A DNA stretch of 61,445 nucleotides from Victivallis lenta (GTDB lineage Bacteria > Verrucomicrobiota > Lentisphaeria > Victivallales > Victivallaceae), in NCBI RefSeq assembly GCF_009695545.1, contig NZ_VUNS01000029.1:1-61445 (forward strand), given 5' to 3'. Under the pieces are notes generated by a model that saw only the letters and a list, made by a program, of their open reading frames with translations, had not been told where the DNA came from and searched no databases. The position numbers and the translations under genes were made by a program. Shown here one piece after another: positions 1 through 61,445 of this stretch (within the stretch, counting starts at the first letter, position 1; each line of letters opens with the position of its first letter).

Positions 1-411
1 TTTGACGAAACAGACTTATCGAGGTATTTTTCATTACGGAGCCCTCCTTTGGGGTTAGGCAACCGTAATATACTGTTACGGACAAAGTTTGGCTCCGCCT
101 TTTTGGCTAATTGTTAGGACACGTCTGTGATTACCTTATGTTTTATCGATTTCATGATGACAATCGATTTTTGATTTTCAATCTTTTCACTCTAATTTAA
201 CACGATTTCTGTACATTACAATGATTCAACGAAACAAACAATTAAGAGGTATCACAACTTATAAGAAATGAAATACTACGGCTTTCGTAACCGGCAGCAA
301 CGCTGCGGCGCCCGAAAATGCACGCCTCTCAGAGCAGCCGTGGACATAGTCACCAAGATAGCCCGGTCAATCGTCTCGTCGTGAAAGCGGAGAACCATTT
401 CATCGACGAAT
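1..411. other. Left-edge region without a convincing gene
   Basis: AT-rich stretch at the left edge with no ORF I can defend. A short inverted repeat, CCGTAA (63-68) and TTACGG (76-81) around a 7-nt spacer, could be an operator or small hairpin. The only forward ORF (318-554) has atypical composition, no ribosome binding site and runs antisense to a better candidate, so it is not called. Confidence 0.4.
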
Positions 412-719
412 TCATCGAGCCTTCATTGACCCATCAGAAAATCCGGGGCACACACCGCCGCCCTCCGGCACTTCAAAGCGAACCGAAAGACAACGGTAGG
501 GCTCCTCCTGTAGTTCTGTGCCTTTCTTGGTATATTCAGTTGCCTTGCATTTGATTTTTTCAATCCTGTTGTCAGTTATCCATGACTGCAAATGATCGAA
601 AAATTCTCCGGCAGACAACTGAAATTTACTGATAAATTCGTTAAAATATCCCTCTGTGAACTAAAAATATTTTCTATAGGGAAATGAGTAAATAAATGTT
701 TTTTACAGATTATTTTCAT
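412..719 (-). pseudogene. Frameshifted small hypothetical protein
   Basis: Reading leftward, an ATG at 719 opens MKIICKKHLFTHFPIENIF and the frame is then lost. In another frame, immediately after an in-frame TAG, an open frame of about 80 codons without its own ATG (only a TTG at 618) reads as normal protein sequence (EFFDHLQSW, EPYRCLSVRFEVPEGGG) to a TGA at 412. Joining the two frames near 660 gives one protein of about 100 residues, so this looks like a gene with a single frameshift. It follows the 227-residue protein gene by 14 bp on the same strand and is probably the last member of that leftward operon. I do not recognise the family. It could also be two unrelated short frames. Confidence 0.35.
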
Positions 720-733
720 AACATCGGCCAGTT

Positions 734-1417
734 TCATTTGGAGTGGAACTTCCACATACTACTGCGCTTTCGTTCGAGATTTTGGATTTTCCCCTGAACC
801 TCTTCCCATAGCGTGTCATCGAGGTCCTCCTGCCATTGTTCCAGTTCATGCCGGGAGCGAAATATTTTTATTTCCGGACAATTGGCCTGCATTGTTCGAA
901 TCGCGGCATCAGTAAAATCGGGAACGGCAGCGAGCGGCAGGACATCCGCCTGATTCCCGCCAGGAAAGTTGAAGCTGAGAAAAACCAGCTCCGCAGAATC
1001 GTTTTGTGAATACATACGGAGTTGCCGCCGCCATTTTTCGACTGTCACTCGGCTGTTTTTATCAGGTTTCGACAACTGATTTATGGTTTCCCGGAACGCC
1101 TTATCTATTATCAGGTAATTGAGGTCGAATTTCGAGGTACAGAATAAAAACAGATCCTCATCCGCGATCTCATAGACATGATAAGGGTGCCCATCTTTGA
1201 AACTGATCAAAGTCAGCATCCGTTTTTTCGGAGTCCGGAAAAAGCAGGCCTCAAGAAGAATCAGGAAGATCGCGGCGATCAACAAAATTCCCATGATCAA
1301 CATCGAGAATGCCAGCGGTTCGGAAGAGTCTTTACGAGTATCGCTTCCAGCGAGTATAATCAGGAGCAGCCCGAAACAGCCCGCTTCCAGCACAGGCAAC
1401 AGTTTTTCATGCTTCAT
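734..1417 (-). CDS. Hypothetical membrane protein
   Basis: Protein of 227 residues. The ATG at 1417 has GGAG eight bases upstream and is preferred to the TTG at 1423. The N-terminus has two hydrophobic segments (about residues 8-24 and 38-58), followed by a soluble domain of about 165 residues with an acidic, Trp-rich C-terminal part. No family recognised. It follows the 314-residue unknown protein on the same strand after a 54-bp gap, in a leftward operon headed by a Clp-like AAA+ ATPase and divergent from the conjugation operon. A membrane-anchored accessory protein of the element is a reasonable inference, nothing more. Confidence 0.6.
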   Translation of the reverse strand: MKHEKLLPVLEAGCFGLLLIILAGSDTRKDSSEPLAFSMLIMGILLIAAIFLILLEACFFRTPKKRMLTLISFKDGHPYHVYEIADEDLFLFCTSKFDLNYLIIDKAFRETINQLSKPDKNSRVTVEKWRRQLRMYSQNDSAELVFLSFNFPGGNQADVLPLAAVPDFTDAAIRTMQANCPEIKIFRSRHELEQWQEDLDDTLWEEVQGKIQNLERKRSSMWKFHSK

Positions 1418-1476
1418 ATTCAATACTCCGGAATTGGCCCCGCTGCAGCCGTACCACTGCCGCGGGGCGGGGGGGA

Positions 1477-2421
1477 CTATTTGCCGATAACCGGCGCTTT
1501 GGTTTCTTTTTCCAGAACCGAGCGGGTATCGAGGGTACTGCCGAGTTCGATCATATCATCCTCCGGCATATCGAATCCCGGAACGATTTCCTGCGGGAGT
1601 TCCGGAGGATAAAGCCGCTCCTCTTCGAGTTTGCGGCGCTGTTCCACCGCTTCGCCGAGTGTGGCGAAGCGCAGAAGTTCCGTTTCGGCATTTTTTTCCA
1701 CTTCATCGGTGAGGTGAAAGATTTCGCCGATATCACCAGCCGCCTGAACACAAATGGCATACCTGACCGGTGGTGTCGGAGAATCGCCGTCCCGGAATTT
1801 CTCCCAGAGCCGATAGTGGCGTTCCGCTTCTTCTTCGGTGTCGAAAGTAAACCGCTCCCGGTAGTTTTCCCCGAGTTCGTCGTGAGTGATTTCCCATCCG
1901 GTTTCAGGCGGAAATGGTTCGATATCGTTGAGCTGTACGAAGAAGGGCGCGGTTTCAACCGTGAAGCCGAACCTGGGCTTTGCGGGTGGTTCCGGCTCCC
2001 GGCCGGGTACTGCGAGTGGGAGTTCGATCTTCTGCTCGCGCAGCCGCACCAGCTCCGGGTAGAGTTCGACGGCATAGCCGCGCGCGATCTCCCGGCCGAG
2101 GGCATCGGCCCCGGCCAGCACCATATCGTAAAGATAATGCGAAGCCGGCAACGGCAACTCCTCCTGAATTTGAGCGCGGGCGATGGCGCCGCCGATCCGG
2201 CGGGCCTGGATCAGAAAATCGAGGCGGTTGCGGGAGTCGGCATCCATTTGCGGATGAGCGGCAGCGGCGGCAATCTCCGCCGGAGGTTCCAGTACAGGGA
2301 GTTGACGAAGTTCCGACAGGATTTTTTCACGCAGCGGCGCGGACTGAAAACCGTCCTCCTGACGGTGCATTCCGATTTCACAGGTGAGTTTGTCGATGAG
2401 TTTCCGGTAATGTTCCATCAT
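1477..2421 (-). CDS. Hypothetical protein of the AAA+ operon
   Basis: Soluble, acidic protein of 314 residues with no signal peptide or membrane segment. Two ATGs lie side by side (2421 and 2418) with AAGGC upstream. Its first about 110 residues are helical. The middle region has an aromatic and Pro-rich segment (PPAKPRFGFTVETAPFF) and two stretches resembling a beta-alpha module around residues 180-215 and 225-265 (FTFDTEEEAERHYRLWEKF; TELLRFATLGEAVEQRRKL), each ending in an amphipathic helix. That suggests a degenerate internal duplication. No known family recognised. It starts 13 bp downstream of the preceding gene, so it is almost certainly co-transcribed with the AAA+ ATPase. Confidence 0.6.
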   Translation of the reverse strand: MMEHYRKLIDKLTCEIGMHRQEDGFQSAPLREKILSELRQLPVLEPPAEIAAAAAHPQMDADSRNRLDFLIQARRIGGAIARAQIQEELPLPASHYLYDMVLAGADALGREIARGYAVELYPELVRLREQKIELPLAVPGREPEPPAKPRFGFTVETAPFFVQLNDIEPFPPETGWEITHDELGENYRERFTFDTEEEAERHYRLWEKFRDGDSPTPPVRYAICVQAAGDIGEIFHLTDEVEKNAETELLRFATLGEAVEQRRKLEEERLYPPELPQEIVPGFDMPEDDMIELGSTLDTRSVLEKETKAPVIGK

Positions 2422-2434
2422 TGAAATGCCTTTC

Positions 2435-3424
2435 TTATTTGATTTGACTGTTGCGCAGAATGTCGAGAGCGGCGTTCCGCGACATCATGGCGGTTTCGTA
2501 ATCGGGAAAGACCTGAGCGTACAGGTCGTAGCGGGGAAGCGAAATCATCTCCGACTTCTCGCCTCGGGCGGCCGGCGTGATCTCGCCGATCTCCACCCGA
2601 CCGTCGGAAAAATACCGTTCGCAGTAACGCGCGGGTTCGGGGGATTTTTCGATTTCGGATGCGAAATGTTTCTGATTGGCGAGGAAGCCCCACACCATCG
2701 AAATGGGCGTTGCCAGTTCGGCTTCCACCTTGCCGCAGCCGCGCAAGGCGAGAGAGCCGGCCATGGCCCGCCGCGATTCACCGGCTTCGGCTTCCGCTCG
2801 CGACAGGATGATATTCCGGAGATAGTGATGCGCCCGGTTCCGGAAAATTTCCTGATTGGTCTCTTCCTCTCGGGTCAGGGAGAGTTCGAGGAGCGTGACG
2901 AACAGTTCCATCAGAAAATAGCGTTTTTCGACATCCGGCTCCTGCTGGAGAAAATCGCAGATGTAATTCCGGACGCCGGCGCTTTTCAGAACCGGGTTGG
3001 AGAGCGCGGAACGGATCAGCCGCAGGCGCCTGTCCGCCAGTTGGAAGATTTCGATGAATCTCTCCGGCAGGAATCCCGGCTCCGTCTGCATCTCCAGTTC
3101 GAGGTTCAGGAACTTGAAGAAGACGCAGTGAAATTTTCCGGCGCACTGCCAGAACTTCAGGTGAAGCCGATCCCATTCGCTTGTCAACTCCATGACGCCG
3201 GCCAGCCCCCACTCTTTGATGGTACGGTGGTACTCTTTGTCGGCAGCCAGGTGCCAGACGATCTTGAATGGCGGCGTGATGCCGTACAGCTCGTCCAGAA
3301 CGGCGGTGCGGCATCCTTTGCCGGTGAGCTTCGCGTGGACGGCCTTGCGCTTGAGCATCAGCAGGAACCCCTGCAGCCTGTGGTCGAACACGTGGGTCTG
3401 GAAACAGTCGTTGATCAGTAACAT
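2435..3424 (-). CDS. Hypothetical protein overlapping the AAA+ ATPase gene
   Basis: Protein of 329 residues starting MLLINDCFQTHVFD. The ATG at 3424 has AAAGGAG nine bases upstream. The open frame extends further, but an upstream start at 3529 would lie deep inside the preceding gene with no ribosome binding site. It overlaps the AAA+ gene by 10 bp, implying translational coupling and probably a joint function. The sequence is helical and rich in aromatic and charged residues, without membrane segments or metal motifs. No family recognised. Given tight coupling to a Clp-like ATPase, an adaptor or substrate-selecting partner is a testable guess. Confidence 0.6.
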   Translation of the reverse strand: MLLINDCFQTHVFDHRLQGFLLMLKRKAVHAKLTGKGCRTAVLDELYGITPPFKIVWHLAADKEYHRTIKEWGLAGVMELTSEWDRLHLKFWQCAGKFHCVFFKFLNLELEMQTEPGFLPERFIEIFQLADRRLRLIRSALSNPVLKSAGVRNYICDFLQQEPDVEKRYFLMELFVTLLELSLTREEETNQEIFRNRAHHYLRNIILSRAEAEAGESRRAMAGSLALRGCGKVEAELATPISMVWGFLANQKHFASEIEKSPEPARYCERYFSDGRVEIGEITPAARGEKSEMISLPRYDLYAQVFPDYETAMMSRNAALDILRNSQIK

Positions 3425-4422
3425 GAATGGAACTCCTTTGTTTGATTGGGTTTGGGAAGCAAAATCAACTGCCGCGATCCGCCGGGAGCAAGATCGAGCC
3501 AGCCGGTTCGTTCTTTTTCCGGGGAGCACAACAGTTCGAACATAAATTCTCGGATGGTTCTCTCGACGGAGCTGCGAAGCTCGCGCGCGCCGTTGCGCGT
3601 ATTGTCGATGGAGCGGATCGTTTCCTCGATCAGATCGGCCGAAAAGCCCCTGATATCGATCCGGTGCGTTCCCCGGTAGACCGGAAGCAGCTGCGCATAG
3701 AATTTACGGGCGATCAGCCGCAGGTGTTCCGGCTTGAGCGGCCGGAAGATCAGGATTTCATGGTTGAATTTGCCGAAACGGGCGACGAATTCGGGAGAAA
3801 ACCGCTCTTTCAACTGCATCTCCAGACTCTGCTGCAGCCGGCGTTCGCTGAGGTGTTTTGCGCTTTGGAAAAGGTGAGCGCCGATATTGGAGGTGGCGAT
3901 CAGGAAAAAGCGTTCGAGATTGTAGGTGCGATTGTTGTTGAGTGTGATCCGCGCGGCATCCAGCTGCTGCAGAAGGATCGTGAAAAGCTGCGGATGCGCC
4001 TTTTCGATTTCATCGTAAAGGATGATGCCCTCGTCGTTCTCTTCGAGGAAGCGCTCAAGACGGCCCGGAGATTTTCCGCCGGGAGTACCGAGCAGGTTGA
4101 CCAGCGCCTCCTCTCCGGCCTGGCGTGAAAACTCCGACATATCGAGCCGCAGCAGCCGCGCATCGGGCGAACCGTACATGAACTCTGCCGCGGCCCGGAC
4201 GGATTCCGTTTTCCCCACACCGGTGGGGCCGAGCAGAAACAGGGTTCCGCGCGGCCGGTTGGGAGTGCTGAGTTGGCACCAGCCGTATTTGATGCAGTCG
4301 GAAAACGACCCGATGACGGTCTCCTGTCCGATGATCTGCCGGCGCAGAAAAGTTTCCAGACGACGGCTTTTCTCGACGACTTCCCGCATGGTGTCTTTTG
4401 AATCTCTGTTCAGGTTTCTCAT
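3415..4422 (-). CDS. Single-ring Clp-type AAA+ ATPase
   Basis: Protein of 335 residues with one AAA+ module of the ClpA/ClpB second-ring type. Walker A GPTGVGKT is at residues 65-72, Walker B IILYDEIEKAHP at about 133-144, sensor 1 TSN at about 177-179, an arginine-finger region FSPEFVARFG near 208-217, and a sensor-2-like GARELRSSVERT in the C-terminal small domain. It lacks the N-domain, first ring and middle domain of ClpB, and has no zinc finger like ClpX, so it is a stand-alone remodelling ATPase. It heads a leftward operon and diverges from the conjugation operon across a 275-bp AT-rich region. ATP-driven remodelling of a complex of the element is inferred; the substrate is unknown. Confidence 0.8.
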   Translation of the reverse strand: MRNLNRDSKDTMREVVEKSRRLETFLRRQIIGQETVIGSFSDCIKYGWCQLSTPNRPRGTLFLLGPTGVGKTESVRAAAEFMYGSPDARLLRLDMSEFSRQAGEEALVNLLGTPGGKSPGRLERFLEENDEGIILYDEIEKAHPQLFTILLQQLDAARITLNNNRTYNLERFFLIATSNIGAHLFQSAKHLSERRLQQSLEMQLKERFSPEFVARFGKFNHEILIFRPLKPEHLRLIARKFYAQLLPVYRGTHRIDIRGFSADLIEETIRSIDNTRNGARELRSSVERTIREFMFELLCSPEKERTGWLDLAPGGSRQLILLPKPNQTKEFHSCY

Positions 4423-4432
4423 GGTTAATTAA

Positions 4433-4697
4433 CTCATAAAAATTTGAAATTTTGTTGAGATTTGCTCTTGATGTTTTGAATCCGATATGCTTTATTGATA
4501 TCGCATAAAGGAGATCTATTCTAAAATTAAATTAAACACATATCATCTTTATTTCAAGCGTATAGCAAAAATAAATCAAATAAAAATCGATAAAAATGAA
4601 TCATATATAACCATTGTATATCACGGTTATTTATCGTTACGATAATAACGATAAAATAATAGTAAATAATAACGATAAAAAACAAGGAGCGGATAAG
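4433..4697. promoter_or_regulatory. Divergent promoter region with TAACGATAA boxes
   Basis: AT-rich region between the AAA+ operon and the conjugation operon. It holds TTATCGTTA at 4631-4639 and its inverted copy TAACGATAA at 4646-4654 (9-bp arms, 6-bp spacer), then another direct copy at 4670-4678, 24 bp from the second. The last box ends six bases before the AAGGAG of the first conjugation gene. A further short inverted repeat, ATAACC/GGTTAT, sits at 4607-4630. Clustered boxes just upstream of the start suggest repressor operators controlling transfer-gene transcription. An oriT or another binding region is an alternative I cannot exclude. Confidence 0.5.
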
Positions 4698-5024
4698 ATG
4701 AAAATGTACCATCAGCTCTCCGACAAAGTGAAAGGCTTCGTGATTTCCGTTGTGATCCTGGGAATGTCGTGGCGGTCGGACGCCTCAATTCAGCAGGTGA
4801 CGCTGGACCAGGGTCTCGGTTTTGTGGGGTATTTCATAATCGGGATGATCATGCTGACGAGCCTGATTCTGATCGGAGTCGGTGGGTATCAGCTCAGCCA
4901 GGATTCCGGACGCGGCAAAATGACGATTGCCGGCGGCGTACTGACCCCGGTGTTTCTGGCGGTGGTCTATTGGATCTTCAAAAATATCCTGAACATCGAC
5001 CTGGATTTCATTTCCAATCTGTGA
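4698..5024 (+). CDS. VirB2/TrbC-like conjugative pilin
   Basis: Small protein of 108 residues starting MKMYHQLSDKVKG at 4698, where AAGGAG lies eight bases upstream; the open frame runs further left but has no ribosome binding site there. It has an N-terminal hydrophobic export segment (about 11-24, ending near DAS, a possible signal-peptidase site) and two membrane segments (about 43-63 and 77-97) joined by a short polar loop. That is the size and topology of VirB2/TrbC pilin precursors. It is first in the operon, directly before VirB3- and VirB4-like genes, the order seen in VirB and Trb systems. Likely forms the mating pilus or channel subunit. Confidence 0.75.
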   Translation: MKMYHQLSDKVKGFVISVVILGMSWRSDASIQQVTLDQGLGFVGYFIIGMIMLTSLILIGVGGYQLSQDSGRGKMTIAGGVLTPVFLAVVYWIFKNILNIDLDFISNL

Positions 5025-5034
5025 GGAGCCGGAT

Positions 5035-5370
5035 ATGAACGAGGAAATTTTGATCGTAATCAACCGCAATCCCGGCCAGGCGGTTCACTCGGTCGTGAAA
5101 CTGTTCGGCATCCGCATTCGGGGCAACAGCGTCTACATCTTTTTCGGCGGCCTGCTCGCCGGGGTGCTGCTGGCCATGGCGGCTTATCAGGTCAGCATTC
5201 TGCTGGCGGCGATGTTGCTGGTTGCGCCGGCAGCTGCTGCGGTCGTTTTCATCCGGATGTTCGTGGCCAACAAACCGCGCGGTTATTTCGGCTTCTGGCT
5301 TGAGGAACGTTTTCGCGGTTCCAAACTCAATCCGCCGCAGAAAGCAGGAGGTAACCATGCGTCTGCCTAA
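5035..5370 (+). CDS. VirB3/TrbD-like inner-membrane protein
   Basis: Protein of 111 residues with two adjacent hydrophobic segments (about 37-55 and 56-79) preceded by a polar N-terminus and followed by a basic tail, as in VirB3/TrbD. GAGGAG lies upstream of the ATG. It sits between the VirB2-like and VirB4-like genes and overlaps the latter by 14 bp, again the canonical VirB2-B3-B4 order. VirB3 proteins tether the VirB4 ATPase at the inner membrane. The assignment relies mainly on size, topology and position, because this family is weakly conserved. Confidence 0.7.
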   Translation: MNEEILIVINRNPGQAVHSVVKLFGIRIRGNSVYIFFGGLLAGVLLAMAAYQVSILLAAMLLVAPAAAAVVFIRMFVANKPRGYFGFWLEERFRGSKLNPPQKAGGNHASA

Positions 5371-8230
5371 TGCGTACATCGTACAGACAGCGAATCCGCA
5401 GGAGAGTTTTCTGGTCTACGGGGAACTCAACTCCAGGGGATTTGCAGCGAAAGGCTACCGGCTTGAGGTGCCGAATCTCGACAATGCGGGCAATGCGCTG
5501 AAGAACGATCTGTTCATGCGCCTGTCGGGCTGGCTGGCTTCGCAGAGCCTCGATAAGCGCATCCAGATCCGCTATACGCGGGATGCGGACTACCGGGATA
5601 TTCTGGAACGGTACAAAGAGGACACGGAACAGTATGCCGCCGATCTCTGGAGCCGGAAAATCCGCTCTGAGAATTATGATGATTTCATGCGGCGAATTGC
5701 GGAACGCAGACTGTACCGGGAGTATGTTTCCGTATATTTCAGCAGGGAGCTGCGTCAGTTTATCGGTTCGGATTTCATACCGGAACAGGAACAGGACAGG
5801 CGCCAGTTTGAACGGGAAGTGACTACCGCCTTTGAAGCAGACCGGACGGAACTGCAGCAATTTTTGAATCAGCCGGTAACTCCGTTGGATCACATCGGAC
5901 TGTACAAGGAATACTACCGCGCGGTCAATAAATCGGCGTTCGATCTGGATATCGATTACGAGGCGGATTTTGAGGCGGATCTCGCCGGAATCTACCGTTG
6001 CGGCTATGCGAAAACTTCTTCCGAACCTGGTGCGGTGAGTTTTCACTCGGACGGCTATTTCCACAATATCTTCACACTCCATGACTTTCCGAAAAGCGAC
6101 CTGACGCCGTTCGCCGGCAACCGCCTGCTGGGAAACGATATTCAGAATTTGACGATAGCAGTCAATATTGAACCGCTGGACACGGAAAAGGTCATTGAAC
6201 AGAAACAGAAGCACTGGCGCCGGGTGCGAGCGGACCTGCTGGAAGAAGAGAGCGAAGTTGCGGCCTCCGCCGGTCTGGATGAGCTGACCGAGCACATTTA
6301 CCGGCTCGGCAAGGGAGAGGATTCGCCTTTCCGGATTGAGTATGTGATCCATACCTGGAATAAGGATGCCGCTGAACTTCAGAGCGACAGCATGATTCTG
6401 CGGCAGGCTGCGACTTCAATGCTGACCTCGCTGGACTCCTATGAACTCGGTCTGCAGTCCATGCACAATTTCCTGAAGACGCTGCCGGGATACTCCTGGT
6501 ATAAGCGGCATGATGCGGCATTGGACTGCATGCACCGCCCGCTGGCGGCCATGCTGCCGTTTTCCTGTTCATTTGTCGGGAAAGGCGCGGAGGGAAATAT
6601 TCTGTTCGGAGGCGATCACTGCAATCTGATGACCTTTTCGTTTTTCGACGGCGACACGCCGCAGCATACGCTTTGCCTGGGGCAGACGGGATCGGGGAAG
6701 TCGGTCAATTTCGTATCGATTCTCTCGCAGGCATACTACCAGTTTGCCAAGGTCGTGATCATCGAAGAAGGCGGCAGCTACTACAACCTGACGCGGATTC
6801 GCGGGAATGAGGCACAATATATTGTGATCGACCCGAATGCCAACCAGACGTTGAACTACTTTGACACCGGCGGCCTGCCGCTGACTCCGGGACAGTTCGA
6901 ATTTGTGACGGCGTTTCTGACCGCCATGTGCGGCGAGAGCAGCGACTTGGAGGTGATTCAGGACCGGACCGCTCTCATCAGCCCGTTCGTCGCGGCAGTC
7001 TATACGGATGCGTATGTCGAATGGCGCAACCGGAACCGCGAAGGGCTCGAACGGGCTGCCCGGATGGCGTTGTCCGTGGAAAAACTGATTCCGTCCATGC
7101 CGATCGACCGAAATACTGCGCTGGACGCTTGGATCGAACTGCGGGATGCGCTGGCTGCCCCGGCGGAGAGTCCGGATGAGGCCCGGCGCAAACTACAGGA
7201 ACTTTACAATTCGTGGACGATCCGGGAACTCAATGACTACATCATCGAGGATTCCGAAATGCTGCGCAATATTTCGTATGCGTATATGGCGAAGTCGGAT
7301 ATGCCCTATCACAGTCAGCTGGTGGAGGCGCTGCGCGAAACTTCGCTGCTGCATCTGGATCGCTCCGACCTGAACCGGGTCGCGGCCCGGCTGGCGGTCT
7401 ATTCCGTTGAAAGCGGCAAAGGCAGTCTGTTCGACGGTGAAACGACGGTGGATCTCGGCAGACGATGGGTTCATATCGAACTCGGAAAAATCGCGCAGAG
7501 CGGTGCCGTACTGCGGAATCTGGTCGGGATCGTGATCAACAATCTGGTGATGAACCAGATCATCAATATGCCGCGCGGCAGCGCCAAACTGTATTTGTTT
7601 GAGGAGCTGGCCCGATTGCTCGCCACGGTTCCCGGAGCGGCGGAGATCGTCAAGCAGTCTTATGCCCAGTTGCGGAAATACAAGTGCGTGGCGGTCACGA
7701 TCACGCAGTCCGCCGCCCAGATGACGCAGAGCGGCGTGGGGCAGATCGTTATGACGCAGAGCAAGCAGTTTCTGTTTTTGCGCAATACCGATGCGGCCGA
7801 ACTGCGGCTGATCACGAATTATGTGCCGCTTTCGGAGGATGCTCAACAGAATATCCGGAATTTTCCGACGCCGGAACATCTGCCTCCGGGCAGGAAATTT
7901 TCCTCGTTCCTGCTGGTTGCGCAACGGGCCGGCTGGCCGCTGTGCGGAACCGGACGGAATTACGCTTCTTCGGCGATTCTGGCAACCGCGGCAACCTCGG
8001 GAAGGCTGCACAGCAGGCTGGAACGGCTGATGAAAGAACTTCAGGCTCAGAACGCGGGATTGCCGTTTGCCGAACTGCTTTTGAGGGCAATGGAGATCGC
8101 AACGGTCGACAATACGCTGTTTGCGATCCTCGACCGGATCGAAAAACTCGGCAATGAACAGATCAAATCTCTGGTGACCGACGCCAGAATTGAGTTCAAC
8201 AATCTCATCAGGAAAGGAACATTGGTATGA
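5357..8230 (+). CDS. VirB4/TrbE-family conjugation ATPase
   Basis: Protein of 957 residues. The start MRLPNAYIVQ at 5357 is preceded by AGGAGGT at 5346-5352; the open frame upstream is only overlap with the VirB3-like gene. Domain order is an N-terminal VirB4 CagE/TrbE-type domain, then an ATPase core with Walker A GQTGSGKS near residue 442 and Walker B LYLFEELA near 745, followed by motifs typical of these hexameric motors (TQSAAQMTQSG). VirB4 proteins power assembly of the secretion channel and pilus at the inner membrane. Length is slightly above the usual about 800. It is the best anchor for calling the whole operon a type IV secretion system. Confidence 0.93.
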   Translation: MRLPNAYIVQTANPQESFLVYGELNSRGFAAKGYRLEVPNLDNAGNALKNDLFMRLSGWLASQSLDKRIQIRYTRDADYRDILERYKEDTEQYAADLWSRKIRSENYDDFMRRIAERRLYREYVSVYFSRELRQFIGSDFIPEQEQDRRQFEREVTTAFEADRTELQQFLNQPVTPLDHIGLYKEYYRAVNKSAFDLDIDYEADFEADLAGIYRCGYAKTSSEPGAVSFHSDGYFHNIFTLHDFPKSDLTPFAGNRLLGNDIQNLTIAVNIEPLDTEKVIEQKQKHWRRVRADLLEEESEVAASAGLDELTEHIYRLGKGEDSPFRIEYVIHTWNKDAAELQSDSMILRQAATSMLTSLDSYELGLQSMHNFLKTLPGYSWYKRHDAALDCMHRPLAAMLPFSCSFVGKGAEGNILFGGDHCNLMTFSFFDGDTPQHTLCLGQTGSGKSVNFVSILSQAYYQFAKVVIIEEGGSYYNLTRIRGNEAQYIVIDPNANQTLNYFDTGGLPLTPGQFEFVTAFLTAMCGESSDLEVIQDRTALISPFVAAVYTDAYVEWRNRNREGLERAARMALSVEKLIPSMPIDRNTALDAWIELRDALAAPAESPDEARRKLQELYNSWTIRELNDYIIEDSEMLRNISYAYMAKSDMPYHSQLVEALRETSLLHLDRSDLNRVAARLAVYSVESGKGSLFDGETTVDLGRRWVHIELGKIAQSGAVLRNLVGIVINNLVMNQIINMPRGSAKLYLFEELARLLATVPGAAEIVKQSYAQLRKYKCVAVTITQSAAQMTQSGVGQIVMTQSKQFLFLRNTDAAELRLITNYVPLSEDAQQNIRNFPTPEHLPPGRKFSSFLLVAQRAGWPLCGTGRNYASSAILATAATSGRLHSRLERLMKELQAQNAGLPFAELLLRAMEIATVDNTLFAILDRIEKLGNEQIKSLVTDARIEFNNLIRKGTLV

Positions 8231-10908
8231 TTATGAAACTGAAAATGGAAATCCTCATCTGGAAGCTCGTTCACCGGGCTTTGCTGCTGGCTGTCGGGAG
8301 CGCGATTCTCGCTTTCGGAATAAGCTGCCGTGGAGCGAAGGTGCTGTATCAGGCAGAAGAGTTGTTAAATCCGACTAATTCGTTTGTCATTCCCCGTGAA
8401 TGCGCGGGGCATACTGCCACCGTCTGGGCCGTATGCTATAAGCAGGGAGAAAACATCAAACTTATCGTTACGCTGTATGGGCCTGACGGACAAGCGATTG
8501 GAGTTTCGGAAGCCAACTACAACAATAAATATGAAAACACAAGCAAAAAGACGCAATGTGTGCTGAATCGGACTCTTGTTTTGCAGGAAGGAACTTACAG
8601 CATCACCCTTGATGGAAAAAGCGAAAAAGACGTGATTGCCAAGACGGAGAGTATTCTGGTGATCTGCTGGGATTGCGCTGGTGACGATGCCACCATTCTT
8701 CAGCAAGAACTGACCGGCCAGTTGGACAATCTCCGTCAGGAATTGAACGGTAAAATCGACACCGAGACCAGAAAACTGCAGGATCAGATATCGAATCTGC
8801 AGAAGGCTTTGAACGACGCGATCGGCGATCATGACCGGGATCAGGCCGAACTGCTGAAGAAGATCGAGGAGTATAAGAAAGAACTCGCGGATTCGGTTTC
8901 CGGCCTGCGGCAGAAGTTGTCCGAACTGGAGGCGAAGCAGGCGGAATACCTGTCCGAACTGGAGAAACTCAAGCAGAAGCACGATCAGGATATTGCCGCC
9001 GTGAATGCGCGGATCGACGAACTTGCGGCACAGTATGCGAAAGACGCGGCCGGCCTGAATGCCAGACTTGATGAGATTACGGAGTCCCTGAAAGGTCTGG
9101 AGGAGAGTTTCGGAGCCGACGGCGGCGAGTTGAAAGAGCAGATTGAGAAGCTGACGGAGACGCAGACTACGCTTCAGCACCAGATTGAAATCATCGAGCG
9201 GCAGCACAGCAGCGATATGAGTGCCGTCCAGCAGAAGATTGATTCGGAAACCGCCCGGATTCAGGCTGCCCACGACGCGGATGTCAAACAGATTCAGCAG
9301 TCGATCAGCCATCTGGATGAGAAGTTCAGCGCGGAGAACGCACGGCTCGAAAATTCAATCGAGAAAATCGACAGCCGCCTGGAACAGCTTCAGAAAGAAT
9401 ACGCGGCCGGCAATCTGAGTTTGAAGGAACAGATCGATGCCCTGAAGTATCAGCAGCTCTCCTTTGAAAAACAGCTTTCCAACCTGAGCCAGACGCATTC
9501 CCGCGATGTGGCGGCGCTGCAGACGGAGATCCGGGAAAAGACGGAAGCGTTGTCCGGAAAAATCGATACCGCCGTGGCGGACTTCCGGCAGGAACTGGTG
9601 TCGTTGAACAACACTTACAGGGAAAAAGCCGGAGAGCTGAAAAATGAACTGGAAGCAGTGAACTCCAAGCTCGAATCCGAGGTTGACAAACTGAATGCCG
9701 CCGACCGGGAGCTGTTCGAGCGGATCGCAGATTTGCGGGTGCAGCAGGCGGAATACAACTCCAGGCTCGAAACGCTGAAGGCGATCCACGAAAAGGATAT
9801 GGAAGCTTATCGGAAAGAGCTGGAGGAACTGGATGCCGACTACCGGGAGGCGGCGGCGGAAATCCAGGCCCGGATCGATGCGTTGGAACAGGAGGCAGTT
9901 TCGCTGCGGGCGCAGCACGAAGCAGATGTGCAGGCAATCCGGGAACAGATCGAGGCTGTCTCCGGAGAATTGAACGAGGATATCAAAGCCCTGTATGACG
10001 AATTGGAAAAACAGCAGCAGGCTCTTGACGCGCATAAGCAGGAGGTCCTGGCCGAGATCGATAAGCTTCAATTACAGATTACCGCGCTGGACGATGCGAT
10101 GACCGCCCGGCTGAAGAGCCTTGAGAACCGGATCAAATACGCCGTCTATTCGGATGAGAAACTGGAAGCGCTCGAAGAAGAGTACGCGCAGCTCGTACAG
10201 GCCAAGGAGACGGAAATTGCGAATATCGACTTGGAAATCGAAGAGCTTCGCAAACTGGGGCTGGACGCCGGGGCAAAGGAGGAGATTCGCAATCTGAAGC
10301 TGCAGGAACTGACCGCGTTGCGTAACGAATTGAGCGACATCCGGTTCGCGATCCAGCTCCGCCATGACGATTCGGAGTTCGCGGCACACGAAAAGGAGAT
10401 CGAGTGGTTGAAGGAGGAGCTGGCGGCCCTGCGGAATTCGGCGGATCTGCAGATCAAACAGCTTGAGGAGAAGCTGGCGGAGGCCGAGAAGAAATTCCAG
10501 GAACTGCTGGAACAGTTGAAAAACGAAGCCGGGGCAACGGATGCGGAGCTGAAGCAGCAGATTGCCGATCTGCAGGGGAAAATCGATGAACTCACGGAAA
10601 CGCTGCGCAATGAACAGCTTGCCGGAGACGATGCCCTGAAAAAGCAGTTGGAAGAGCTGGATGCCGCTCACAAGGAACTGCTCGAAAAGCTCGATCACGA
10701 CATGGGCGAGCGGCTGGACCGCCTGAAATATGAATTCGATACGCAGTTCGAAAATTTGCGATCCTCGATCAATAACGTGGCGTACCAGCAGAGATTTTCC
10801 AATGGGAACGGCAGCAGCTCCTACGGGTTGCCGTCGGTACAGGCGGAGGAGGTTCCGGCCGATACCCGCGATATGCGGGTCAGTCCCGATCTGATGCTGG
10901 AAATATAA
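8227..10908 (+). CDS. Giant exported coiled-coil protein 1
   Basis: Protein of 893 residues overlapping the VirB4 stop by 4 bp, with AAAGGAA upstream. An N-terminal hydrophobic segment (about 17-33) suggests export. A small beta-rich domain with Cys residues follows (about 35-150; motifs RGAKVLYQ, GHTATVWAVCYK, WDCAGDD). Then come about 680 residues of almost uninterrupted Glu/Lys/Leu/Gln-rich coiled coil with recurrent phrases such as RIDELAAQYAKDAAGLNARL. The non-coiled tail carries the motif EVPADTRDMRVSPDLMLEI. The next gene is a full-length paralog. I know no such protein in VirB or Trb systems. A periplasmic or surface stalk for the mating channel is inferred. A simple SMC/Rad50-like role is unlikely because there are no nucleotide-binding motifs. 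Confidence 0.75.
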   Translation: MIMKLKMEILIWKLVHRALLLAVGSAILAFGISCRGAKVLYQAEELLNPTNSFVIPRECAGHTATVWAVCYKQGENIKLIVTLYGPDGQAIGVSEANYNNKYENTSKKTQCVLNRTLVLQEGTYSITLDGKSEKDVIAKTESILVICWDCAGDDATILQQELTGQLDNLRQELNGKIDTETRKLQDQISNLQKALNDAIGDHDRDQAELLKKIEEYKKELADSVSGLRQKLSELEAKQAEYLSELEKLKQKHDQDIAAVNARIDELAAQYAKDAAGLNARLDEITESLKGLEESFGADGGELKEQIEKLTETQTTLQHQIEIIERQHSSDMSAVQQKIDSETARIQAAHDADVKQIQQSISHLDEKFSAENARLENSIEKIDSRLEQLQKEYAAGNLSLKEQIDALKYQQLSFEKQLSNLSQTHSRDVAALQTEIREKTEALSGKIDTAVADFRQELVSLNNTYREKAGELKNELEAVNSKLESEVDKLNAADRELFERIADLRVQQAEYNSRLETLKAIHEKDMEAYRKELEELDADYREAAAEIQARIDALEQEAVSLRAQHEADVQAIREQIEAVSGELNEDIKALYDELEKQQQALDAHKQEVLAEIDKLQLQITALDDAMTARLKSLENRIKYAVYSDEKLEALEEEYAQLVQAKETEIANIDLEIEELRKLGLDAGAKEEIRNLKLQELTALRNELSDIRFAIQLRHDDSEFAAHEKEIEWLKEELAALRNSADLQIKQLEEKLAEAEKKFQELLEQLKNEAGATDAELKQQIADLQGKIDELTETLRNEQLAGDDALKKQLEELDAAHKELLEKLDHDMGERLDRLKYEFDTQFENLRSSINNVAYQQRFSNGNGSSSYGLPSVQAEEVPADTRDMRVSPDLMLEI

Positions 10909-10928
10909 CACTGAACAGGGAGGAAATT

Positions 10929-13706
10929 ATGTTGAAACGATTGATGATGGCCGGGATGTTGATTGCTGCAGTGTTCTGCAGCCGCGGAGCCAGAGTATTT
11001 TACCAATCCGGCGCAGCAGCACGCAGCTACCAGATTCCGGTGACGGCGGATCAGATCGGCCATACCGCCACCTTTCTCGGGTGCGCCCAGCGGTTTAACG
11101 ACAATTATCTGCACATCGTGATCTACCTGACCGATCCGGAGGGGACCCGGCTCGGCCAGACGATCCTCGACACGAAGGTGACGGCGAGCATCAGCCTGAT
11201 CAAGACGACGCAGCTAATTGAGGGAAATTACGTCCTTGCAGAAACCGGCAACGGCGACGATCCCACCAGGGGCGAGATGGTGATGGCGACGGCGATCGAC
11301 TGGGACGCTCCCGGCGACGACATCGGCAATCTGCAGGAGGAGTGGAATCAGATACTTGATGATCTCAAGGACGAACTGAGCGGCGAGCTGGACTCCAAGA
11401 CCACTGAGCTGCAGGGTAAAATCACAGAGCTGCAAAAACAGTTGAATGACGCGATTTCCAAACACGATGCGGATCAGGCGGCGATCCTGAAAAAGATCGA
11501 AGAGTTTCAAAAAGAGATTTCCACCTTGGAAACGGAGCTGAAAGCCAGAATTGCAGAATTGGAAAAAGCCAAAGGCGAGTTGCAGGCGGAACAGGATCAG
11601 CTTCGTGCGGATCATGAAAAGGATATTGCGGCACTGAATGCCCGGATCAATGAACTGGATTCCAAGTTCGGAGCCGAGATATCCAAGATTCAGAACATGA
11701 TCACGCAGCTCACGCAGAACATGGAACAACTTGAAGATCGCTTTTCCGCGACCGACGAGGAACTGAAAGATAAAATCGAACAGCTTGAAAAGGAGCAACA
11801 AGAAATTCGGCAGGAGATCGCCGAAGGCAATCCTGAACTCAACGCCAGACTTGACACACTTGAAAAACAGCAGCAGGAGTTGGAAAACAGGCTGGATGAG
11901 GAAACGGAGGCGCTTCGCAGCGAGATTTCCGAGCTGAGCAAACAGCAGAATCAACTCCGGCAGGAACTGGAGCTTGCGAAGATCAGGCATGACAGCGATA
12001 TCGCGTCGATCCGAAGCCGGATCGATTCGGAAACCGCCGCGCTGAAAGCCGCGCATGAGGCGGATATCAAACTGTTCGAACAGTCGATTTCCAATTTGGA
12101 TTCCAAATATGCAGCCGAATCCGGACGGCTCAGTTCGGAACTGGAGAGGACCAATGACCGGCTGGCAGAACTGGAAAAGGCATATGCGGCCGGCAACAGG
12201 GAACTTGAAAGCGAAATCAATGCTCTGAAGCTGGATCAACTGTTGCTGTCCAGCCGGATTGCGAATCTGGAAGCGACACATTCGCGTGATGTTTCCTCGC
12301 TGCAGTCGCAGATCAACGAGAAGAATGCGGCGTTGAACGACAAAATCGACAGCGCCGTGGCCGATCTGCGTCAGGAGCAGCTTGCCGCCGAAAACCGGTA
12401 TCGGGAACAGGCCCGGGAGCTGAATGACCGTCTTGCCGGTCTGGAAGCGAAATTGGACGCCAAAGTCGATCGCCTGAGCGACGCCGATCGGGAACTGTAT
12501 AAGGAGATCGCCGCTCTGCGCGAAAAGCTGGCGGGGCATCAGGCAGAACTGGAAGCGGTCAAGGCAGCCCATGAACGGGACATCGCCGCTCTTGAGGAAC
12601 AGTACCGCGAACTTGATGCCGAATATCAGGCCGACAAGGCGGAACTTGATTCCCGGATTGCCGACATCGAAACCGATATTGTAGGGCTTCGTGAGAAGCA
12701 CGAGGCGGATATTGCGGCTATCCACACGGAAATCAATGAGGCCGCGCAGGGACTCAATGAAGAAATCAAAACTCTCTATCAGGAACTCGCGGCTCAGAAA
12801 GAGGCAATGGAAAATCATAAACAGGAAGTGGTTCAGGCGATAGACCGCATTCAGCAGCAGATCGCTTTGCTGGACGCGGCGATCAACGAGCGGCTGACCA
12901 ACCTTGAAAACCGGATTCGCTACTCCGTCTATTCGGATGAGAAGTTGGCCGAGCTGAAGAAAGCATACGAGCAGAAAGTCCGGGAAAAGGAAGCGGAAAT
13001 CGCCACGCTGGATATCGAAATCAGAAAACAGCAGGAGGCCGGTCAGGACGTTGCGTTGTTGGTCGAACAGCGCAATCAGGCGCTCACGGAACTCGAAAAG
13101 CTGCGGAATGAACTCAAGGATATCGAGTTTGCGATCGTAATTCGCAACGATGAGTCTGAATTTGCGGTTCACGAGGCTGAAATCCTGCAACTGAAGAAAG
13201 AGCTGGCTGCGTTGCGCAATTCGACTGACGCTCTGATCAAGGATCTGCAGCAGCAGTTGATCGACACGGAGAAGAAACTGCTGGCGTTGATCGAGGAAAT
13301 CAAGGCCGGCGCCGCAGGCGAAAATCAGGAACTCCGGCAGGAATTGGAAGTGTTCAAGGAACAAGTTCTCGAATTGATTGAGAGTCTGCAGGCCGGCCAG
13401 ACCGGAGGCGACGACGCCTTGAAGCAACTGATTGAGGAACTGGACGCCTCCCACAAAGAGCTGCTGGCGAAATTGGAACAGCAGTTTGCAGACCGTCTGG
13501 AGGAGCTGAAGGTTCAGCAGGACAAGCAGTACGACAATCTCCGGACAACGATAAGCGATCTTGCCCTGCAGCAGCGATACTCCAACGGCGGCTTTTACGA
13601 GCGCAACTCTTATCAACTGCCGAACATCGAGTCTGAAGGAGTGCCGGCGGATAATCGCGATCTTCGGGTGAGTCCCGATAAAACCCTTGAAATGGAAATT
13701 CTTTAG
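10929..13706 (+). CDS. Giant exported coiled-coil protein 2 (paralog)
   Basis: Protein of 925 residues, GGGAGG before its ATG, 20 bp after coiled-coil protein 1. It repeats the same plan: a short hydrophobic N-terminus (about 5-17), RGARVFYQ, GHTATFLGCAQR and WDAPGDD in a head domain, about 700 residues of coiled coil, and the tail VPADNRDLRVSPDKTLEMEIL. Similarity to protein 1 runs to the end (for instance YSVYSDEKLAELKKAYEQK against YAVYSDEKLEALEEEYAQL), so this is an old tandem duplication with both copies retained. A heteromeric filament or bundle is a plausible inference. No enzyme motif is present. Confidence 0.75.
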   Translation: MLKRLMMAGMLIAAVFCSRGARVFYQSGAAARSYQIPVTADQIGHTATFLGCAQRFNDNYLHIVIYLTDPEGTRLGQTILDTKVTASISLIKTTQLIEGNYVLAETGNGDDPTRGEMVMATAIDWDAPGDDIGNLQEEWNQILDDLKDELSGELDSKTTELQGKITELQKQLNDAISKHDADQAAILKKIEEFQKEISTLETELKARIAELEKAKGELQAEQDQLRADHEKDIAALNARINELDSKFGAEISKIQNMITQLTQNMEQLEDRFSATDEELKDKIEQLEKEQQEIRQEIAEGNPELNARLDTLEKQQQELENRLDEETEALRSEISELSKQQNQLRQELELAKIRHDSDIASIRSRIDSETAALKAAHEADIKLFEQSISNLDSKYAAESGRLSSELERTNDRLAELEKAYAAGNRELESEINALKLDQLLLSSRIANLEATHSRDVSSLQSQINEKNAALNDKIDSAVADLRQEQLAAENRYREQARELNDRLAGLEAKLDAKVDRLSDADRELYKEIAALREKLAGHQAELEAVKAAHERDIAALEEQYRELDAEYQADKAELDSRIADIETDIVGLREKHEADIAAIHTEINEAAQGLNEEIKTLYQELAAQKEAMENHKQEVVQAIDRIQQQIALLDAAINERLTNLENRIRYSVYSDEKLAELKKAYEQKVREKEAEIATLDIEIRKQQEAGQDVALLVEQRNQALTELEKLRNELKDIEFAIVIRNDESEFAVHEAEILQLKKELAALRNSTDALIKDLQQQLIDTEKKLLALIEEIKAGAAGENQELRQELEVFKEQVLELIESLQAGQTGGDDALKQLIEELDASHKELLAKLEQQFADRLEELKVQQDKQYDNLRTTISDLALQQRYSNGGFYERNSYQLPNIESEGVPADNRDLRVSPDKTLEMEIL

Positions 13707-13723
13707 CAGAAGGAGAAGTGAGT

Positions 13724-14173
13724 ATGAAACGAATTGTGATGATGGTCTGTGCGGGAGCGATCGGAGCGGCGGCATTGTGCGGCTGTTCGTCGAGCCAGTT
13801 GGCGAATACGTCAGCTTCCGGCCTGCTGGCCCCGGCCCTCGGCCTTGGCGGCGGACTTGCCGGATTGTATGCGACCGAGGACGAGGATGTCGGCACGCAG
13901 CTGGCGGCAACCGGTGCGGCGGCAGCGGGAGCTTTCCTGCTCGGCCAGTTCATTGAGAACGACTTCAAGGAAGAGAAGGCCAAAGAGTACCGGGCCGGTT
14001 ACGACCTCGGCCGGGCGAACTCCATCAAGGAACTGTACTGGCTGACGCAGCAGCTTCACCGAGCGCAGGATGGCGATCTGCCGCAGATGCAGATGTATGA
14101 ACTGCCGGTGCAGTACCCGGCCGATGGCGCGAAATATGTCCCGGATACGGTCTATCTGCCGGTCGTCAAGTAG
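13724..14173 (+). CDS. Glycine-rich lipoprotein of the transfer operon
   Basis: Protein of 149 residues starting MKRIVMMVCAGAIG. The ATG at 13724 is eight bases from AGGAG, whereas the GTG at 13718 is only two, so the ATG is chosen. A lipoprotein signal peptide ends in LCGC, followed by CSSSQ. A Gly/Ala-rich segment with two weakly hydrophobic stretches follows (about 33-50 and 65-75), then a charged C-terminal half. Small lipoproteins such as TrbH/VirB7 occur in this kind of operon and help build the outer-membrane part of the channel. The family cannot be assigned from sequence alone; role by context. Confidence 0.6.
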   Translation: MKRIVMMVCAGAIGAAALCGCSSSQLANTSASGLLAPALGLGGGLAGLYATEDEDVGTQLAATGAAAAGAFLLGQFIENDFKEEKAKEYRAGYDLGRANSIKELYWLTQQLHRAQDGDLPQMQMYELPVQYPADGAKYVPDTVYLPVVK

Positions 14174-14184
14174 GAGATGCAACG

Positions 14185-15066
14185 ATGAAAATAGCGAAAT
14201 ATACCGCTGCAGTCCTGTTTGCCGCGCTTCTCTGTGCCCCGCCGCCGGCGATGGCGTTTCTGCAGGAAGTCCATGACAGCGTGATCTACGTGCACAACAC
14301 GATCAAGGCGATTCAGGACGAAGCTTATCAGCAGATGGCATTGGATATCGGCGCCGACCAGCTCGGAACGACCGGCGAAATCCTGAAAACCAGCGTGGAC
14401 ACGCTGAAAGTCACCAAAGATACCTTCGATGTCTGCAAGGACACCTACGATACCGCTATGGATATCTCCGGCTACATCGGAGACCCGATGAAGCTGACTT
14501 CCTATCTGAATTCGCGCTTCTGGCACGAGAACGAGATCTCCGCCGCGCTGAACATCACCCGCGACGCGATGGAAATGACCGATGGCGATGTCGCCTATAC
14601 CGGCGAAATCGAATCGATGCTGCATCAGGTCGACTACGCGGTCGCCGACGTTCAATTGAAGCAGTCGGAGAATCTGGCGGAAACTCAGAAAGGGGCGATT
14701 GCGGTTCACAAGTTCATGTCGGAATGGGGGCCGAAGGCGCTGATTCAACTGGCCGATCTGAACCGGGAAGATCAGAAATACAATCCGCGCGAATCTTCGC
14801 TGACGGAAATGCAGTACGCTGCTTACCGAAATGGAATCTGGCAGTCCAACACGCTCGGACAGATGTTCGCAGCACAGACTGCCCACTCCGCGATGGTGGC
14901 GCAGCAGCTCTACATGGAAAATTCCCGCACGGATCAGGCGGACTACGACCGCGCCAAAGCGATCTATGACAACCGGAATCTGACGGAAGCCGGGAAAGCG
15001 GCGCTTGAGTCCAAAGGAACCATATCCGGCAATTTCATCGACGCAATTCTGGGAGATGACGAATGA
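14185..15066 (+). CDS. TrbJ/VirB5-like periplasmic protein
   Basis: Protein of 293 residues with a clear signal peptide (hydrophobic core about 8-17, cleavage after PPAMA) and a mature part that is nearly all helix. TAGGAG precedes the ATG. It lies directly before a TrbL/VirB6-like gene and overlaps it by 4 bp, as trbJ precedes trbK-trbL in IncP plasmids. TrbJ and VirB5 proteins act in the periplasm and at the pilus tip in mating-pair formation. The helical character, signal and position support the call; no diagnostic motif is available. Confidence 0.65.
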   Translation: MKIAKYTAAVLFAALLCAPPPAMAFLQEVHDSVIYVHNTIKAIQDEAYQQMALDIGADQLGTTGEILKTSVDTLKVTKDTFDVCKDTYDTAMDISGYIGDPMKLTSYLNSRFWHENEISAALNITRDAMEMTDGDVAYTGEIESMLHQVDYAVADVQLKQSENLAETQKGAIAVHKFMSEWGPKALIQLADLNREDQKYNPRESSLTEMQYAAYRNGIWQSNTLGQMFAAQTAHSAMVAQQLYMENSRTDQADYDRAKAIYDNRNLTEAGKAALESKGTISGNFIDAILGDDE

Positions 15067-16070
15067 AACCGGAAATGGCGTTGCAAAACATCATGCAGGT
15101 GATGGTCGATATTCTGGACAAGATGCACATGGTCTGCCTGGCGTTCGCCCTGCTGCTGATCCTGCTCTCCGTCTACCGTCAGTATTCGCAATTCGGGGAG
15201 TTTCTCGGATTGAAATACATGGCGGGCGTACTGCTGACGATCGTCCTGATCGGGCTGTTCCCGGAAGTCTCGGATTACCTCTTCCGGGCCATGTTGAAGT
15301 GGGGGCGGCAGGTCACTGCCGAAGCGGAGGCGGTGATGAAGGTCCTGTTCGATATTGAAATCGACGGTGCCTGGTATGACTCGATCGTCGTGGGGATTTC
15401 GAGCGTGATGTACAAAGGGGGCATCTGGATCGGCCGTTTTATCCGGGAGATCATGGTCATCGTGCTGTGCGGTTTGTTCCTGATCCTGAAAACCCTGTCG
15501 CCGATCTTCATTGCGATGCTTGCCGTGCCGGAAACCAAGAGCGTTGCGATCAATTTCCTGACAGTGGCGTTCGGATTGGTGATGACGCCTCTTTGCATGT
15601 TGTTCGGCGATCTTGCGATGATCTGGGTTGCGGCCCAGATGTGGGAGCAGACCGGGATGCTTGCCGCCGTCACGGCTGCAACCGGAAGCCTGGCCGGCGG
15701 CGCGGTCGGCGGAGGCCTGACGGTGCTGGCGAGTTCGCCGCCCGGAGCCATCACGGTTGCCGCCGGAGCCGCCGGGGCGCTGATCGCTTTCGTTTGCGTG
15801 TTTGTCCTGTTGTGCGTGGTGATGTATGTGGGAATCCCGTGGGCCTGCATTTCGCTTTTCCGCGGAGCGGGAATCGGCAATGCGCTGGCGATGTCGCTCA
15901 ATACCGTTTCCAATGGGATGGCTGTCGTCAAAAGCGGGTATGCCGCGAGCAAGGCCACTGCAAACGGATTGACCACAATTTCAAAGGCGTTGCACGCCAG
16001 AGGCGCTGCGGCCAATCCGGCCGGAGCCGCCGGGGCGGGACGCTCCCCGGCCGGAAAGGAGGAAGCATGA
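15063..16070 (+). CDS. TrbL/VirB6-like polytopic membrane protein
   Basis: Protein of 335 residues starting at the ATGA overlap with the preceding gene. Several hydrophobic segments are evident (about 20-40, 53-72, 128-152, 158-180, 215-240, 240-275) with an Ala/Gly-rich loop between, and a hydrophilic low-complexity C-terminus (HARGAAANPAGAAGAGRSPAGKEEA). This matches TrbL/VirB6 inner-membrane channel components, which have five or more membrane segments and a variable tail. It is shorter than many TrbL proteins (about 400-500). Position after the TrbJ-like gene supports the call. Confidence 0.75.
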   Translation: MKPEMALQNIMQVMVDILDKMHMVCLAFALLLILLSVYRQYSQFGEFLGLKYMAGVLLTIVLIGLFPEVSDYLFRAMLKWGRQVTAEAEAVMKVLFDIEIDGAWYDSIVVGISSVMYKGGIWIGRFIREIMVIVLCGLFLILKTLSPIFIAMLAVPETKSVAINFLTVAFGLVMTPLCMLFGDLAMIWVAAQMWEQTGMLAAVTAATGSLAGGAVGGGLTVLASSPPGAITVAAGAAGALIAFVCVFVLLCVVMYVGIPWACISLFRGAGIGNALAMSLNTVSNGMAVVKSGYAASKATANGLTTISKALHARGAAANPAGAAGAGRSPAGKEEA

Positions 16071-16075
16071 AACGG

Positions 16076-16351
16076 TCACTTTTTGTCTTTCCCGGCCGGA
16101 TTCTCGTTGAAGAACAATGTTTCCGGCGCGGGCGTGGAGTGCTTGCGGATATTTTCCCGTTGAATCCGGTGGATTTCCCGGGCGTCTTTGATCGCCTGCC
16201 GGCGTCTCGCCTCTTTCCGGCGGTCAGCCTCGGCCTGCTTTTCCATAAGCTCGGTCTGGCGTTTGATGTTCGCTCGGGTTTCCTCCGATTCGCCGCAGCC
16301 GGTGAAAACGAAACCCGCAAGGCAGGCTCCGAGGATCAGGAATTTCTTCAT
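16076..16351 (-). CDS. Small lipoprotein encoded antisense within the operon
   Basis: Protein of 91 residues, MKKFLILGACLAGFVFTGCGESEE, with a textbook lipoprotein signal (lipobox FTGC, Cys at residue 19) and a highly charged helical mature part rich in Arg/Lys/Glu. AAAGGA lies six bases before the ATG. It is the only gene of the transfer region on the minus strand, filling the gap between the TrbL-like and first VirB8-like genes. In IncP plasmids the entry-exclusion lipoprotein TrbK sits between trbJ and trbL, so a surface or entry-exclusion role is possible, but this is by analogy only. Being convergent with the TrbL-like gene, it must have its own promoter. Confidence 0.65.
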   Translation of the reverse strand: MKKFLILGACLAGFVFTGCGESEETRANIKRQTELMEKQAEADRRKEARRRQAIKDAREIHRIQRENIRKHSTPAPETLFFNENPAGKDKK

Positions 16352-16386
16352 AGCAGTTCCTTTCTTTGGAAAAGTTGTTACAAACG

Positions 16387-16420
16387 GGTCTGCCCGTTCA
16401 CTGATCAGAACGGGCAGACC
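16387..16420. promoter_or_regulatory. Perfect 13-bp hairpin before the VirB8-like genes
   Basis: GGTCTGCCCGTTC (16387-16399) pairs perfectly with GAACGGGCAGACC (16408-16420) around an 8-nt loop containing TGATCA. No T-run follows on the plus strand; instead the right arm ends four bases before the AAAGG of the next gene. It could be an operator, an attenuator that masks translation, or an RNA-processing hairpin separating operon halves. It also lies upstream of the antisense lipoprotein. Confidence 0.6.
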
Positions 16421-16433
16421 GGAAAGGCAATAT

Positions 16434-17042
16434 ATGTCTGCTGAAATTTATCATCCCACTGCCTGTGAACTGGTTTGCCGGGAACGTCGGTTACTCGTTT
16501 TCTGGATCGTTTATCATGCCGTCATCTGGATTGCCATTGCATTGGGCGCGTTTTTCGCGGTCCAGTATATGACCATGCCGGACCGGGTGCTGGTCCTGGG
16601 ACGCGACCGCAATATCTACCTGGGCAATTCCGCACCGGTGGAGTCCCGGATCGTAATTGAGGACATCGCACTGCGGGCGGCCTATGCACTGCTGTCGCGC
16701 CGGTACGATTCCCGGGACGACCGGCTGCTGGAAATGGTCTGTACGAAGCGCGGCCTCGGGCGGGCGCGCAACTATCTGGACAGTACCCGGGAGTTGTTCG
16801 AGCGGCGGATGCTGATGCAGGAGATCGAACACTGTTCGGTCGAATACGTCAGTTCCGGCGGCGGATATTTCGCTCTGGTCAAGGGAATCCTGAACCTGAG
16901 CGGCATCTATTTCGGCTATCCGCACATTCAGAAACGCGACTTCGCGCTGCTGATGCGGCTGGAACGCTCGGCTTCGGATTTCGAGCTGCCGTTCCGGGTG
17001 GAAGGACTGAAACTGTATGAGGAGGAACATCAGGATGAATGA
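16434..17042 (+). CDS. VirB8/TraE-like protein A
   Basis: Protein of 202 residues beginning MSAEIYHPTACELV; AAAGG lies six bases before the ATG at 16434. The open frame extends left, but that part is antisense to the lipoprotein gene. A short cytoplasmic N-terminus, one membrane segment (about 24-46) and a periplasmic domain of about 155 residues match VirB8/TrbF/TraE topology. It overlaps the next gene, which has the same architecture, by 8 bp. VirB8 proteins form the inner-membrane assembly hub that contacts VirB9 and VirB10, and those genes follow. The family call rests on topology and order. Confidence 0.65.
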   Translation: MSAEIYHPTACELVCRERRLLVFWIVYHAVIWIAIALGAFFAVQYMTMPDRVLVLGRDRNIYLGNSAPVESRIVIEDIALRAAYALLSRRYDSRDDRLLEMVCTKRGLGRARNYLDSTRELFERRMLMQEIEHCSVEYVSSGGGYFALVKGILNLSGIYFGYPHIQKRDFALLMRLERSASDFELPFRVEGLKLYEEEHQDE

Positions 17043-17622
17043 TCCGAGTTATCGCAACTGGAACCGGTGGCTGCTCCGGGGAGTGCTGGTCTATGTGCCG
17101 CTCTCTTTCCTGACTCCGCTGCTGATGTACCAGTTCCGGGACAACAATCGTCTGATCGTGATCGACGGGCGCAATTCATACCATGTCACGAAATACGCCT
17201 CACAGGAACAACTGGTCCGGCTCTATGAATATATGGCAAGGCTGGGGACCGATGCGCTGCTGATGCGGAACCCGGCGGGGCTGGACCGGCCGGAACTCTT
17301 CGATGAGATGTATGTGGGACAGGCCCGGCAGAAGGCGCTCGATCTGCTCAAGGCCGAGGCGGAGAATTTCGGGAAACAGGAGCTCCACCAGAAAGCGGAG
17401 ATTCTCGGAATTCAGGTATTGGAGGCCGACAGCCGCACCTCGTTTTTGAAAATCTCAGGACAGCTGCTCCGCAACTCCGGCAGGAACCTCAACGCTTCCG
17501 CAGAAATTCTGCAGTTCGAGCTGTCGATGAATCTCGTGGTCAACTACGACCTCGGAAAAAATGCGGTTTATCCGTTTGTCGTTTCCGATATCAATTTCAA
17601 TCAGCAATCAATCAGAAAGTAG
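17035..17622 (+). CDS. VirB8/TraE-like protein B
   Basis: Protein of 195 residues starting MNDPSYRNWNRWLLRG, with GAGGAGG upstream of the ATG at 17035. One membrane segment (about 16-36) and a periplasmic domain with alternating helix and strand, ending in beta strands (LSMNLVVNYDL, YPFVVSDINF) as in TraE-type proteins. It is the second of two adjacent single-pass proteins of the same size, so the system either has two VirB8 homologs or uses one as a partner protein. The VirB9-like gene follows after 9 bp. Confidence 0.65.
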   Translation: MNDPSYRNWNRWLLRGVLVYVPLSFLTPLLMYQFRDNNRLIVIDGRNSYHVTKYASQEQLVRLYEYMARLGTDALLMRNPAGLDRPELFDEMYVGQARQKALDLLKAEAENFGKQELHQKAEILGIQVLEADSRTSFLKISGQLLRNSGRNLNASAEILQFELSMNLVVNYDLGKNAVYPFVVSDINFNQQSIRK

Positions 17623-17631
17623 AGGTGACAC

Positions 17632-18747
17632 ATGATGTTGAGAAGTAACATGTTCCGCCGGTTCGGATTCCTGTTTGCCCTTGGCGGGCCGATGTTCTGT
17701 TCTGCCGGGGAAAGCCCGGAAAGGCAGATCCGGGAGATGAACCAGTTTCAAGAGTATGTGCTGGCGCAGGGGGAAGTCTACAAAATCTATGTCAAAAAGG
17801 ACGACGGCGTGACGACTGTGACGTTTCCGTCCGCCATCTCCAAGATCGCCGGGGTGAACGTCTCCACCGATGGAAGCACCGATTTTCAGATTTCCGCGCA
17901 GCCGGGCGGCTATTACTTCAATCTGGCGGCGCTGAAGGAAGGCGCGGCGGGAACTTTGACCGTCGTATTCAACCGCAAGACCTACATCCTGTATCTGATG
18001 CAGGACAACGCCAAAGCGTTCGCCGCCGTCAACTTCACCGGCGGCTCCGGCGGCGGTCCGGAGGCCGTCGGCCGCTCCGGCGGCGTAACACCGGCAAGAC
18101 TGCTCTCGCTGATCGATATGGCCAAGGCATACGATCTGCTTATGCAGCGCTATCCGACCGAGCTGCGGGATACGAAACGCTCGACCGCCAGGGCGGTGTT
18201 TCAGTTTGAAAAGTTTCGGCTGGAGCTGCTGGAGGTGATCCGGTTCCACCATGAGGACACCCTCGTTTTCAAGGTCTTGCTGCACAATGATACAGATGAG
18301 GAGATTCTCTATGACAAGTTCAGCTTTTCGGTTCAGGCGGGGAATCGGACTTATCCGATGAGCGCCGCCGACGCCACCGGCGTGATGCCGCCGCAGAGTG
18401 CCACCTATGCGTTCTTCACCGTCACCGGTACGCCGGAGGGACGCCGGAACAATCTGGCCCCGGACAACGATTTCAAAGTCGGAGTAACGGCACAGTATAT
18501 GGAAACGGCACCGCTTACGGTGGTGCCGGAACAGCCGGACCGGGCCGAAGCGAAGATGGACCGACATCTCGAAAAGCTCACGGATTCCGTGGAGAAGCTG
18601 TTGGTACAGCAGGCCGTTCCCGCGCCGGCGGCAGAACCTGCTGAAGAGGAGAACGCCGGGAAACTCCCGGAAACACCGGAGAAGATCGAGTGGTGGGACT
18701 TTTCGGAGTTTCCGTCGAATCTGGCTTTTCTTATCAATTGGATGTGA
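17632..18747 (+). CDS. VirB9/TrbG-like outer-channel protein
   Basis: Protein of 371 residues with a signal peptide (about 1-25, ending CSAGE) and AGAGGTG before the ATG pair at 17632/17635. The N-terminal domain is beta-rich (YVLAQGEVYKIYVKK, TTVTFPSAISKIAGVNV), resembling the start of VirB9/TrbG/TraK secretin-like subunits. A second beta domain spans about 190-290 (VLLHNDTDEEILYDKFSFSV). A Pro/Glu-rich linker and a tail with WWDFSEFP follow. It precedes the VirB10-like gene, the usual VirB8-B9-B10 order, and would form the outer-membrane core complex. It is longer than typical VirB9 (about 290) because of the C-terminal extension. Confidence 0.75.
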   Translation: MMLRSNMFRRFGFLFALGGPMFCSAGESPERQIREMNQFQEYVLAQGEVYKIYVKKDDGVTTVTFPSAISKIAGVNVSTDGSTDFQISAQPGGYYFNLAALKEGAAGTLTVVFNRKTYILYLMQDNAKAFAAVNFTGGSGGGPEAVGRSGGVTPARLLSLIDMAKAYDLLMQRYPTELRDTKRSTARAVFQFEKFRLELLEVIRFHHEDTLVFKVLLHNDTDEEILYDKFSFSVQAGNRTYPMSAADATGVMPPQSATYAFFTVTGTPEGRRNNLAPDNDFKVGVTAQYMETAPLTVVPEQPDRAEAKMDRHLEKLTDSVEKLLVQQAVPAPAAEPAEEENAGKLPETPEKIEWWDFSEFPSNLAFLINWM

Positions 18748-18765
18748 TAAGGTTAAGGTGACATC

Positions 18766-19962
18766 ATGAATTTGCGGGAATTCTTCAAGAAATTGCGCAG
18801 TCCGCTCGGAACCTCTCTTTTGTTCCTTGCGGCAATCGTCACACTGGCCTTCTCGGCAGTACCGTTCCTGATCCGGGAAGATGCCGGTACACTCCAGGTC
18901 GTCCGTTCGGAAAGCGGCGAGGCGAGCTTCAATATCCCCGGCAAGGCCAAAGCGATTTCCGCCGCGGCCTCAGCGGAGCGGCAGGCCGGTTCCGGTTCCG
19001 AAACGGTTGATCTCTCCGAAGAACCAGACCGAACCGGCAGGCCGCTGCCTCCTTCCGACTACCGCATCGCGTCCGGGGAACGGAGTCCGGGGGGCACGTC
19101 CCGAACTTCTTCCTTCGACCGCAGTCGGAGCACGCCGGTTCAGGGACCGAAAATCACGATCATCGACGGCGAATCCGGCGCCGGGCGAAGCAAAGAGTTC
19201 GTTTCGGACCGCTTCGCGCCCTATGGCCGGCTGCTGGCCTGTAAAATGATCAACACCGTCGAGAGCGGCGATGCCGATACGCCGCTGATCGCGGTGGTGA
19301 TGGAGGATCTCTGGTGGATCAACGCCAAAGGCGAAAAGAAACTGATTATCCCGGCCGGAACCGAAGTGTTCGGCAAGGTCAACGGCGCCAAGCCGCAGCG
19401 AAACCGCCTGACCACGGACGGCAATTTCGTGTTGGTCTGGCAGGCCACTTCGGACATGGTTGGTTTTGAATTGCAGCTCAAGGGGATCGCATTGGAAAAG
19501 TCGACCTATCCGGACAACCGGATGCTGGCCGCGATTACCGATATGAGTGCCGGAATCCCCGGACAGGTGATTTCGAATGAGAATCTGTCCAAGTTCCTGA
19601 TGTACACCCTGGCATTCGGCCAGGGACTGGCGCAGGGATACCAGACCAACGAAGTCTATACCGACTCCGGCATTACGATTACGACCCAGGACGGAACGAC
19701 GAAAAACGCGATGGCCCGCGGCGCGGAAACGCTGGCGCAGGTGATGCTGCAGGACGTTTCGCAGATGATTGCGAAAGAGTCCTACTACATCCGGGTCGCC
19801 AGTGGAACTGAATTCTACATCTTCGTTCAGCAGGTCATCAATCTCGACGACGCCCAGATCGCGGATACCCTGCTCAATAAGCTCGAAGAACAGAAGATTC
19901 AGGGGCCGCAGAAGCCTTCGTATAAAAACGTGCTGAACGCCTTTTCCGGCGGGAAACAATAA
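18766..19962 (+). CDS. VirB10/TrbI-like channel protein
   Basis: Protein of 398 residues with the VirB10 plan: short cytoplasmic N-terminus, one membrane segment (about 17-37), a Ser/Pro/Arg-rich flexible linker (about 60-130), and a C-terminal beta-barrel domain (about 140-370). Typical TrbI/VirB10 phrases are visible: APYGRLLACKMINTVESG, TPLIAVVMEDLWW and KKLIIPAGTEVFGKVNGA. AAGGTGA precedes the ATG. VirB10 spans both membranes and gates the outer channel in response to ATP use by VirB4 and VirD4. One of the more certain calls of the operon. Confidence 0.88.
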   Translation: MNLREFFKKLRSPLGTSLLFLAAIVTLAFSAVPFLIREDAGTLQVVRSESGEASFNIPGKAKAISAAASAERQAGSGSETVDLSEEPDRTGRPLPPSDYRIASGERSPGGTSRTSSFDRSRSTPVQGPKITIIDGESGAGRSKEFVSDRFAPYGRLLACKMINTVESGDADTPLIAVVMEDLWWINAKGEKKLIIPAGTEVFGKVNGAKPQRNRLTTDGNFVLVWQATSDMVGFELQLKGIALEKSTYPDNRMLAAITDMSAGIPGQVISNENLSKFLMYTLAFGQGLAQGYQTNEVYTDSGITITTQDGTTKNAMARGAETLAQVMLQDVSQMIAKESYYIRVASGTEFYIFVQQVINLDDAQIADTLLNKLEEQKIQGPQKPSYKNVLNAFSGGKQ

Positions 19963-19982
19963 CAATGAAAGGGACAAGAAGT

Positions 19983-20624
19983 ATGAAGAAATCACTGTGG
20001 ATGATCGCGTGCGCCTCCCTCGTCGCAGGTGCCATCACCGGATGCAAGACGGAAGAACCGCTGCCGGAGCCGCCGAAGGAGTATATCCATGTGCCGGTGC
20101 AACTGGTGGCCGGAGCCATTCCGGGCGGCAGCCAGGAGAAGATCATGTCGAATCCGAATCTGCGGGCTTACGCAGTAGGGCGATACGTCGATCCGCATAA
20201 GCGTGTGATGCACGAACAGCACTCCGTCTACCGGATGGAGAAGCTGCCGGAGTGGAACCTGCTTCCGCAGCCTGACGCCGATCCGGTGCTCCGGGCTCAG
20301 AAGATGCGGCAGGAACGGTATGCGGATGCCGCGACCGGCCAGATCGAACGGACTGCCGCGGAAATCCATGAGATGCGCCAAACCGTCCTGATGCTTCTCG
20401 AAAGCCGGAACGTCCAGAAACAGCAGGCCGATACGCTGCTCCGGAATTTTGAAACCCTGAAAAAGCAGTATGGCGTCCTGTCGGGAAACATGGTCAAAAC
20501 CTCCGAATTCGTGAACTCTCTGGAGGGTGAACTCAAGAAACTGAAGCAGGAGAATGAAGTTCTGAAGCTCCAGCAGAAAAAACGCGAGCTTCCCGCCGCC
20601 TGTCCGCCGGAGGTGCGCCAATGA
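19983..20624 (+). CDS. Lipoprotein with coiled-coil C-terminus
   Basis: Protein of 213 residues if it starts MKKSLWMIACASLVAG at 19983, with AAGGGA about seven bases upstream; the ATG at 19965 has no ribosome binding site. The lipobox is ITGC. A Pro-rich mature N-terminus (EEPLPEPPKEYIHVPVQL) is followed by a helical C-terminal half with heptad-like periodicity (about 115-205). It lies between the VirB10-like gene and a small membrane protein it overlaps by 4 bp. Possibly a VirB7-type lipoprotein stabilising the outer complex, although far larger than VirB7. Family not recognised. Confidence 0.6.
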   Translation: MKKSLWMIACASLVAGAITGCKTEEPLPEPPKEYIHVPVQLVAGAIPGGSQEKIMSNPNLRAYAVGRYVDPHKRVMHEQHSVYRMEKLPEWNLLPQPDADPVLRAQKMRQERYADAATGQIERTAAEIHEMRQTVLMLLESRNVQKQQADTLLRNFETLKKQYGVLSGNMVKTSEFVNSLEGELKKLKQENEVLKLQQKKRELPAACPPEVRQ

Positions 20625-20881
20625 AAAAACAGTGGGTTCCTATCCTGATTCTGGTCTGGCTGGTTCTCCTGACCGTCTGCATGGTTCTGTTCCAGATGCG
20701 GACCGGCGTCGTCGATGAAATCCTCGATGAACAGGACCGGCAGGCCGGAATCCTGATCAAGCAGTCGGAGATTCTGGCACTCAATACAGTCCTTGTCCGG
20801 GCGCTGGTCGAACAGGTACGGTCCGGCAGGGAAACCGCGAAAGATGAGGTGACATTAAGACTGGAGGAACTGCCGCAGTAG
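20621..20881 (+). CDS. Small single-pass membrane protein
   Basis: Protein of 86 residues with one N-terminal membrane segment (about 5-26) and a charged helical remainder. Its ATG overlaps the previous stop (ATGA), with GGAGGT upstream. No family recognised. The topology (short N-terminus, one segment, coiled helix) and coupling to a lipoprotein gene suggest a partner in the envelope complex of the conjugation machine. Confidence 0.6.
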   Translation: MKKQWVPILILVWLVLLTVCMVLFQMRTGVVDEILDEQDRQAGILIKQSEILALNTVLVRALVEQVRSGRETAKDEVTLRLEELPQ

Positions 20882-20988
20882 CGGATGATCCGGAATGCTG
20901 AGGACAGGCCCGCGCTCCTCCGCTTTCCGTCAGGTGATCGGCATCCGGAATGCGTGATAAAAGAACACCTGAGGAAAGGAGTTTCACT

Positions 20989-21456
20989 ATGAAAAATATC
21001 ACTTGCGGGCAGAAGGAACAGCTCTCCGTACTGTTCCGGAGAGGACAGTTGAGCGGTTTGCCGGTACGGAATCCGGCGAAACTTTCGGAGGCTGCCGCCG
21101 CCCGGCTGATCGCTGCGGCGGCGCAGGTGCCGTTCGGAACGTACCGGCTGGTTTCCGAACGGATGCGCCGGCGGCTGCTGAAGCTGCGCGAAGGCAAACG
21201 GGTGCGGTTTGAGGATTGTGAACTTGAATTCATGACGGAGGATATCGCCATGGGACTTTTCTGGGTTGCCGGCCGGCGGGAATACCGGGATACGGTGCCG
21301 GCTTTGAGAATGCTGCATCAGCGGGTCAGGAAGATGGTCGCCAAAGGCTTCCTGGAGTACATCCCGAACTGGGAAATCTGCCTCCTCGACGCTGACGAGG
21401 CGGACCGGCTGATCGCTGAAGGCGAACGGAAGGTCGCCGCGCTGCTGGAGAAATAG
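20989..21456 (+). CDS. Hypothetical basic protein
   Basis: Protein of 155 residues starting MKNITCGQKEQLSVL; AAAGGAG lies upstream of the ATG at 20989, which is preferred over the frame start at 20950. The sequence is Arg-rich and helical with a possible DNA-binding surface (RMRRRLLKLREGKRVRF, RVRKMVAKGFLEYIPNW), the second part resembling the winged region of a helix-turn-helix domain. No family can be named. It lies between the envelope genes and the ParA-like ATPase, so it may act in DNA processing or in regulating the element. Confidence 0.55.
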   Translation: MKNITCGQKEQLSVLFRRGQLSGLPVRNPAKLSEAAAARLIAAAAQVPFGTYRLVSERMRRRLLKLREGKRVRFEDCELEFMTEDIAMGLFWVAGRREYRDTVPALRMLHQRVRKMVAKGFLEYIPNWEICLLDADEADRLIAEGERKVAALLEK

Positions 21457-21469
21457 AGGGTTTGAAGGT

Positions 21470-22267
21470 ATGTCGAAATTTGTGATGATCGCTGGAACAA
21501 AAGGAGGGATCGGCAAGACTTTGATTGCAACGTTCCTCGCAGACATCGCTTCGGAGCACGGATTCCGTCCGGTCCTGTTTGACTGTGATAACGAAAACCA
21601 CTCCCTGAGCAATGCCTGCGGGGGCGTTCCGGAGTTTGAGCTGGCCGATATCGATCCCGAATCCGCCGAAGAAACGGATTATCCGCTGGATTCGGCGGTC
21701 AACCGGATCGCGGAGCTGGAATCCGCGAAAGAGAGGAAAAAAGAGTATTTTTATTTGCTGGACATGAAAGCCGGAACGAGCGGCTCCACGATCAGGTGGC
21801 TGGAGGCGTTTCCATTTGAATATATGCGGCAGCTTGCAGTCGAGGTGTATCTGGCCGGATGCGTGACCGCCGACATCGACAGTTGCCTGACCTGGGGCAA
21901 GTGGTTGCGGGAATACGCTCCATTGGCCCAAACGGGGGCCCTGCGTTTTCTCCTGGTCAGGAACCACTTGGCCGGAGACCGTTTCGATTTCTACGACGAC
22001 AAGCTCAGACCGCTGCAGGAGAGCCGGGAGCTGCGGAGCATCGTGATCGATTTCCCGGAACTCAGCGGCAGGTATCTGAAACTGATCAAGGATTACCGGA
22101 CCAGTTTCGGACAGGTCGCCCGGAACCGGACGACAATCGCTTCTTTCGGGTTTATGGACCTGCACCGGATTCGGCTCTCATTTGAAAAAATCAAAACCGG
22201 TTTCGACGGGCTTTTCAATCCCGGTCCGGGTAAGGAGGTGGCACATGGCGGAAAACAGGAAAACTGA
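21470..22267 (+). CDS. ParA/MinD-like ATPase
   Basis: Protein of 265 residues with the deviant Walker A GTKGGIGKT at residues 9-17, the DCDNENHSLS motif near 38-47 and a Walker B-like strand YLLDMKAG near 95-102. This places it in the ParA/MinD/Soj P-loop group. Such proteins partition or position DNA and large complexes; related ones occur in conjugative elements and help maintain or position the transfer machinery. GAGGG lies upstream of the ATG. It overlaps the 963-residue protein gene by 23 bp. No ParB-like gene is evident nearby, so a positioning role is at least as likely as classical partition. Confidence 0.78.
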   Translation: MSKFVMIAGTKGGIGKTLIATFLADIASEHGFRPVLFDCDNENHSLSNACGGVPEFELADIDPESAEETDYPLDSAVNRIAELESAKERKKEYFYLLDMKAGTSGSTIRWLEAFPFEYMRQLAVEVYLAGCVTADIDSCLTWGKWLREYAPLAQTGALRFLLVRNHLAGDRFDFYDDKLRPLQESRELRSIVIDFPELSGRYLKLIKDYRTSFGQVARNRTTIASFGFMDLHRIRLSFEKIKTGFDGLFNPGPGKEVAHGGKQEN

Positions 22268-25136
22268 AACCGCTCCGGGCGAGCTGCCGCTTCCGGAGCG
22301 TCAGGAGCTGGCGGCACGGCTGATCTGCTCCGGCATGATTCCGCCGCGGCCGCTGGACCAGCTGACCCAGGAAGCCGTCGAGGAGATTACCGCCGGTCTG
22401 CCGTCCGTTCACATCGGCGATCTGGTCATCAGGGAACAGAATGCCGGAGAAGTAACGATTTCCGCATACGGGATCAATCAGACCGAGGTGGAAATACAGC
22501 TTGATCGTATGCTTCCGCAGTATGAAATGCAGGGAATCCCCGAATTTTATCCGAGCAGGGATTATTCGCCGCAGGCGTGGCTGGGATTCATGCGCAGTCG
22601 CGGTCCTTACGGCCACTGGGAAGAGATGAAACGGTGGCTGGACTGCTGGCAGGTCGATTATGTGCCGGAACGGCTGCAAACCGGATTTTCCGATCAGGTC
22701 GAAGCCATTTCCCGGCAGGCGCAGGAGTTGCTGGAGGAACGCCGGGAGGATCTGATGGCGCGGCTGGCGTGCATGGGATTGATTTCGCCGCTCGATTATT
22801 TCCGCCGGACTCCGGAGAAAGCCGACGCGATCATTGCGGCGCTGCCGCCGCTGGTGGATATGGAGATCATCTTCGACAAGGAAGATGGTTCGCAGGCGTT
22901 TTACCATTTCATCAACCTCGCGGAGTATCAGTTCCGTTCCAAGACCGTCACCGATGCTCCGGCGGACAAGCCCTGGGAAATGGATGATCCCCGGAACAAC
23001 CGTTTCAAGACCGCAATGTATCAGGATTATTCGCGCGAAATACAGGAAGAGGATGCGCTGAATGACGCGATTGCCGAGCTGTTCGACGCCCGGATGTTCA
23101 AGGTCACGCTCGCCTCGGAAAGCGACAAAAGCCTGAAACTTCAGGTCGAGAAATTTTTCGCCGGCAAACCGGAACTGCAAAACGAGCACCAGCACGTCCG
23201 GGCGACCCTGAAGCACGGTTATGCCTGGCTCGATTTCCTGAATCAGGAGATTGAAAGCGCCATTCCGATGACCTCTCACGAGCATCCCTCCTTCAGCCGC
23301 CTCAAACGGGCGTTTGAAGCATGGGAATTCGCCCCGAGCAAAGCCGTCGTCAACTGGCAGGCCGGTTTCCGGCAGGACCGCCGGAAAAACAGCGAAGAGG
23401 CGCGCATGACGTTTTTCCGGACATTGTTCAGCAAGCTCGCCACGGCCGAGATCATCAAGCGCTTTCCGCAGGATGAGTGGTTCGCGATGAACTCCCGGTA
23501 TGCCGAGGAGTTCGCCCGACAACAGGTCCCTCTGCTCCCGGACCAGCAGGACATCGGCGACTGGCTGAAACTCTTCGGCCAACCGCGTCCGGATGATCCC
23601 ATCGCCTTATACAAACTTCAACGCAGCTTTCAGGCTTCCGGCATCCCGTTTCACCGGGAGGCGGTCTGCAAAGCGTTCAACAACCCAAAAACGAAAGGGA
23701 AACAGAGTATGAGTATCAATCCGCAAAACGAACTGAAGTATCTCGTCGGAGCCGTCAGGCACCTGATCGAACAACGCCAGATGCCGCCGGTCAGCCCCGC
23801 TGTGCTGGGCTCTCTGTCGCTGGAGGAAGTCCGGGAGATGCTCCGGGAAGATCCCCGGCTCAGGCTCACCGACGATCAGGCGCAGATGCTGGCCAACAAG
23901 CAGCGGGCCGGCTATCTCCGGGATATGGCGCTGCCCGCCGGAGGAATCCGGGAGCTTTCCCGGCCCGAGGCCAGTTACATCATCAACAATACGCCGCGGC
24001 TCTCCCGAGCCCAGATGATGCCGGACAATCCGGCAACCGAGGAAACCCGGAATTATTTCCAGCGGCTGATCAGGAACTCCCCTGAAATGCGGCTGCCGGC
24101 CGCCACCTGGAACTATATTTCCGAAGAGGCTTTACAGGGGAAAATCCGGAATATTCTGGCCAGCCGACCGATCAGTGAGCAGCAGCTCGCCTACCTCAAC
24201 GAGTGTTATGCGAATCAGACGCTCCCGATGGAGGTTGCAAAGCAGTTCATCGACAAGCCGACGATCGGGCCGGATGATTTCTGCAACCTCAACCAGTATC
24301 AGGCGCGGGAGATTTTCAACGCCTGTCCCGCCACTCCCAACCAGATCGAGTATTTCCTGGCGATGTCGGACAACCATCCGCTCAAACCGGCCCATCCCGA
24401 GCGCATGACCTATCTGGAAGCGCGGGAACTCCGTGACAAGATCAGCATGCGCGGCAAAACGATCGATCCGGAGGGACCGATCATCGCCAACCAGATCGCG
24501 GCGATCCGGGATGAGATGGAACGCAATCCCTCGCTCGAACTTCCCGGCCCCGTCGAGAAGATGACCTACGGCGAGGCCAGAGAGTTCCTCGACAATCTCA
24601 GTCCGAGCGAGGGGCAGATGAAAAAGCTCGGCTATCTGATCCGCGAAAACAACGTCAGCGATCTGATTCCGTCATTTATCCGCGAGAGCCTCAAGCGTGG
24701 ACAGGTGTCAAAAATGATCGACCTGCTGGTGCAGAAGGACCGGCACGGAAACATCGATACGCCGGCTCTGGAGAAACTGGTCGCACAGGTCGATCCCCCG
24801 GCGACGCCGGAACAGCTCGAAACAGTCAGGGCCTATCAGGAAAACGGCAGTAAAATCAAGCTGCCGAAGAATCCGACCTACCGTCAGGTCGAGCATCTGC
24901 TGAATCAGGAATATGAGAAGCAGACCATCAATCAGGCGCAGATCGATATCCTGAAAGGATGGGTTGCCAAAGGAACCGTTGAGGCGAAATACCTGAAAGC
25001 GCCGGAAAAGCTGACGCAAGCTGAGTATGCCCAACTTCACCTGAAGCATTTGGAAAACTCCCGCGCGATGAATGCCGGAACTCCGGCCGCTCCTTCAATG
25101 GCTAAAGCACCGGAGATGCCCGGCATGAGCCGGTGA
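22245..25136 (+). CDS. Large repeat protein of unknown function
   Basis: Protein of 963 residues starting MAENRKTETAPGELP; AAGGAGGT precedes the ATG at 22245. No signal or membrane segment. Internal repeats are visible. In the N-terminal half, QELAARLICSGMIPP...EEITAGLP recurs as EDLMARLACMGLISP...DAIIAALP. In the C-terminal half (from about residue 490) a module of about 60-70 residues recurs several times with the pattern [ST]xxQ[ILM]xxL...P...[TS]xxEA. A possible internal start at 23709 (AAAGGGA upstream) may produce the C-terminal half alone. No relaxase HUH triad or primase motif is apparent. A cytoplasmic scaffold or DNA-processing factor for transfer is possible from its place between ParA-like and VirD4-like genes. 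Confidence 0.7.
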   Translation: MAENRKTETAPGELPLPERQELAARLICSGMIPPRPLDQLTQEAVEEITAGLPSVHIGDLVIREQNAGEVTISAYGINQTEVEIQLDRMLPQYEMQGIPEFYPSRDYSPQAWLGFMRSRGPYGHWEEMKRWLDCWQVDYVPERLQTGFSDQVEAISRQAQELLEERREDLMARLACMGLISPLDYFRRTPEKADAIIAALPPLVDMEIIFDKEDGSQAFYHFINLAEYQFRSKTVTDAPADKPWEMDDPRNNRFKTAMYQDYSREIQEEDALNDAIAELFDARMFKVTLASESDKSLKLQVEKFFAGKPELQNEHQHVRATLKHGYAWLDFLNQEIESAIPMTSHEHPSFSRLKRAFEAWEFAPSKAVVNWQAGFRQDRRKNSEEARMTFFRTLFSKLATAEIIKRFPQDEWFAMNSRYAEEFARQQVPLLPDQQDIGDWLKLFGQPRPDDPIALYKLQRSFQASGIPFHREAVCKAFNNPKTKGKQSMSINPQNELKYLVGAVRHLIEQRQMPPVSPAVLGSLSLEEVREMLREDPRLRLTDDQAQMLANKQRAGYLRDMALPAGGIRELSRPEASYIINNTPRLSRAQMMPDNPATEETRNYFQRLIRNSPEMRLPAATWNYISEEALQGKIRNILASRPISEQQLAYLNECYANQTLPMEVAKQFIDKPTIGPDDFCNLNQYQAREIFNACPATPNQIEYFLAMSDNHPLKPAHPERMTYLEARELRDKISMRGKTIDPEGPIIANQIAAIRDEMERNPSLELPGPVEKMTYGEAREFLDNLSPSEGQMKKLGYLIRENNVSDLIPSFIRESLKRGQVSKMIDLLVQKDRHGNIDTPALEKLVAQVDPPATPEQLETVRAYQENGSKIKLPKNPTYRQVEHLLNQEYEKQTINQAQIDILKGWVAKGTVEAKYLKAPEKLTQAEYAQLHLKHLENSRAMNAGTPAAPSMAKAPEMPGMSR

Positions 25137-25144
25137 ACCGCAAA

Positions 25145-25169
25145 CCCGCGCCGGATTTCCCGGCGCGGG
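25145..25169 (+). terminator. GC-rich hairpin after the repeat protein gene
   Basis: CCCGCGCCGG (25145-25154) and CCGGCGCGGG (25160-25169) form a perfect 10-bp stem with a 5-nt loop, nine bases after the stop. There is no T-run, and the hairpin ends just before the GGAG of the next gene. It is more likely an mRNA stability or attenuation element than a complete terminator. Confidence 0.45.
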
Positions 25170-25188
25170 AACCATTGGAGGCTTGTGT

Positions 25189-25614
25189 ATGAAAGAGAAA
25201 AAAGAAACACTGCGGAATCTCGCCATCCGCACTCTGGCGGGAGCCGGTACTTCGCGTGCCAGAGCGCTCGATCTGTTTTCACTGTATGAAAAGTGCGGCA
25301 ACGAGGACGATATCGTCTATGCCATCGTCTTTGAGCTGGAGGTTCTCCATCATCTGCAGGAACGCATCCATCTGGAAAACTGCCAGCGGAATGAACTCCT
25401 GATCAGGCAGATGACGCAGGCTCTCGACAAGAACTGCGAGGCACTGACAGCTCTGGTCTGCCGTCAGGAGCAGATCAGCCGTTCCCAGTTCCGGCGGCTG
25501 GTCGCTCTGCACCGGGAACGGTTCCTGAACCGTCTTATCGCGGTCTGCGCGTTGACGCTGCTTTCCGTGCTGGCCGGGCTGGGCGTGTTTACAATCTACT
25601 GGCTGTGGGTGTGA
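25189..25614 (+). CDS. Tail-anchored membrane protein before VirD4
   Basis: Protein of 141 residues. The ATG at 25189 is eight bases from GGAG, preferred to the TTG at 25183. A helical cytoplasmic domain of about 110 residues is followed by one C-terminal membrane segment (about 116-138, ending IYWLWV). The stop TGA directly abuts the ATG of the coupling-protein gene, implying translational coupling. As the coupling ATPase itself lacks N-terminal membrane helices, this protein may help recruit it to the membrane. Family not recognised. Confidence 0.6.
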   Translation: MKEKKETLRNLAIRTLAGAGTSRARALDLFSLYEKCGNEDDIVYAIVFELEVLHHLQERIHLENCQRNELLIRQMTQALDKNCEALTALVCRQEQISRSQFRRLVALHRERFLNRLIAVCALTLLSVLAGLGVFTIYWLWV

Positions 25615-27708
25615 ATGTCGATACTCAATCAGGAAATTCTGAATCTCGCCGGAAACGTCTGGAGTGTCAGGGACGCCTGCACCGGCGTGATCTGTTTCGG
25701 AGCGACCGGCAGCGGAAAATCTTCCGGCCCGCTCCGCAGCATTGCCTTGCGGTATCTGCAGCTGGGATTCGGCGGAATCGTCTTTTGCGCCAAGCCGGAT
25801 GAGTGTGAAACCTGGGAAAGTTATGCCCGGGAGACCGGCCGCACTTCCGATCTGCTCAAGCTGAGTGAAAACACTTTTGCTTTTCTGAACTATGAACTCG
25901 AACGCCCGGCTGAAACCGGCGGCGGGCAGATCGAGAACGTAGTCAATCTTTTTCTCGAAATCACGAAAATCGGGAAGGACAGGCGCAGCGGCAGTACAAA
26001 CGATGAGTACTGGCAGAACGCCATCAAGCAGTTTCTGCGCAACACCATCTCTTTTCTGGTCATGGCCGGTGAAGCGGTCACGCTGCCCAACATCAAAGCC
26101 GTCATCGATACCGCCGTTCGGGACAAGGCTGTCGCGGAAGCACTGAAAGATTATTTTGAGGAGTTCAAAGGCTTCTGCGCCGTCAACAAAAATAAGTGGT
26201 ATTGCCGGCAGCAGAATCAGGCCGGATTCGATGAAGCACTGGGACTATTTGAAACCGGATACAAAAAGCAGAGGCAAAATACGCAGATTGAACAGCCGCT
26301 GATCGTCGCGCATCAGTTCGCCTGTTCGCTGATCCTGAAAATCATCTACCATGGAAAACATTCCGGCCCCGATTACGAACTCGGCTTCAACTATTTCATC
26401 ATAGAATTTCCGCAGCTCGACGAGCGGACGCGGAGCAATACCGTCAGTTCTTTCACGGTCCTTGCGGACTCCATGCTGCGCGGTGAATTTCTTCGATGTT
26501 TCGGGGCTCCCGATTCATCGTTTTCACTCGAAAGCCTTTACCGCGAAGGCAGAATCCTGATCGTCGATCAGGATGTAAAGCGTTTCGGCCTGGTGGGGCA
26601 GATTACCGCCGCAATCATCAAACTCTGCTTCGAGCGGATGATTGAACGACGGGAGGACATCACGCGCGACGAAGCCCGTCCCGTGTTTTTGTGGGCGGAC
26701 GAAGCCCAGTATTTCTCCCTCGACAACGACCAGATATTTCAGACCACGGCGCGTTCCTCGCGGACATTGACCGTCTACGCCACGCAGAACCTCAGTAATT
26801 TTCAGGACGGTTACGGAAAGGAGAAAGCCAACTCTCTGCTGGGAAATCTCGGAACGAAATTCTTCTGTAAAAATGGAGATTTTGAAACGAACGAATGGGC
26901 CGCGAAAAGCATCGGTCAGGAGATTGTCAGGCGGCGCAGTCTGAATCTCGGAGACAGCAAATCGGGAGGCGCCAAAGGCGAATACAGCCAATCCGGCAGT
27001 TATTCCGAAGGCTGGTCCGAGCAGAAAGATTACATGGTCGATATCGTCACTTTCACCACCCTTCAGGCGGGAGGCCCCCGCGGCCAGTGCCGTGTCGGTT
27101 ACGTGTTCTGGCAGGGAGGCAGGATTTTAAACAACGGCGAAGTGTTCCTGATCGGAACCTTTGATCAGAAGTGTCGGAAAGTATGCGGAGCAAGGTTTGA
27201 ACGCCGTTGTCCGCCGATTCCGCAGCTCGGATTGAAAAATGCCGGGGAAAGCCGCCGGCTTTATGGATGCGATTATGTGATTCTCGGCCTTTTTGTTATA
27301 TCATCACTGATTGTTCTGAGCGGATTATGGATGATCTTTGCCGAACGGGACCGGTTTCTGCTCTTCATCCCCGAACTTGGAGTCGTAAGCATCGCCACCG
27401 TGTGCCTGTGGACAGCCGCTTTCGCCTTTGACCTCGGACTGGAGATTCTGCGCATCCTCGGCGAAATCATCATCGCCAAATACCGCGGATTCCGCAGGCT
27501 CCGTCAGAAGCGGATCAATCAGATTCCGCTGCTCACTCTCACTTGGTTTTATCTTGCCTTCTCCTTCGCGCTGGCCATCCTGATTCAGAATGCCATCTAC
27601 ACCGGGCAAGGCGCCATCGGATACCTGCTGACATGGTTCGCCGCCGCCATCGCCCACTACCTCTTCAAAAACGCAGGCGGGAAAAAAGTCCCGGTGGAGA
27701 AAAATTAG
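25615..27708 (+). CDS. VirD4/TraG-like coupling ATPase with C-terminal membrane domain
   Basis: Protein of 697 residues. Walker A GATGSGKS lies at residues 29-36 and Walker B FLWADEAQYF at about 358-367, followed by the sensor-like ARSSRTLTVYATQNLSNFQ, all typical of VirD4/TraG/TrwB coupling proteins that deliver DNA-protein substrates to the channel. Unusually, there is no N-terminal membrane anchor. Four hydrophobic segments instead lie in the last 150 residues (about 553-577, 585-615, 642-665, 667-685). It ends the transfer operon. The start immediately after the preceding stop has no strong ribosome binding site of its own, so translation is likely coupled. The ATPase call is secure; the reversed topology deserves verification. 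Confidence 0.87.
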   Translation: MSILNQEILNLAGNVWSVRDACTGVICFGATGSGKSSGPLRSIALRYLQLGFGGIVFCAKPDECETWESYARETGRTSDLLKLSENTFAFLNYELERPAETGGGQIENVVNLFLEITKIGKDRRSGSTNDEYWQNAIKQFLRNTISFLVMAGEAVTLPNIKAVIDTAVRDKAVAEALKDYFEEFKGFCAVNKNKWYCRQQNQAGFDEALGLFETGYKKQRQNTQIEQPLIVAHQFACSLILKIIYHGKHSGPDYELGFNYFIIEFPQLDERTRSNTVSSFTVLADSMLRGEFLRCFGAPDSSFSLESLYREGRILIVDQDVKRFGLVGQITAAIIKLCFERMIERREDITRDEARPVFLWADEAQYFSLDNDQIFQTTARSSRTLTVYATQNLSNFQDGYGKEKANSLLGNLGTKFFCKNGDFETNEWAAKSIGQEIVRRRSLNLGDSKSGGAKGEYSQSGSYSEGWSEQKDYMVDIVTFTTLQAGGPRGQCRVGYVFWQGGRILNNGEVFLIGTFDQKCRKVCGARFERRCPPIPQLGLKNAGESRRLYGCDYVILGLFVISSLIVLSGLWMIFAERDRFLLFIPELGVVSIATVCLWTAAFAFDLGLEILRILGEIIIAKYRGFRRLRQKRINQIPLLTLTWFYLAFSFALAILIQNAIYTGQGAIGYLLTWFAAAIAHYLFKNAGGKKVPVEKN

Positions 27709-27759
27709 AAATTGACCGGCTGGCTTGGTATTGGTAATTCAAGCGGCCCAGGAGATACG

Positions 27760-28158
27760 TCACTTCTGTTCGGAGCTGTGTTTTTTGAGAAAAAGCGTAA
27801 TCTCCGCTTTCAACATCTTTCCACTGGCGACACGCAGAACCATCGCGGTAAATTCTTCGTCGGATGCCTCGAAATCGATTCCATTCATATCAAGAAAGAC
27901 CAGTGCGGCCATGGCGCCGACCCGTTTGTTGCCGTCGACAAACGGATGATTTTCCACAAGATGAAAGAGATAGGCCGCCGCCATCTCGTAAATGGTCGGA
28001 TGCAGGAACGTTCCGCCGAACGTTGCAGACGGCATACCGATCGCGGATTTCAAAAGTTCCATATCACGCACTCCGGAAGCTCCGCCGAAGTTCTCAATCT
28101 GGTAATTATGGATCTCAATGATTTCGGCGAATGTGAGAAAAACCGGCTCGGATTTCAC
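27760..28158 (-). CDS. doc: Doc-type Fic-fold toxin
   Basis: Protein of 132 residues with the Doc signature HPFVDGNKR at residues 71-79. The final NKR in place of the Fic consensus NGR marks Doc-like proteins, which phosphorylate elongation factor Tu and arrest translation. Other Doc-family features are the N-terminal EIIEIHNYQIENFGG and the helix around SAIGMPSATFGG. It overlaps the upstream AbrB-like antitoxin gene by 4 bp, the usual toxin-antitoxin coupling. It would stabilise the element after integration. It converges on the end of the transfer operon. Confidence 0.88.
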   Translation of the reverse strand: MKSEPVFLTFAEIIEIHNYQIENFGGASGVRDMELLKSAIGMPSATFGGTFLHPTIYEMAAAYLFHLVENHPFVDGNKRVGAMAALVFLDMNGIDFEASDEEFTAMVLRVASGKMLKAEITLFLKKHSSEQK

Positions 28159-28382
28159 TTCGCAAGCTCCTCGAAAGACTTCTTATAGCGTTTGCCGATC
28201 TTATCCATGGATTTGTGAAACTTACCGGCCCGAACCGCGTCTTTCACGGGTGTGAGAACGAGCGCCTGACCATCGGTTACGACCTCAAATGCCGTGTCGA
28301 TGGTTGCCCCGAGCAAATCAAGAATCGGCTTTTCAATCACAAGCGCCGCGCTGTTACCGTGCCTGGTCAGATTTTTGATCAT
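28155..28382 (-). CDS. AbrB/MazE-like antitoxin
   Basis: Protein of 75 residues with an N-terminal SpoVT/AbrB swapped-hairpin domain (LTRHGNSAALVIEKPILDLLG, then FEVVTDGQALVLTPV) and a charged helical tail that would bind the toxin. It precedes and overlaps the Doc-type toxin gene. Doc of phage P1 is paired with Phd, but Doc-family toxins with AbrB-like antitoxins are also known. It probably represses its own promoter in the AT-rich 150 bp upstream. Confidence 0.8.
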   Translation of the reverse strand: MIKNLTRHGNSAALVIEKPILDLLGATIDTAFEVVTDGQALVLTPVKDAVRAGKFHKSMDKIGKRYKKSFEELAK

Positions 28383-28536
28383 TGTCCGTCCTTCCTTGTT
28401 ATTATATTGTCAATACAAAGATATATCGCTATGACGCATATTTCAAGGTGGATTTGATGGAATTATGCAAAATGGTTCTTATTAGAATATCATATTTTCA
28501 ATAAGGAGTAAATCTGCTGCTCAAGCTACATTATTG

Positions 28537-29142
28537 TTACTGAACATCTTCATCGGTTATATTCAGGTAACTTCGCGTTGCGGCCAAAGACCGCTGGCCG
28601 AGTATTCGCTGAATTTCGCTGAGTGCATAGTTGCCGCGGACAGCCAACTGGTATCCCCAGGTTTTCTGGAGAGTCAGAAAACCGACTTTTTCCTGCAATC
28701 CGCTTGAAGCCGCAGATTCTTTGAGGAAAGCTGTTACATAGCCCTGCGACCAAGGCTGAGCTATTCCTGACAACCTGCGAGTTTCAGTTTGGAACAGGTA
28801 GACATCATTTGCCGTTGCTGCACGGAGTTGCTTGATTTCTCGGGCATCATCGTCGGAAATTCTGATTAACATTTTGCTGCCGGCTTTCGTCAATTCCGAA
28901 AGCCGAAGCAGAGTCATTTCCAATTGTTCTCCTGAAACCGGGTCAAATATCGTTTGATTTTCAATTTGTTCCCAGGTCAGTTTGAGAAGCTTGCCCGGAG
29001 CGATACCGGTGTCCAAAGCAAGTATGAAAAACACGTAATGCTTTTGAGAATAATGGCACTTGACGTATTTACGCCAACGCATTAAGCCACCCAGGTCTTT
29101 GACCGGTTTGGCGGCGGACGGGACATTGCCTTTGCTGTTCAT
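28537..29142 (-). CDS. Degenerate tyrosine-recombinase-like protein
   Basis: Protein of 201 residues starting MNSKGNVPSAAKPVKD at 29142, overlapping the upstream stop by ATGA. It aligns by eye with the catalytic domain of tyrosine integrases (LALDTGIAPGKLLKLTWEQI; ANDVYLF; GQRSLAATRSYLNITDED). The first Arg is replaced (TGIAP where TGLR is expected), HxxR is LTLQ at 156-159, and the GH histidine is Gln183; only Tyr192 remains in place. The N-terminal core-binding domain is missing too. It therefore probably cannot cut DNA and may act as an accessory or regulator for the intact integrase in the same cluster. Pseudogenisation is less likely because the frame is open and coupled. Confidence 0.75.
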   Translation of the reverse strand: MNSKGNVPSAAKPVKDLGGLMRWRKYVKCHYSQKHYVFFILALDTGIAPGKLLKLTWEQIENQTIFDPVSGEQLEMTLLRLSELTKAGSKMLIRISDDDAREIKQLRAATANDVYLFQTETRRLSGIAQPWSQGYVTAFLKESAASSGLQEKVGFLTLQKTWGYQLAVRGNYALSEIQRILGQRSLAATRSYLNITDEDVQ

Positions 29143-30011
29143 TTCCGTATTGATTCCTCTGTAACGTCTGAGGATGATTTCGCGGCGAGAAATGCTGAAT
29201 AATAACGCCGCATGGCAGCCGCCGTGGTTCCGGGATATTCCTGATCCTCCAGCAGTTCCACTGCTGTTTTCGGATAGGGATGATTGGTTACAAACTGCCG
29301 CCTGGCTTTCCCGCGCGCCGCCATATCCGTATAGCCTAGAGCCAAATAGGATTGATAATATCTGTTGTATTCTGCACCCCAGCGAATTGCATTCCAATGA
29401 TGTCTTTGCCTTTTGTTCTGGTAGCCTTTCATAAAAGTTTCCAACAATTCCCGGGTAGCCTGTCGGGGAAGCAGTAAAAATTTTCCAAGAACCAGTTGTT
29501 GCTGCCATTCCACTGATAACTGATATAAAAAACGCCATTGGGCTGTTTCAGGTAAAGATATCGCCGCTGCAATCCGGGGAATGAACTGATAGATCGTGAT
29601 AAGCTCTTCGTCTCCGGTTGGAGCAGGATCGGGAAATTCTTTCAGCTTCTCATTGACGCGAGGGTCATCCACTGAACCATGCGGATTGAAGAAAAGAGAC
29701 TTCGAGTCAATATGCGATTCAATAAAGATGCTGACTTTCTGAAGATATTCATTCTCTTTGCCGCTCAACATATCCATATTCAATACCGGATACTTGCGGG
29801 TAATTTCCAAAAGCAGAAAAGAGATCAAATTTTGTCTCCATGCTGCAAGAAGTCTGCGTGGGGAATCATTTGAAATGCCGGAAGGAGTGACCAACAGAGA
29901 ATGGATATCTATCAGCACGGGCGCCTGCTCATAGATATCCTGCAATTTCGCATAATATTGATTGGATTTCTCTGCCGTCATATTTTCCTGCCAATTATTT
30001 ATAACATACAC
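29139..30011 (-). CDS. Hypothetical protein coupled to the degenerate recombinase
   Basis: Protein of 290 residues, no signal or membrane segment, helical and rich in aromatic residues. The start MYVINNWQEN at 30011 has AGGA upstream; a second Met at residue 11 is an alternative. Recognisable stretches are LLAAWRQNLISFLLLEITRKYP and a basic segment YQNKRQRHHWNAIRWGAEYNRYYQSY that could contact DNA. Its stop overlaps the start of the recombinase-like gene, implying a joint function in integration, excision or control. No family recognised. Confidence 0.6.
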   Translation of the reverse strand: MYVINNWQENMTAEKSNQYYAKLQDIYEQAPVLIDIHSLLVTPSGISNDSPRRLLAAWRQNLISFLLLEITRKYPVLNMDMLSGKENEYLQKVSIFIESHIDSKSLFFNPHGSVDDPRVNEKLKEFPDPAPTGDEELITIYQFIPRIAAAISLPETAQWRFLYQLSVEWQQQLVLGKFLLLPRQATRELLETFMKGYQNKRQRHHWNAIRWGAEYNRYYQSYLALGYTDMAARGKARRQFVTNHPYPKTAVELLEDQEYPGTTAAAMRRYYSAFLAAKSSSDVTEESIRK

Positions 30012-30105
30012 GTTTTATTCCTGATTTCAAAATCGGAAAGCTCTTTATGGATAAAACAAACATCGGTGGAATGTCAACTCCACCGATGCTTTGGGGCAAA
30101 GGAAA

Positions 30106-30411
30106 TTACTTCTGTGAGTCCTGTAAAAATTGGGCAATGCTGTCAGCTGTGATTCGTGCTGAACGATGGCCGAATTTGATGCGCTTCAGCTTCCCATCTT
30201 TGATATAGTCGTGGATAGCTTTCTTGCTCACTCCCAGATAATCGGCTGCCTCCTGAATCCGGACCAGCCGCGGGAATTTCGGCCCCTCGTCTTCTTTGCT
30301 TTGCCGGACTGCGACTTTCAGCTCGTCGAGTTCGCTCTGCTCCAAGGCGCCGCAGGCGACCAACGGAGTTGCAAGCTGGATCAGGGTGTCAAGGGTTTTC
30401 GGTTGTATCAT
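30106..30411 (-). CDS. Excisionase-like helix-turn-helix protein
   Basis: Protein of 101 residues with a MerR/excisionase-type winged helix-turn-helix in its second half (RIQEAADYLGVSKKAIHDYIKDGKLKRIKFG, about 47-77), typical of the HTH_17 group that includes element excisionases. The first 45 residues are a separate helical segment. GGAGG precedes the ATG. Its place downstream of the intact integrase on the same strand supports a role as recombination directionality factor, or as a repressor of the module. Confidence 0.78.
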   Translation of the reverse strand: MIQPKTLDTLIQLATPLVACGALEQSELDELKVAVRQSKEDEGPKFPRLVRIQEAADYLGVSKKAIHDYIKDGKLKRIKFGHRSARITADSIAQFLQDSQK

Positions 30412-30528
30412 GTCGGCCTCCTTTCATTGATTGAGGGTTTGAAACTAAAGTAATTATACTGCATGATACGACCGAAAAAAAGAAAATTTGCCCGGCAAAG
30501 CTGAACACCACCGGCAAGTGTTCAGCTT

Positions 30529-32022
30529 TTACGACACATTTTTTGAAATATTCATCCCATTGACCAGATGGCCTGCTGATGATTCCTGAGTTTGGTTTGC
30601 CTCCGGCAGGTTATCCGGCAAATTGTCGATCAAAGTTTCCAGAATCGCCAAAGTCGTTTCCGAAGCATTCTGAATCAGGTGGAGCAGGCGTTCTTTTCGC
30701 AGGGAATAACCGGAAATCGGTTCACTGGTAGCTGGGAGTGAGTTCTGCATAATCAGCTTCAAACCTTCCATACTGGCCTGCTTGTTGGCATGATCCTGAT
30801 AGTGCTGGGTCTGCGCGAGCCGTTTATGGCCGAGCCAGCGTTTAATCGTCGAAGCCGGGACACCTTTTTGTTCCGCTTCATACGAGAAGGTATGGCGAAA
30901 AGAATGGAAACCTTTTACTGTCTGTTTTCTGGCTCGTCCTTCAACCTCAATCCGGGTTGTGATTCCACAGGAAATCAGATAATTCTGGATCATATTGTTG
31001 ATCTTGGTATACCTTTTTTGCAGATGCAGCTCCGCCATTTCCGGAAAGACATATTCACCACGCCGAGTCTGTTTCCATTGCTTTTGCAAAACTTTATTCA
31101 ATTCCGGAAAAACAGGAATATGGACTTGTGTTTTGGTCTTTTGAGCGATAAGAGAAATCTCGCGTCCTGTGAAATCCGGAGCAATTGCCCCGCGATATCC
31201 GGTAATGCCTTCAAAATACTCCCATTTCAATGCCAATACATCTCCTAACCGCAGACCGGTATAACGTCCAACAAAAAGTGGACCGGCTAAAAGTTTGGGG
31301 GGATTTTTGAAAATAATTTCCAACTCTTCCTCGGTAAAGATTTTCCGCTTGACGGGTTCGAGCTTCAAAGGCGGAATATGAGCAAAGGGATTTTCTTCGC
31401 CGCCGAGGTCCGGCAACAGGAATGAAAACACGCTTTTGCAGACCGAATGATAGCGGTTCAGCGTTGTGTGGCTCAAGAGACCGCCTCGTTCATAGTCTTT
31501 GAAAACTTTGCGTTTCGGACAAGTATTGGGATCATAGGAGATGGTTTTGTTCCACCGACCGTATTTGCGTATATAGGCGATATAGGCATCGGCGTGCATC
31601 CGTTCCACTTCATCCAGTGTACGCAACTGATAATTACTTTTCACAAAATTCACAAAGTCGAACCAGTAACCGCGTGAAACCACAAGAACTCTGTTGCTGG
31701 TTTCACGGGAATGCGGCTTGGCCTGAGCCAAATCAAAGGCATTATCCAGTGTAATCAGAAGCCGAGCTTTCAACTTTCGGACAACTTTCAGTTCCGCCAG
31801 ATACTCTTCACGGGTTTCTATTTCTTTCAACTGCTGCTGTTCCTGAAGAAATTTCCTGGCGGCTTCTTCTGCTTCACGGCGTTCCCGGATGTGATTGCCC
31901 TGAGAATTTTTCAAGGTAATGTTTTTTCTTTTTCCGTCCTTCTGCATATATTGCAGATAGAAATTATCTCCTCGTTTGTAAATGGAACCACTGCCGTTGG
32001 AACGTTTTCTGGATACTGCCAT
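30529..32022 (-). CDS. Tyrosine integrase of the element
   Basis: Protein of 497 residues starting MAVSRKRSNGSGSIYKRG at 32022, where AAGGAGG lies upstream; the longer frame from 32133 has no ribosome binding site. An N-terminal arm-binding-like beta domain (about 10-40) is followed by a core-binding domain (about 110-215) and a catalytic domain with complete residues: Arg258 (YTGLRLGD), the HSFR motif with His373 and Arg376, His399 (LGH) and Tyr408 (HYQD). A tail of about 75 residues follows. Tyrosine integrases insert and excise ICEs at specific sites. It is transcribed inward from the right end of the element, the usual position next to the attachment site. Confidence 0.93.
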   Translation of the reverse strand: MAVSRKRSNGSGSIYKRGDNFYLQYMQKDGKRKNITLKNSQGNHIRERREAEEAARKFLQEQQQLKEIETREEYLAELKVVRKLKARLLITLDNAFDLAQAKPHSRETSNRVLVVSRGYWFDFVNFVKSNYQLRTLDEVERMHADAYIAYIRKYGRWNKTISYDPNTCPKRKVFKDYERGGLLSHTTLNRYHSVCKSVFSFLLPDLGGEENPFAHIPPLKLEPVKRKIFTEEELEIIFKNPPKLLAGPLFVGRYTGLRLGDVLALKWEYFEGITGYRGAIAPDFTGREISLIAQKTKTQVHIPVFPELNKVLQKQWKQTRRGEYVFPEMAELHLQKRYTKINNMIQNYLISCGITTRIEVEGRARKQTVKGFHSFRHTFSYEAEQKGVPASTIKRWLGHKRLAQTQHYQDHANKQASMEGLKLIMQNSLPATSEPISGYSLRKERLLHLIQNASETTLAILETLIDNLPDNLPEANQTQESSAGHLVNGMNISKNVS

Positions 32023-32404
32023 ATTGACTATCCTCCTTAACCGAAGTTGAGTTGAGAAATCATCGTCTTTTTCGTCACCATAATTCCCATGGGACGAAAA
32101 AGACAGACCAAATTTCTCTTCAAACCTGATCATTATTGGAAGATATTTAACTTTGGACAGAAAAATAATATTAAATCATTTGATTATAGTAAGTTACAAT
32201 ATAAAATATGAAGTCTGGATAACTTCTGCAATTTTCTGCAATTTTTGTGACGTATCAATGAATAAGGGAGGCAAACTGAGCTCAAATCATGAAAAAAGAT
32301 CAGTCTGGCAAGATTGCAACTCGGCATAAATATAAACAGAGGATATGTGTTGATGATAAAGAAGATATGATATAAAATTTGTTTATTGCATCATCATTAC
32401 TATA
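32023..32404. other. Right end of the mobile element
   Basis: AT-rich, gene-free stretch between the integrase start and the interrupted pseudopilin. GTCTTTTTCGTC (32065-32076) and GACGAAAAAGAC (32093-32104) form a perfect 12-bp inverted repeat, flanked further out by GAGAAAT/ATTTCTC (32055-32061, 32112-32118). These may be integrase or excisionase binding arms, or an operator for the integrase gene. The end of the stretch (32373-32404) is AT-rich and joins directly to pseudopilin coding DNA at GCGATCATCGC. Confidence 0.55.
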
Positions 32405-32425
32405 GCGATCATCGCGATTCTCGCC
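32395..32425. other. Probable attR junction in a pseudopilin gene
   Basis: From 32405 the sequence GCGATCATCGCGATTCTCGCC is the same as the codons for AIIAILA in the pseudopilin at 36790 of this window and nearly so in those at 48783 and 53449, whereas everything to the left is unlike any pseudopilin. The shared 11-mer GCGATCATCGC has 5-bp inverted arms (GCGAT, ATCGC) about one central base, as expected of a recombinase core site. The exact crossover cannot be fixed without the left end. Confidence 0.6.
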
Positions 32426-33118
32426 GCCATGCTGCTGCCCGCGCTGAACCAGGCGCGCGAGAGAGCCCGCAGCATCTCCTGCACGAACAACCTGAAGCAG
32501 TGGGGGCTGGCCTTCGCCTCGTATGCGGATGAAAACAACGGTTATATGGTTCCGACGCTGCACTCCGGCGACACCCCCGTCTCCGGCAAGGAGAAGTGGC
32601 AGATGAACAATTACTGGCCGGCCTCGCTCGCAAAATATCTGGGGCTCGGCGACAAGTCCGGCAAGCTTGCGGTCGCGTTCGAGGAGCAGAAGGAGCTCCG
32701 GCTCATGATCTGTCCGTCCCTGCAGGAGAACTGGGGCTATGCCATGAACTCCAAGTATCTCTCGCACGTCCAGCCTTCCCAGCCGGCCGGCGGTTATCTG
32801 AACAAGTGGGCGAAGATCGGCCGGATCGGGAATGCCTCGTCCGTCGTCAGCATCGCCGATGCGGAGTGGTATCTGAATCCGGAGAAGACCATGAAACGCT
32901 CCGAATGGTGCGCCTATCTCGCCGCCGGCGGCAACGGCTTCGTCAACTGGTGGCCGATGTCCGCCTTCCGGCACAGCGGCCGGGCGAATTACAGCATGAT
33001 CGACGGCCACGTGATGTCGATGTCGATGCATTCCGGCATCGTCAAAGAAGGCGGCATCACCAGCGACGAGTGCGACCGGAAATGGTGGGGAAAACGGGCC
33101 GGATTCGAGTACGATTGA
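32405..33118 (+). pseudogene. Pseudopilin gene truncated at its 5' end
   Basis: Encodes the C-terminal part (about 235 codons) of a type II-secretion-like pseudopilin. It begins in mid-helix with [22 protein letters not shown] and continues [21 protein letters not shown] to a C-terminal globular region with the family-typical [13 protein letters not shown]. The start codon, the FTLIE processing motif and the first half of the helix are missing. In-frame sequence upstream is ICE-like DNA that reaches a stop at 32357 without an ATG. The ATG at 32429 is an internal Met and not a real start. Interruption by the element explains the loss; the missing 5' part should lie at the element's far end. 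Confidence 0.8.
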
Positions 33119-33177
33119 TTGACCGGAATTCCGGGGAGCGATGAATCGGACCGACAGCTGTCGAAAGGAAACACGAG

Positions 33178-33569
33178 ATGGGGAGAATCTTGCAGTGGCC
33201 GGGCATCCTGCTCGGAATCGGGGCGCTGTTTTCGGCTCTTGCCGCGCCGGAGTGGTAGATGAGGCCGACTGCGACCGGCTGGACGGCTGGACCGGCCAGG
33301 AAGCGAATGATATGCGCGGGATGCCGCCCGGCCGCATCGCCGGGCCGGGGGAACTTTTCTTATATTCCTTTCTCTGTCACCTGACGTTAAAAGGAGACGG
33401 CAAGCCGCATACCTTCCGGCTGCGCCTGAGCAAGGAGATGAAAACGAACAACCGGCCGTTTTCCGCCGCGCGGCTGCGCGGCGAACTCTGGTTCTTCTAC
33501 CGGTTGCCCGGCGTTCGGGACAACCGGCCTCCGCTTCGCTTTGCGATCGAGCGCGCAGTTCTGGAGTAA
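33178..33569 (+). pseudogene. Frameshifted secreted protein remnant
   Basis: An ATG at 33178, well spaced from AAAGGAAA, starts a signal peptide (MGRILQWPGILLGIGALFSALAAPEW) but stops at TAG 33256-33258. In another frame a coherent sequence (GVVDEADCDRLDGWTGQE...) continues from about 33250 to a TAA at 33567. A single-base change near 33250 would join them into a secreted protein of about 130 residues. In this genome type, secreted proteins commonly follow pseudopilin genes. No domain recognised in the remaining part. It may be a truncated carbohydrate-active enzyme. Confidence 0.45.
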
Positions 33570-33589
33570 TCGCATCTCCTGTTCGGGGA

Positions 33590-33627
33590 GGGTCCGGCGG
33601 AAAAGAAGGTGCTTTTCCGCCGGACCC
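33590..33627 (+). terminator. Strong 16-bp hairpin
   Basis: GGGTCCGGCGGAAAAG (33590-33605) pairs perfectly with CTTTTCCGCCGGACCC (33612-33627) around a 6-nt loop, 21 bp after the remnant's stop. The following bases are TTCTGCC, so the T-run is poor. The stem stability and position still suggest a transcription terminator isolating the next regulon. Confidence 0.65.
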
Positions 33628-33750
33628 TTCTGCCGTATTATGGAATCAGTGCAGATACCCCGCCACGCCGTTTTCGACAGGACGAAACGCGTTATCCGTT
33701 CCCGTCCGGGCATCTCGTTTTTCGCGGTCGTGCTGTTTTTTGCCGCTTTT

Positions 33751-33783
33751 TTGTTATACTTCTGTTGCTGTATTGTTATACTT
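33751..33783 (+). promoter_or_regulatory. Direct repeat, probable operator of the GntR-LacI gene
   Basis: TTGTTATACTT occurs at 33751-33761 and 33773-33783, exactly 22 bp apart, about two helical turns, and 59 bp before the regulator's start. Spaced repeats on one face of the helix upstream of a regulator gene suggest autoregulation. Confidence 0.45.
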
Positions 33784-33841
33784 GAACCATAATAAAAGTG
33801 TGATGAATACATACACACGCTTATTCTTGGAGAGTCATAGC

Positions 33842-34930
33842 ATGTCAGCACAGAAAAGTCAGGCGATCGTCAGGCGGATCGCCGATGAGATCCGCCGCGG
33901 GGAACACGGCGACACCGGCAGCGCCTTTATGACCGTGCGGGAAATCTGCGACGAGTTCGGCGTCTCGCTGGTCACCGCACAGCGCATCGTCAACCAGCTC
34001 AAGACGGCGGGGCTGCTGAGCCGTTCCGGCAAGCGGCTCAATATCGCCGCGCGACAGTTCACTCCGTCCGGACCCCGGCGCGCCGGGGTGCTGGTGACCA
34101 ATATCGACAACCCGTTCTTCTCCCGGCTGCTGAATGCGGTCGAGCTGGCCGGGCGGCGGCGCGACATCGAGATCATTTCGGCCGGGAGCAACTACGATCC
34201 GGACCATGAAGCGCGCCAGCTCGAGATGCTTGCCGGCAGCGGAGCCGACGGCTTTCTGATCTGTCCCGCCCACGATTCGAAGTCCGCTCCGGTGCTGAAC
34301 GCGCTGAAACTGCCGTTCGTCCTGGTCGGGCGCCGGGTGGCCGGCGTCGATGCCGATGTCGTCATGGTCAACGATTTCGAGGCGGGCCGCATGGCGGCGG
34401 CGCATCTTTTTGAACAGGGGTGCCGAGATTTCATCTACCTCGGCATCAGCCACTTCTTGGATGATATGCGCGGCCGCGGCTTCTCGTTCGAGCTGCACGA
34501 GCGCGGCATCGCCCTCGGACCGGAGCGCTGCGTCTGGGTCAATCTCGCCGGCGATGACAATACGCTGCCGGGCAGGGTGCGCGAACTCTGCGGCGGCCGG
34601 CGGACCGGCGTATTCTGCTATCACGACCTGCTCGCTTTGCGCATGCTGAGGGCGGCGCGGCTCTGCGGGCTTGAAATTCCGCGCGAGGTGTCGATCGTCG
34701 GCGTTGACGACCTGCCGGCAGCCGCCGAGGCGTTTCCGTCGCTCTCGAGTATCTCGTACCCGATTCAGCAGATTGCGGAAAACGCGCTCGAAATGCTGCT
34801 GCGCCGTTCGGAACGCAGCTTTGCCGGGGCAGGGGCGGTCAATTATCTGGACCCGTCCCTCGTCATTCGCGAAAGTTCCCACGAAATTCCCGGCGGACCT
34901 GCTGTGTCGCAGGGCCGCCGCATCATCTGA
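33842..34930 (+). CDS. GntR-type HTH / LacI-type sugar-binding regulator
   Basis: Protein of 362 residues starting MSAQKSQAIVRRIADE; GGAG lies about nine bases upstream of the ATG at 33842, whereas an upstream ATG at 33803 has none. An N-terminal GntR-like winged helix-turn-helix (about 8-62; FMTVREICDEFGVSLVTAQRIVNQL) is joined to a LacI-type periplasmic-binding-protein domain (about 78-345; RRAGVLVTNIDNPFFSRLL, VSIVGVDDLP). This AraR-like architecture regulates carbohydrate genes in response to a sugar. It heads a rightward cluster of sugar-related genes with only 21 bp to the next, so it probably controls them. Confidence 0.85.
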   Translation: MSAQKSQAIVRRIADEIRRGEHGDTGSAFMTVREICDEFGVSLVTAQRIVNQLKTAGLLSRSGKRLNIAARQFTPSGPRRAGVLVTNIDNPFFSRLLNAVELAGRRRDIEIISAGSNYDPDHEARQLEMLAGSGADGFLICPAHDSKSAPVLNALKLPFVLVGRRVAGVDADVVMVNDFEAGRMAAAHLFEQGCRDFIYLGISHFLDDMRGRGFSFELHERGIALGPERCVWVNLAGDDNTLPGRVRELCGGRRTGVFCYHDLLALRMLRAARLCGLEIPREVSIVGVDDLPAAAEAFPSLSSISYPIQQIAENALEMLLRRSERSFAGAGAVNYLDPSLVIRESSHEIPGGPAVSQGRRII

Positions 34931-34951
34931 CGGAAAGGAGCCGCATTCATC

Positions 34952-35983
34952 ATGGCTATTCAGGAAACGGCGGTCAGCTACTACGGACTCGGCTACGTCG
35001 AGCACGCTGCGGCGGACTTCGAGGAGATCAGGGCCCACCACTGCACGACGGTGATTCTCGCCGTCACCGAATTCGAATTCGACTTCTGGCGGCCGAATCT
35101 GCCCGCCGTCGTCGCCGCGGCCCGCCGGGCCGGGCTGAAGGTCCTGCTCGATCCGTGGGGCATCGGCAAATTCTTCGGCGGCGAGCAGGTCAGTCTTTTT
35201 CTGCAGAACAATCTCGAAAACCGGCAGGTGTCGGCATTGACCGACGAGAAGTTGAATGCAGCCTGCTTCAACACGCCGGCGTTCCGTGACTACTTCATGC
35301 ACTTCTGCCTGACCCTGCTGCGGGAGGCCGGGGCAGACGGCTTCTTCTGGGACGAGCCGCACTATCTGCTGCCGAAATCCTACGCCTCGATCACCGGCGG
35401 CGCCGGCGACGACTGGAGCTGCCGCTGCCCGGTCTGCCGGAAGAAGTTCGCGGATTATTACGGCTATGAGATGCCGAAGCTGCTGACCGATGACGTGAAG
35501 CAGTTCCGCTGGCGCGAAGCGCTCGAGATCCTCGAGGAGACTTCCCGCCGGATCAAGGTGTTCGATCCGGCGCAGGAGATTACAATCTGCGTCCATGCGA
35601 CGCTGAACACCTATTATGTGACCGAACAGCGCGGCTACGACGACTGGGAGCGGGTCGCCGCTTCGCCGTACTTCGATGTGTTTTCGACGACGATCGTCTC
35701 GTGGGAGCTGCCCGAGCCGTTCTTCCGCAGCATTGCGGAACGCACCGCGGCTGTGGCGAAAAAGTATAACAAACAATCCGAACGCTGGCTCATGGGGTAT
35801 TACAGGCAGCCGGACGATTTTGCGCAGATCGACCGGATGACGGATCTCTATGAATCGCTCGGCATCGACCGGCTGGCCGCGTGGACCTATCGCGGCGGTT
35901 TCGGAACCCGGCTGGCGGCGCCGGACGCGCTCGGCCTCTGGGACTGCATCGGCCGGAACTACAAACGCATCCTGAAACGATAA
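34952..35983 (+). CDS. Cytoplasmic TIM-barrel glycosidase-like protein
   Basis: Protein of 343 residues without a signal peptide; AAAGGAG precedes the ATG. The sequence has the alternating strand-helix pattern of a (beta/alpha)8 barrel, with acidic residues at strand ends as in glycoside hydrolases (GLKVLLDPWGIGKFF, GADGFFWDEPHYLLP, EITICVHATLNTYY, LAAWTYRGGF). A CxCPVC segment (WSCRCPVCRKKF, about 153-164) may bind metal. Similar barrel proteins of unknown activity are frequent in Lentisphaerota and Verrucomicrobiota sugar loci. The exact family and substrate are unknown. Confidence 0.6.
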   Translation: MAIQETAVSYYGLGYVEHAAADFEEIRAHHCTTVILAVTEFEFDFWRPNLPAVVAAARRAGLKVLLDPWGIGKFFGGEQVSLFLQNNLENRQVSALTDEKLNAACFNTPAFRDYFMHFCLTLLREAGADGFFWDEPHYLLPKSYASITGGAGDDWSCRCPVCRKKFADYYGYEMPKLLTDDVKQFRWREALEILEETSRRIKVFDPAQEITICVHATLNTYYVTEQRGYDDWERVAASPYFDVFSTTIVSWELPEPFFRSIAERTAAVAKKYNKQSERWLMGYYRQPDDFAQIDRMTDLYESLGIDRLAAWTYRGGFGTRLAAPDALGLWDCIGRNYKRILKR

Positions 35984-35992
35984 GGAGTGAGT

Positions 35993-36745
35993 ATGGAACT
36001 CAATGATTTCGGTTATCTCGACGCTGTCGTCGGGAATCTGGAACAGGTCAGGACGGAGCAGGCGGAGAATATCGCCGCGGCCGCTTCGCTGATGGCCGAC
36101 GCGATTGCGGAAGACCGCCTGATCCACGTCTACGGCGGCGGCCACACGACGCTCGTGATGGGCGAGATGTTCTTCCGGGCCGGCGGTCTTGCGAACATCG
36201 ACCCGGTTATGGAAACCGGGCTTTCGGTCTTCAACCAGGCGCTGAAGTATCTCGAACTTGAACGCACAGGGAATTACGGCGCGGCGATCGTGAAGTACTA
36301 CGAGCTGCAGGAGGACGATCTGCTGATCATCTTCCACAACATCGGCATCAACGCCGCGACCATCGATGCGGCGCTAGAGGCGAAGCGGGCCGGGGCGAAG
36401 ATCGTCGCCGTGTCGAGCTCACTGTGGCAGAAGGAGATGCCTCCGGATCACCATATCCGGCACGGTTCGGGGAAGAATCTCTTCGAACTGGCGGATGTCT
36501 GCATCGACGACTGCAATCCGGTCGGTGACGCCGTGGTGACGGTTCCGGGCTTCGGCACGCCGATCGCCCCGGTGTCGAACGTGGTGGACTTCGTCATCGC
36601 CCACTGGCTCGAAATCGAGTGCGTTCGGCAGTGCGTCGAACGCGGCCTGACGCCGCCGGTCTGGCGCAGCGCGAATGCGCCCGGCGGCGACGAGTTCAAC
36701 GCCGCAAACCTGAAGAAATACCGCCCGAGAATCAAGAACCTGTGA
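35993..36745 (+). CDS. SIS-domain sugar isomerase-like protein
   Basis: Protein of 250 residues starting [14 protein letters not shown]. The ATG at 35993 follows AAGGAG with suitable spacing; a GTG at 35987 is too close. It has one SIS (sugar isomerase) domain of the UPF0309 type: [57 protein letters not shown] domains bind phosphosugars and catalyse aldose-ketose isomerisation or act as sensors. It lies 9 bp after the barrel protein gene and probably acts on the intracellular sugar phosphate of this pathway. Confidence 0.82.
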
Positions 36746-36789
36746 TTGCCGCATCGAATGAAAACGGAATTATGAAAAGGAACAGGATA

Positions 36790-37466
36790 ATGAAACGGTA
36801 TTGTTTTACTCTGATTGAGTTTCTCATCGTTATTGCGATCATCGCGATTCTCGCCGCCATGCTGCTGCCGGCGCTGAACCAGGCACGCGAACGGGCGCGG
36901 TCGACCTCCTGCATCAGCAACCTCAAACAGACGGGAACCGTTTTCGGATGTATCTGGATGATTACAACGGGGTTCTGCTGACCTATTCGTCGAACCCGGA
37001 CTGCTATTGGAACGAGGCGCTCAACAACCGCAAATCCATCAGAGAGGACCAGAAGAGCTACTTCTGCCCGTCTCTCCGTCCGAGCGGCTCCAACCACGAC
37101 ACGTTTACCACCTACGGCGCGTTCATCGCGGCCGTGGCGCTCCCCGCCGCTTATTCGGCCAACACCGGCGGCGCCTCCGGCACCAACTGGAACCGGGTCG
37201 ACCGTGAACTCGGCAGCACGCCGTTCATCGGCTGCTGCGCCCGGGCCAACAACAATGCAGGCTTCTACAGCATGCAGATCGCGGCAGGTTCGCCCGGCGG
37301 CTTCACCAATGTTCACAACAACCGCGGCAACCTGGCCTATTCCGACGGTCATGCCGGTTCGTCCACCCCGCAGGAGTTTCGTGAAACCATGCGCAAGGTC
37401 TGGAAGGATGACGCCAAGGTAATCTATTACCGCGACGCCGCCGACGGTTTTAAGGTCATCAATTAG
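36790..37466 (+). pseudogene. Pseudopilin with a one-base frameshift
   Basis: The ATG at 36790 (AAGGA upstream) starts [37 protein letters not shown] with an intact FTLIE processing motif, but the frame shifts near 36945 and stops at 36981. The other frame continues exactly where the family continues ([18 protein letters not shown]) to 37466 and ends with NLAYSDGHAG. Loss of one base in TTTTCGGATG restores a single protein of about 225 residues if undone. It could be a true mutation or an assembly error. Type IV pilin-like proteins of this group are exported to the envelope; their role in Lentisphaerota is not settled. Confidence 0.8.
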
Positions 37467-37484
37467 AGGAAGGAGTTTCGCGGT

Positions 37485-40103
37485 ATGTCGTATTTCCATC
37501 GAATCCTGGTCTGTCTGGCGGTCGCCGCCGGGACCGCCGCACTCTCCGCCGGGGAACTGGTCTGGCGTCTCGGAGATACCGCCGGCACGACCCTGGCGCC
37601 GGCGGCGGGCAGGACCGGCTTGCGTTTCAGCGCGCCTCCGGTGCTGGAGAAGAACGTCGCGCACCCGGAGTTGTCCGGCGTGCGTTTCTCCCCGGAGCTG
37701 CCGGGCGAAGCCGCGGCGGATTCCTCCCCGGAGACCGACCTGACCGATGACTTCGCCCTGGAGGTGACCTGCCGCCCCGATGCGGTCGATCACTACCGGA
37801 CGATTCTCTGGAAGGGGGACCGGAGCGTGAAACCGGAGCGGATCGCCTATTATCTGTCGATCCATGACGGGAAACTGGAATTCAAATTCAAGGATGCGGC
37901 CGGGGAGTGGTGCGTATTCTCCACGTCCGAAGCTGTGATCGCGCCCGGTCTCTGGCACCGTATCGCCGTTCAGGTGAAAAACGGACGTCCGGCATTCTCG
38001 GTTGACGGAAGGCTTTTGCCCTCCGGCGACGGTTACGCCGGGCGGGCTCCGCTCAAACGGCTCGAATCGAACCGGGACAAGCTCTATATCGGCCGCGGCC
38101 GGGCCGGAGCAATGCCCGCCTACGGTTTCTGCGGCGTGATCGGTTCAGTGCGGCTGACGGCTCCGGCGGCGAAAACGGTGCTCCGGACATCTTCCGGCGA
38201 CCGGCTCCGGCGGCTCGGCATCCGTGACGATTTCGAACGGGAAAGTGCCCGCCTGCGGCGGTTGGAACCACTGATGAAGGCGGGCCGGATCAGCGGCGAT
38301 CCGGCCCGCCTGGCCGAAGAGGGCGCGGCGATCGCCGCTCTGCTGGCGAAGGGCGACTTTTCCGCCGCGGCCGCCGCTGTCTCCGGCTGGAAGCGGGAAC
38401 TGGACCGTTTCGAGGCGGAACGCCGGGAACTCGAGGATCAAGCCGCCTATGCGGAACTTTTCCGCGACGGTTCGCGCGGCGAAGCATTTGCGCTTTTCAC
38501 CATGCCGACCGGACTGACGTTCCGCCGCGACTCCGGTTTTTACCGGCTGCTGACTCCGGCGGCGCCGGTGGAGCTGAAAGCCGCGCGCGGCGAAACCGAA
38601 AGCTTCCAACTGCTGCCGGGCGCCGGCACCGAACCGCTTTCCGTCGGATTGGCATTCAGCGGATTCGCCGCGGCTGACGGCACCCGGCTGGCGGAATCGT
38701 CGGTGCATTGGGGGGAGATCCGGGACATCACGGCCGAACGGACCGACCTGGGCAACAGTTTCTCCGGACCGTCTTCCCCGGAGTTCACCGGTTCATGGCC
38801 CGATCTGATCATAGAGGAGAACCCGGCGGAAATCAAGGTGCCGGCCGGCAGCGTGACCCCGGTATTTTTCCGGGTCAGCGTACCGCGCGATGCGAAACCC
38901 GGACGCTATGAGGGAACGGTCGTCGTTTCCGCTCCTTCCGGGAAAATGGAGCTGCCGGTTTCGCTTCTGGTACGTTCCTTCGAGCTGCCGCGCCGCAATT
39001 CGATTCCGGTGGTGTTCTCGTTCTTCCCCGATTTCTACAAGGAGTGGTACGATCGCAAAACGCTGACGGCGGCGGAACGGGAGGCAATCAACCGTTTTCT
39101 GGCCGATTACCGGATTCCGCCGAACAACATCTATGCGAACGGACTCTGCCCCGATCTGGAGACCATCGCCGAATTCGATCTCGGCTTTGCCACCGCCGGT
39201 TATTTCCTCTACGAAGAACCGTTGAGCGCCGGGGCTCTCGACGAACTGGCCGAAACCTTCCGGCGGCGGCTGAAACCGGTGACGGACAGCGGCCTGCAGG
39301 ACCGTGTCTACCTCTACTCCTTCGATGAAATCAGCCTGACGGAACCCGGGAGGCGGGAGAAACGCTATGAAGCGGCACGGCAGATCATGCGGCGTTTTGC
39401 GAAGGAGTTCCCGTATCTGAAGCGGCTCCAGACCTCGGAGCCGGTTCCGGAGCTGCTGGACTGCTTCAATGTCTGGTGTCCGCAGTTTCCCTATTTCAAG
39501 GGCGATAATCCGATGATCGGGAGAGTGCGTGACGGCGGCGGGGAGTTCTGGTGGTACAGCGCCGATGCCCCGTACAAGCCGTACCCGAATTTCTTTCTCG
39601 GATATCCGCTGACCGACCTGCGGGTGATCATGAGCATGACCTGGCAGAAAAACGTACGCGGCATCCTCTACTGGTGCGTGAACCGTGAATGGCGGACCAA
39701 TCTGGATATCCGCGACCGCTGGCCGGCCGACAACCGGGCCTGGAAACCGTCGATCGTCAACATCTTCACCGGCGCGACGGTCTGCCGCAACGGCATGGGC
39801 AACCTTGTCTATCCGGGGCCGGAAGGGAAACTCTACGCTTCGCTGCGGCTGGAAAATCTGCGTGACGGCATTGAGGATTACGAGTATTATGCGCTCCTGA
39901 AGCGGCGTACTGCCGAACTGCACCGCGTTCGGCCGGATTCCCCGCTGATTGCGGAGGCGGAAGCTGCCTTGCAGGTGCCGGCCGACGTCGCCGTCGATAT
40001 CGACCAATACTGCCACCGCCCGGAACCGCTGATGCGCCGGCATGACCGCCTCGGCGACCTGATCGAACGAATTCAAACCGCGCTTGCGGCGCAGGGGAGG
40101 TGA
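37485..40103 (+). CDS. Secreted LamG-DUF4091 glycoside hydrolase (GH123-like)
   Basis: Protein of 872 residues with a signal peptide (about 1-22, LSAGE) and AAGGAG before the ATG. A LamG/concanavalin-like domain (about 25-230; DDFALEVTCRPDAVDHYRTILWKG) probably binds glycans. A helical linker, a beta domain (about 340-505) and a C-terminal barrel with DUF4091 signature follow (VYLYSFDEISLTEPG with an Asp-Glu pair, then LENLRDGIEDYEYYALLKR). DUF4091 proteins are related to GH123 beta-N-acetylgalactosaminidases, which use an Asp-Glu pair. Substrate is inferred to be a glycan containing N-acetylhexosamine, with low certainty. Confidence 0.75.
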   Translation: MSYFHRILVCLAVAAGTAALSAGELVWRLGDTAGTTLAPAAGRTGLRFSAPPVLEKNVAHPELSGVRFSPELPGEAAADSSPETDLTDDFALEVTCRPDAVDHYRTILWKGDRSVKPERIAYYLSIHDGKLEFKFKDAAGEWCVFSTSEAVIAPGLWHRIAVQVKNGRPAFSVDGRLLPSGDGYAGRAPLKRLESNRDKLYIGRGRAGAMPAYGFCGVIGSVRLTAPAAKTVLRTSSGDRLRRLGIRDDFERESARLRRLEPLMKAGRISGDPARLAEEGAAIAALLAKGDFSAAAAAVSGWKRELDRFEAERRELEDQAAYAELFRDGSRGEAFALFTMPTGLTFRRDSGFYRLLTPAAPVELKAARGETESFQLLPGAGTEPLSVGLAFSGFAAADGTRLAESSVHWGEIRDITAERTDLGNSFSGPSSPEFTGSWPDLIIEENPAEIKVPAGSVTPVFFRVSVPRDAKPGRYEGTVVVSAPSGKMELPVSLLVRSFELPRRNSIPVVFSFFPDFYKEWYDRKTLTAAEREAINRFLADYRIPPNNIYANGLCPDLETIAEFDLGFATAGYFLYEEPLSAGALDELAETFRRRLKPVTDSGLQDRVYLYSFDEISLTEPGRREKRYEAARQIMRRFAKEFPYLKRLQTSEPVPELLDCFNVWCPQFPYFKGDNPMIGRVRDGGGEFWWYSADAPYKPYPNFFLGYPLTDLRVIMSMTWQKNVRGILYWCVNREWRTNLDIRDRWPADNRAWKPSIVNIFTGATVCRNGMGNLVYPGPEGKLYASLRLENLRDGIEDYEYYALLKRRTAELHRVRPDSPLIAEAEAALQVPADVAVDIDQYCHRPEPLMRRHDRLGDLIERIQTALAAQGR

Positions 40104-40105
40104 GT

Positions 40106-40744
40106 ATGCTGCCGATTCTGACTCCCGGCGAGGCTGCCGCCCGTGACGACGGCGAATTCCTGACCGGATTTTACTGGCGCACCGGCTCCGTGCTGCTGCG
40201 GGTTGCCGAGGCTGCCGCCCGGAACACCTGCGGCGAACTGTGTTCATTGCGTTTTACCTGGAGCCGGCCGAAACGGTCCGCCTCATCCGAAACGGAGTTC
40301 CTTTACGACACGTTCGCCGCGATGCTCGACGGCGCGGAGCTGCTTGCGCAGGCGGAGTGCTCCCGGCTCGTGCTTGAGAAGGTTCCGGGAATGAACCTGC
40401 TTTTCGGGCTGGCCGGATTTCCGAACGGCGTGACGGCGGAGTTCGAGCTGAATGAGTGCCTGCCGGACACGATGCCGGACACCTGTTTCCTGAAGGCGAA
40501 TTTCACGCACGGACACGTGACCAATCAGCCGATCGTCGGCCATTTCAACGAGGAGGGGATGCTCTTCGCCACCGACCGCGAGCTGCGCCGCGAAATACCG
40601 GAAAACGTCGAAGGGCCGTTTCCGGATGGTCCGGTCGAGCAGCTGCTTCGGCGTTTCCGCAAAGCCGCCGCGCGCGGTCTGGTTCCGCCCGGCGCATTCG
40701 GCGCCGTCCGCCTGAACAAACTGATAAGAGGCGCTTTGAAATGA
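40106..40744 (+). CDS. Hypothetical protein of the sugar cluster
   Basis: Protein of 212 residues starting MLPILTPGEAAARDDGEF; the ATG at 40106 is well spaced from GGGAGG, unlike the GTG at 40100. Soluble, no signal. Contains HVTNQPIVGHFNEEGMLFATDRELRREIPE. No family recognised. It is sandwiched between the GH123-like gene (2-bp gap) and a Gfo/Idh/MocA oxidoreductase that it overlaps by 4 bp, so it likely works in the same sugar pathway, possibly as a partner of the dehydrogenase. Confidence 0.55.
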   Translation: MLPILTPGEAAARDDGEFLTGFYWRTGSVLLRVAEAAARNTCGELCSLRFTWSRPKRSASSETEFLYDTFAAMLDGAELLAQAECSRLVLEKVPGMNLLFGLAGFPNGVTAEFELNECLPDTMPDTCFLKANFTHGHVTNQPIVGHFNEEGMLFATDRELRREIPENVEGPFPDGPVEQLLRRFRKAAARGLVPPGAFGAVRLNKLIRGALK

Positions 40745-41841
40745 AGAAGATAAGAATGATGATCGCCGGAACGGCGAATCCGCATGTCCCCTTGTATCTG
40801 CGCGGAGCGGGCCGGAATGTCGAAGCGCTGGAGATCGTCGCGGTTTCGGATTTTGACGCCGTCCGTCTCGGGCAGGCGAGCGAAATACTGTCCGGCCGCC
40901 CCGGAATCCGCTATTACCATGATTACCGGGCCATGTTCGAAGCGCACCCGGAGGCCGACGCGGTCATGATCGGCAGCGACAACGTCGACCACTTCGAGAT
41001 GTTCAAAGCCGCCGTGGAGCGCCGTCTGCACATCTATATGATGAAGGTGATCTCAATGGATGAGGACGAGTGCCGACGGATGATCGAGATCGGCCGTTCA
41101 TACGACCGGGTCGTCCAATGCGAGCTCGAACTGCACTTCTGCCCGCAGTTCGCCTATGCGCGGAAACTGTACCGCTCCGGAGCGCTCGGGGAGCTGAAAT
41201 CGGTCTACCTGACCAATATTTCGCAAAGTCCCTGCAACTATTTCCCGAACTGGGGAGATCCGCAGCTCTCCTACGGCAAACGCATGCCGCTCCGTCCCGG
41301 CGCGGCGGTTTTCCGTGGCGGAGCGATCACCGACCACCCGCACCCGTACGACCTGATCCGCTGGATCACCGGACGCGAGTTCCGGATCGTCAATGCGGTT
41401 TCGGCCCGCAATCAGCGCGCCCGCCTTGCGGTCGAGGATCATGCCGCGCTCACCGGCGAACTCGACGGCGGCGTGAAGTATTTCGTGAATCCTTCCTACT
41501 CGAATCTCGAAGAGGAGGTCCCGGCGCGCCGGCTGCTCTGGCCGAAGTCGCTCGAGTGCAACCTGAAACTGACCGGCAGTCTCGGATATTTCGCGTGCGA
41601 CTACTTCGACCGTCATGTCTATATCGTCGGTAAGAATTTCGCGTCTCCGGACCGGCTGATTGCAGACAGTACGCCGGAGTTGCCGGCGCCGGCCGGGGCG
41701 TCGCTGATCGGCAGTTTCGCCGCGGCCGTCGCCGGGGAGCGTCCCGGGCCGGAGAGCACGCTCGAAGACAGCTTCGCGGCGGTCCGGGTCATGAATGCCG
41801 CCTATGACTCGATTTACCGGAACACGACCATCGAACTCTGA
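40741..41841 (+). CDS. Gfo/Idh/MocA family oxidoreductase
   Basis: Protein of 366 residues starting MKKIRMMIAGTANPHVPLYL at the ATGA overlap; the longer open frame to the left is only shadow of the preceding gene. An N-terminal Rossmann domain (about 1-120; MIAGTANPH in place of the usual GxGxxG, AVSDFDAVR, AVMIGSDNVDHFEMFKAAVERRLHIYMMK) is followed by the family's C-terminal alpha/beta domain (about 125-340). These enzymes oxidise or epimerise sugars and inositols with NAD(P). The EKP catalytic motif normally found near residue 95-100 is replaced by MMK. This suggests an altered mechanism or substrate. Confidence 0.82.
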   Translation: MKKIRMMIAGTANPHVPLYLRGAGRNVEALEIVAVSDFDAVRLGQASEILSGRPGIRYYHDYRAMFEAHPEADAVMIGSDNVDHFEMFKAAVERRLHIYMMKVISMDEDECRRMIEIGRSYDRVVQCELELHFCPQFAYARKLYRSGALGELKSVYLTNISQSPCNYFPNWGDPQLSYGKRMPLRPGAAVFRGGAITDHPHPYDLIRWITGREFRIVNAVSARNQRARLAVEDHAALTGELDGGVKYFVNPSYSNLEEEVPARRLLWPKSLECNLKLTGSLGYFACDYFDRHVYIVGKNFASPDRLIADSTPELPAPAGASLIGSFAAAVAGERPGPESTLEDSFAAVRVMNAAYDSIYRNTTIEL

Positions 41842-41848
41842 TACGCAT

Positions 41849-43321
41849 ATGAAAAAAATCTTTCTTATTATCGCATCGGTCCTGATCGCGGCTTCGGCGG
41901 TCACCGTATGGACGCGGAAGGAGAGCTCCGATCGCCCGTCGATCGTCTGGACCGCCGGATTGTCGCAGGACCGGGTCGAACAGGTGGAACTCTTTCACCG
42001 GTGGCTGGTTGAGAACGGCTATACGGCCGAAGACGGCGGTCCGCTCTTCACGGTCCGGCTCGAGAGCGCCGGCAACCAGAGCGTACTGATTCAGGCGGTC
42101 TCCGGCATGGCCGGGGACCTGATCGACCATGTCCCCGTGAAGCGTTTCGCCCCGATGGGAGTGCTTGAGGACATCACGGAGTTCGCCCGCGAAAACGGGC
42201 TCGACCCCGGCAGCAACTACGGCGCGGCCCGCGGACTTCTGATGTACAACGGCCGCCAGTATGCCTACCCCTGCAACCTCGCGGCGGTCGCCCTGGTCTG
42301 CAACGCGGATCTGTTCCGCCGATACGGCATGGAGCCGCCGCCGGAGGAGTGGACGCCGGAGGAGTTCGAACGCATCGGCCTGGAATTCACCCGGCGGGCC
42401 AACGCGGGCAGGGCGAGGCAGGAGGTGTTTTTCGCGGGAGCCATCCCCCGGATGCTTCTGCCGCTCGCCCGCAGCATGGGCGGCGATGTCTTCAATGAGA
42501 CGCTGACCGCGCCGCGCCTGACGGACGAAGCTTTCGTCAGAGCGCTGAAGCTCTATCTCCGCTGGGTTGCCGAGCTTCACCTGATTCCGGATGCCGCCGA
42601 GATCGCCTCCGAAAGCGCCGACGGCAGCAGCGTCAACGGACAGGCCACGCCGCAGCTTGTCGCCGGGCGCTACGGCATGATCGTCTCTGGACGGTATGTG
42701 AACATGGACCTGCGCCGCTTCAGGAAGGGGCCGGTCGCATTGAGCTTTTCCCAATTCCCGGAGTACGGCTTCAAAAACCTCATCCTGAGCTCGCGCAATA
42801 CGGCGATTTACCGGGGGGCGAAGGAGAAGAGATATGCGGAAATCTTTCTGCTTTATCTGGCGGGGAAGGAGTACAACGAACTTATCATCAACGGTTCCGA
42901 CGGTCTCCCGCCGAATCCGAAATGGGCGGCGGACAATCCGGATTACCACACGCCGCCGGGCCGGGAATACGAAGGCAACCTCCACACCAACGAACTCAGA
43001 TGGGCCCGCACCATTGCGATACCGGAGAGCTTCAGTCCCTATTATCCGCTGGCGGACAACCGGATCGAGGACGCTTACAACCGGGTGGCGAACAACCTCT
43101 GCACGCCGGAGAAGGCGCTGGAGATCGCCGACCGCTCCATCGCCCATTCGATCCGTGAGACGGTGGAGGGAACCCCTTCGCTCCGCGAGCGTTACCGGCG
43201 GGCGTGCGAGCTCCAGAAGAAGATCGACGAACGCAAGGCCGCCGGCAGGAAAATACCGGCGGCCTGGATCAGCAACCCGTTTCACCTGAAATATTACGGA
43301 GATGCCGGGAAGCTGGAGTAA
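41849..43321 (+). CDS. Extracellular sugar-binding protein (ABC type 1)
   Basis: Protein of 490 residues starting MKKIFLIIASVLIAASAVTVW at 41849, seven bases after the preceding stop; no strong ribosome binding site. A hydrophobic N-terminal segment (about 4-20) would export or anchor it. The rest matches family 1 solute-binding proteins (GLSQDRVEQVELFHRWLVENGY, YAYPCNLAAVALVCNADLFRRYG, EEWTPEEFERI, LVAGRYGMIVSGRY). A helical tail of about 40 residues is unusual. No permease or ATPase gene is present nearby, so it must use a transporter encoded elsewhere. It closes the rightward sugar cluster. Confidence 0.82.
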   Translation: MKKIFLIIASVLIAASAVTVWTRKESSDRPSIVWTAGLSQDRVEQVELFHRWLVENGYTAEDGGPLFTVRLESAGNQSVLIQAVSGMAGDLIDHVPVKRFAPMGVLEDITEFARENGLDPGSNYGAARGLLMYNGRQYAYPCNLAAVALVCNADLFRRYGMEPPPEEWTPEEFERIGLEFTRRANAGRARQEVFFAGAIPRMLLPLARSMGGDVFNETLTAPRLTDEAFVRALKLYLRWVAELHLIPDAAEIASESADGSSVNGQATPQLVAGRYGMIVSGRYVNMDLRRFRKGPVALSFSQFPEYGFKNLILSSRNTAIYRGAKEKRYAEIFLLYLAGKEYNELIINGSDGLPPNPKWAADNPDYHTPPGREYEGNLHTNELRWARTIAIPESFSPYYPLADNRIEDAYNRVANNLCTPEKALEIADRSIAHSIRETVEGTPSLRERYRRACELQKKIDERKAAGRKIPAAWISNPFHLKYYGDAGKLE

Positions 43322-43332
43322 TCGCCGCAGTT

Positions 43333-43361
43333 CCGGCGCGTTACCGTGTGCCGGTTTTTTT
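43333..43361 (+). terminator. Intrinsic terminator of the rightward cluster
   Basis: CCGGCGCG (43333-43340) pairs with TGTGCCGG (43347-43354) using two G-T pairs around a 6-nt loop and is followed by seven Ts. It begins 12 bp after the sugar-binding protein stop and overlaps the 3' end of the convergent GH71-like gene. Confidence 0.65.
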
Positions 43362-45860
43362 CAGCCCGGCCTCCGGCAGCGCGACTCGGAAGCCGATGTA
43401 GATGTAGCCGGGGTAACCGGGATGATTGAACTCCCGCACCGTGTTTTCTGCATCGCTGTTGTAGTAGCCGAACGAGCTGCCGCGGATCGAGCGGTAGGGA
43501 GACGCGCCGGTTTCGACGGGATTCCTCCCGGAGCGCGGTCTTTCATCCAGATAAGTATCGGTACACCATTCGGATACGTTCCCGGCAAGGTCCAGTACGC
43601 CGTCCCGGCTCGCTCCGGCCGGGAAACTTCCGGCCGGAGTCGTTCCTGAGCCGGCGCCGATGCGCGTATACGGGTCGAGCCCGAGCGGATCGGGCGGCAG
43701 GTTCGCATGTTTCCGCGACGGCGGCTCGTCGCCCCACGGGTAGCGGCGGTTCTCTCCGCGCCCGGTGGCGACATATTCCCACTGCGCTTCGCTCGGAAGC
43801 CGGAAACCGTCCGCGTCCGGGATCAGCTGCCAGCTCTGTTCGTCGTAGGCGGGCTTCAGGCCCTTCTCCGCCGAAAGCCGGTTGCAGTAGCGGGCGGCGT
43901 CGGTCCATGATACGTAGATCACCGGATCGCGGTCCCGCCACGAGAAGCTGTCGCGCCGTTCCCGGTGTTCGGGGAAGAACCGTTCGTATTCGGCGTTGGT
44001 CACTTCGCACCGTCCGATTGCGAACGGATCGAGCGCGATCTCCCGCTCTCCGCTCCGGAACGAGCCGCCCGGAATCCGGACCAGCGGCGACGGCGTTTTG
44101 CGGTTCGGGGCGAAGTGCTTGAGCGGGATGAGCTGGATCGACGAAATTTCGACATTGCCGCGGTCGTCAAAACCGTCCGGCGTCTTCTCCATGCCGAGCG
44201 TGACGGAGCTTGTTCCGGCCGGAATCGTGAACAGGAACGCGGTTGCCCGCTCCTCCTTGCCGGTCGGCGGCAGAAAGAGCGGAAAGTAGCACGGATTGAT
44301 GCCGTAATCCGTTCCCGGAGTGTCGAAGCGCAGCGTCAGCCGTGCGTCGTCGCCCGGCTCCGGGTTCCGGAAGCTGATCCGGAAGCAGTAGCTGTTTCCG
44401 GCGATGCCGTCCGGCAGGCTCCAGCTCTCCGGCGAAGTGCGCGCCGGATGGAAGGCGGTCTGCTCCGGCTTCAGCGTCAGGATCGGTTCGCCTGCCGCTG
44501 CGCCGGTGGTCCACTCGCGGAAAATCAGGTGTTGCCCCTGCACGGCGTTGGTCTTCGTCGCTTCCGATACGATGCTCCGCCGGTTCACGAGGTCGAAGAC
44601 GGTCGTGCCGCGCCGGGTCAGGCGGAATTCCGGCACGCCGGGTTCGAACGGGAGCTCGACGTGCGAGATTCCGCCGGGCAGTTCGAACGCCCGTGCCGTT
44701 TTCCCGGTCTTCACCTCCAGCCGGGCAGGGGAGGTCAGAAACGCGCTGACATAGAGATTGTCCCCGACGTCCGTATGGAGCTGGTCGAGCGGGGAACCGT
44801 CGAAACGCTGGTCGCCCCAGGCGCTTTGGGATGGAATCCAGACCCGGGTCAGGCTGCGCGGGCGGTTGCGGCTCGTGACGTAAAGCCGATCCTGTCCGAT
44901 CTCCGGCGCGACGCCGGTTTTGTAGTAGTTCGCAAAATAGCCGGTTACGTCCAGAAACGACTCGTCGCGGTTGAAGTGTTCGCGGTCGAGGCCGGTTTCG
45001 GGCGCGGAGTGATTCCAGCGGAACGGCATCAGGTTCGAATCCTCCTGGTAATCGTTCCATGTGATGATTTCGACGAATTCGGGATCGTCGGCGATGATGC
45101 CGCGCCACATCGCCTCGTAGCCGGCCATCCCCCGGAAATCGCGCCGGTTCGGGCTGTTGTAGGAGGGGCAGACGCCGGCGAGGCAGAGCTTGCCCGCCAG
45201 CAGCGCTTCGCGCCGCGAAACCCGGTTGCCGTCGGTCAGGTCGCCGACCGTGCCGTCGCAGGTGAAGTAGCCGATGCCGTCGAGTTCCGGTTCCATGGCC
45301 AGAAGTTTGCGGACCGTTTCGGGGCTGCGCGCCATCGGATGAAACGCAAGCCCGGCCTGCGGCACGACCAGAATCTCCCTGCCTTCTTTCCGGAGGATCG
45401 CGGCCGGGTCATGATACTGCGCCGGCAGTCCGGCATAGCCGGAAAGAAACGCCTTGCCGCGGAACCGGAACAGATTCGGATGGTCATAATACCGGCGGTA
45501 CATGTCCGTCACGTTCCGCTTCGTGTCGCCGGAAATCGCGCTTCCGGCGAAGTCCGGCGACATGAAGCAGCGGAAATCGGTCCCGAGCTTCCGGGCCTGT
45601 TCGAAGATGCTGTCGGCGTTCGTGACGTAGCGGGTATCGGCGGCGTTGCCTGCCGCGTCGAACTTCTTCCACTCGCCGCAGTTCAGAGCGAAACCGTCGA
45701 TGCCGTATCTCTGCGCGAGCTCGATTTCGCGCCCGTAGAAGTCCGGCGTGGAAGAGAAACAGGTCATGTAGTGGGCGAAGACGTGCCGCTCCTCCGCGGC
45801 CGCCGCGACGGCGGCTCCGGCCAGGAGGCAGAACCCGGCGATTTGTGCGATCCGGTTCAT
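43341..45860 (-). CDS. Secreted GH71-like protein fused to an FGE-type domain
   Basis: Protein of 839 residues with a signal peptide (about 1-22). Residues about 25-340 resemble GH71 alpha-1,3-glucanases (HVFAHYMTCFSSTPDFYGREIELAQRYGIDGFALN, AMWRGIIADDPEFVEIITWNDYQED). A beta-rich middle follows (about 345-585). The C-terminal domain (about 590-832) is of the sulfatase-modifying-factor/formylglycine-generating type (RIPGGSFRSG, DAARYCNRLSAEKGLKPAYD, RLPSEAQWEYVATG, RYPWGDEPP, DLAGNVSEWC), but the catalytic cysteines expected near RSIRGSSFGYY...GFRVA are absent. That domain therefore probably binds ligands and does not oxidise sulfatases. It lies 2 bp after another GH71-like gene. Confidence 0.78.
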   Translation of the reverse strand: MNRIAQIAGFCLLAGAAVAAAAEERHVFAHYMTCFSSTPDFYGREIELAQRYGIDGFALNCGEWKKFDAAGNAADTRYVTNADSIFEQARKLGTDFRCFMSPDFAGSAISGDTKRNVTDMYRRYYDHPNLFRFRGKAFLSGYAGLPAQYHDPAAILRKEGREILVVPQAGLAFHPMARSPETVRKLLAMEPELDGIGYFTCDGTVGDLTDGNRVSRREALLAGKLCLAGVCPSYNSPNRRDFRGMAGYEAMWRGIIADDPEFVEIITWNDYQEDSNLMPFRWNHSAPETGLDREHFNRDESFLDVTGYFANYYKTGVAPEIGQDRLYVTSRNRPRSLTRVWIPSQSAWGDQRFDGSPLDQLHTDVGDNLYVSAFLTSPARLEVKTGKTARAFELPGGISHVELPFEPGVPEFRLTRRGTTVFDLVNRRSIVSEATKTNAVQGQHLIFREWTTGAAAGEPILTLKPEQTAFHPARTSPESWSLPDGIAGNSYCFRISFRNPEPGDDARLTLRFDTPGTDYGINPCYFPLFLPPTGKEERATAFLFTIPAGTSSVTLGMEKTPDGFDDRGNVEISSIQLIPLKHFAPNRKTPSPLVRIPGGSFRSGEREIALDPFAIGRCEVTNAEYERFFPEHRERRDSFSWRDRDPVIYVSWTDAARYCNRLSAEKGLKPAYDEQSWQLIPDADGFRLPSEAQWEYVATGRGENRRYPWGDEPPSRKHANLPPDPLGLDPYTRIGAGSGTTPAGSFPAGASRDGVLDLAGNVSEWCTDTYLDERPRSGRNPVETGASPYRSIRGSSFGYYNSDAENTVREFNHPGYPGYIYIGFRVALPEAGLKKTGTR

Positions 45861-45862
45861 GG

Positions 45863-48088
45863 TTACTCCAGGTTGTCCAGTTTGATGACGAGATTGCGGA
45901 TCACCAGCCGGTCGGAGTCAAAGCCCGGCGAACAGTCGCAGAAGAAAAAGATTTCGTCACCCTTCTGAACCCTGACCTGCCGCAAGTCGAACTTCAGCCC
46001 GGTTTTCGGCGGAATCACCTTGTCGAAAAGGGATTGCGTCCGGGTGCCGATTTTGAGTGTGATGCCGTCCTGTCCGCCGTTGTCCGGCAGGATCTCGCCG
46101 GAGACGGAGACGGTTCCGGCGACCGGGCTTCTCCAGCCGAGGATCTGCGCCGCCTCGCGCCGCGGTTTGAACAGGGTGTCCCCCTCCGGCGTAAACGCGA
46201 TCCAGCCGTGCAGATGTCGGAAGCCCGGCGCCGACGACGGCGACAGGTGGGCGAGCACGCCGCCCGTGTACGGAACGTTCGGCAGATTGGAGTTGGTTCG
46301 TTCATAATGCCCGTCGTTTCTGATTTCCCCCTGCTTGCCGTGCTTGTAGTAGTAGCGCCAGACCGCCCGGCCGTTGAAATCGCGTTCGGGGTTCGCGCAG
46401 GTTTTCGCGTCGAAGATATCCTGCCGCCGCCATTCGTCGCCGGCGCGGTACGGCTTTTCGGCAACGAGCGGATCGGTTTGGTTCCGGTACTCCTCGAGAT
46501 TCGTGAAGCCGTCGCCGTCCGGATCGGCCTCCGGGTCCGCCGCGGTCATCGTCGTGAAATCTCCGAACCGGCCGAAGTAATACATTTCGAACCAGTTCGG
46601 CAGCTCGTCGCCGTCAGCGTCCCCGTATTCGCTGTAATGAAGCGGCGGAACGCCGGGAAAATCCTCCTCCCAATACCGGTCGCAGTCGCTGGAAAAGGCG
46701 TACATCGTATTGTCCGGACGGAACGGGCGGTCGGTGATCACTTCGGGCGCAACGACTTCCACGACCTTTTTTCCGTTCCTCGCCACGGTTGCGGCGACGC
46801 TTCCGGGCGTGACCGGGAACTGGCGGAAGCTCATGCCGGCCGGCGCGTCGTAGGCGATCCCGCGGCCCGGCAGTTCGACCCGGCCGGGCGCGGTCAGCAA
46901 CGTTACCACTTCGATGACGCCCGGCGCGAACTCCCGTGCGTGAAACGGGTAGATCTGTGCGTCTTCGTTGAACCGGCGGAAGGAGAGAATGATCCGGTCC
47001 CGGTCGACGGCGGGCGGTTTCCCCTGTTTCCACCAGTCGATGAAATAGCGGTTGTACGCGAGTACGGCATAGTTCGTGTTGTAGCCCGGCGCGAGAACCG
47101 TGTCTTCGCCGTAATCGTTCCAGGTCACGAACTGAAGCAGCGTCGAGTCGAGGTCGCGGGCGTTCTTCCACATGCGCCGGAGTTTGTTGAAGCCGTCTTC
47201 GACGTAAAGCGACTGGTTGCCGCGGTTGTAGTATTGAAACCACATCGGCTGGCTCCACTCGGCTCCCTTCGCCTTGACGGCGCGGCCGGCCTTGAGGATT
47301 TCGTCGGTCGGGTAGTAGGCGTCGAAGAAATCCCCGACCGCCGGAAAGTGTTCCGCGGCCCAGGCGCCCGCCTCTTCGACGGAAGCGCCTTTCCCGCTCG
47401 GAACGCCCCAGTTGAACGCGCCGATACAGAAGTGAAAGTAGAGCGGCTGCCCGACGAGGCGCTCGACCTCGCGATAGGCGTCGGCGATCTTGCGCCGGTC
47501 CTCCGGCGTGTTGATTGCTTTGGCGATGCCCTGCGAGTGATAGCCGAAAATCAGCGGCTTTCCGTTGCGCCGGGCGAGATTCGGGCTGTCGCCGTGCCGT
47601 TCGAGCAGATACTTGATCGCGTCGGCATACGCATGCGGCCGGGTGTCGCCGCTGTCTTCCGGGTGCTGCGGCAGGCAGGAGGGGTCGAGGCAGATCGTGA
47701 TTTTAAAATCGGAGCCGGATTTTTCGGCGGCCCGGAACAGCGCATCCAGCGTGGCTTTTGCTCCGGCGGACCCGGCCCAGGCATCGAGCGAAAAGCCGTC
47801 GATACCGCCGCGGATCGCGCGTTTAATATCAAGCTCGGCGCTGGCCTCGGGTGAAAGCCGGGTCTTGTGGGGAACAAGGTCCCAGTTGTAGACGGTTCCG
47901 CCGGTGGCCTGCCCGAAGGCCGGGCTGTTATGGTCGAGTTTCAGCTCGCTGCGGTGGTGGGCGGTCGGTCCGGTCCCGGCCGGGTAGCAGCCCATGTAGT
48001 GGGCGAAAATCTGTTTCGGCCGTTCGGCTGCAAAGCCGCCGAATGCGGCGCACAAGGCGAAAAGCAGACAAAATGATTGAAGTCTCAT
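45863..48088 (-). CDS. Secreted GH71-like protein with calcium-binding repeats
   Basis: Protein of 741 residues starting MRLQSFCLLFALCAAFGGFA; AAAGGA lies eight bases before the ATG at 48088. A signal peptide is followed by a GH71-like domain (about 20-400; IFAHYMGCYPAG, IRGGIDGFSLDAW, TLLQFVTWNDYGEDTV). Thrombospondin-type-3/EF-hand-like Asp-rich loops lie at about 489-540 (YGDADGDELPNWFEMYY, DPEADPDGDGFTNLEEYRN), and a C-terminal beta-sandwich is likely to bind carbohydrate. GH71 enzymes act on alpha-1,3-glucans, but the bacterial relatives are little characterised. It sits 32 bp after a pseudopilin gene. Confidence 0.75.
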   Translation of the reverse strand: MRLQSFCLLFALCAAFGGFAAERPKQIFAHYMGCYPAGTGPTAHHRSELKLDHNSPAFGQATGGTVYNWDLVPHKTRLSPEASAELDIKRAIRGGIDGFSLDAWAGSAGAKATLDALFRAAEKSGSDFKITICLDPSCLPQHPEDSGDTRPHAYADAIKYLLERHGDSPNLARRNGKPLIFGYHSQGIAKAINTPEDRRKIADAYREVERLVGQPLYFHFCIGAFNWGVPSGKGASVEEAGAWAAEHFPAVGDFFDAYYPTDEILKAGRAVKAKGAEWSQPMWFQYYNRGNQSLYVEDGFNKLRRMWKNARDLDSTLLQFVTWNDYGEDTVLAPGYNTNYAVLAYNRYFIDWWKQGKPPAVDRDRIILSFRRFNEDAQIYPFHAREFAPGVIEVVTLLTAPGRVELPGRGIAYDAPAGMSFRQFPVTPGSVAATVARNGKKVVEVVAPEVITDRPFRPDNTMYAFSSDCDRYWEEDFPGVPPLHYSEYGDADGDELPNWFEMYYFGRFGDFTTMTAADPEADPDGDGFTNLEEYRNQTDPLVAEKPYRAGDEWRRQDIFDAKTCANPERDFNGRAVWRYYYKHGKQGEIRNDGHYERTNSNLPNVPYTGGVLAHLSPSSAPGFRHLHGWIAFTPEGDTLFKPRREAAQILGWRSPVAGTVSVSGEILPDNGGQDGITLKIGTRTQSLFDKVIPPKTGLKFDLRQVRVQKGDEIFFFCDCSPGFDSDRLVIRNLVIKLDNLE

Positions 48089-48120
48089 GAGTTCGTCCTT
48101 TCTTTTAAATGATACCGCCG

Positions 48121-48783
48121 TCAGAGGCATTTGGCAGGTTCAAGGATCTCGTCGCCGTCACCGTCGATCGCGTCTTTGCGGATCACGGCACAGTGTCCGT
48201 CAAAGAAGCCCATGGTGGCGGAAGTGTTGTCGTGCCATGCGCCGATGTGGCTCTTCGGCGTGTAGGCCCAGCCGCCTTCCGCACCGCCCCATGTGTTGTT
48301 GCCGAGGTTCGCGCCGACGGTGCAGCTCCAGTAGGAAAGGATGGAGGGTTTTCGGAATTGCGTTATTTTATAGGTGACTTTGGCTCCCCATAAAGTGGTG
48401 AGCCGCCGGTTGACCCCGATGGTGTAATCGTTGTTGCTGACCGGGTACGGACAGGAAGGGCAGGTGGTGCCGAACGCCATTTTTCTGTCGGGTTCATTCT
48501 GCCTGGATGAGGTTCCCCGGCCGGTGAACCCCAGAAAGCTGAGGCCGTCTGCCAGCAATGTTTCGCGTCCGTCCGGCAGGTGGATGTTTTCCGAGGGAAT
48601 ACTGTCGCCGTAAGCGCTTATGTATTGAAGCGTCGCCGCCATCAGCTGCTTCTTCTCGCTGAGGCAGTTGGTGGTTTTTGCCTTTTCGCGCGCCCGGTGC
48701 AGGGCGGGGAGCAGCATCGAAGCGAGGATTGCGATGATCGCAATGACCACCAGGAGTTCGATCAAAGTAAATCGCTTGTTCAT
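48121..48783 (-). CDS. Pseudopilin (type II secretion-like)
   Basis: Protein of 220 residues, intact: [33 protein letters not shown]-type N-terminus with the RFTLIE prepilin peptidase site and a conserved Glu at position 5 of the mature protein. The globular part ends with [17 protein letters not shown], the usual C-terminal module. Its ATG overlaps the stop of the GH-like gene upstream (ATGA), so it is co-expressed with carbohydrate-active proteins. These pilin-like proteins may carry or display enzymes at the surface, which is inference. Confidence 0.88.
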
Positions 48784-50678
48784 TTTTCATCCCTGTTCTG
48801 GTTGATGACTGCAATGACTCGGGAGCCTCGGGTAATGGTCAGAGTGCCTCCTTTCGTATGGAAGGTGAAAGTGATATCGTGCGTGAACCGGATGAAGATT
48901 CCGTCTTCATTTTCCCTGTACTCCTCGACGAAACTGCCGGCCAGGTCGGGCAGTTCGCGCCGGATGCGCGCGCTCGCTTCGACGTCGTCCAGCGCGTCGC
49001 GGAAGTCGCAGCCGAGCCCGCCCGGCGTGTATTCGAATTCGAACCAGTCGTTCCCCAGATTCTCGTAGAGGCCGAAGAGCCCGGTCCGGCTGCTCCAGCA
49101 GCTCCGGTAGATGACCAGTCCGTGGACGGCGACGTTGTAGAACGGGACGATCCGCGAAACCAGCCGGTTGAATCCGTCGTCCAGCCGGGAGCGGAACTGC
49201 TCCCACCCGGAGCGGCCGAGATTGGCGGCTTCATCGCAGTAGGGCAGCGCATAGGAGGCGCAGTTTTCGGAGGACGAAGCGCCGTAGAGTCTGCGCACAT
49301 ATTCGAGGATGCGGCAGAGCGACAGCGCGAATTCGCGTTCGTCGGCCGGATGCTTCGGGTGGCTGCACCGGAAGAGTCCGGTCGTCTGCGCATCGAGATA
49401 GGCGCAGCCGTGGAATCCGAGCGCGTGAATCCGGTCGAGCGTGGCGCCGTAGCGTTCGAGGCAGACGGCCGGACACAGCTTGTACGCTTCCCCGCCTGCC
49501 CAGATTCCGGAGATCTGCCGTTCGCCGTATTCATCAGTCGAAAGCATGTCGCAGTCGAGGTCCGGCGATCGCAGGTATGCGTCGGTCACATTGTCGTGCA
49601 CGACGATCTGGTAGCCCATCGCCGTGGCTTTGGCGATCAGCGCTTTCAACCCTTCTTCGCCTCCGAGACGCGGATCGACGGGAAAGCGAGTCGGATAAGC
49701 GCCGTCGTGGCCGTCGATGTTCCAGCCGACCAGCGTTACGATCGCCTTTTCGAGTCCGCGTCCGCGAAGCGCATCGAGAATTTTTCCGGCTTCCGCGAAG
49801 GTCGCGTGGACCCGGACCGGAGAGGAGCCGTCCGGCACGGTCGGATATTTGGTCGCCAGGAACAGTTTGATCCGCGCCGCTTCCGCCGCGTAGGCCAGCA
49901 CCGGGTTGCCGTCCAGCCGCTCGGACAGCGGGATGACGCCGGTCTCTTCGATAAGACAGCTCCGGTACTGCATGGCCAGCTCCGGCCACGGGACACGGGC
50001 GGCGCGCATCCGGTAATCGATCCGCATCGGGCCGCTCGAAAGCAGCTCGTCCGGCGCGTGCCGGAGCCGGAAGGTTGTGAAACAGCGGCAGAAGCCGTCT
50101 TCGACTTCGGAGTCGCACCAGGCGGAGAAATCCCCCTCGGCGACGATGGCGAGCAGCGAGCCGCGCCGCGTCATGACGCAGAAGGCGTTGAACTGGTTGA
50201 ACTTCTCCCACTCCGACTGATCCATGTAGAAACGGTTGCGGGTCCGGCAGTCCGTCGTGAGTCTGCCGGGTTCGGCCAGCGCGCCGGTGTAGGCGGGGAG
50301 CAGCCATTCGGCCTCCTCGCCGCGCTCCGTCTCGAGCAGCCCCGGCAGCAGGGAAAGTTCCAGCAGCCGGAACGATGCCGAGCGGGTTTCGATGAGCTTG
50401 AACGGATCGATCCTGACGGAAAGCCGGTCATCGGAAACGGTGAAATCGAGCGTGGCCGAGAAGCCGAACTCCCGGTTCCGGGCTTCGAGCACGAGCCGCG
50501 AGGCGGTCGAAGCCAGTTCCCGGAAGGTGAAATTCCGGACCTCATAAGTCCTCTTTTCCGGCCGCGCGTAAACCTTTCCCCGCAGCAGCTGCTCCGGCCG
50601 GCACCGGAACACGCTCCCGGCCGCGCGAAAACGGAACGCCTCCGCATCAAGTTCCAGACACTTCCCCTGATTCCCCAC
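48780..50678 (-). CDS. Glycosidase-like protein (DUF5696-like)
   Basis: Protein of 632 residues from a GTG at 50678 ([15 protein letters not shown]), with AAAGGAG eight bases upstream; the frame to 50720 lacks such a site. No signal peptide, so cytoplasmic as predicted. The N-terminal part (about 1-230) is a beta-sandwich as in GH31/GH97-like enzymes. The middle has TIM-barrel features ([55 protein letters not shown]) with acidic residues at strand ends, and a beta tail follows. It resembles DUF5696-type proteins from memory, without certainty. It heads a leftward operon with a pseudopilin and two GH71-like proteins. Confidence 0.6.
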
Positions 50679-51186
50679 GTTTTGCTCCTTTCCCGAGCCG
50701 GTCGCAGACAGCGGCGGCAAATGGCATGAATTTTAATTTATACCGTCTTATATGGTATGTATTAATTATGCCGAATAATTGGGCCGTTGTCAAGAGGCGG
50801 ACCGAAAAAAAACGAATTTTTTCCGGTTGGATTCGATATTTTCATCGATCGGCCTATATTATTCCGTCATGCGACATGGTCTGAAACGACAGCCCCAGGG
50901 TAGTGTCAAAAATTTTATGGAAAAACGGGTGTCAAAATGCTGGAAAAAAAATACTCTTTCCGCCCCTGCCGCGTCATGGAGAAGGCAGGAAAGGCTCGCT
51001 GCGATGCCATGTTGTAAATCGGCGAGTCTCCAATAGTTTGCGCTTCGATTCCGATGAGCTGGGCGGTGCCCGTTCTCGTCGAAGCGCTCCCTAGTGACAA
51101 CTCTTCATTCGGTAGGGTGATTTGTGGTGATAATATATTAATGATAAATTGTTTATCGCAAGAGCAGCACGGCTCGCCCGCGCCAG
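50679..51186. other. Promoter region and unexplained AT-rich spacer
   Basis: No convincing gene. Nearest the GH-like gene, ATACC and GGTAT (about 50739-50757) flank a 9-bp spacer and may be a repressor operator in an AT-rich promoter. The part at 50900-51170 contains two GTGTCAAAA copies about 31 bp apart and a short minus-strand frame (50915-51100) of the kind found in dispersed repeats. I cannot identify it further. A decayed insertion sequence is possible. Confidence 0.35.
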
Positions 51187-51735
51187 TTACAATGCGGAAG
51201 CATCCGTTTGAAAATGCGGTTCTGTTCGTTTTTCCACGATGTGATCCTTTATGATTCTGCCGGAGGAATCAAGAATCAGAAGTCCTGTCGTCCGGATCGA
51301 TATTGTCTTTGCAGGGATGTCTTTTGCCGTCTTGCCAAGTTCTTGTTTTATATAGAAATAGGGCTTGTTGTTTTTGTTCTCCGCCAGTGTGCAGAACATT
51401 TTCCAATCTTCCTGATCCGCAAACACGGGGGGAGTTGTCTTGTTGTAATTGTCATTCAGCGTCTTAAGCCTGGCCAGATAATCTTTCAGTGCACTGTTGC
51501 TGCTTAGATCCGGAGAACGCTTTTCGACTCCTGCAATAATGCCGTTTAGATCCTGCAGATCCAGGACATATTTCATATAGGAGACGGATATCGGTTCAAA
51601 AACGATATAATTGTCTCTGTGGAATCCTTCCATTAGCCTGTTGCGGGAACAGCAGCCGCCAGACAAGGCCGCAAGGAGAAACAGGAAAGTGAACAGCGAT
51701 ATTTTGTCGCGCAAATGCAGAAATGTCTGTCTCAT
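51187..51735 (-). CDS. Hypothetical lipoprotein
   Basis: Protein of 182 residues if it starts MRQTFLHLRDKISLF at 51735. A lipoprotein signal peptide ends LSGGCC, with Cys at about residue 28. The frame extends left but without better starts. The mature part contains a helical region (about 60-100) and a C-terminal beta segment (TISIRTTGLLILDSSGRIIKDHIVEK). It has lower GC and different codon use than its neighbours, suggesting recent acquisition. No family recognised and no obvious operon partner. Confidence 0.6.
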   Translation of the reverse strand: MRQTFLHLRDKISLFTFLFLLAALSGGCCSRNRLMEGFHRDNYIVFEPISVSYMKYVLDLQDLNGIIAGVEKRSPDLSSNSALKDYLARLKTLNDNYNKTTPPVFADQEDWKMFCTLAENKNNKPYFYIKQELGKTAKDIPAKTISIRTTGLLILDSSGRIIKDHIVEKRTEPHFQTDASAL

Positions 51736-51780
51736 CTGATTTATTCCAATAAAAGTTTTCCTTCCTGCGCTGCATTTCTC

Positions 51781-51885
51781 GGCCGCAGGGTCGAATATGT
51801 GGAGGTGCCGCGCATGGGGCACGGCGTCAATCTCCCGCTCTCGGTTTCTCTGAAGCGTCTGGAGTTCATCGCCGGGCTGCTCTGA
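51781..51885 (+). pseudogene. C-terminal remnant of an alpha/beta-hydrolase-like gene
   Basis: A short frame reads RRVEYVEVPRMGHGVNLPLSVSLKRLEFIAGLL and ends at TGA 51883-51885. It resembles the C-terminus of alpha/beta hydrolases, where a GHG-like His belongs to the catalytic triad. The rest of the gene is gone, replaced upstream by the lipoprotein gene. Weak but specific-looking. Confidence 0.3.
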
Positions 51886-51894
51886 CGGAAGGCT

Positions 51895-52536
51895 TCAGCG
51901 CGGCATCGGACGATTGTCGGCGAGGATTTCCGGCTTGCGGACCATGCTGTCGGCTTCGGTGATCTCCCGGATGACGCGGCACGGGTTGCCGGCTGCGAAC
52001 GAAAGGGGAGGAATGTCGCGGGTGACCACGCTTCCGGCCCCGATCACGCAGCCGTCGCCGATCGTGACGCCGGGACAGACCACGACATTCGCGCCGAACC
52101 AGCAGTCGTTGCCGATTCGAACCGGTTTCGCATAGCAGAAGTGCTTCGGAACACCGTTGCCGTCGAGCATGAAGCGGCGTTCCTCCGGCAGCATCGGGTG
52201 GACCGGCGTCACGATCGTCAGGTTCGGCCCGAAGTTGTTGTCGTCGCCGATGACGACGGGGGCGTCGTCCTGAATCGTCAAGTTGTAATTGAAGAAGCAG
52301 CGCCTGCCGATCTTCGTGTGGCGGCCGTAATGAAAAAAGACCGGCCCCTGCAGAAAGCTGCCTTCCCCGAATTCGGCGAGCATCTGCCGGATCAGCTCCG
52401 CGCGGATTTCGGTTTCGTCTTCGCCGGTCGCACTGTATTGCGCGCTCAGCTTATGGGAGCGCAGTTTGATCGCCTTCAGCTCCGGGTCGCCGGGGTTGAA
52501 AAGGACGCCGCTGAAAATCTTTTCTTCTTCTCGCAT
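51895..52536 (-). CDS. Sugar O-acetyltransferase (LacA/Maa family)
   Basis: Protein of 213 residues from the ATG at 52536 (MREEEKIFSGVLFNPGDPEL); AGGGTG precedes it, and the GTG at 52545 is less likely. It has the left-handed parallel beta-helix hexapeptide repeats of maltose/galactoside acetyltransferases (IGDDNNFGPNLTIVTPVHP, VRIGNDCWFGANVVVCPGVTIGDGCVIGAGSVVTRDIPP), with the catalytic His in VHP. It transfers acetyl from acetyl-CoA to sugars in the cytoplasm. It stands alone near pseudopilin and GH genes. Confidence 0.9.
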   Translation of the reverse strand: MREEEKIFSGVLFNPGDPELKAIKLRSHKLSAQYSATGEDETEIRAELIRQMLAEFGEGSFLQGPVFFHYGRHTKIGRRCFFNYNLTIQDDAPVVIGDDNNFGPNLTIVTPVHPMLPEERRFMLDGNGVPKHFCYAKPVRIGNDCWFGANVVVCPGVTIGDGCVIGAGSVVTRDIPPLSFAAGNPCRVIREITEADSMVRKPEILADNRPMPR

Positions 52537-52702
52537 GGTTGTCACCCTGTCACGTGGATTGCCGGATCAACGGATTTGCCGGTTCGCAATGCCGTTCAAC
52601 TCCTTTAATATATCACGCCGGGACGGAAGTCCAAACTCCGCGACGGGCTCCGGCGACACTTTTCTCCGCTCTTTTTCGCCGCCGGCGCCGGCCGGAATGG
52701 GG

Positions 52703-53449
<747 letters not shown>

Positions 53450-53468
53450 AGTAGTTCTCCCATGTTCC

Positions 53469-53752
53469 CCGAAAAGTTGCCCCCCTTCGGCCACGGGCCT
53501 CGGGTCTTTTGGGCCGAATGCCCAAAAGCTTCGGGTACTTTTCGGGGGCCCCGCTCTCCGGTGTTCCGTGCGGCTCCGCCGTACTCACACCTTCGAGAAA
53601 GGCATTGTTGATATTTTTCCGAAAAGTTGCCCCCCTTCCTCCTTCGCCGAGGCTGCGGAGGACAAGTCGGGCCTGTCATCCACAGCGCTTGCGCGACGGA
53701 TGATACTTTTCGGTGGCCCCGCTCTCTGAAGAGAAAGGCATTGTTAATATTT
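53469..53752. repeat. Tandem palindromic intergenic repeat (two units)
   Basis: Unit A (53469-53617) and unit B (53619-53752) both start with the same 20 bases, CCGAAAAGTTGCCCCCCTTC, both carry the inverted counterpart ACTTTTCGG (53537-53545; 53705-53713), followed by GGCCCCGCTCTC, and both end GAGAAAGGCATTGTT then GATATTT or AATATTT. Unit A has an inner perfect hairpin CTTTTGGGC/GCCCAAAAG (53506-53528). Interiors differ between units. This is the structure of dispersed REP/MITE-like intergenic elements. Confidence 0.75.
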
Positions 53753-53786
53753 CGATGGCATGAATATACCATCTCCTTGTCAGCCG

Positions 53787-56700
53787 TTATTGTTCGGATT
53801 CCGCGGCTTCTCCGGTGACCGCCAGCAGGACGGCCGTACCGTTCCGGGCTGCGAATTCCAGGCTGATCCGGTCGATCATCCTGTACTCCTTCTGAAAGTC
53901 GGCAACGACGCCGGGAGTTTCGTCCCGGGCGGCATTCTCCCAGACCGAGAGGTATGCGCCGTCCCGGCCGCCGTTGCGGACCGGCCTGCCGTTCGGCAGT
54001 TCGCCCGGATTCCGCCGTCCGGCGAGCTCGAGACCGGAACGGGCTTCGAAGACGGCGCTTGAGCCGTCCGCGTAGTGAATGCGATAGCGCAGCAGCACTT
54101 CTCCCGGCGTGCCGTTTTCTTCTGCGGCATGCAGAAAGTAGAGCCGTTTCCAGCGTCCTCCGGCAGCGATTTCCGCCCGTTTCGGAAGACCGGCGGCATT
54201 CCCTGCGGCGCCGACTCCGACCGCGCCGGGTGCCAGCCGCATGGGAACTCCGTGCAGGACCCTGTCTCCGGCGGCGAAGCCGGAAGCCGTGTCGCCGCTG
54301 CCGGAAAGCGGGATCGGGGTCGTTTCCCCGCAGACGAATTCCTTTCGTCCGGAGCTGCTTCCGGCGGCGAAGCGCAGTTCCCGTTCGGTGCTGCACAGCT
54401 TCATTTCCGGCGTCGGCGCAATCGGGCCGGCCGGACGGATGGACGTTTCCCGGTGCGGCGGCCGCCAGCCGGGATAATGCAGTTCGATGCGGCTCCCGCC
54501 GGGGCCGAGCCGGAGCGAAAGCCGTTTTCCGGCGGCATCATGGCGGATGGCGCCCGCGTCCGGCGTCTTACCGTTCACCGTGATGCCGGCGGGTTCGACT
54601 GCGCTGAAGAGTTCGAGCGTGAACGGTTCCGGGGATTCGAGCTCGATTGCCGCCGTTCCCGTCGCAAAGCGGAACCAGGCATCGCGGAACGCCGCCCGGC
54701 CCCAGCCGGAGATGCGCAGCGGCGCGTCGCGTCCGGACAGGATGGCGCACCCGTCCAGCGAAAGCCCGACGATGGTGGAGCGGCCGGCGACATTGCGTGT
54801 CCAGACCGAAAATTCGTTGTCATCGAAAAGTCCGGCGCGGAACAGTTTTTCAAGTTCGCCGGTCGGTTCGCCGAGCGCGTCGCGCAGCAGGAGTTGCCGG
54901 TAAAACGCGGTCGGACCGTTCTGTCCCTCCTTTTTACCGGGCCGGACGTACCTCCAGTCGGCCCACTGCGGATACGCCTCCTCCATCCGTGCGAGAAAAA
55001 CGCGCAGCGCCCCCGGGCAGAACTCCCGGTACATCCGCAGCAGGGCGGGAGAGTGGATCATGCCGACGATACCGCTTGCCGAAAGCTGGGAATCGTCCCA
55101 TCGCGTGGCATTGACGTGACTCGAATCGAAGTAACCGAGTTCGGGAAGCTGGGTCTTCCACTCCCAGTCGTTGTTATGGGCCATGTCCCATTCGCGTTTC
55201 AGCAGTGCGCCGCAGAGCGGCACGGCCTGCCTGGCGGCGATGCAGAGCGCAAGCGCCTCGGTCCGGCGGTCGCCGACTCCCCGGGCGAGCTTCGCGGCGG
55301 CTTCGGACGCAAGCCATGAATCGGGCGCCATGTCGATTACGTGCGTGAGCGAACGGTCGGTCGTGCCGACCGCCATCGAGGCCCATTCGGCCCGGCGGGG
55401 TATGGAGCCGTACAGGTCGATGATCTGCGGCCAGTGCTTCCGGATCAGTTTCCAGTCGCCGGAGATGGCGGCGTAGCGCTGGACCGGCATCAGATGGAAG
55501 CCAGCCAGGTCGGTGATATCGTGATAGTTCAGCTGCGCGCCGTGTTTCGACCGCCAGCCGTAAGCGAGGTAGCTTCTGCCTGTGAACGGCTCGGTCCGGT
55601 CGCCGTGGCGGTGGGTGTGGTGCGCCATGCGCAGCCGGGCCGGTTCGTCGCGGACTTCCGTACAATAACGGTCGAGGACGCTTTTCATATTGCGCAGGAT
55701 GATCTGTTTCTCATCCGGCGCAAAGAGGCAGAAGCCGTTGAAATACCAGGTCCAGAAGTTGTTGATATAATGTCCCGGTGAAAAGTGGAACAGGGCGTTC
55801 GGAAGACTCAGCAGCCAGCGGCGGCTTTTCTTCTGCTGTTCCCCGTAACGTTCGGTCCGGACGAACAGTTCATCGCTGAGGTCCGGAAGCGGCAGCGTAT
55901 ATTCCGCCCGGCTGCCGGGTACGGCGCGCCACGGACCGTATATGGTGTCGAAGCCGGACTCCTCCGCGTTTTCCGGCAGCCGGGCCGGATATCCTTTCGA
56001 TGCGGCCATGGCCAGCGCCGGGGGGAGGGGAGCGTATTCCGCGCCGCCGTAATTCCAGTCGTTCTTCACGGCCCGGTAACCGAAGCGGTTTTCGATCCGC
56101 ACCGTTCCGGCCTCGCGGTCAACCGCAAAGAACTCCGTGCAGCTCCACGGGCAGGCGGTCATGACCGCGTTGAGGCGGCGGCACTGCCCGGTGACTTCGG
56201 GAGGCGGCGCCGACCACTCCTTCGACCAGTCGGGCGGCAGCGGCCGCGCTCCGTAAAGATTGGCGATCCCGATCGTGCCCGCCCGCTCCGGAAAGGAGAA
56301 GCGCAGGGCATCTCCGGCTGCCGTCACGGATTCCGGCCGGTGCTGCAGCGTCAGCAGCCACGGAGCGGCCGGAAGGCCGTTGTCGCAGAGCAGCAACAGC
56401 CAGTTTTCCGCCATGTTGCGCCACTGGAATTCCGCAAGCTCCTCCGGCGTCAGGAGTTTCGCCCCGTCACGGCAGGGAATGAGGATACGGGTAGGCAGGC
56501 AGTCGCGCCCGGCGTTCACCGCGAGCCGGATGGATCTGGTTCCGGCGGTCAGCTGTATGCCGGGAGCGAGCCGGCTGACCGCGATCATCCAGTCGGCCGG
56601 CTTGCCGTCCGCCGTTCGGCATGGATAGTTCCAATTGCTTGAAGTCCAGCTTGTTTCAAGCTCTTCCGGATCGTTTTTCAGGAACGCGGCGCCTTCCGGA

Positions 56701-57866
56701 CGGATCGACAGCCCGGTTTTCGTGCCGTCGCGGTTGACGAAGAATCCCCGGACGAGCCGTTCGCGGTCGACGGAGAACGCCAGACTCTCGCGTGTCCGGA
56801 ACTGCCAGCCGAAAAGGCCGGTACTGTATGCGTCGATGCCGCGCTGCCATGCGGGACCGCCGTTTTCGGGCGAAAGCAGGCGGTTCCAGAGAGCGGTCCT
56901 GTTCCGGTCCGCCGCGTCGAGGGAGGTGCGGGCCGCGTCGAATTCCCCCCGCGAAAGCAGAAGCCCGATCCGCTCGAGTGCGGCCCGGAAACGTGCGGTT
57001 TCTTCTTTCTGAACGGCTTTTTCGTTCCGGCGGACGATGCTGCTTTCAAGCATGTGCGCCTCGTCGAAAAGCTCCTTCAGACGCCGTCCGAACCGCAGGA
57101 CGGAGTGCTGTCGGACGAACTCACGGTCCAGCTCCATGGCGGCTTCGTACTGCCCGGGCCCGGCGCCGGAGTCGAGCGTTCCGCGGAGTGCGTGCAGCTT
57201 CTTTTGCCCGGCATCGGCTCCTTTCGGAACGATTCCATACGGCTTGAATGATTGAAGGAGCTCCTGCATATCGGCGATCTTCTCATCGGCGACGAGGCGG
57301 ATGTTCCGCACGGCACCGGCGTCGGAAAAACGGACCCGCAAGTAATCCAGCTCGACCGACGCCCACCCTTCGGCGCCGCCGGTATTGACCAGAGGATAGA
57401 GATAAAGATAGAATCCCCTGCTGTTTTCCGGGTGCCGGAATTTGGAGAAATCGATCCGGATGATATGGAATGCTCCGTCTGCTTCGAGCGGAAGCTGCTG
57501 TTCGCTCCCGCCGCCCCTGTGATGGCGCAGCCGCACCCGGAAACCGATTCCGGTCCCGGCGATTTCCGGCGAAACCCGCGCGCGCAACCGGATTTCAAGT
57601 ACTCCGAGGTCGCGGCTGTCATAGGGGGCGAACATCTCGTAGCTGGAACGCAGATACGGCTCCCCGCCGCCGTCCTTTTTCCAGTTTGCGGCGAGTTTTA
57701 AAGTTCCCTCCGGCAGCACTTTCATGCTGTCGAAGCCGTTCAGCTCCAGCCCCTGTTCTTTTACGCCGAACGCGGGGTCGAATTCCCAGGCGATTTCCGG
57801 TGCGGGGGAGTTCCCCGCCAGCCGGAACGCGGCTGTCAGCAGCAGCAACAGAATCGAATGCTTCAT
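53787..57866 (-). CDS. Very large secreted glycosidase-like protein
   Basis: Protein of 1359 residues starting MKHSILLLLLTAAFRLAGNSPAP at 57866, with GAGAGG upstream; the open frame to 58415 is a shadow of the next gene. A signal peptide is followed by a jelly-roll, carbohydrate-binding-like domain (about 20-190), a helical region (about 190-330), a beta-sandwich (about 340-600), an alpha/alpha-barrel-like region with many Trp/His/Tyr residues (about 660-1010; HYINNFWTWYFNGFCLFAPDEKQ, HHTHRHGDRTEPF, NDWEWKTQLPELGYFDSSHVNATRWDDSQLSASG) and a C-terminal beta region. No exact family. The architecture fits a glycan-active enzyme with an alpha/alpha toroid. Two bases separate it from the upstream GH-like gene. 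Confidence 0.6.
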   Translation of the reverse strand: MKHSILLLLLTAAFRLAGNSPAPEIAWEFDPAFGVKEQGLELNGFDSMKVLPEGTLKLAANWKKDGGGEPYLRSSYEMFAPYDSRDLGVLEIRLRARVSPEIAGTGIGFRVRLRHHRGGGSEQQLPLEADGAFHIIRIDFSKFRHPENSRGFYLYLYPLVNTGGAEGWASVELDYLRVRFSDAGAVRNIRLVADEKIADMQELLQSFKPYGIVPKGADAGQKKLHALRGTLDSGAGPGQYEAAMELDREFVRQHSVLRFGRRLKELFDEAHMLESSIVRRNEKAVQKEETARFRAALERIGLLLSRGEFDAARTSLDAADRNRTALWNRLLSPENGGPAWQRGIDAYSTGLFGWQFRTRESLAFSVDRERLVRGFFVNRDGTKTGLSIRPEGAAFLKNDPEELETSWTSSNWNYPCRTADGKPADWMIAVSRLAPGIQLTAGTRSIRLAVNAGRDCLPTRILIPCRDGAKLLTPEELAEFQWRNMAENWLLLLCDNGLPAAPWLLTLQHRPESVTAAGDALRFSFPERAGTIGIANLYGARPLPPDWSKEWSAPPPEVTGQCRRLNAVMTACPWSCTEFFAVDREAGTVRIENRFGYRAVKNDWNYGGAEYAPLPPALAMAASKGYPARLPENAEESGFDTIYGPWRAVPGSRAEYTLPLPDLSDELFVRTERYGEQQKKSRRWLLSLPNALFHFSPGHYINNFWTWYFNGFCLFAPDEKQIILRNMKSVLDRYCTEVRDEPARLRMAHHTHRHGDRTEPFTGRSYLAYGWRSKHGAQLNYHDITDLAGFHLMPVQRYAAISGDWKLIRKHWPQIIDLYGSIPRRAEWASMAVGTTDRSLTHVIDMAPDSWLASEAAAKLARGVGDRRTEALALCIAARQAVPLCGALLKREWDMAHNNDWEWKTQLPELGYFDSSHVNATRWDDSQLSASGIVGMIHSPALLRMYREFCPGALRVFLARMEEAYPQWADWRYVRPGKKEGQNGPTAFYRQLLLRDALGEPTGELEKLFRAGLFDDNEFSVWTRNVAGRSTIVGLSLDGCAILSGRDAPLRISGWGRAAFRDAWFRFATGTAAIELESPEPFTLELFSAVEPAGITVNGKTPDAGAIRHDAAGKRLSLRLGPGGSRIELHYPGWRPPHRETSIRPAGPIAPTPEMKLCSTERELRFAAGSSSGRKEFVCGETTPIPLSGSGDTASGFAAGDRVLHGVPMRLAPGAVGVGAAGNAAGLPKRAEIAAGGRWKRLYFLHAAEENGTPGEVLLRYRIHYADGSSAVFEARSGLELAGRRNPGELPNGRPVRNGGRDGAYLSVWENAARDETPGVVADFQKEYRMIDRISLEFAARNGTAVLLAVTGEAAESEQ

Positions 57867-57868
57867 CG

Positions 57869-60016
57869 TCAACCTCTCTGCCGGAAGTGGATCGTCAGGG
57901 CGTCGAGCGGCGGGAGCTCCGCACGAAATCCGCCCGGCTCGAATTCCCTGCCGCCGATCCGGCACGGTTCGGTGGAGCGAAGCTCGACTTGCCGCGGTTC
58001 CGGGCGGAAGTTCACGAGGAACTGTATACGTTCGCCGTCCGGCGCGGACCAGCATGATTCCGGCAGCGGCGGCAGTTCCGTGAAGGCTTTTCCGCCCCCG
58101 GCATGCTGTCGCCGGGGCCGCAGCGGAAGACGGTAGGCCGGGAGCCCGGCAACCCGAACCGGAGACTTTTCCATTTCCCCGTGCAGCAGGAACTTCCGGT
58201 ATTTCCTGCGCAGCCTGTTCAGGTTGCGGATCAGGGTGATCGCCGTTTCGTTGTCCGGCGGCGGCTCGGACCAGTCGTCCGCGGCGCCCCATGCGATCGA
58301 ACCGTCCGCCCGCAGCGTCACCGCCAGCAGTTCTCCCGCGCAGAATCCCTCCGCAAGCCGGTAGAGCAGGTTGTCCGGGCAGGCCGGGCAGTCGACATTC
58401 TGCCAGACGGTGCATTGATTCCCCAGGAAGCTGCCGGCATACCGGTGATAGACGAACGAGTAGGCCGGAACCGGCCGCCCGTAGACGACCTGGCAGATGC
58501 GGCGGGAGTCGTTGAGAGGCAGTCCCGCGAGGTAGGGCATCGAGGCGGAGCTCTCCGTGCCGAGAATCATGCGGCTGCCGGTCCGGCGGATCTGCTCATT
58601 CATGTCGTCGATCAGCCGCGTCATCGCTTCGGTCTGCCAGCGCCCCGGAACCGGCGGGTGGCGGTGTTCCTTCGAGTAGCACGGATAACATATTCCGCCG
58701 AAATTCTGGTCGAAGAACTGCAGATAGTCGATTCCGGCCTCCGCGATCCGGCGAACCTGGTCGAGCATGATTTCGCGGCCGAACTCTTCGGTGATGCAGA
58801 GCTGGGTACCTTCCCGGATGCCGTTCATCGTCCAGAGCGTTTTCCCGTCCGGGCCGCAGGCCATGCGACGGTTCAATCCGTCGCGTTCGAACTCGTCGCG
58901 GCAGGTGTAGCCGTTCATGAGGCTCCGCACCGTGAAAGCCGTTCCGGAACAGTAGAGCCCGATGCGGTTTCCCGACTCGTGCAGCAGATCCCGCAGCCGG
59001 AAGAGCGACTCCGTCCCTCCCGCCGGCGGCCAGCACCAGGGCGGCAGCCACGGGCCGTGCCGGTCCCAGCGCATCAGCAGCGCGAGCACCGGCGAGCCGA
59101 ACGCCTCCGACAGCTCCCTGAGGCGGGGAAACGCGTTTTCACAGCGGGAATACGCGTTTTCCCCTGCAAAGCTTTCCCCGCGTCCGCGGATGCTCAGAAT
59201 GACGGCGACGGGAGATTCGTCGAGCCACTCCGGCTTCGGCGGAATGCTTTTCAGCGACGGGTCGCGTCTCACCTGATCGCGGCAGATCGCGGCCGCATCC
59301 GTCCAATCCCCTTCGAAGGGACGAAGCACGATATCGTAGTCGGGAGCATAGCGCTCCGGCGGGCCGTCCTGCCCGCAGTATTGTTCGATCCGCAGCCGGA
59401 TGCGCGTTCCGTCGCCGTCATCGGCCCCGAACTCAAGCGTTTTGGTGCCGTGGCGAAAATCCTCCGCGCCGAACCAGATGCCGCCATCCGGCGAATACGA
59501 AGCCATGTACTGCATCTGGCACGGCCCCGGGTAACAGCCGCCCACCGCCATGCCGGGAGCCGAAAGCCGTTGAAAATACCGGCTGCCCTTTTCCGGCTGG
59601 TCGACGAGACATCCGTCGTGCCTGGGCCAGAAGAGCTCGTTCGATTCGGGAACGACGATGACGGGAGCATCCACGAGCTCGAGCCGGAGCGCCTCCGGCA
59701 CGCCGGTCACTTCCGGCCGGAACCGGAACGCCCGGTCGCGGAAACTGATGTCGAGTTTCACCGTCGTTCCCGGCGCGCCGGCGCAGCCGGTCCAGCGGCA
59801 GACGGCCGCGTTTTTCAGTTCCTGAAGCTCGAAATTCGCAAAATGGCCGGAATCGAGCGGCCGATAGCCTCCTTCCGCATCGACGAACCGGAGCGAGAAG
59901 GCCAGCCGGGCCGGCAGCAGGAGTTCTTTCCCGCGCCGGCGCATTGCCGCGATCGAACCGTCCCGGCGTGACAGATGGAGCTCGGAATCATCGCCGAAAA
60001 TCTTGAACACTTCCAT
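57869..60016 (-). CDS. Glycosidase-like protein (DUF6259-like)
   Basis: Protein of 715 residues, no signal peptide, GAAGGG upstream of the ATG. An N-terminal beta-sandwich (about 1-240; WPRHDGCLVDQPEKGSRYFQ, YSPDGGIWFGAEDF) is followed by a TIM-barrel-like region with active-site-type motifs (LLMRWDRHGPWLPPWCWPP, IGLYCSGTAFT, GIDYLQFFDQNFGGICYPCYSKEHRHPP, ILGTESSAS) and a C-terminal beta domain with RIQFLVNFRPEPRQVEL. The arrangement recalls GH36/GH31-type clan folds; the DUF6259 label is from memory. It is first in a leftward operon divergent from a LacI regulator that probably controls it. Confidence 0.62.
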   Translation of the reverse strand: MEVFKIFGDDSELHLSRRDGSIAAMRRRGKELLLPARLAFSLRFVDAEGGYRPLDSGHFANFELQELKNAAVCRWTGCAGAPGTTVKLDISFRDRAFRFRPEVTGVPEALRLELVDAPVIVVPESNELFWPRHDGCLVDQPEKGSRYFQRLSAPGMAVGGCYPGPCQMQYMASYSPDGGIWFGAEDFRHGTKTLEFGADDGDGTRIRLRIEQYCGQDGPPERYAPDYDIVLRPFEGDWTDAAAICRDQVRRDPSLKSIPPKPEWLDESPVAVILSIRGRGESFAGENAYSRCENAFPRLRELSEAFGSPVLALLMRWDRHGPWLPPWCWPPAGGTESLFRLRDLLHESGNRIGLYCSGTAFTVRSLMNGYTCRDEFERDGLNRRMACGPDGKTLWTMNGIREGTQLCITEEFGREIMLDQVRRIAEAGIDYLQFFDQNFGGICYPCYSKEHRHPPVPGRWQTEAMTRLIDDMNEQIRRTGSRMILGTESSASMPYLAGLPLNDSRRICQVVYGRPVPAYSFVYHRYAGSFLGNQCTVWQNVDCPACPDNLLYRLAEGFCAGELLAVTLRADGSIAWGAADDWSEPPPDNETAITLIRNLNRLRRKYRKFLLHGEMEKSPVRVAGLPAYRLPLRPRRQHAGGGKAFTELPPLPESCWSAPDGERIQFLVNFRPEPRQVELRSTEPCRIGGREFEPGGFRAELPPLDALTIHFRQRG

Positions 60017-60190
60017 ATTTTCCCTTCTTTCGTTCTTTTCGCATTGCCGTGATCGTCCTGTTTATAATTATGGCGAAAGCCGCAATGGAAAACAAGAGGC
60101 CGGAGCTCCGGTTTCCGCAAACCGCCGCAAGCGGGATTGCATTTCTGCGGAACGATCGTATATTACCGGAAGAGGAAACACGACGGGAGG
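60017..60190. promoter_or_regulatory. Divergent control region with CCGGAGCTCCGG palindrome
   Basis: Region between the GH-like operon and the LacI-family gene. It contains a perfect 12-bp palindrome CCGGAGCTCCGG (60100-60111) and ACGATCGT further right. A LacI-type repressor would be expected to bind a symmetric site here and control both directions. Confidence 0.4.
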
Positions 60191-61150
60191 ATGACGGTTT
60201 TGCAGCGGACATTCCTGAAAGACCTGGCGGAAGCCGCCGGCGTATCGGTTTCGCAGGCGTCCCGGGCGCTGAACGGCAAGGCCGAAGTCGCGCCGGAAGT
60301 GCGGCAGCGGATTCACGAACTGGCCCGGAAGATGAATTACCGGAATCTGTCGCACCAGCATACCGTCACGCTGGCCGTTCTGATCAGCTGGATGGATCAT
60401 TTCACTGCAAGCTTGTTCAATGCACTGAGCCGGGAGGCGGAGCGGAACGGAATCCGTCTCGCCGTGATTTCGCCGCAGCATCTTTCGATGCTCGACGAAT
60501 GGCTTTTCGACGGGGTGATTCTGATTTCCGGCCGCATCCTGATTCCGGACTGGCATGAACGGTGCCGGCTGCCGCTGGTCGCCGTGAACAGCCGGGGAAA
60601 CCTGCTCGACCGGATTCCCGGCGTCTTTTCCGACGGCGGCTTCTCGCAGGCGATGGAGTACCTGATCAGCCGGGGACACCGCCGGATTGCGGTCGTCAAC
60701 CCCGGAGCGGACATTCCGACCCGGGATGGGAAGAGAGGCGAAAAGGCGTTCCGGAGCGTCGCCGGAAAGTGGGGGCTCGAAGACGAGGCGCGTTATCTCT
60801 TCTACCGGGACTGGGCGGATCTCGAAGCGCGGCTTTGCCGGCTGCTCGACGAACACTATACCGCATTCCTCGATGTATCGTGCGACAACGGGCCGAGACT
60901 GCTTGACTTTTTACGGGACAGGGGCAAACAGGTTCCGGCTGATGTTTCGCTGATCACCTATGACAATCGGGAGGTCTCCGCATACCTGGAGCCCCCTCTG
61001 ACCACGCTGGCCTACGATTTCCCGGAAATGGCGCGCAGCGCGATCGAACTTATGCGGCGGCGGCTCAAAGACGGTTCCGGGCTGAATTCGGTCCGGCTCC
61101 TGACGAAGCTGACGGTTCGCGGTTCGACCGGTCCGGCGCCGAGCCGGTGA
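60191..61150 (+). CDS. LacI-family transcriptional regulator
   Basis: Protein of 319 residues with an N-terminal LacI helix-turn-helix (about 9-30; LKDLAEAAGVSVSQASRALNG), hinge helix region (VRQRIHELARKMNYR) and a sugar-binding effector domain (about 63-305). The start is uncertain. The ATG at 60191 directly abuts GGGAGG, whereas a TTG at 60200 has ideal spacing and would give MQRTFLKDLAEAAG. The effector domain starts with TVTLAVLISWMDHF and ends with the family's TTLAYDFPEMARSAIELMRRRL. It is divergent from the GH-like operon and likely represses it until its sugar ligand is present. Confidence 0.9.
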   Translation: MTVLQRTFLKDLAEAAGVSVSQASRALNGKAEVAPEVRQRIHELARKMNYRNLSHQHTVTLAVLISWMDHFTASLFNALSREAERNGIRLAVISPQHLSMLDEWLFDGVILISGRILIPDWHERCRLPLVAVNSRGNLLDRIPGVFSDGGFSQAMEYLISRGHRRIAVVNPGADIPTRDGKRGEKAFRSVAGKWGLEDEARYLFYRDWADLEARLCRLLDEHYTAFLDVSCDNGPRLLDFLRDRGKQVPADVSLITYDNREVSAYLEPPLTTLAYDFPEMARSAIELMRRRLKDGSGLNSVRLLTKLTVRGSTGPAPSR

Positions 61151-61275
61151 TTCCGGGCGCCTTGCTCCGGAATTCACCGCGGCAATCGGCGGGAAATCAA
61201 TCTCAAGCTTGTATTTTTTTAGTTGAAATTGATGTTTTCATGTAATTTCAGTTCAGGCTCCCGCAGAGAATGGGG

Positions 61276-61303
61276 CGTCCGGTTGTATTCGGGGCGTTTT
61301 TTT
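61276..61303 (+). terminator. Weak terminator after the LacI gene
   Basis: CGTCC (61276-61280) pairs with GGGCG (61292-61296) with one G-T pair and an 11-nt loop, then seven Ts. The stem is short, so this is a weak prediction. Confidence 0.3.
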
Positions 61304-61401
61304 GCGGCTGAATGCTCTTTTTTTGTATTTGCAGTATTTTCTTAAAAAATCGCAAAATATTCGATATTGGATTTGCATTCCTGAAATTATGTGTTAAATG
61401 T

Positions 61402-61434
61402 TATAATCAATAATATTGATCTCAATTATTGATT
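61402..61434. promoter_or_regulatory. Promoter -10 with overlapping inverted repeat at the right edge
   Basis: A perfect TATAAT (61402-61407) overlaps AATCAATAAT (61405-61414), which is inverted as ATTATTGATT (61425-61434) with a 10-bp spacer. The surrounding 200 bp are AT-rich and gene-free. A repressible promoter of a gene just beyond the window is the simplest reading; the -35 box is not clear. Confidence 0.4.
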
Positions 61435-61445
61435 CAGGAATGTCT

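Follow-up and report, generated by a model that had tools for sequence, protein, structure and literature searches.

A catalytically dead, catalytic-domain-only tyrosine recombinase coupled to a Victivallales-restricted partner protein in a conjugative element of Victivallis lenta

The integration region described here lies on contig NZ_VUNS01000029.1 (G000:C29) of the 5.5-Mb genome of Victivallis lenta, and the entire contig of 61,445 nucleotides was analysed as the window. Victivallis vadensis (G007), of the same genus, carries its copy of the locus on NZ_QEKH01000055.1. The part of the window left of about 32.4 kb is an integrative conjugative element, with genes for a TraG-type P-loop ATPase, TrbI, a TraD/VirD4-like coupling protein, a ParA-like protein and the integrase Int; the integrase, type IV secretion and coupling-protein genes expected of such elements are thus all present. 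A CagX match stayed below the cut-off, no relaxase was recognised among the scanned proteins, and the contig may carry only part of the element. The integration region is read from the minus strand in the order Int, HTH, P290, mini-Int, and contains the following features.

30529..32133, minus strand: Int, intact full-length tyrosine recombinase, start probably near 32022 (PF00589, 51 bits; PHROG 1, 3.9e-37)
30497..30529, minus strand: inverted repeat with 12-bp arms directly after Int, a probable terminator (sequence)
30453..30458, minus strand: TATAAT box upstream of HTH, also in the equivalent gap of related loci (gap sequences, read by eye)
30106..30411, minus strand: HTH protein of an excisionase-like family, 101 aa (PF12728 HTH_17, 6e-11; TIGR01764 excisionase, 6e-9)
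30058..30091, minus strand: strong hairpin or palindrome between HTH and P290 (z -4.3)
29139..30011, minus strand: P290, 290 aa, GTG start, Victivallales-restricted family (homologue searches; no known family matched)
29139..29142, minus strand: ATGA overlap of the P290 stop and the mini-Int start (sequence)
28537..29142, minus strand: mini-Int, catalytically dead, catalytic-domain-only tyrosine recombinase, 201 aa (PF00589, PHROG 216, catalytic residue table, AlphaFold model)

An earlier note on this DNA had described the two overlapping frames of 201 and 290 residues and their common strand with an intact integrase and an HTH gene, and was right on both points. Between mini-Int and the coupling-protein gene lies a Fic/Doc-family gene (27760-28382, minus strand) with a small overlapping gene upstream; the two are probably a toxin-antitoxin pair.

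A mechanical open reading frame caller gave a longer mini-Int frame of 333 aa (28537-29538), extended upstream. The 201-aa protein is likelier because homologues begin near its start, and for this reason, together with the ATGA overlap, the longer reading was rejected. Residues 34-197 match PF00589 with 30.5 bits (cut-off 27.1), and the protein matches PHROG 216, annotated as "integrase", at 1.3e-18. Its AlphaFold model (pLDDT 83, pTM 0.82) has the tyrosine-recombinase catalytic fold, the top solved structure being XerA (Z 17.2, 166 residues, 2.7 Å); XerH and an integron integrase were also matched, as was SroF of phage phi3T, deposited as a repressor (Z 10.9). The calculated pI is 9.4. When aligned with catalytically intact relatives, the window copy reads A-K-L-Q-Q-Y in place of the R-K-H-R-H/W-Y set of active tyrosine recombinases, with alanine for Arg-I (TGIAP), the beta-Lys kept, leucine for His-II and glutamine for Arg-II (LTLQ), glutamine for His-III (GQ), and the tyrosine kept. 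The fold and tyrosine that the earlier note had seen as retained, and the first Arg, HxxR and GH histidine that it had seen as missing, were thus borne out by profile, model and alignment.

The same note had reported the absence of a core-binding domain; none was found in mini-Int by Pfam and PHROG scans, but this is not a truncation, because a catalytically intact family consisting of the catalytic domain (CAT) alone exists. These PHROG 216 proteins, annotated as "tyrosine-type recombinase/integrase" (about 190-200 aa, from phage contigs and plasmids), share with mini-Int the size, an N-terminal VxPI motif and the fold, and are nearest to it in the tree; PHROG 216 was matched by 10 of the 10 aligned members. 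They differ from mini-Int in keeping R, K, H, R, H and Y, and those examined lack the P290 pairing. Intact CAT-only relatives were found on IMG/VR contigs, in other genomes of the class, and on plasmids of Vibrio, Peribacillus and Natranaerobius. From its sequence relations and architecture, mini-Int appears to be a dead offshoot of this CAT-only family.

Homologues of mini-Int were searched in 149 related genomes and then in 137 genomes of the order. Close homologues occurred in five genomes, all Victivallaceae, from three genera, and at seven loci an open mini-Int directly follows P290 in the order Int-HTH-P290-mini-Int, with L044 holding an extra P290 relative between Int and HTH. At each of the seven, mini-Int overlaps the stop of the long P290, by 4, 4, 4, 14, 20, 53 and 53 nt. 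Arg-I is absent from all eight homologues, replaced by A, Q, S or D. At the other positions the dead mini-Ints vary by lineage: His-II has become L, A or V or is still H, Arg-II is Q in the two Victivallis copies only, and His-III is Q, M or H. Tyr is retained in every complete copy, a count that leaves aside the last residues of L047, including the Tyr position, where the contig ends at the end of mini-Int. The pattern fits an ancestral loss of Arg-I followed by drift in the remaining pocket. The earlier note had named two findings that would speak against it, active homologues with only this copy decayed and a pair that is not conserved; instead, every operon homologue lacks Arg-I and the pair is present at 7/7 open-frame loci.

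In a maximum-likelihood tree the dead mini-Ints grouped as a single clade (support 100/99, recovered in 100% of 200 bootstrap trees), next to CAT-only relatives with the full catalytic set; the exact sister of the clade is unsure because long branches meet there. Among the G014/G031 copies, mini-Int dN/dS was 0.08, 0.04 and 0.08 (dS 0.44-0.90); Int gave 0.04-0.07 and P290 0.17-0.24. Mini-Int is therefore constrained about as tightly as the integrase. Between the two Victivallis copies the ratio was 0.28, a value derived from just 12 synonymous and 11 non-synonymous changes, and the L044/L048 comparison was left out, L048 being a truncated remnant. Broken copies also occur, G007:C35 and G014:C1 with stops or frame breaks and G014:C91 truncated, and these are how decay looks in such elements. 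Since the frame is open at seven loci, the copies form a joint clade and dN/dS is low, the window protein is not a single decayed copy, and the conservation of catalytic loss, pairing and gene order is far beyond chance. The view of the earlier note that an open, coupled frame argues for function was thus strengthened, by the coupling at all open-frame loci and by purifying selection among closely related copies.

P290 gave no credible match in Pfam, PHROGs, NCBIfam or PDB sequences and no relatives in phage and plasmid records; viral contigs searched with P290 and with its profile likewise yielded none. Relatives found by profile searches came from the same order only. The C-terminal domain carries the motif WGxEYxxYL...KTARxAARRDFIxAHPxP...PGxSxxSLRxYHxAYL, and in related elements it also occurs as a stand-alone protein, P135 (about 135 aa, range 128-180 aa), encoded after Int, HTH and often a winged-helix gene. 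No mini-Int followed P135 within the 1.2 kb checked in L054, L055, L056 and L058, or within the roughly 430-550 bp to the contig end in L052, L053 and L057. Long P290 and mini-Int, on the other hand, occur together, and this co-occurrence suggests that the N-terminal extension of P290 is the part that works with mini-Int. The AlphaFold model of P290 (pLDDT 70, pTM 0.47) is poor in the N-terminal part, and a fold search with it returned generic helical matches only (Z up to 6.4). A split-off core-binding domain was considered for P290 and rejected, having neither sequence nor structural support.

In all loci examined HTH has a TATAAT box upstream, and HTH-P290-mini-Int is therefore probably a transcription unit of its own. 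By eye, a -35 box at the usual distance is fair in L043, L045 and L046 and weak in the window and L044, and a hairpin 3' of Int is visible in the window, L041, L045, L046 and L047. This refines the interpretation given in the earlier note, which had proposed a regulator or architectural factor of recombination: shared catalytic loss, conserved coupling and selection agree with it, while the genes probably form a unit separate from Int. Besides the window, L043 has a palindrome between HTH and P290 (z -3.5), and weaker ones occur in the same gap in L045 and L047; attenuator, terminator and operator are all conceivable roles. The HTH promoter region and start codon are spanned by an inverted repeat of 17 nt with 94% complementarity (30396-30412 and 30462-30478), a possible site of autoregulation.

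Dead tyrosine-recombinase-fold proteins have been described in two settings. Strand-biased circularizing integrative elements (SE elements) carry Tfp with Srap, and GInts carry GinC with GinD; Tfp is encoded in a coupled operon and was reported, with srap, to be essential for attL x attR recombination (PMC10214605). The arrangement here is alike in joining a motif-less protein of this fold, an active integrase and a small auxiliary protein in a tight operon of an integrative element (PMC10214605). Tfp is much longer, however, since homologues below 550 aa were filtered out as truncated in that study (PMC10214605), whereas mini-Int has 201 aa; SE elements have two active integrases and no Xis, whereas the window has one Int and a Xis-like HTH gene; and P290 looks unrelated to Srap. 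The SE/GInt gene set (two active integrases, Tfp of at least 550 aa, Srap, no Xis) was accordingly not found here, although a dead tyrosine-recombinase-fold protein does lie in the integrase operon. The second setting is that of phage repressors. MrpR of prophage SPbeta has the fold, keeps Tyr and Lys and has lost the Arg/His set; it does not recombine DNA but binds operators, and its Tyr matters for stability (PMC10516654). Mini-Int resembles MrpR in fold, lost Arg/His and kept Tyr and Lys, and SroF in structure; MrpR and SroF, however, combine a core-binding with a catalytic domain, whereas mini-Int is a catalytic domain alone, in a conjugative element. Mini-Int thus belongs neither to the MrpR family, because it lacks the core-binding domain, nor to the SE Tfp family, because it lacks the size and gene set. 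In arrangement, Tfp of SE elements is the nearest precedent. No published account of the mini-Int/P290 pair was found in open PubMed Central text.

The explanation we favour, with slightly less than even confidence, is that mini-Int is a non-catalytic DNA-binding accessory subunit, possibly in contact with Int, that has P290 as its partner and acts on Int-mediated recombination. We infer DNA binding by mini-Int, a complex with P290 and an action on recombination from the order kept at seven loci, the loss of Arg-I with fold and Tyr retained, the strongly supported clade (100/99) and the dN/dS of 0.04-0.08, to which are added the coupling to long P290, the excisionase-family HTH gene in the same operon, the promoter-like box and the pI of 9.4. 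The Xis-like HTH protein, P290 and mini-Int would be expressed from one operon next to int. P290 and mini-Int would be made together, with P290 presumably an obligate partner that may make up for the missing core-binding domain by supplying oligomerisation or another DNA contact. These proteins would most likely load on the attachment region of the element and determine in which direction, or how efficiently, Int-mediated excision or integration proceeds, much as SE elements need Tfp and Srap. Since the sister elements with Int-HTH-P135 lack a nearby mini-Int, the protein is not generally required. A more specific version, which we advance tentatively, is a recombination-control complex of a new kind, with P290 and the dead mini-Int as its two obligate members; a catalytic domain lacking a core-binding domain would be the DNA-binding subunit, its partner is found in Victivallales only, and the complex would stand where sister elements have the P135 arrangement.

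The main rival of the accessory-factor reading is that mini-Int, together with P290, represses transcription or belongs to a repressor/anti-repressor switch; it would bind operators in front of HTH, int or transfer genes and so keep the element quiescent. A repressor would give the same genomic pattern as an accessory factor, and MrpR, which binds operators and does not recombine (PMC10516654), is a precedent; the structural match to phi3T SroF and the HTH/P290 palindromes of the window, L043, L045 and L047 also speak for it. However, MrpR and SroF have a core-binding domain and mini-Int does not, and all intact loci have the pair beside int. No repeated operator turned out to be shared, and the palindromes are not the same from element to element. 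We regard a repressor as possible, though somewhat doubtful.

Far less probable is that mini-Int donates its Tyr in trans to the Int active site in a mixed tetramer, as in Flp, in which active sites are shared between subunits. The invariance of Tyr in all complete copies and the loss of Arg-I in all would agree with this, but Int already possesses a Tyr and its catalytic domain is intact, and MrpR keeps its Tyr without any recombination, the residue mattering there for stability (PMC10516654). That mini-Int is a decaying integrase relic, open by chance, is hardly credible despite the broken or truncated copies in G007:C35, G014:C1 and G014:C91, since seven open loci, down to 27-30% identity, all lack Arg-I, are all coupled to P290 and show dN/dS down to 0.04, so that selection and synteny already largely refute it.

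Several observations concern the ends of the elements. Pseudopilin genes hold the related elements within the conserved prepilin N-terminal codons, at about 32405-33118 in the window and at L045:6388, L047:5997, L046:11360, L043:7911 and L054:5111-5140, and homology among the G014/G031 elements stops at these codons. The Int side lies against the 3' part of the pseudopilin gene in the window and in L054. Across elements, some have the 5' half at this side and others the 3' half, which may reflect a near-palindromic target (GATCGCGATC). The G007 copy diverges from the window at 32138-32157, a sequence with no second copy in the genome, and the junction with the pilin gene lies to the right of it, near 32405. 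In L045, L046 and L047 a loxP-like inverted repeat, ACCGTCAA-N10-TTGACGGT, flanks Int on both sides, the second copy being inverted; the two copies may serve as recombination sites, as operators or as terminators.

L045, 6632-6669 and 8196-8225: loxP-like repeat copies
L046, 9523-9550 and 11080-11115: loxP-like repeat copies
L047, 6244-6277 and 7805-7834: loxP-like repeat copies

Enterobacterial phages carry a second group of integrase-like proteins that are short (about 130-140 aa); the catalytic residues are apparently absent, and the group is probably related to PHROG 19751. The member in phage HK544 adjoins attP and the integrase.

L135, 5839-6261: second-group member
Phage HK544, 20571-20969 (L159:2492-2890): second-group member

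Dead tyrosine recombinases were already known from phages (MrpR, SroF) and from the SE and GInt elements of Proteobacteria. What is new here is that a dead catalytic domain stands alone and is linked to a lineage-specific partner family; the case adds the conjugative elements of Victivallaceae, a catalytic domain on its own under measurable purifying selection, and one new protein family. Short "integrase" annotations may, as a caution, denote non-catalytic proteins. The mini-Int/P290 pair allows one to ask if a dead catalytic domain on its own can serve as a directionality or regulatory factor, and what contribution its partner makes.
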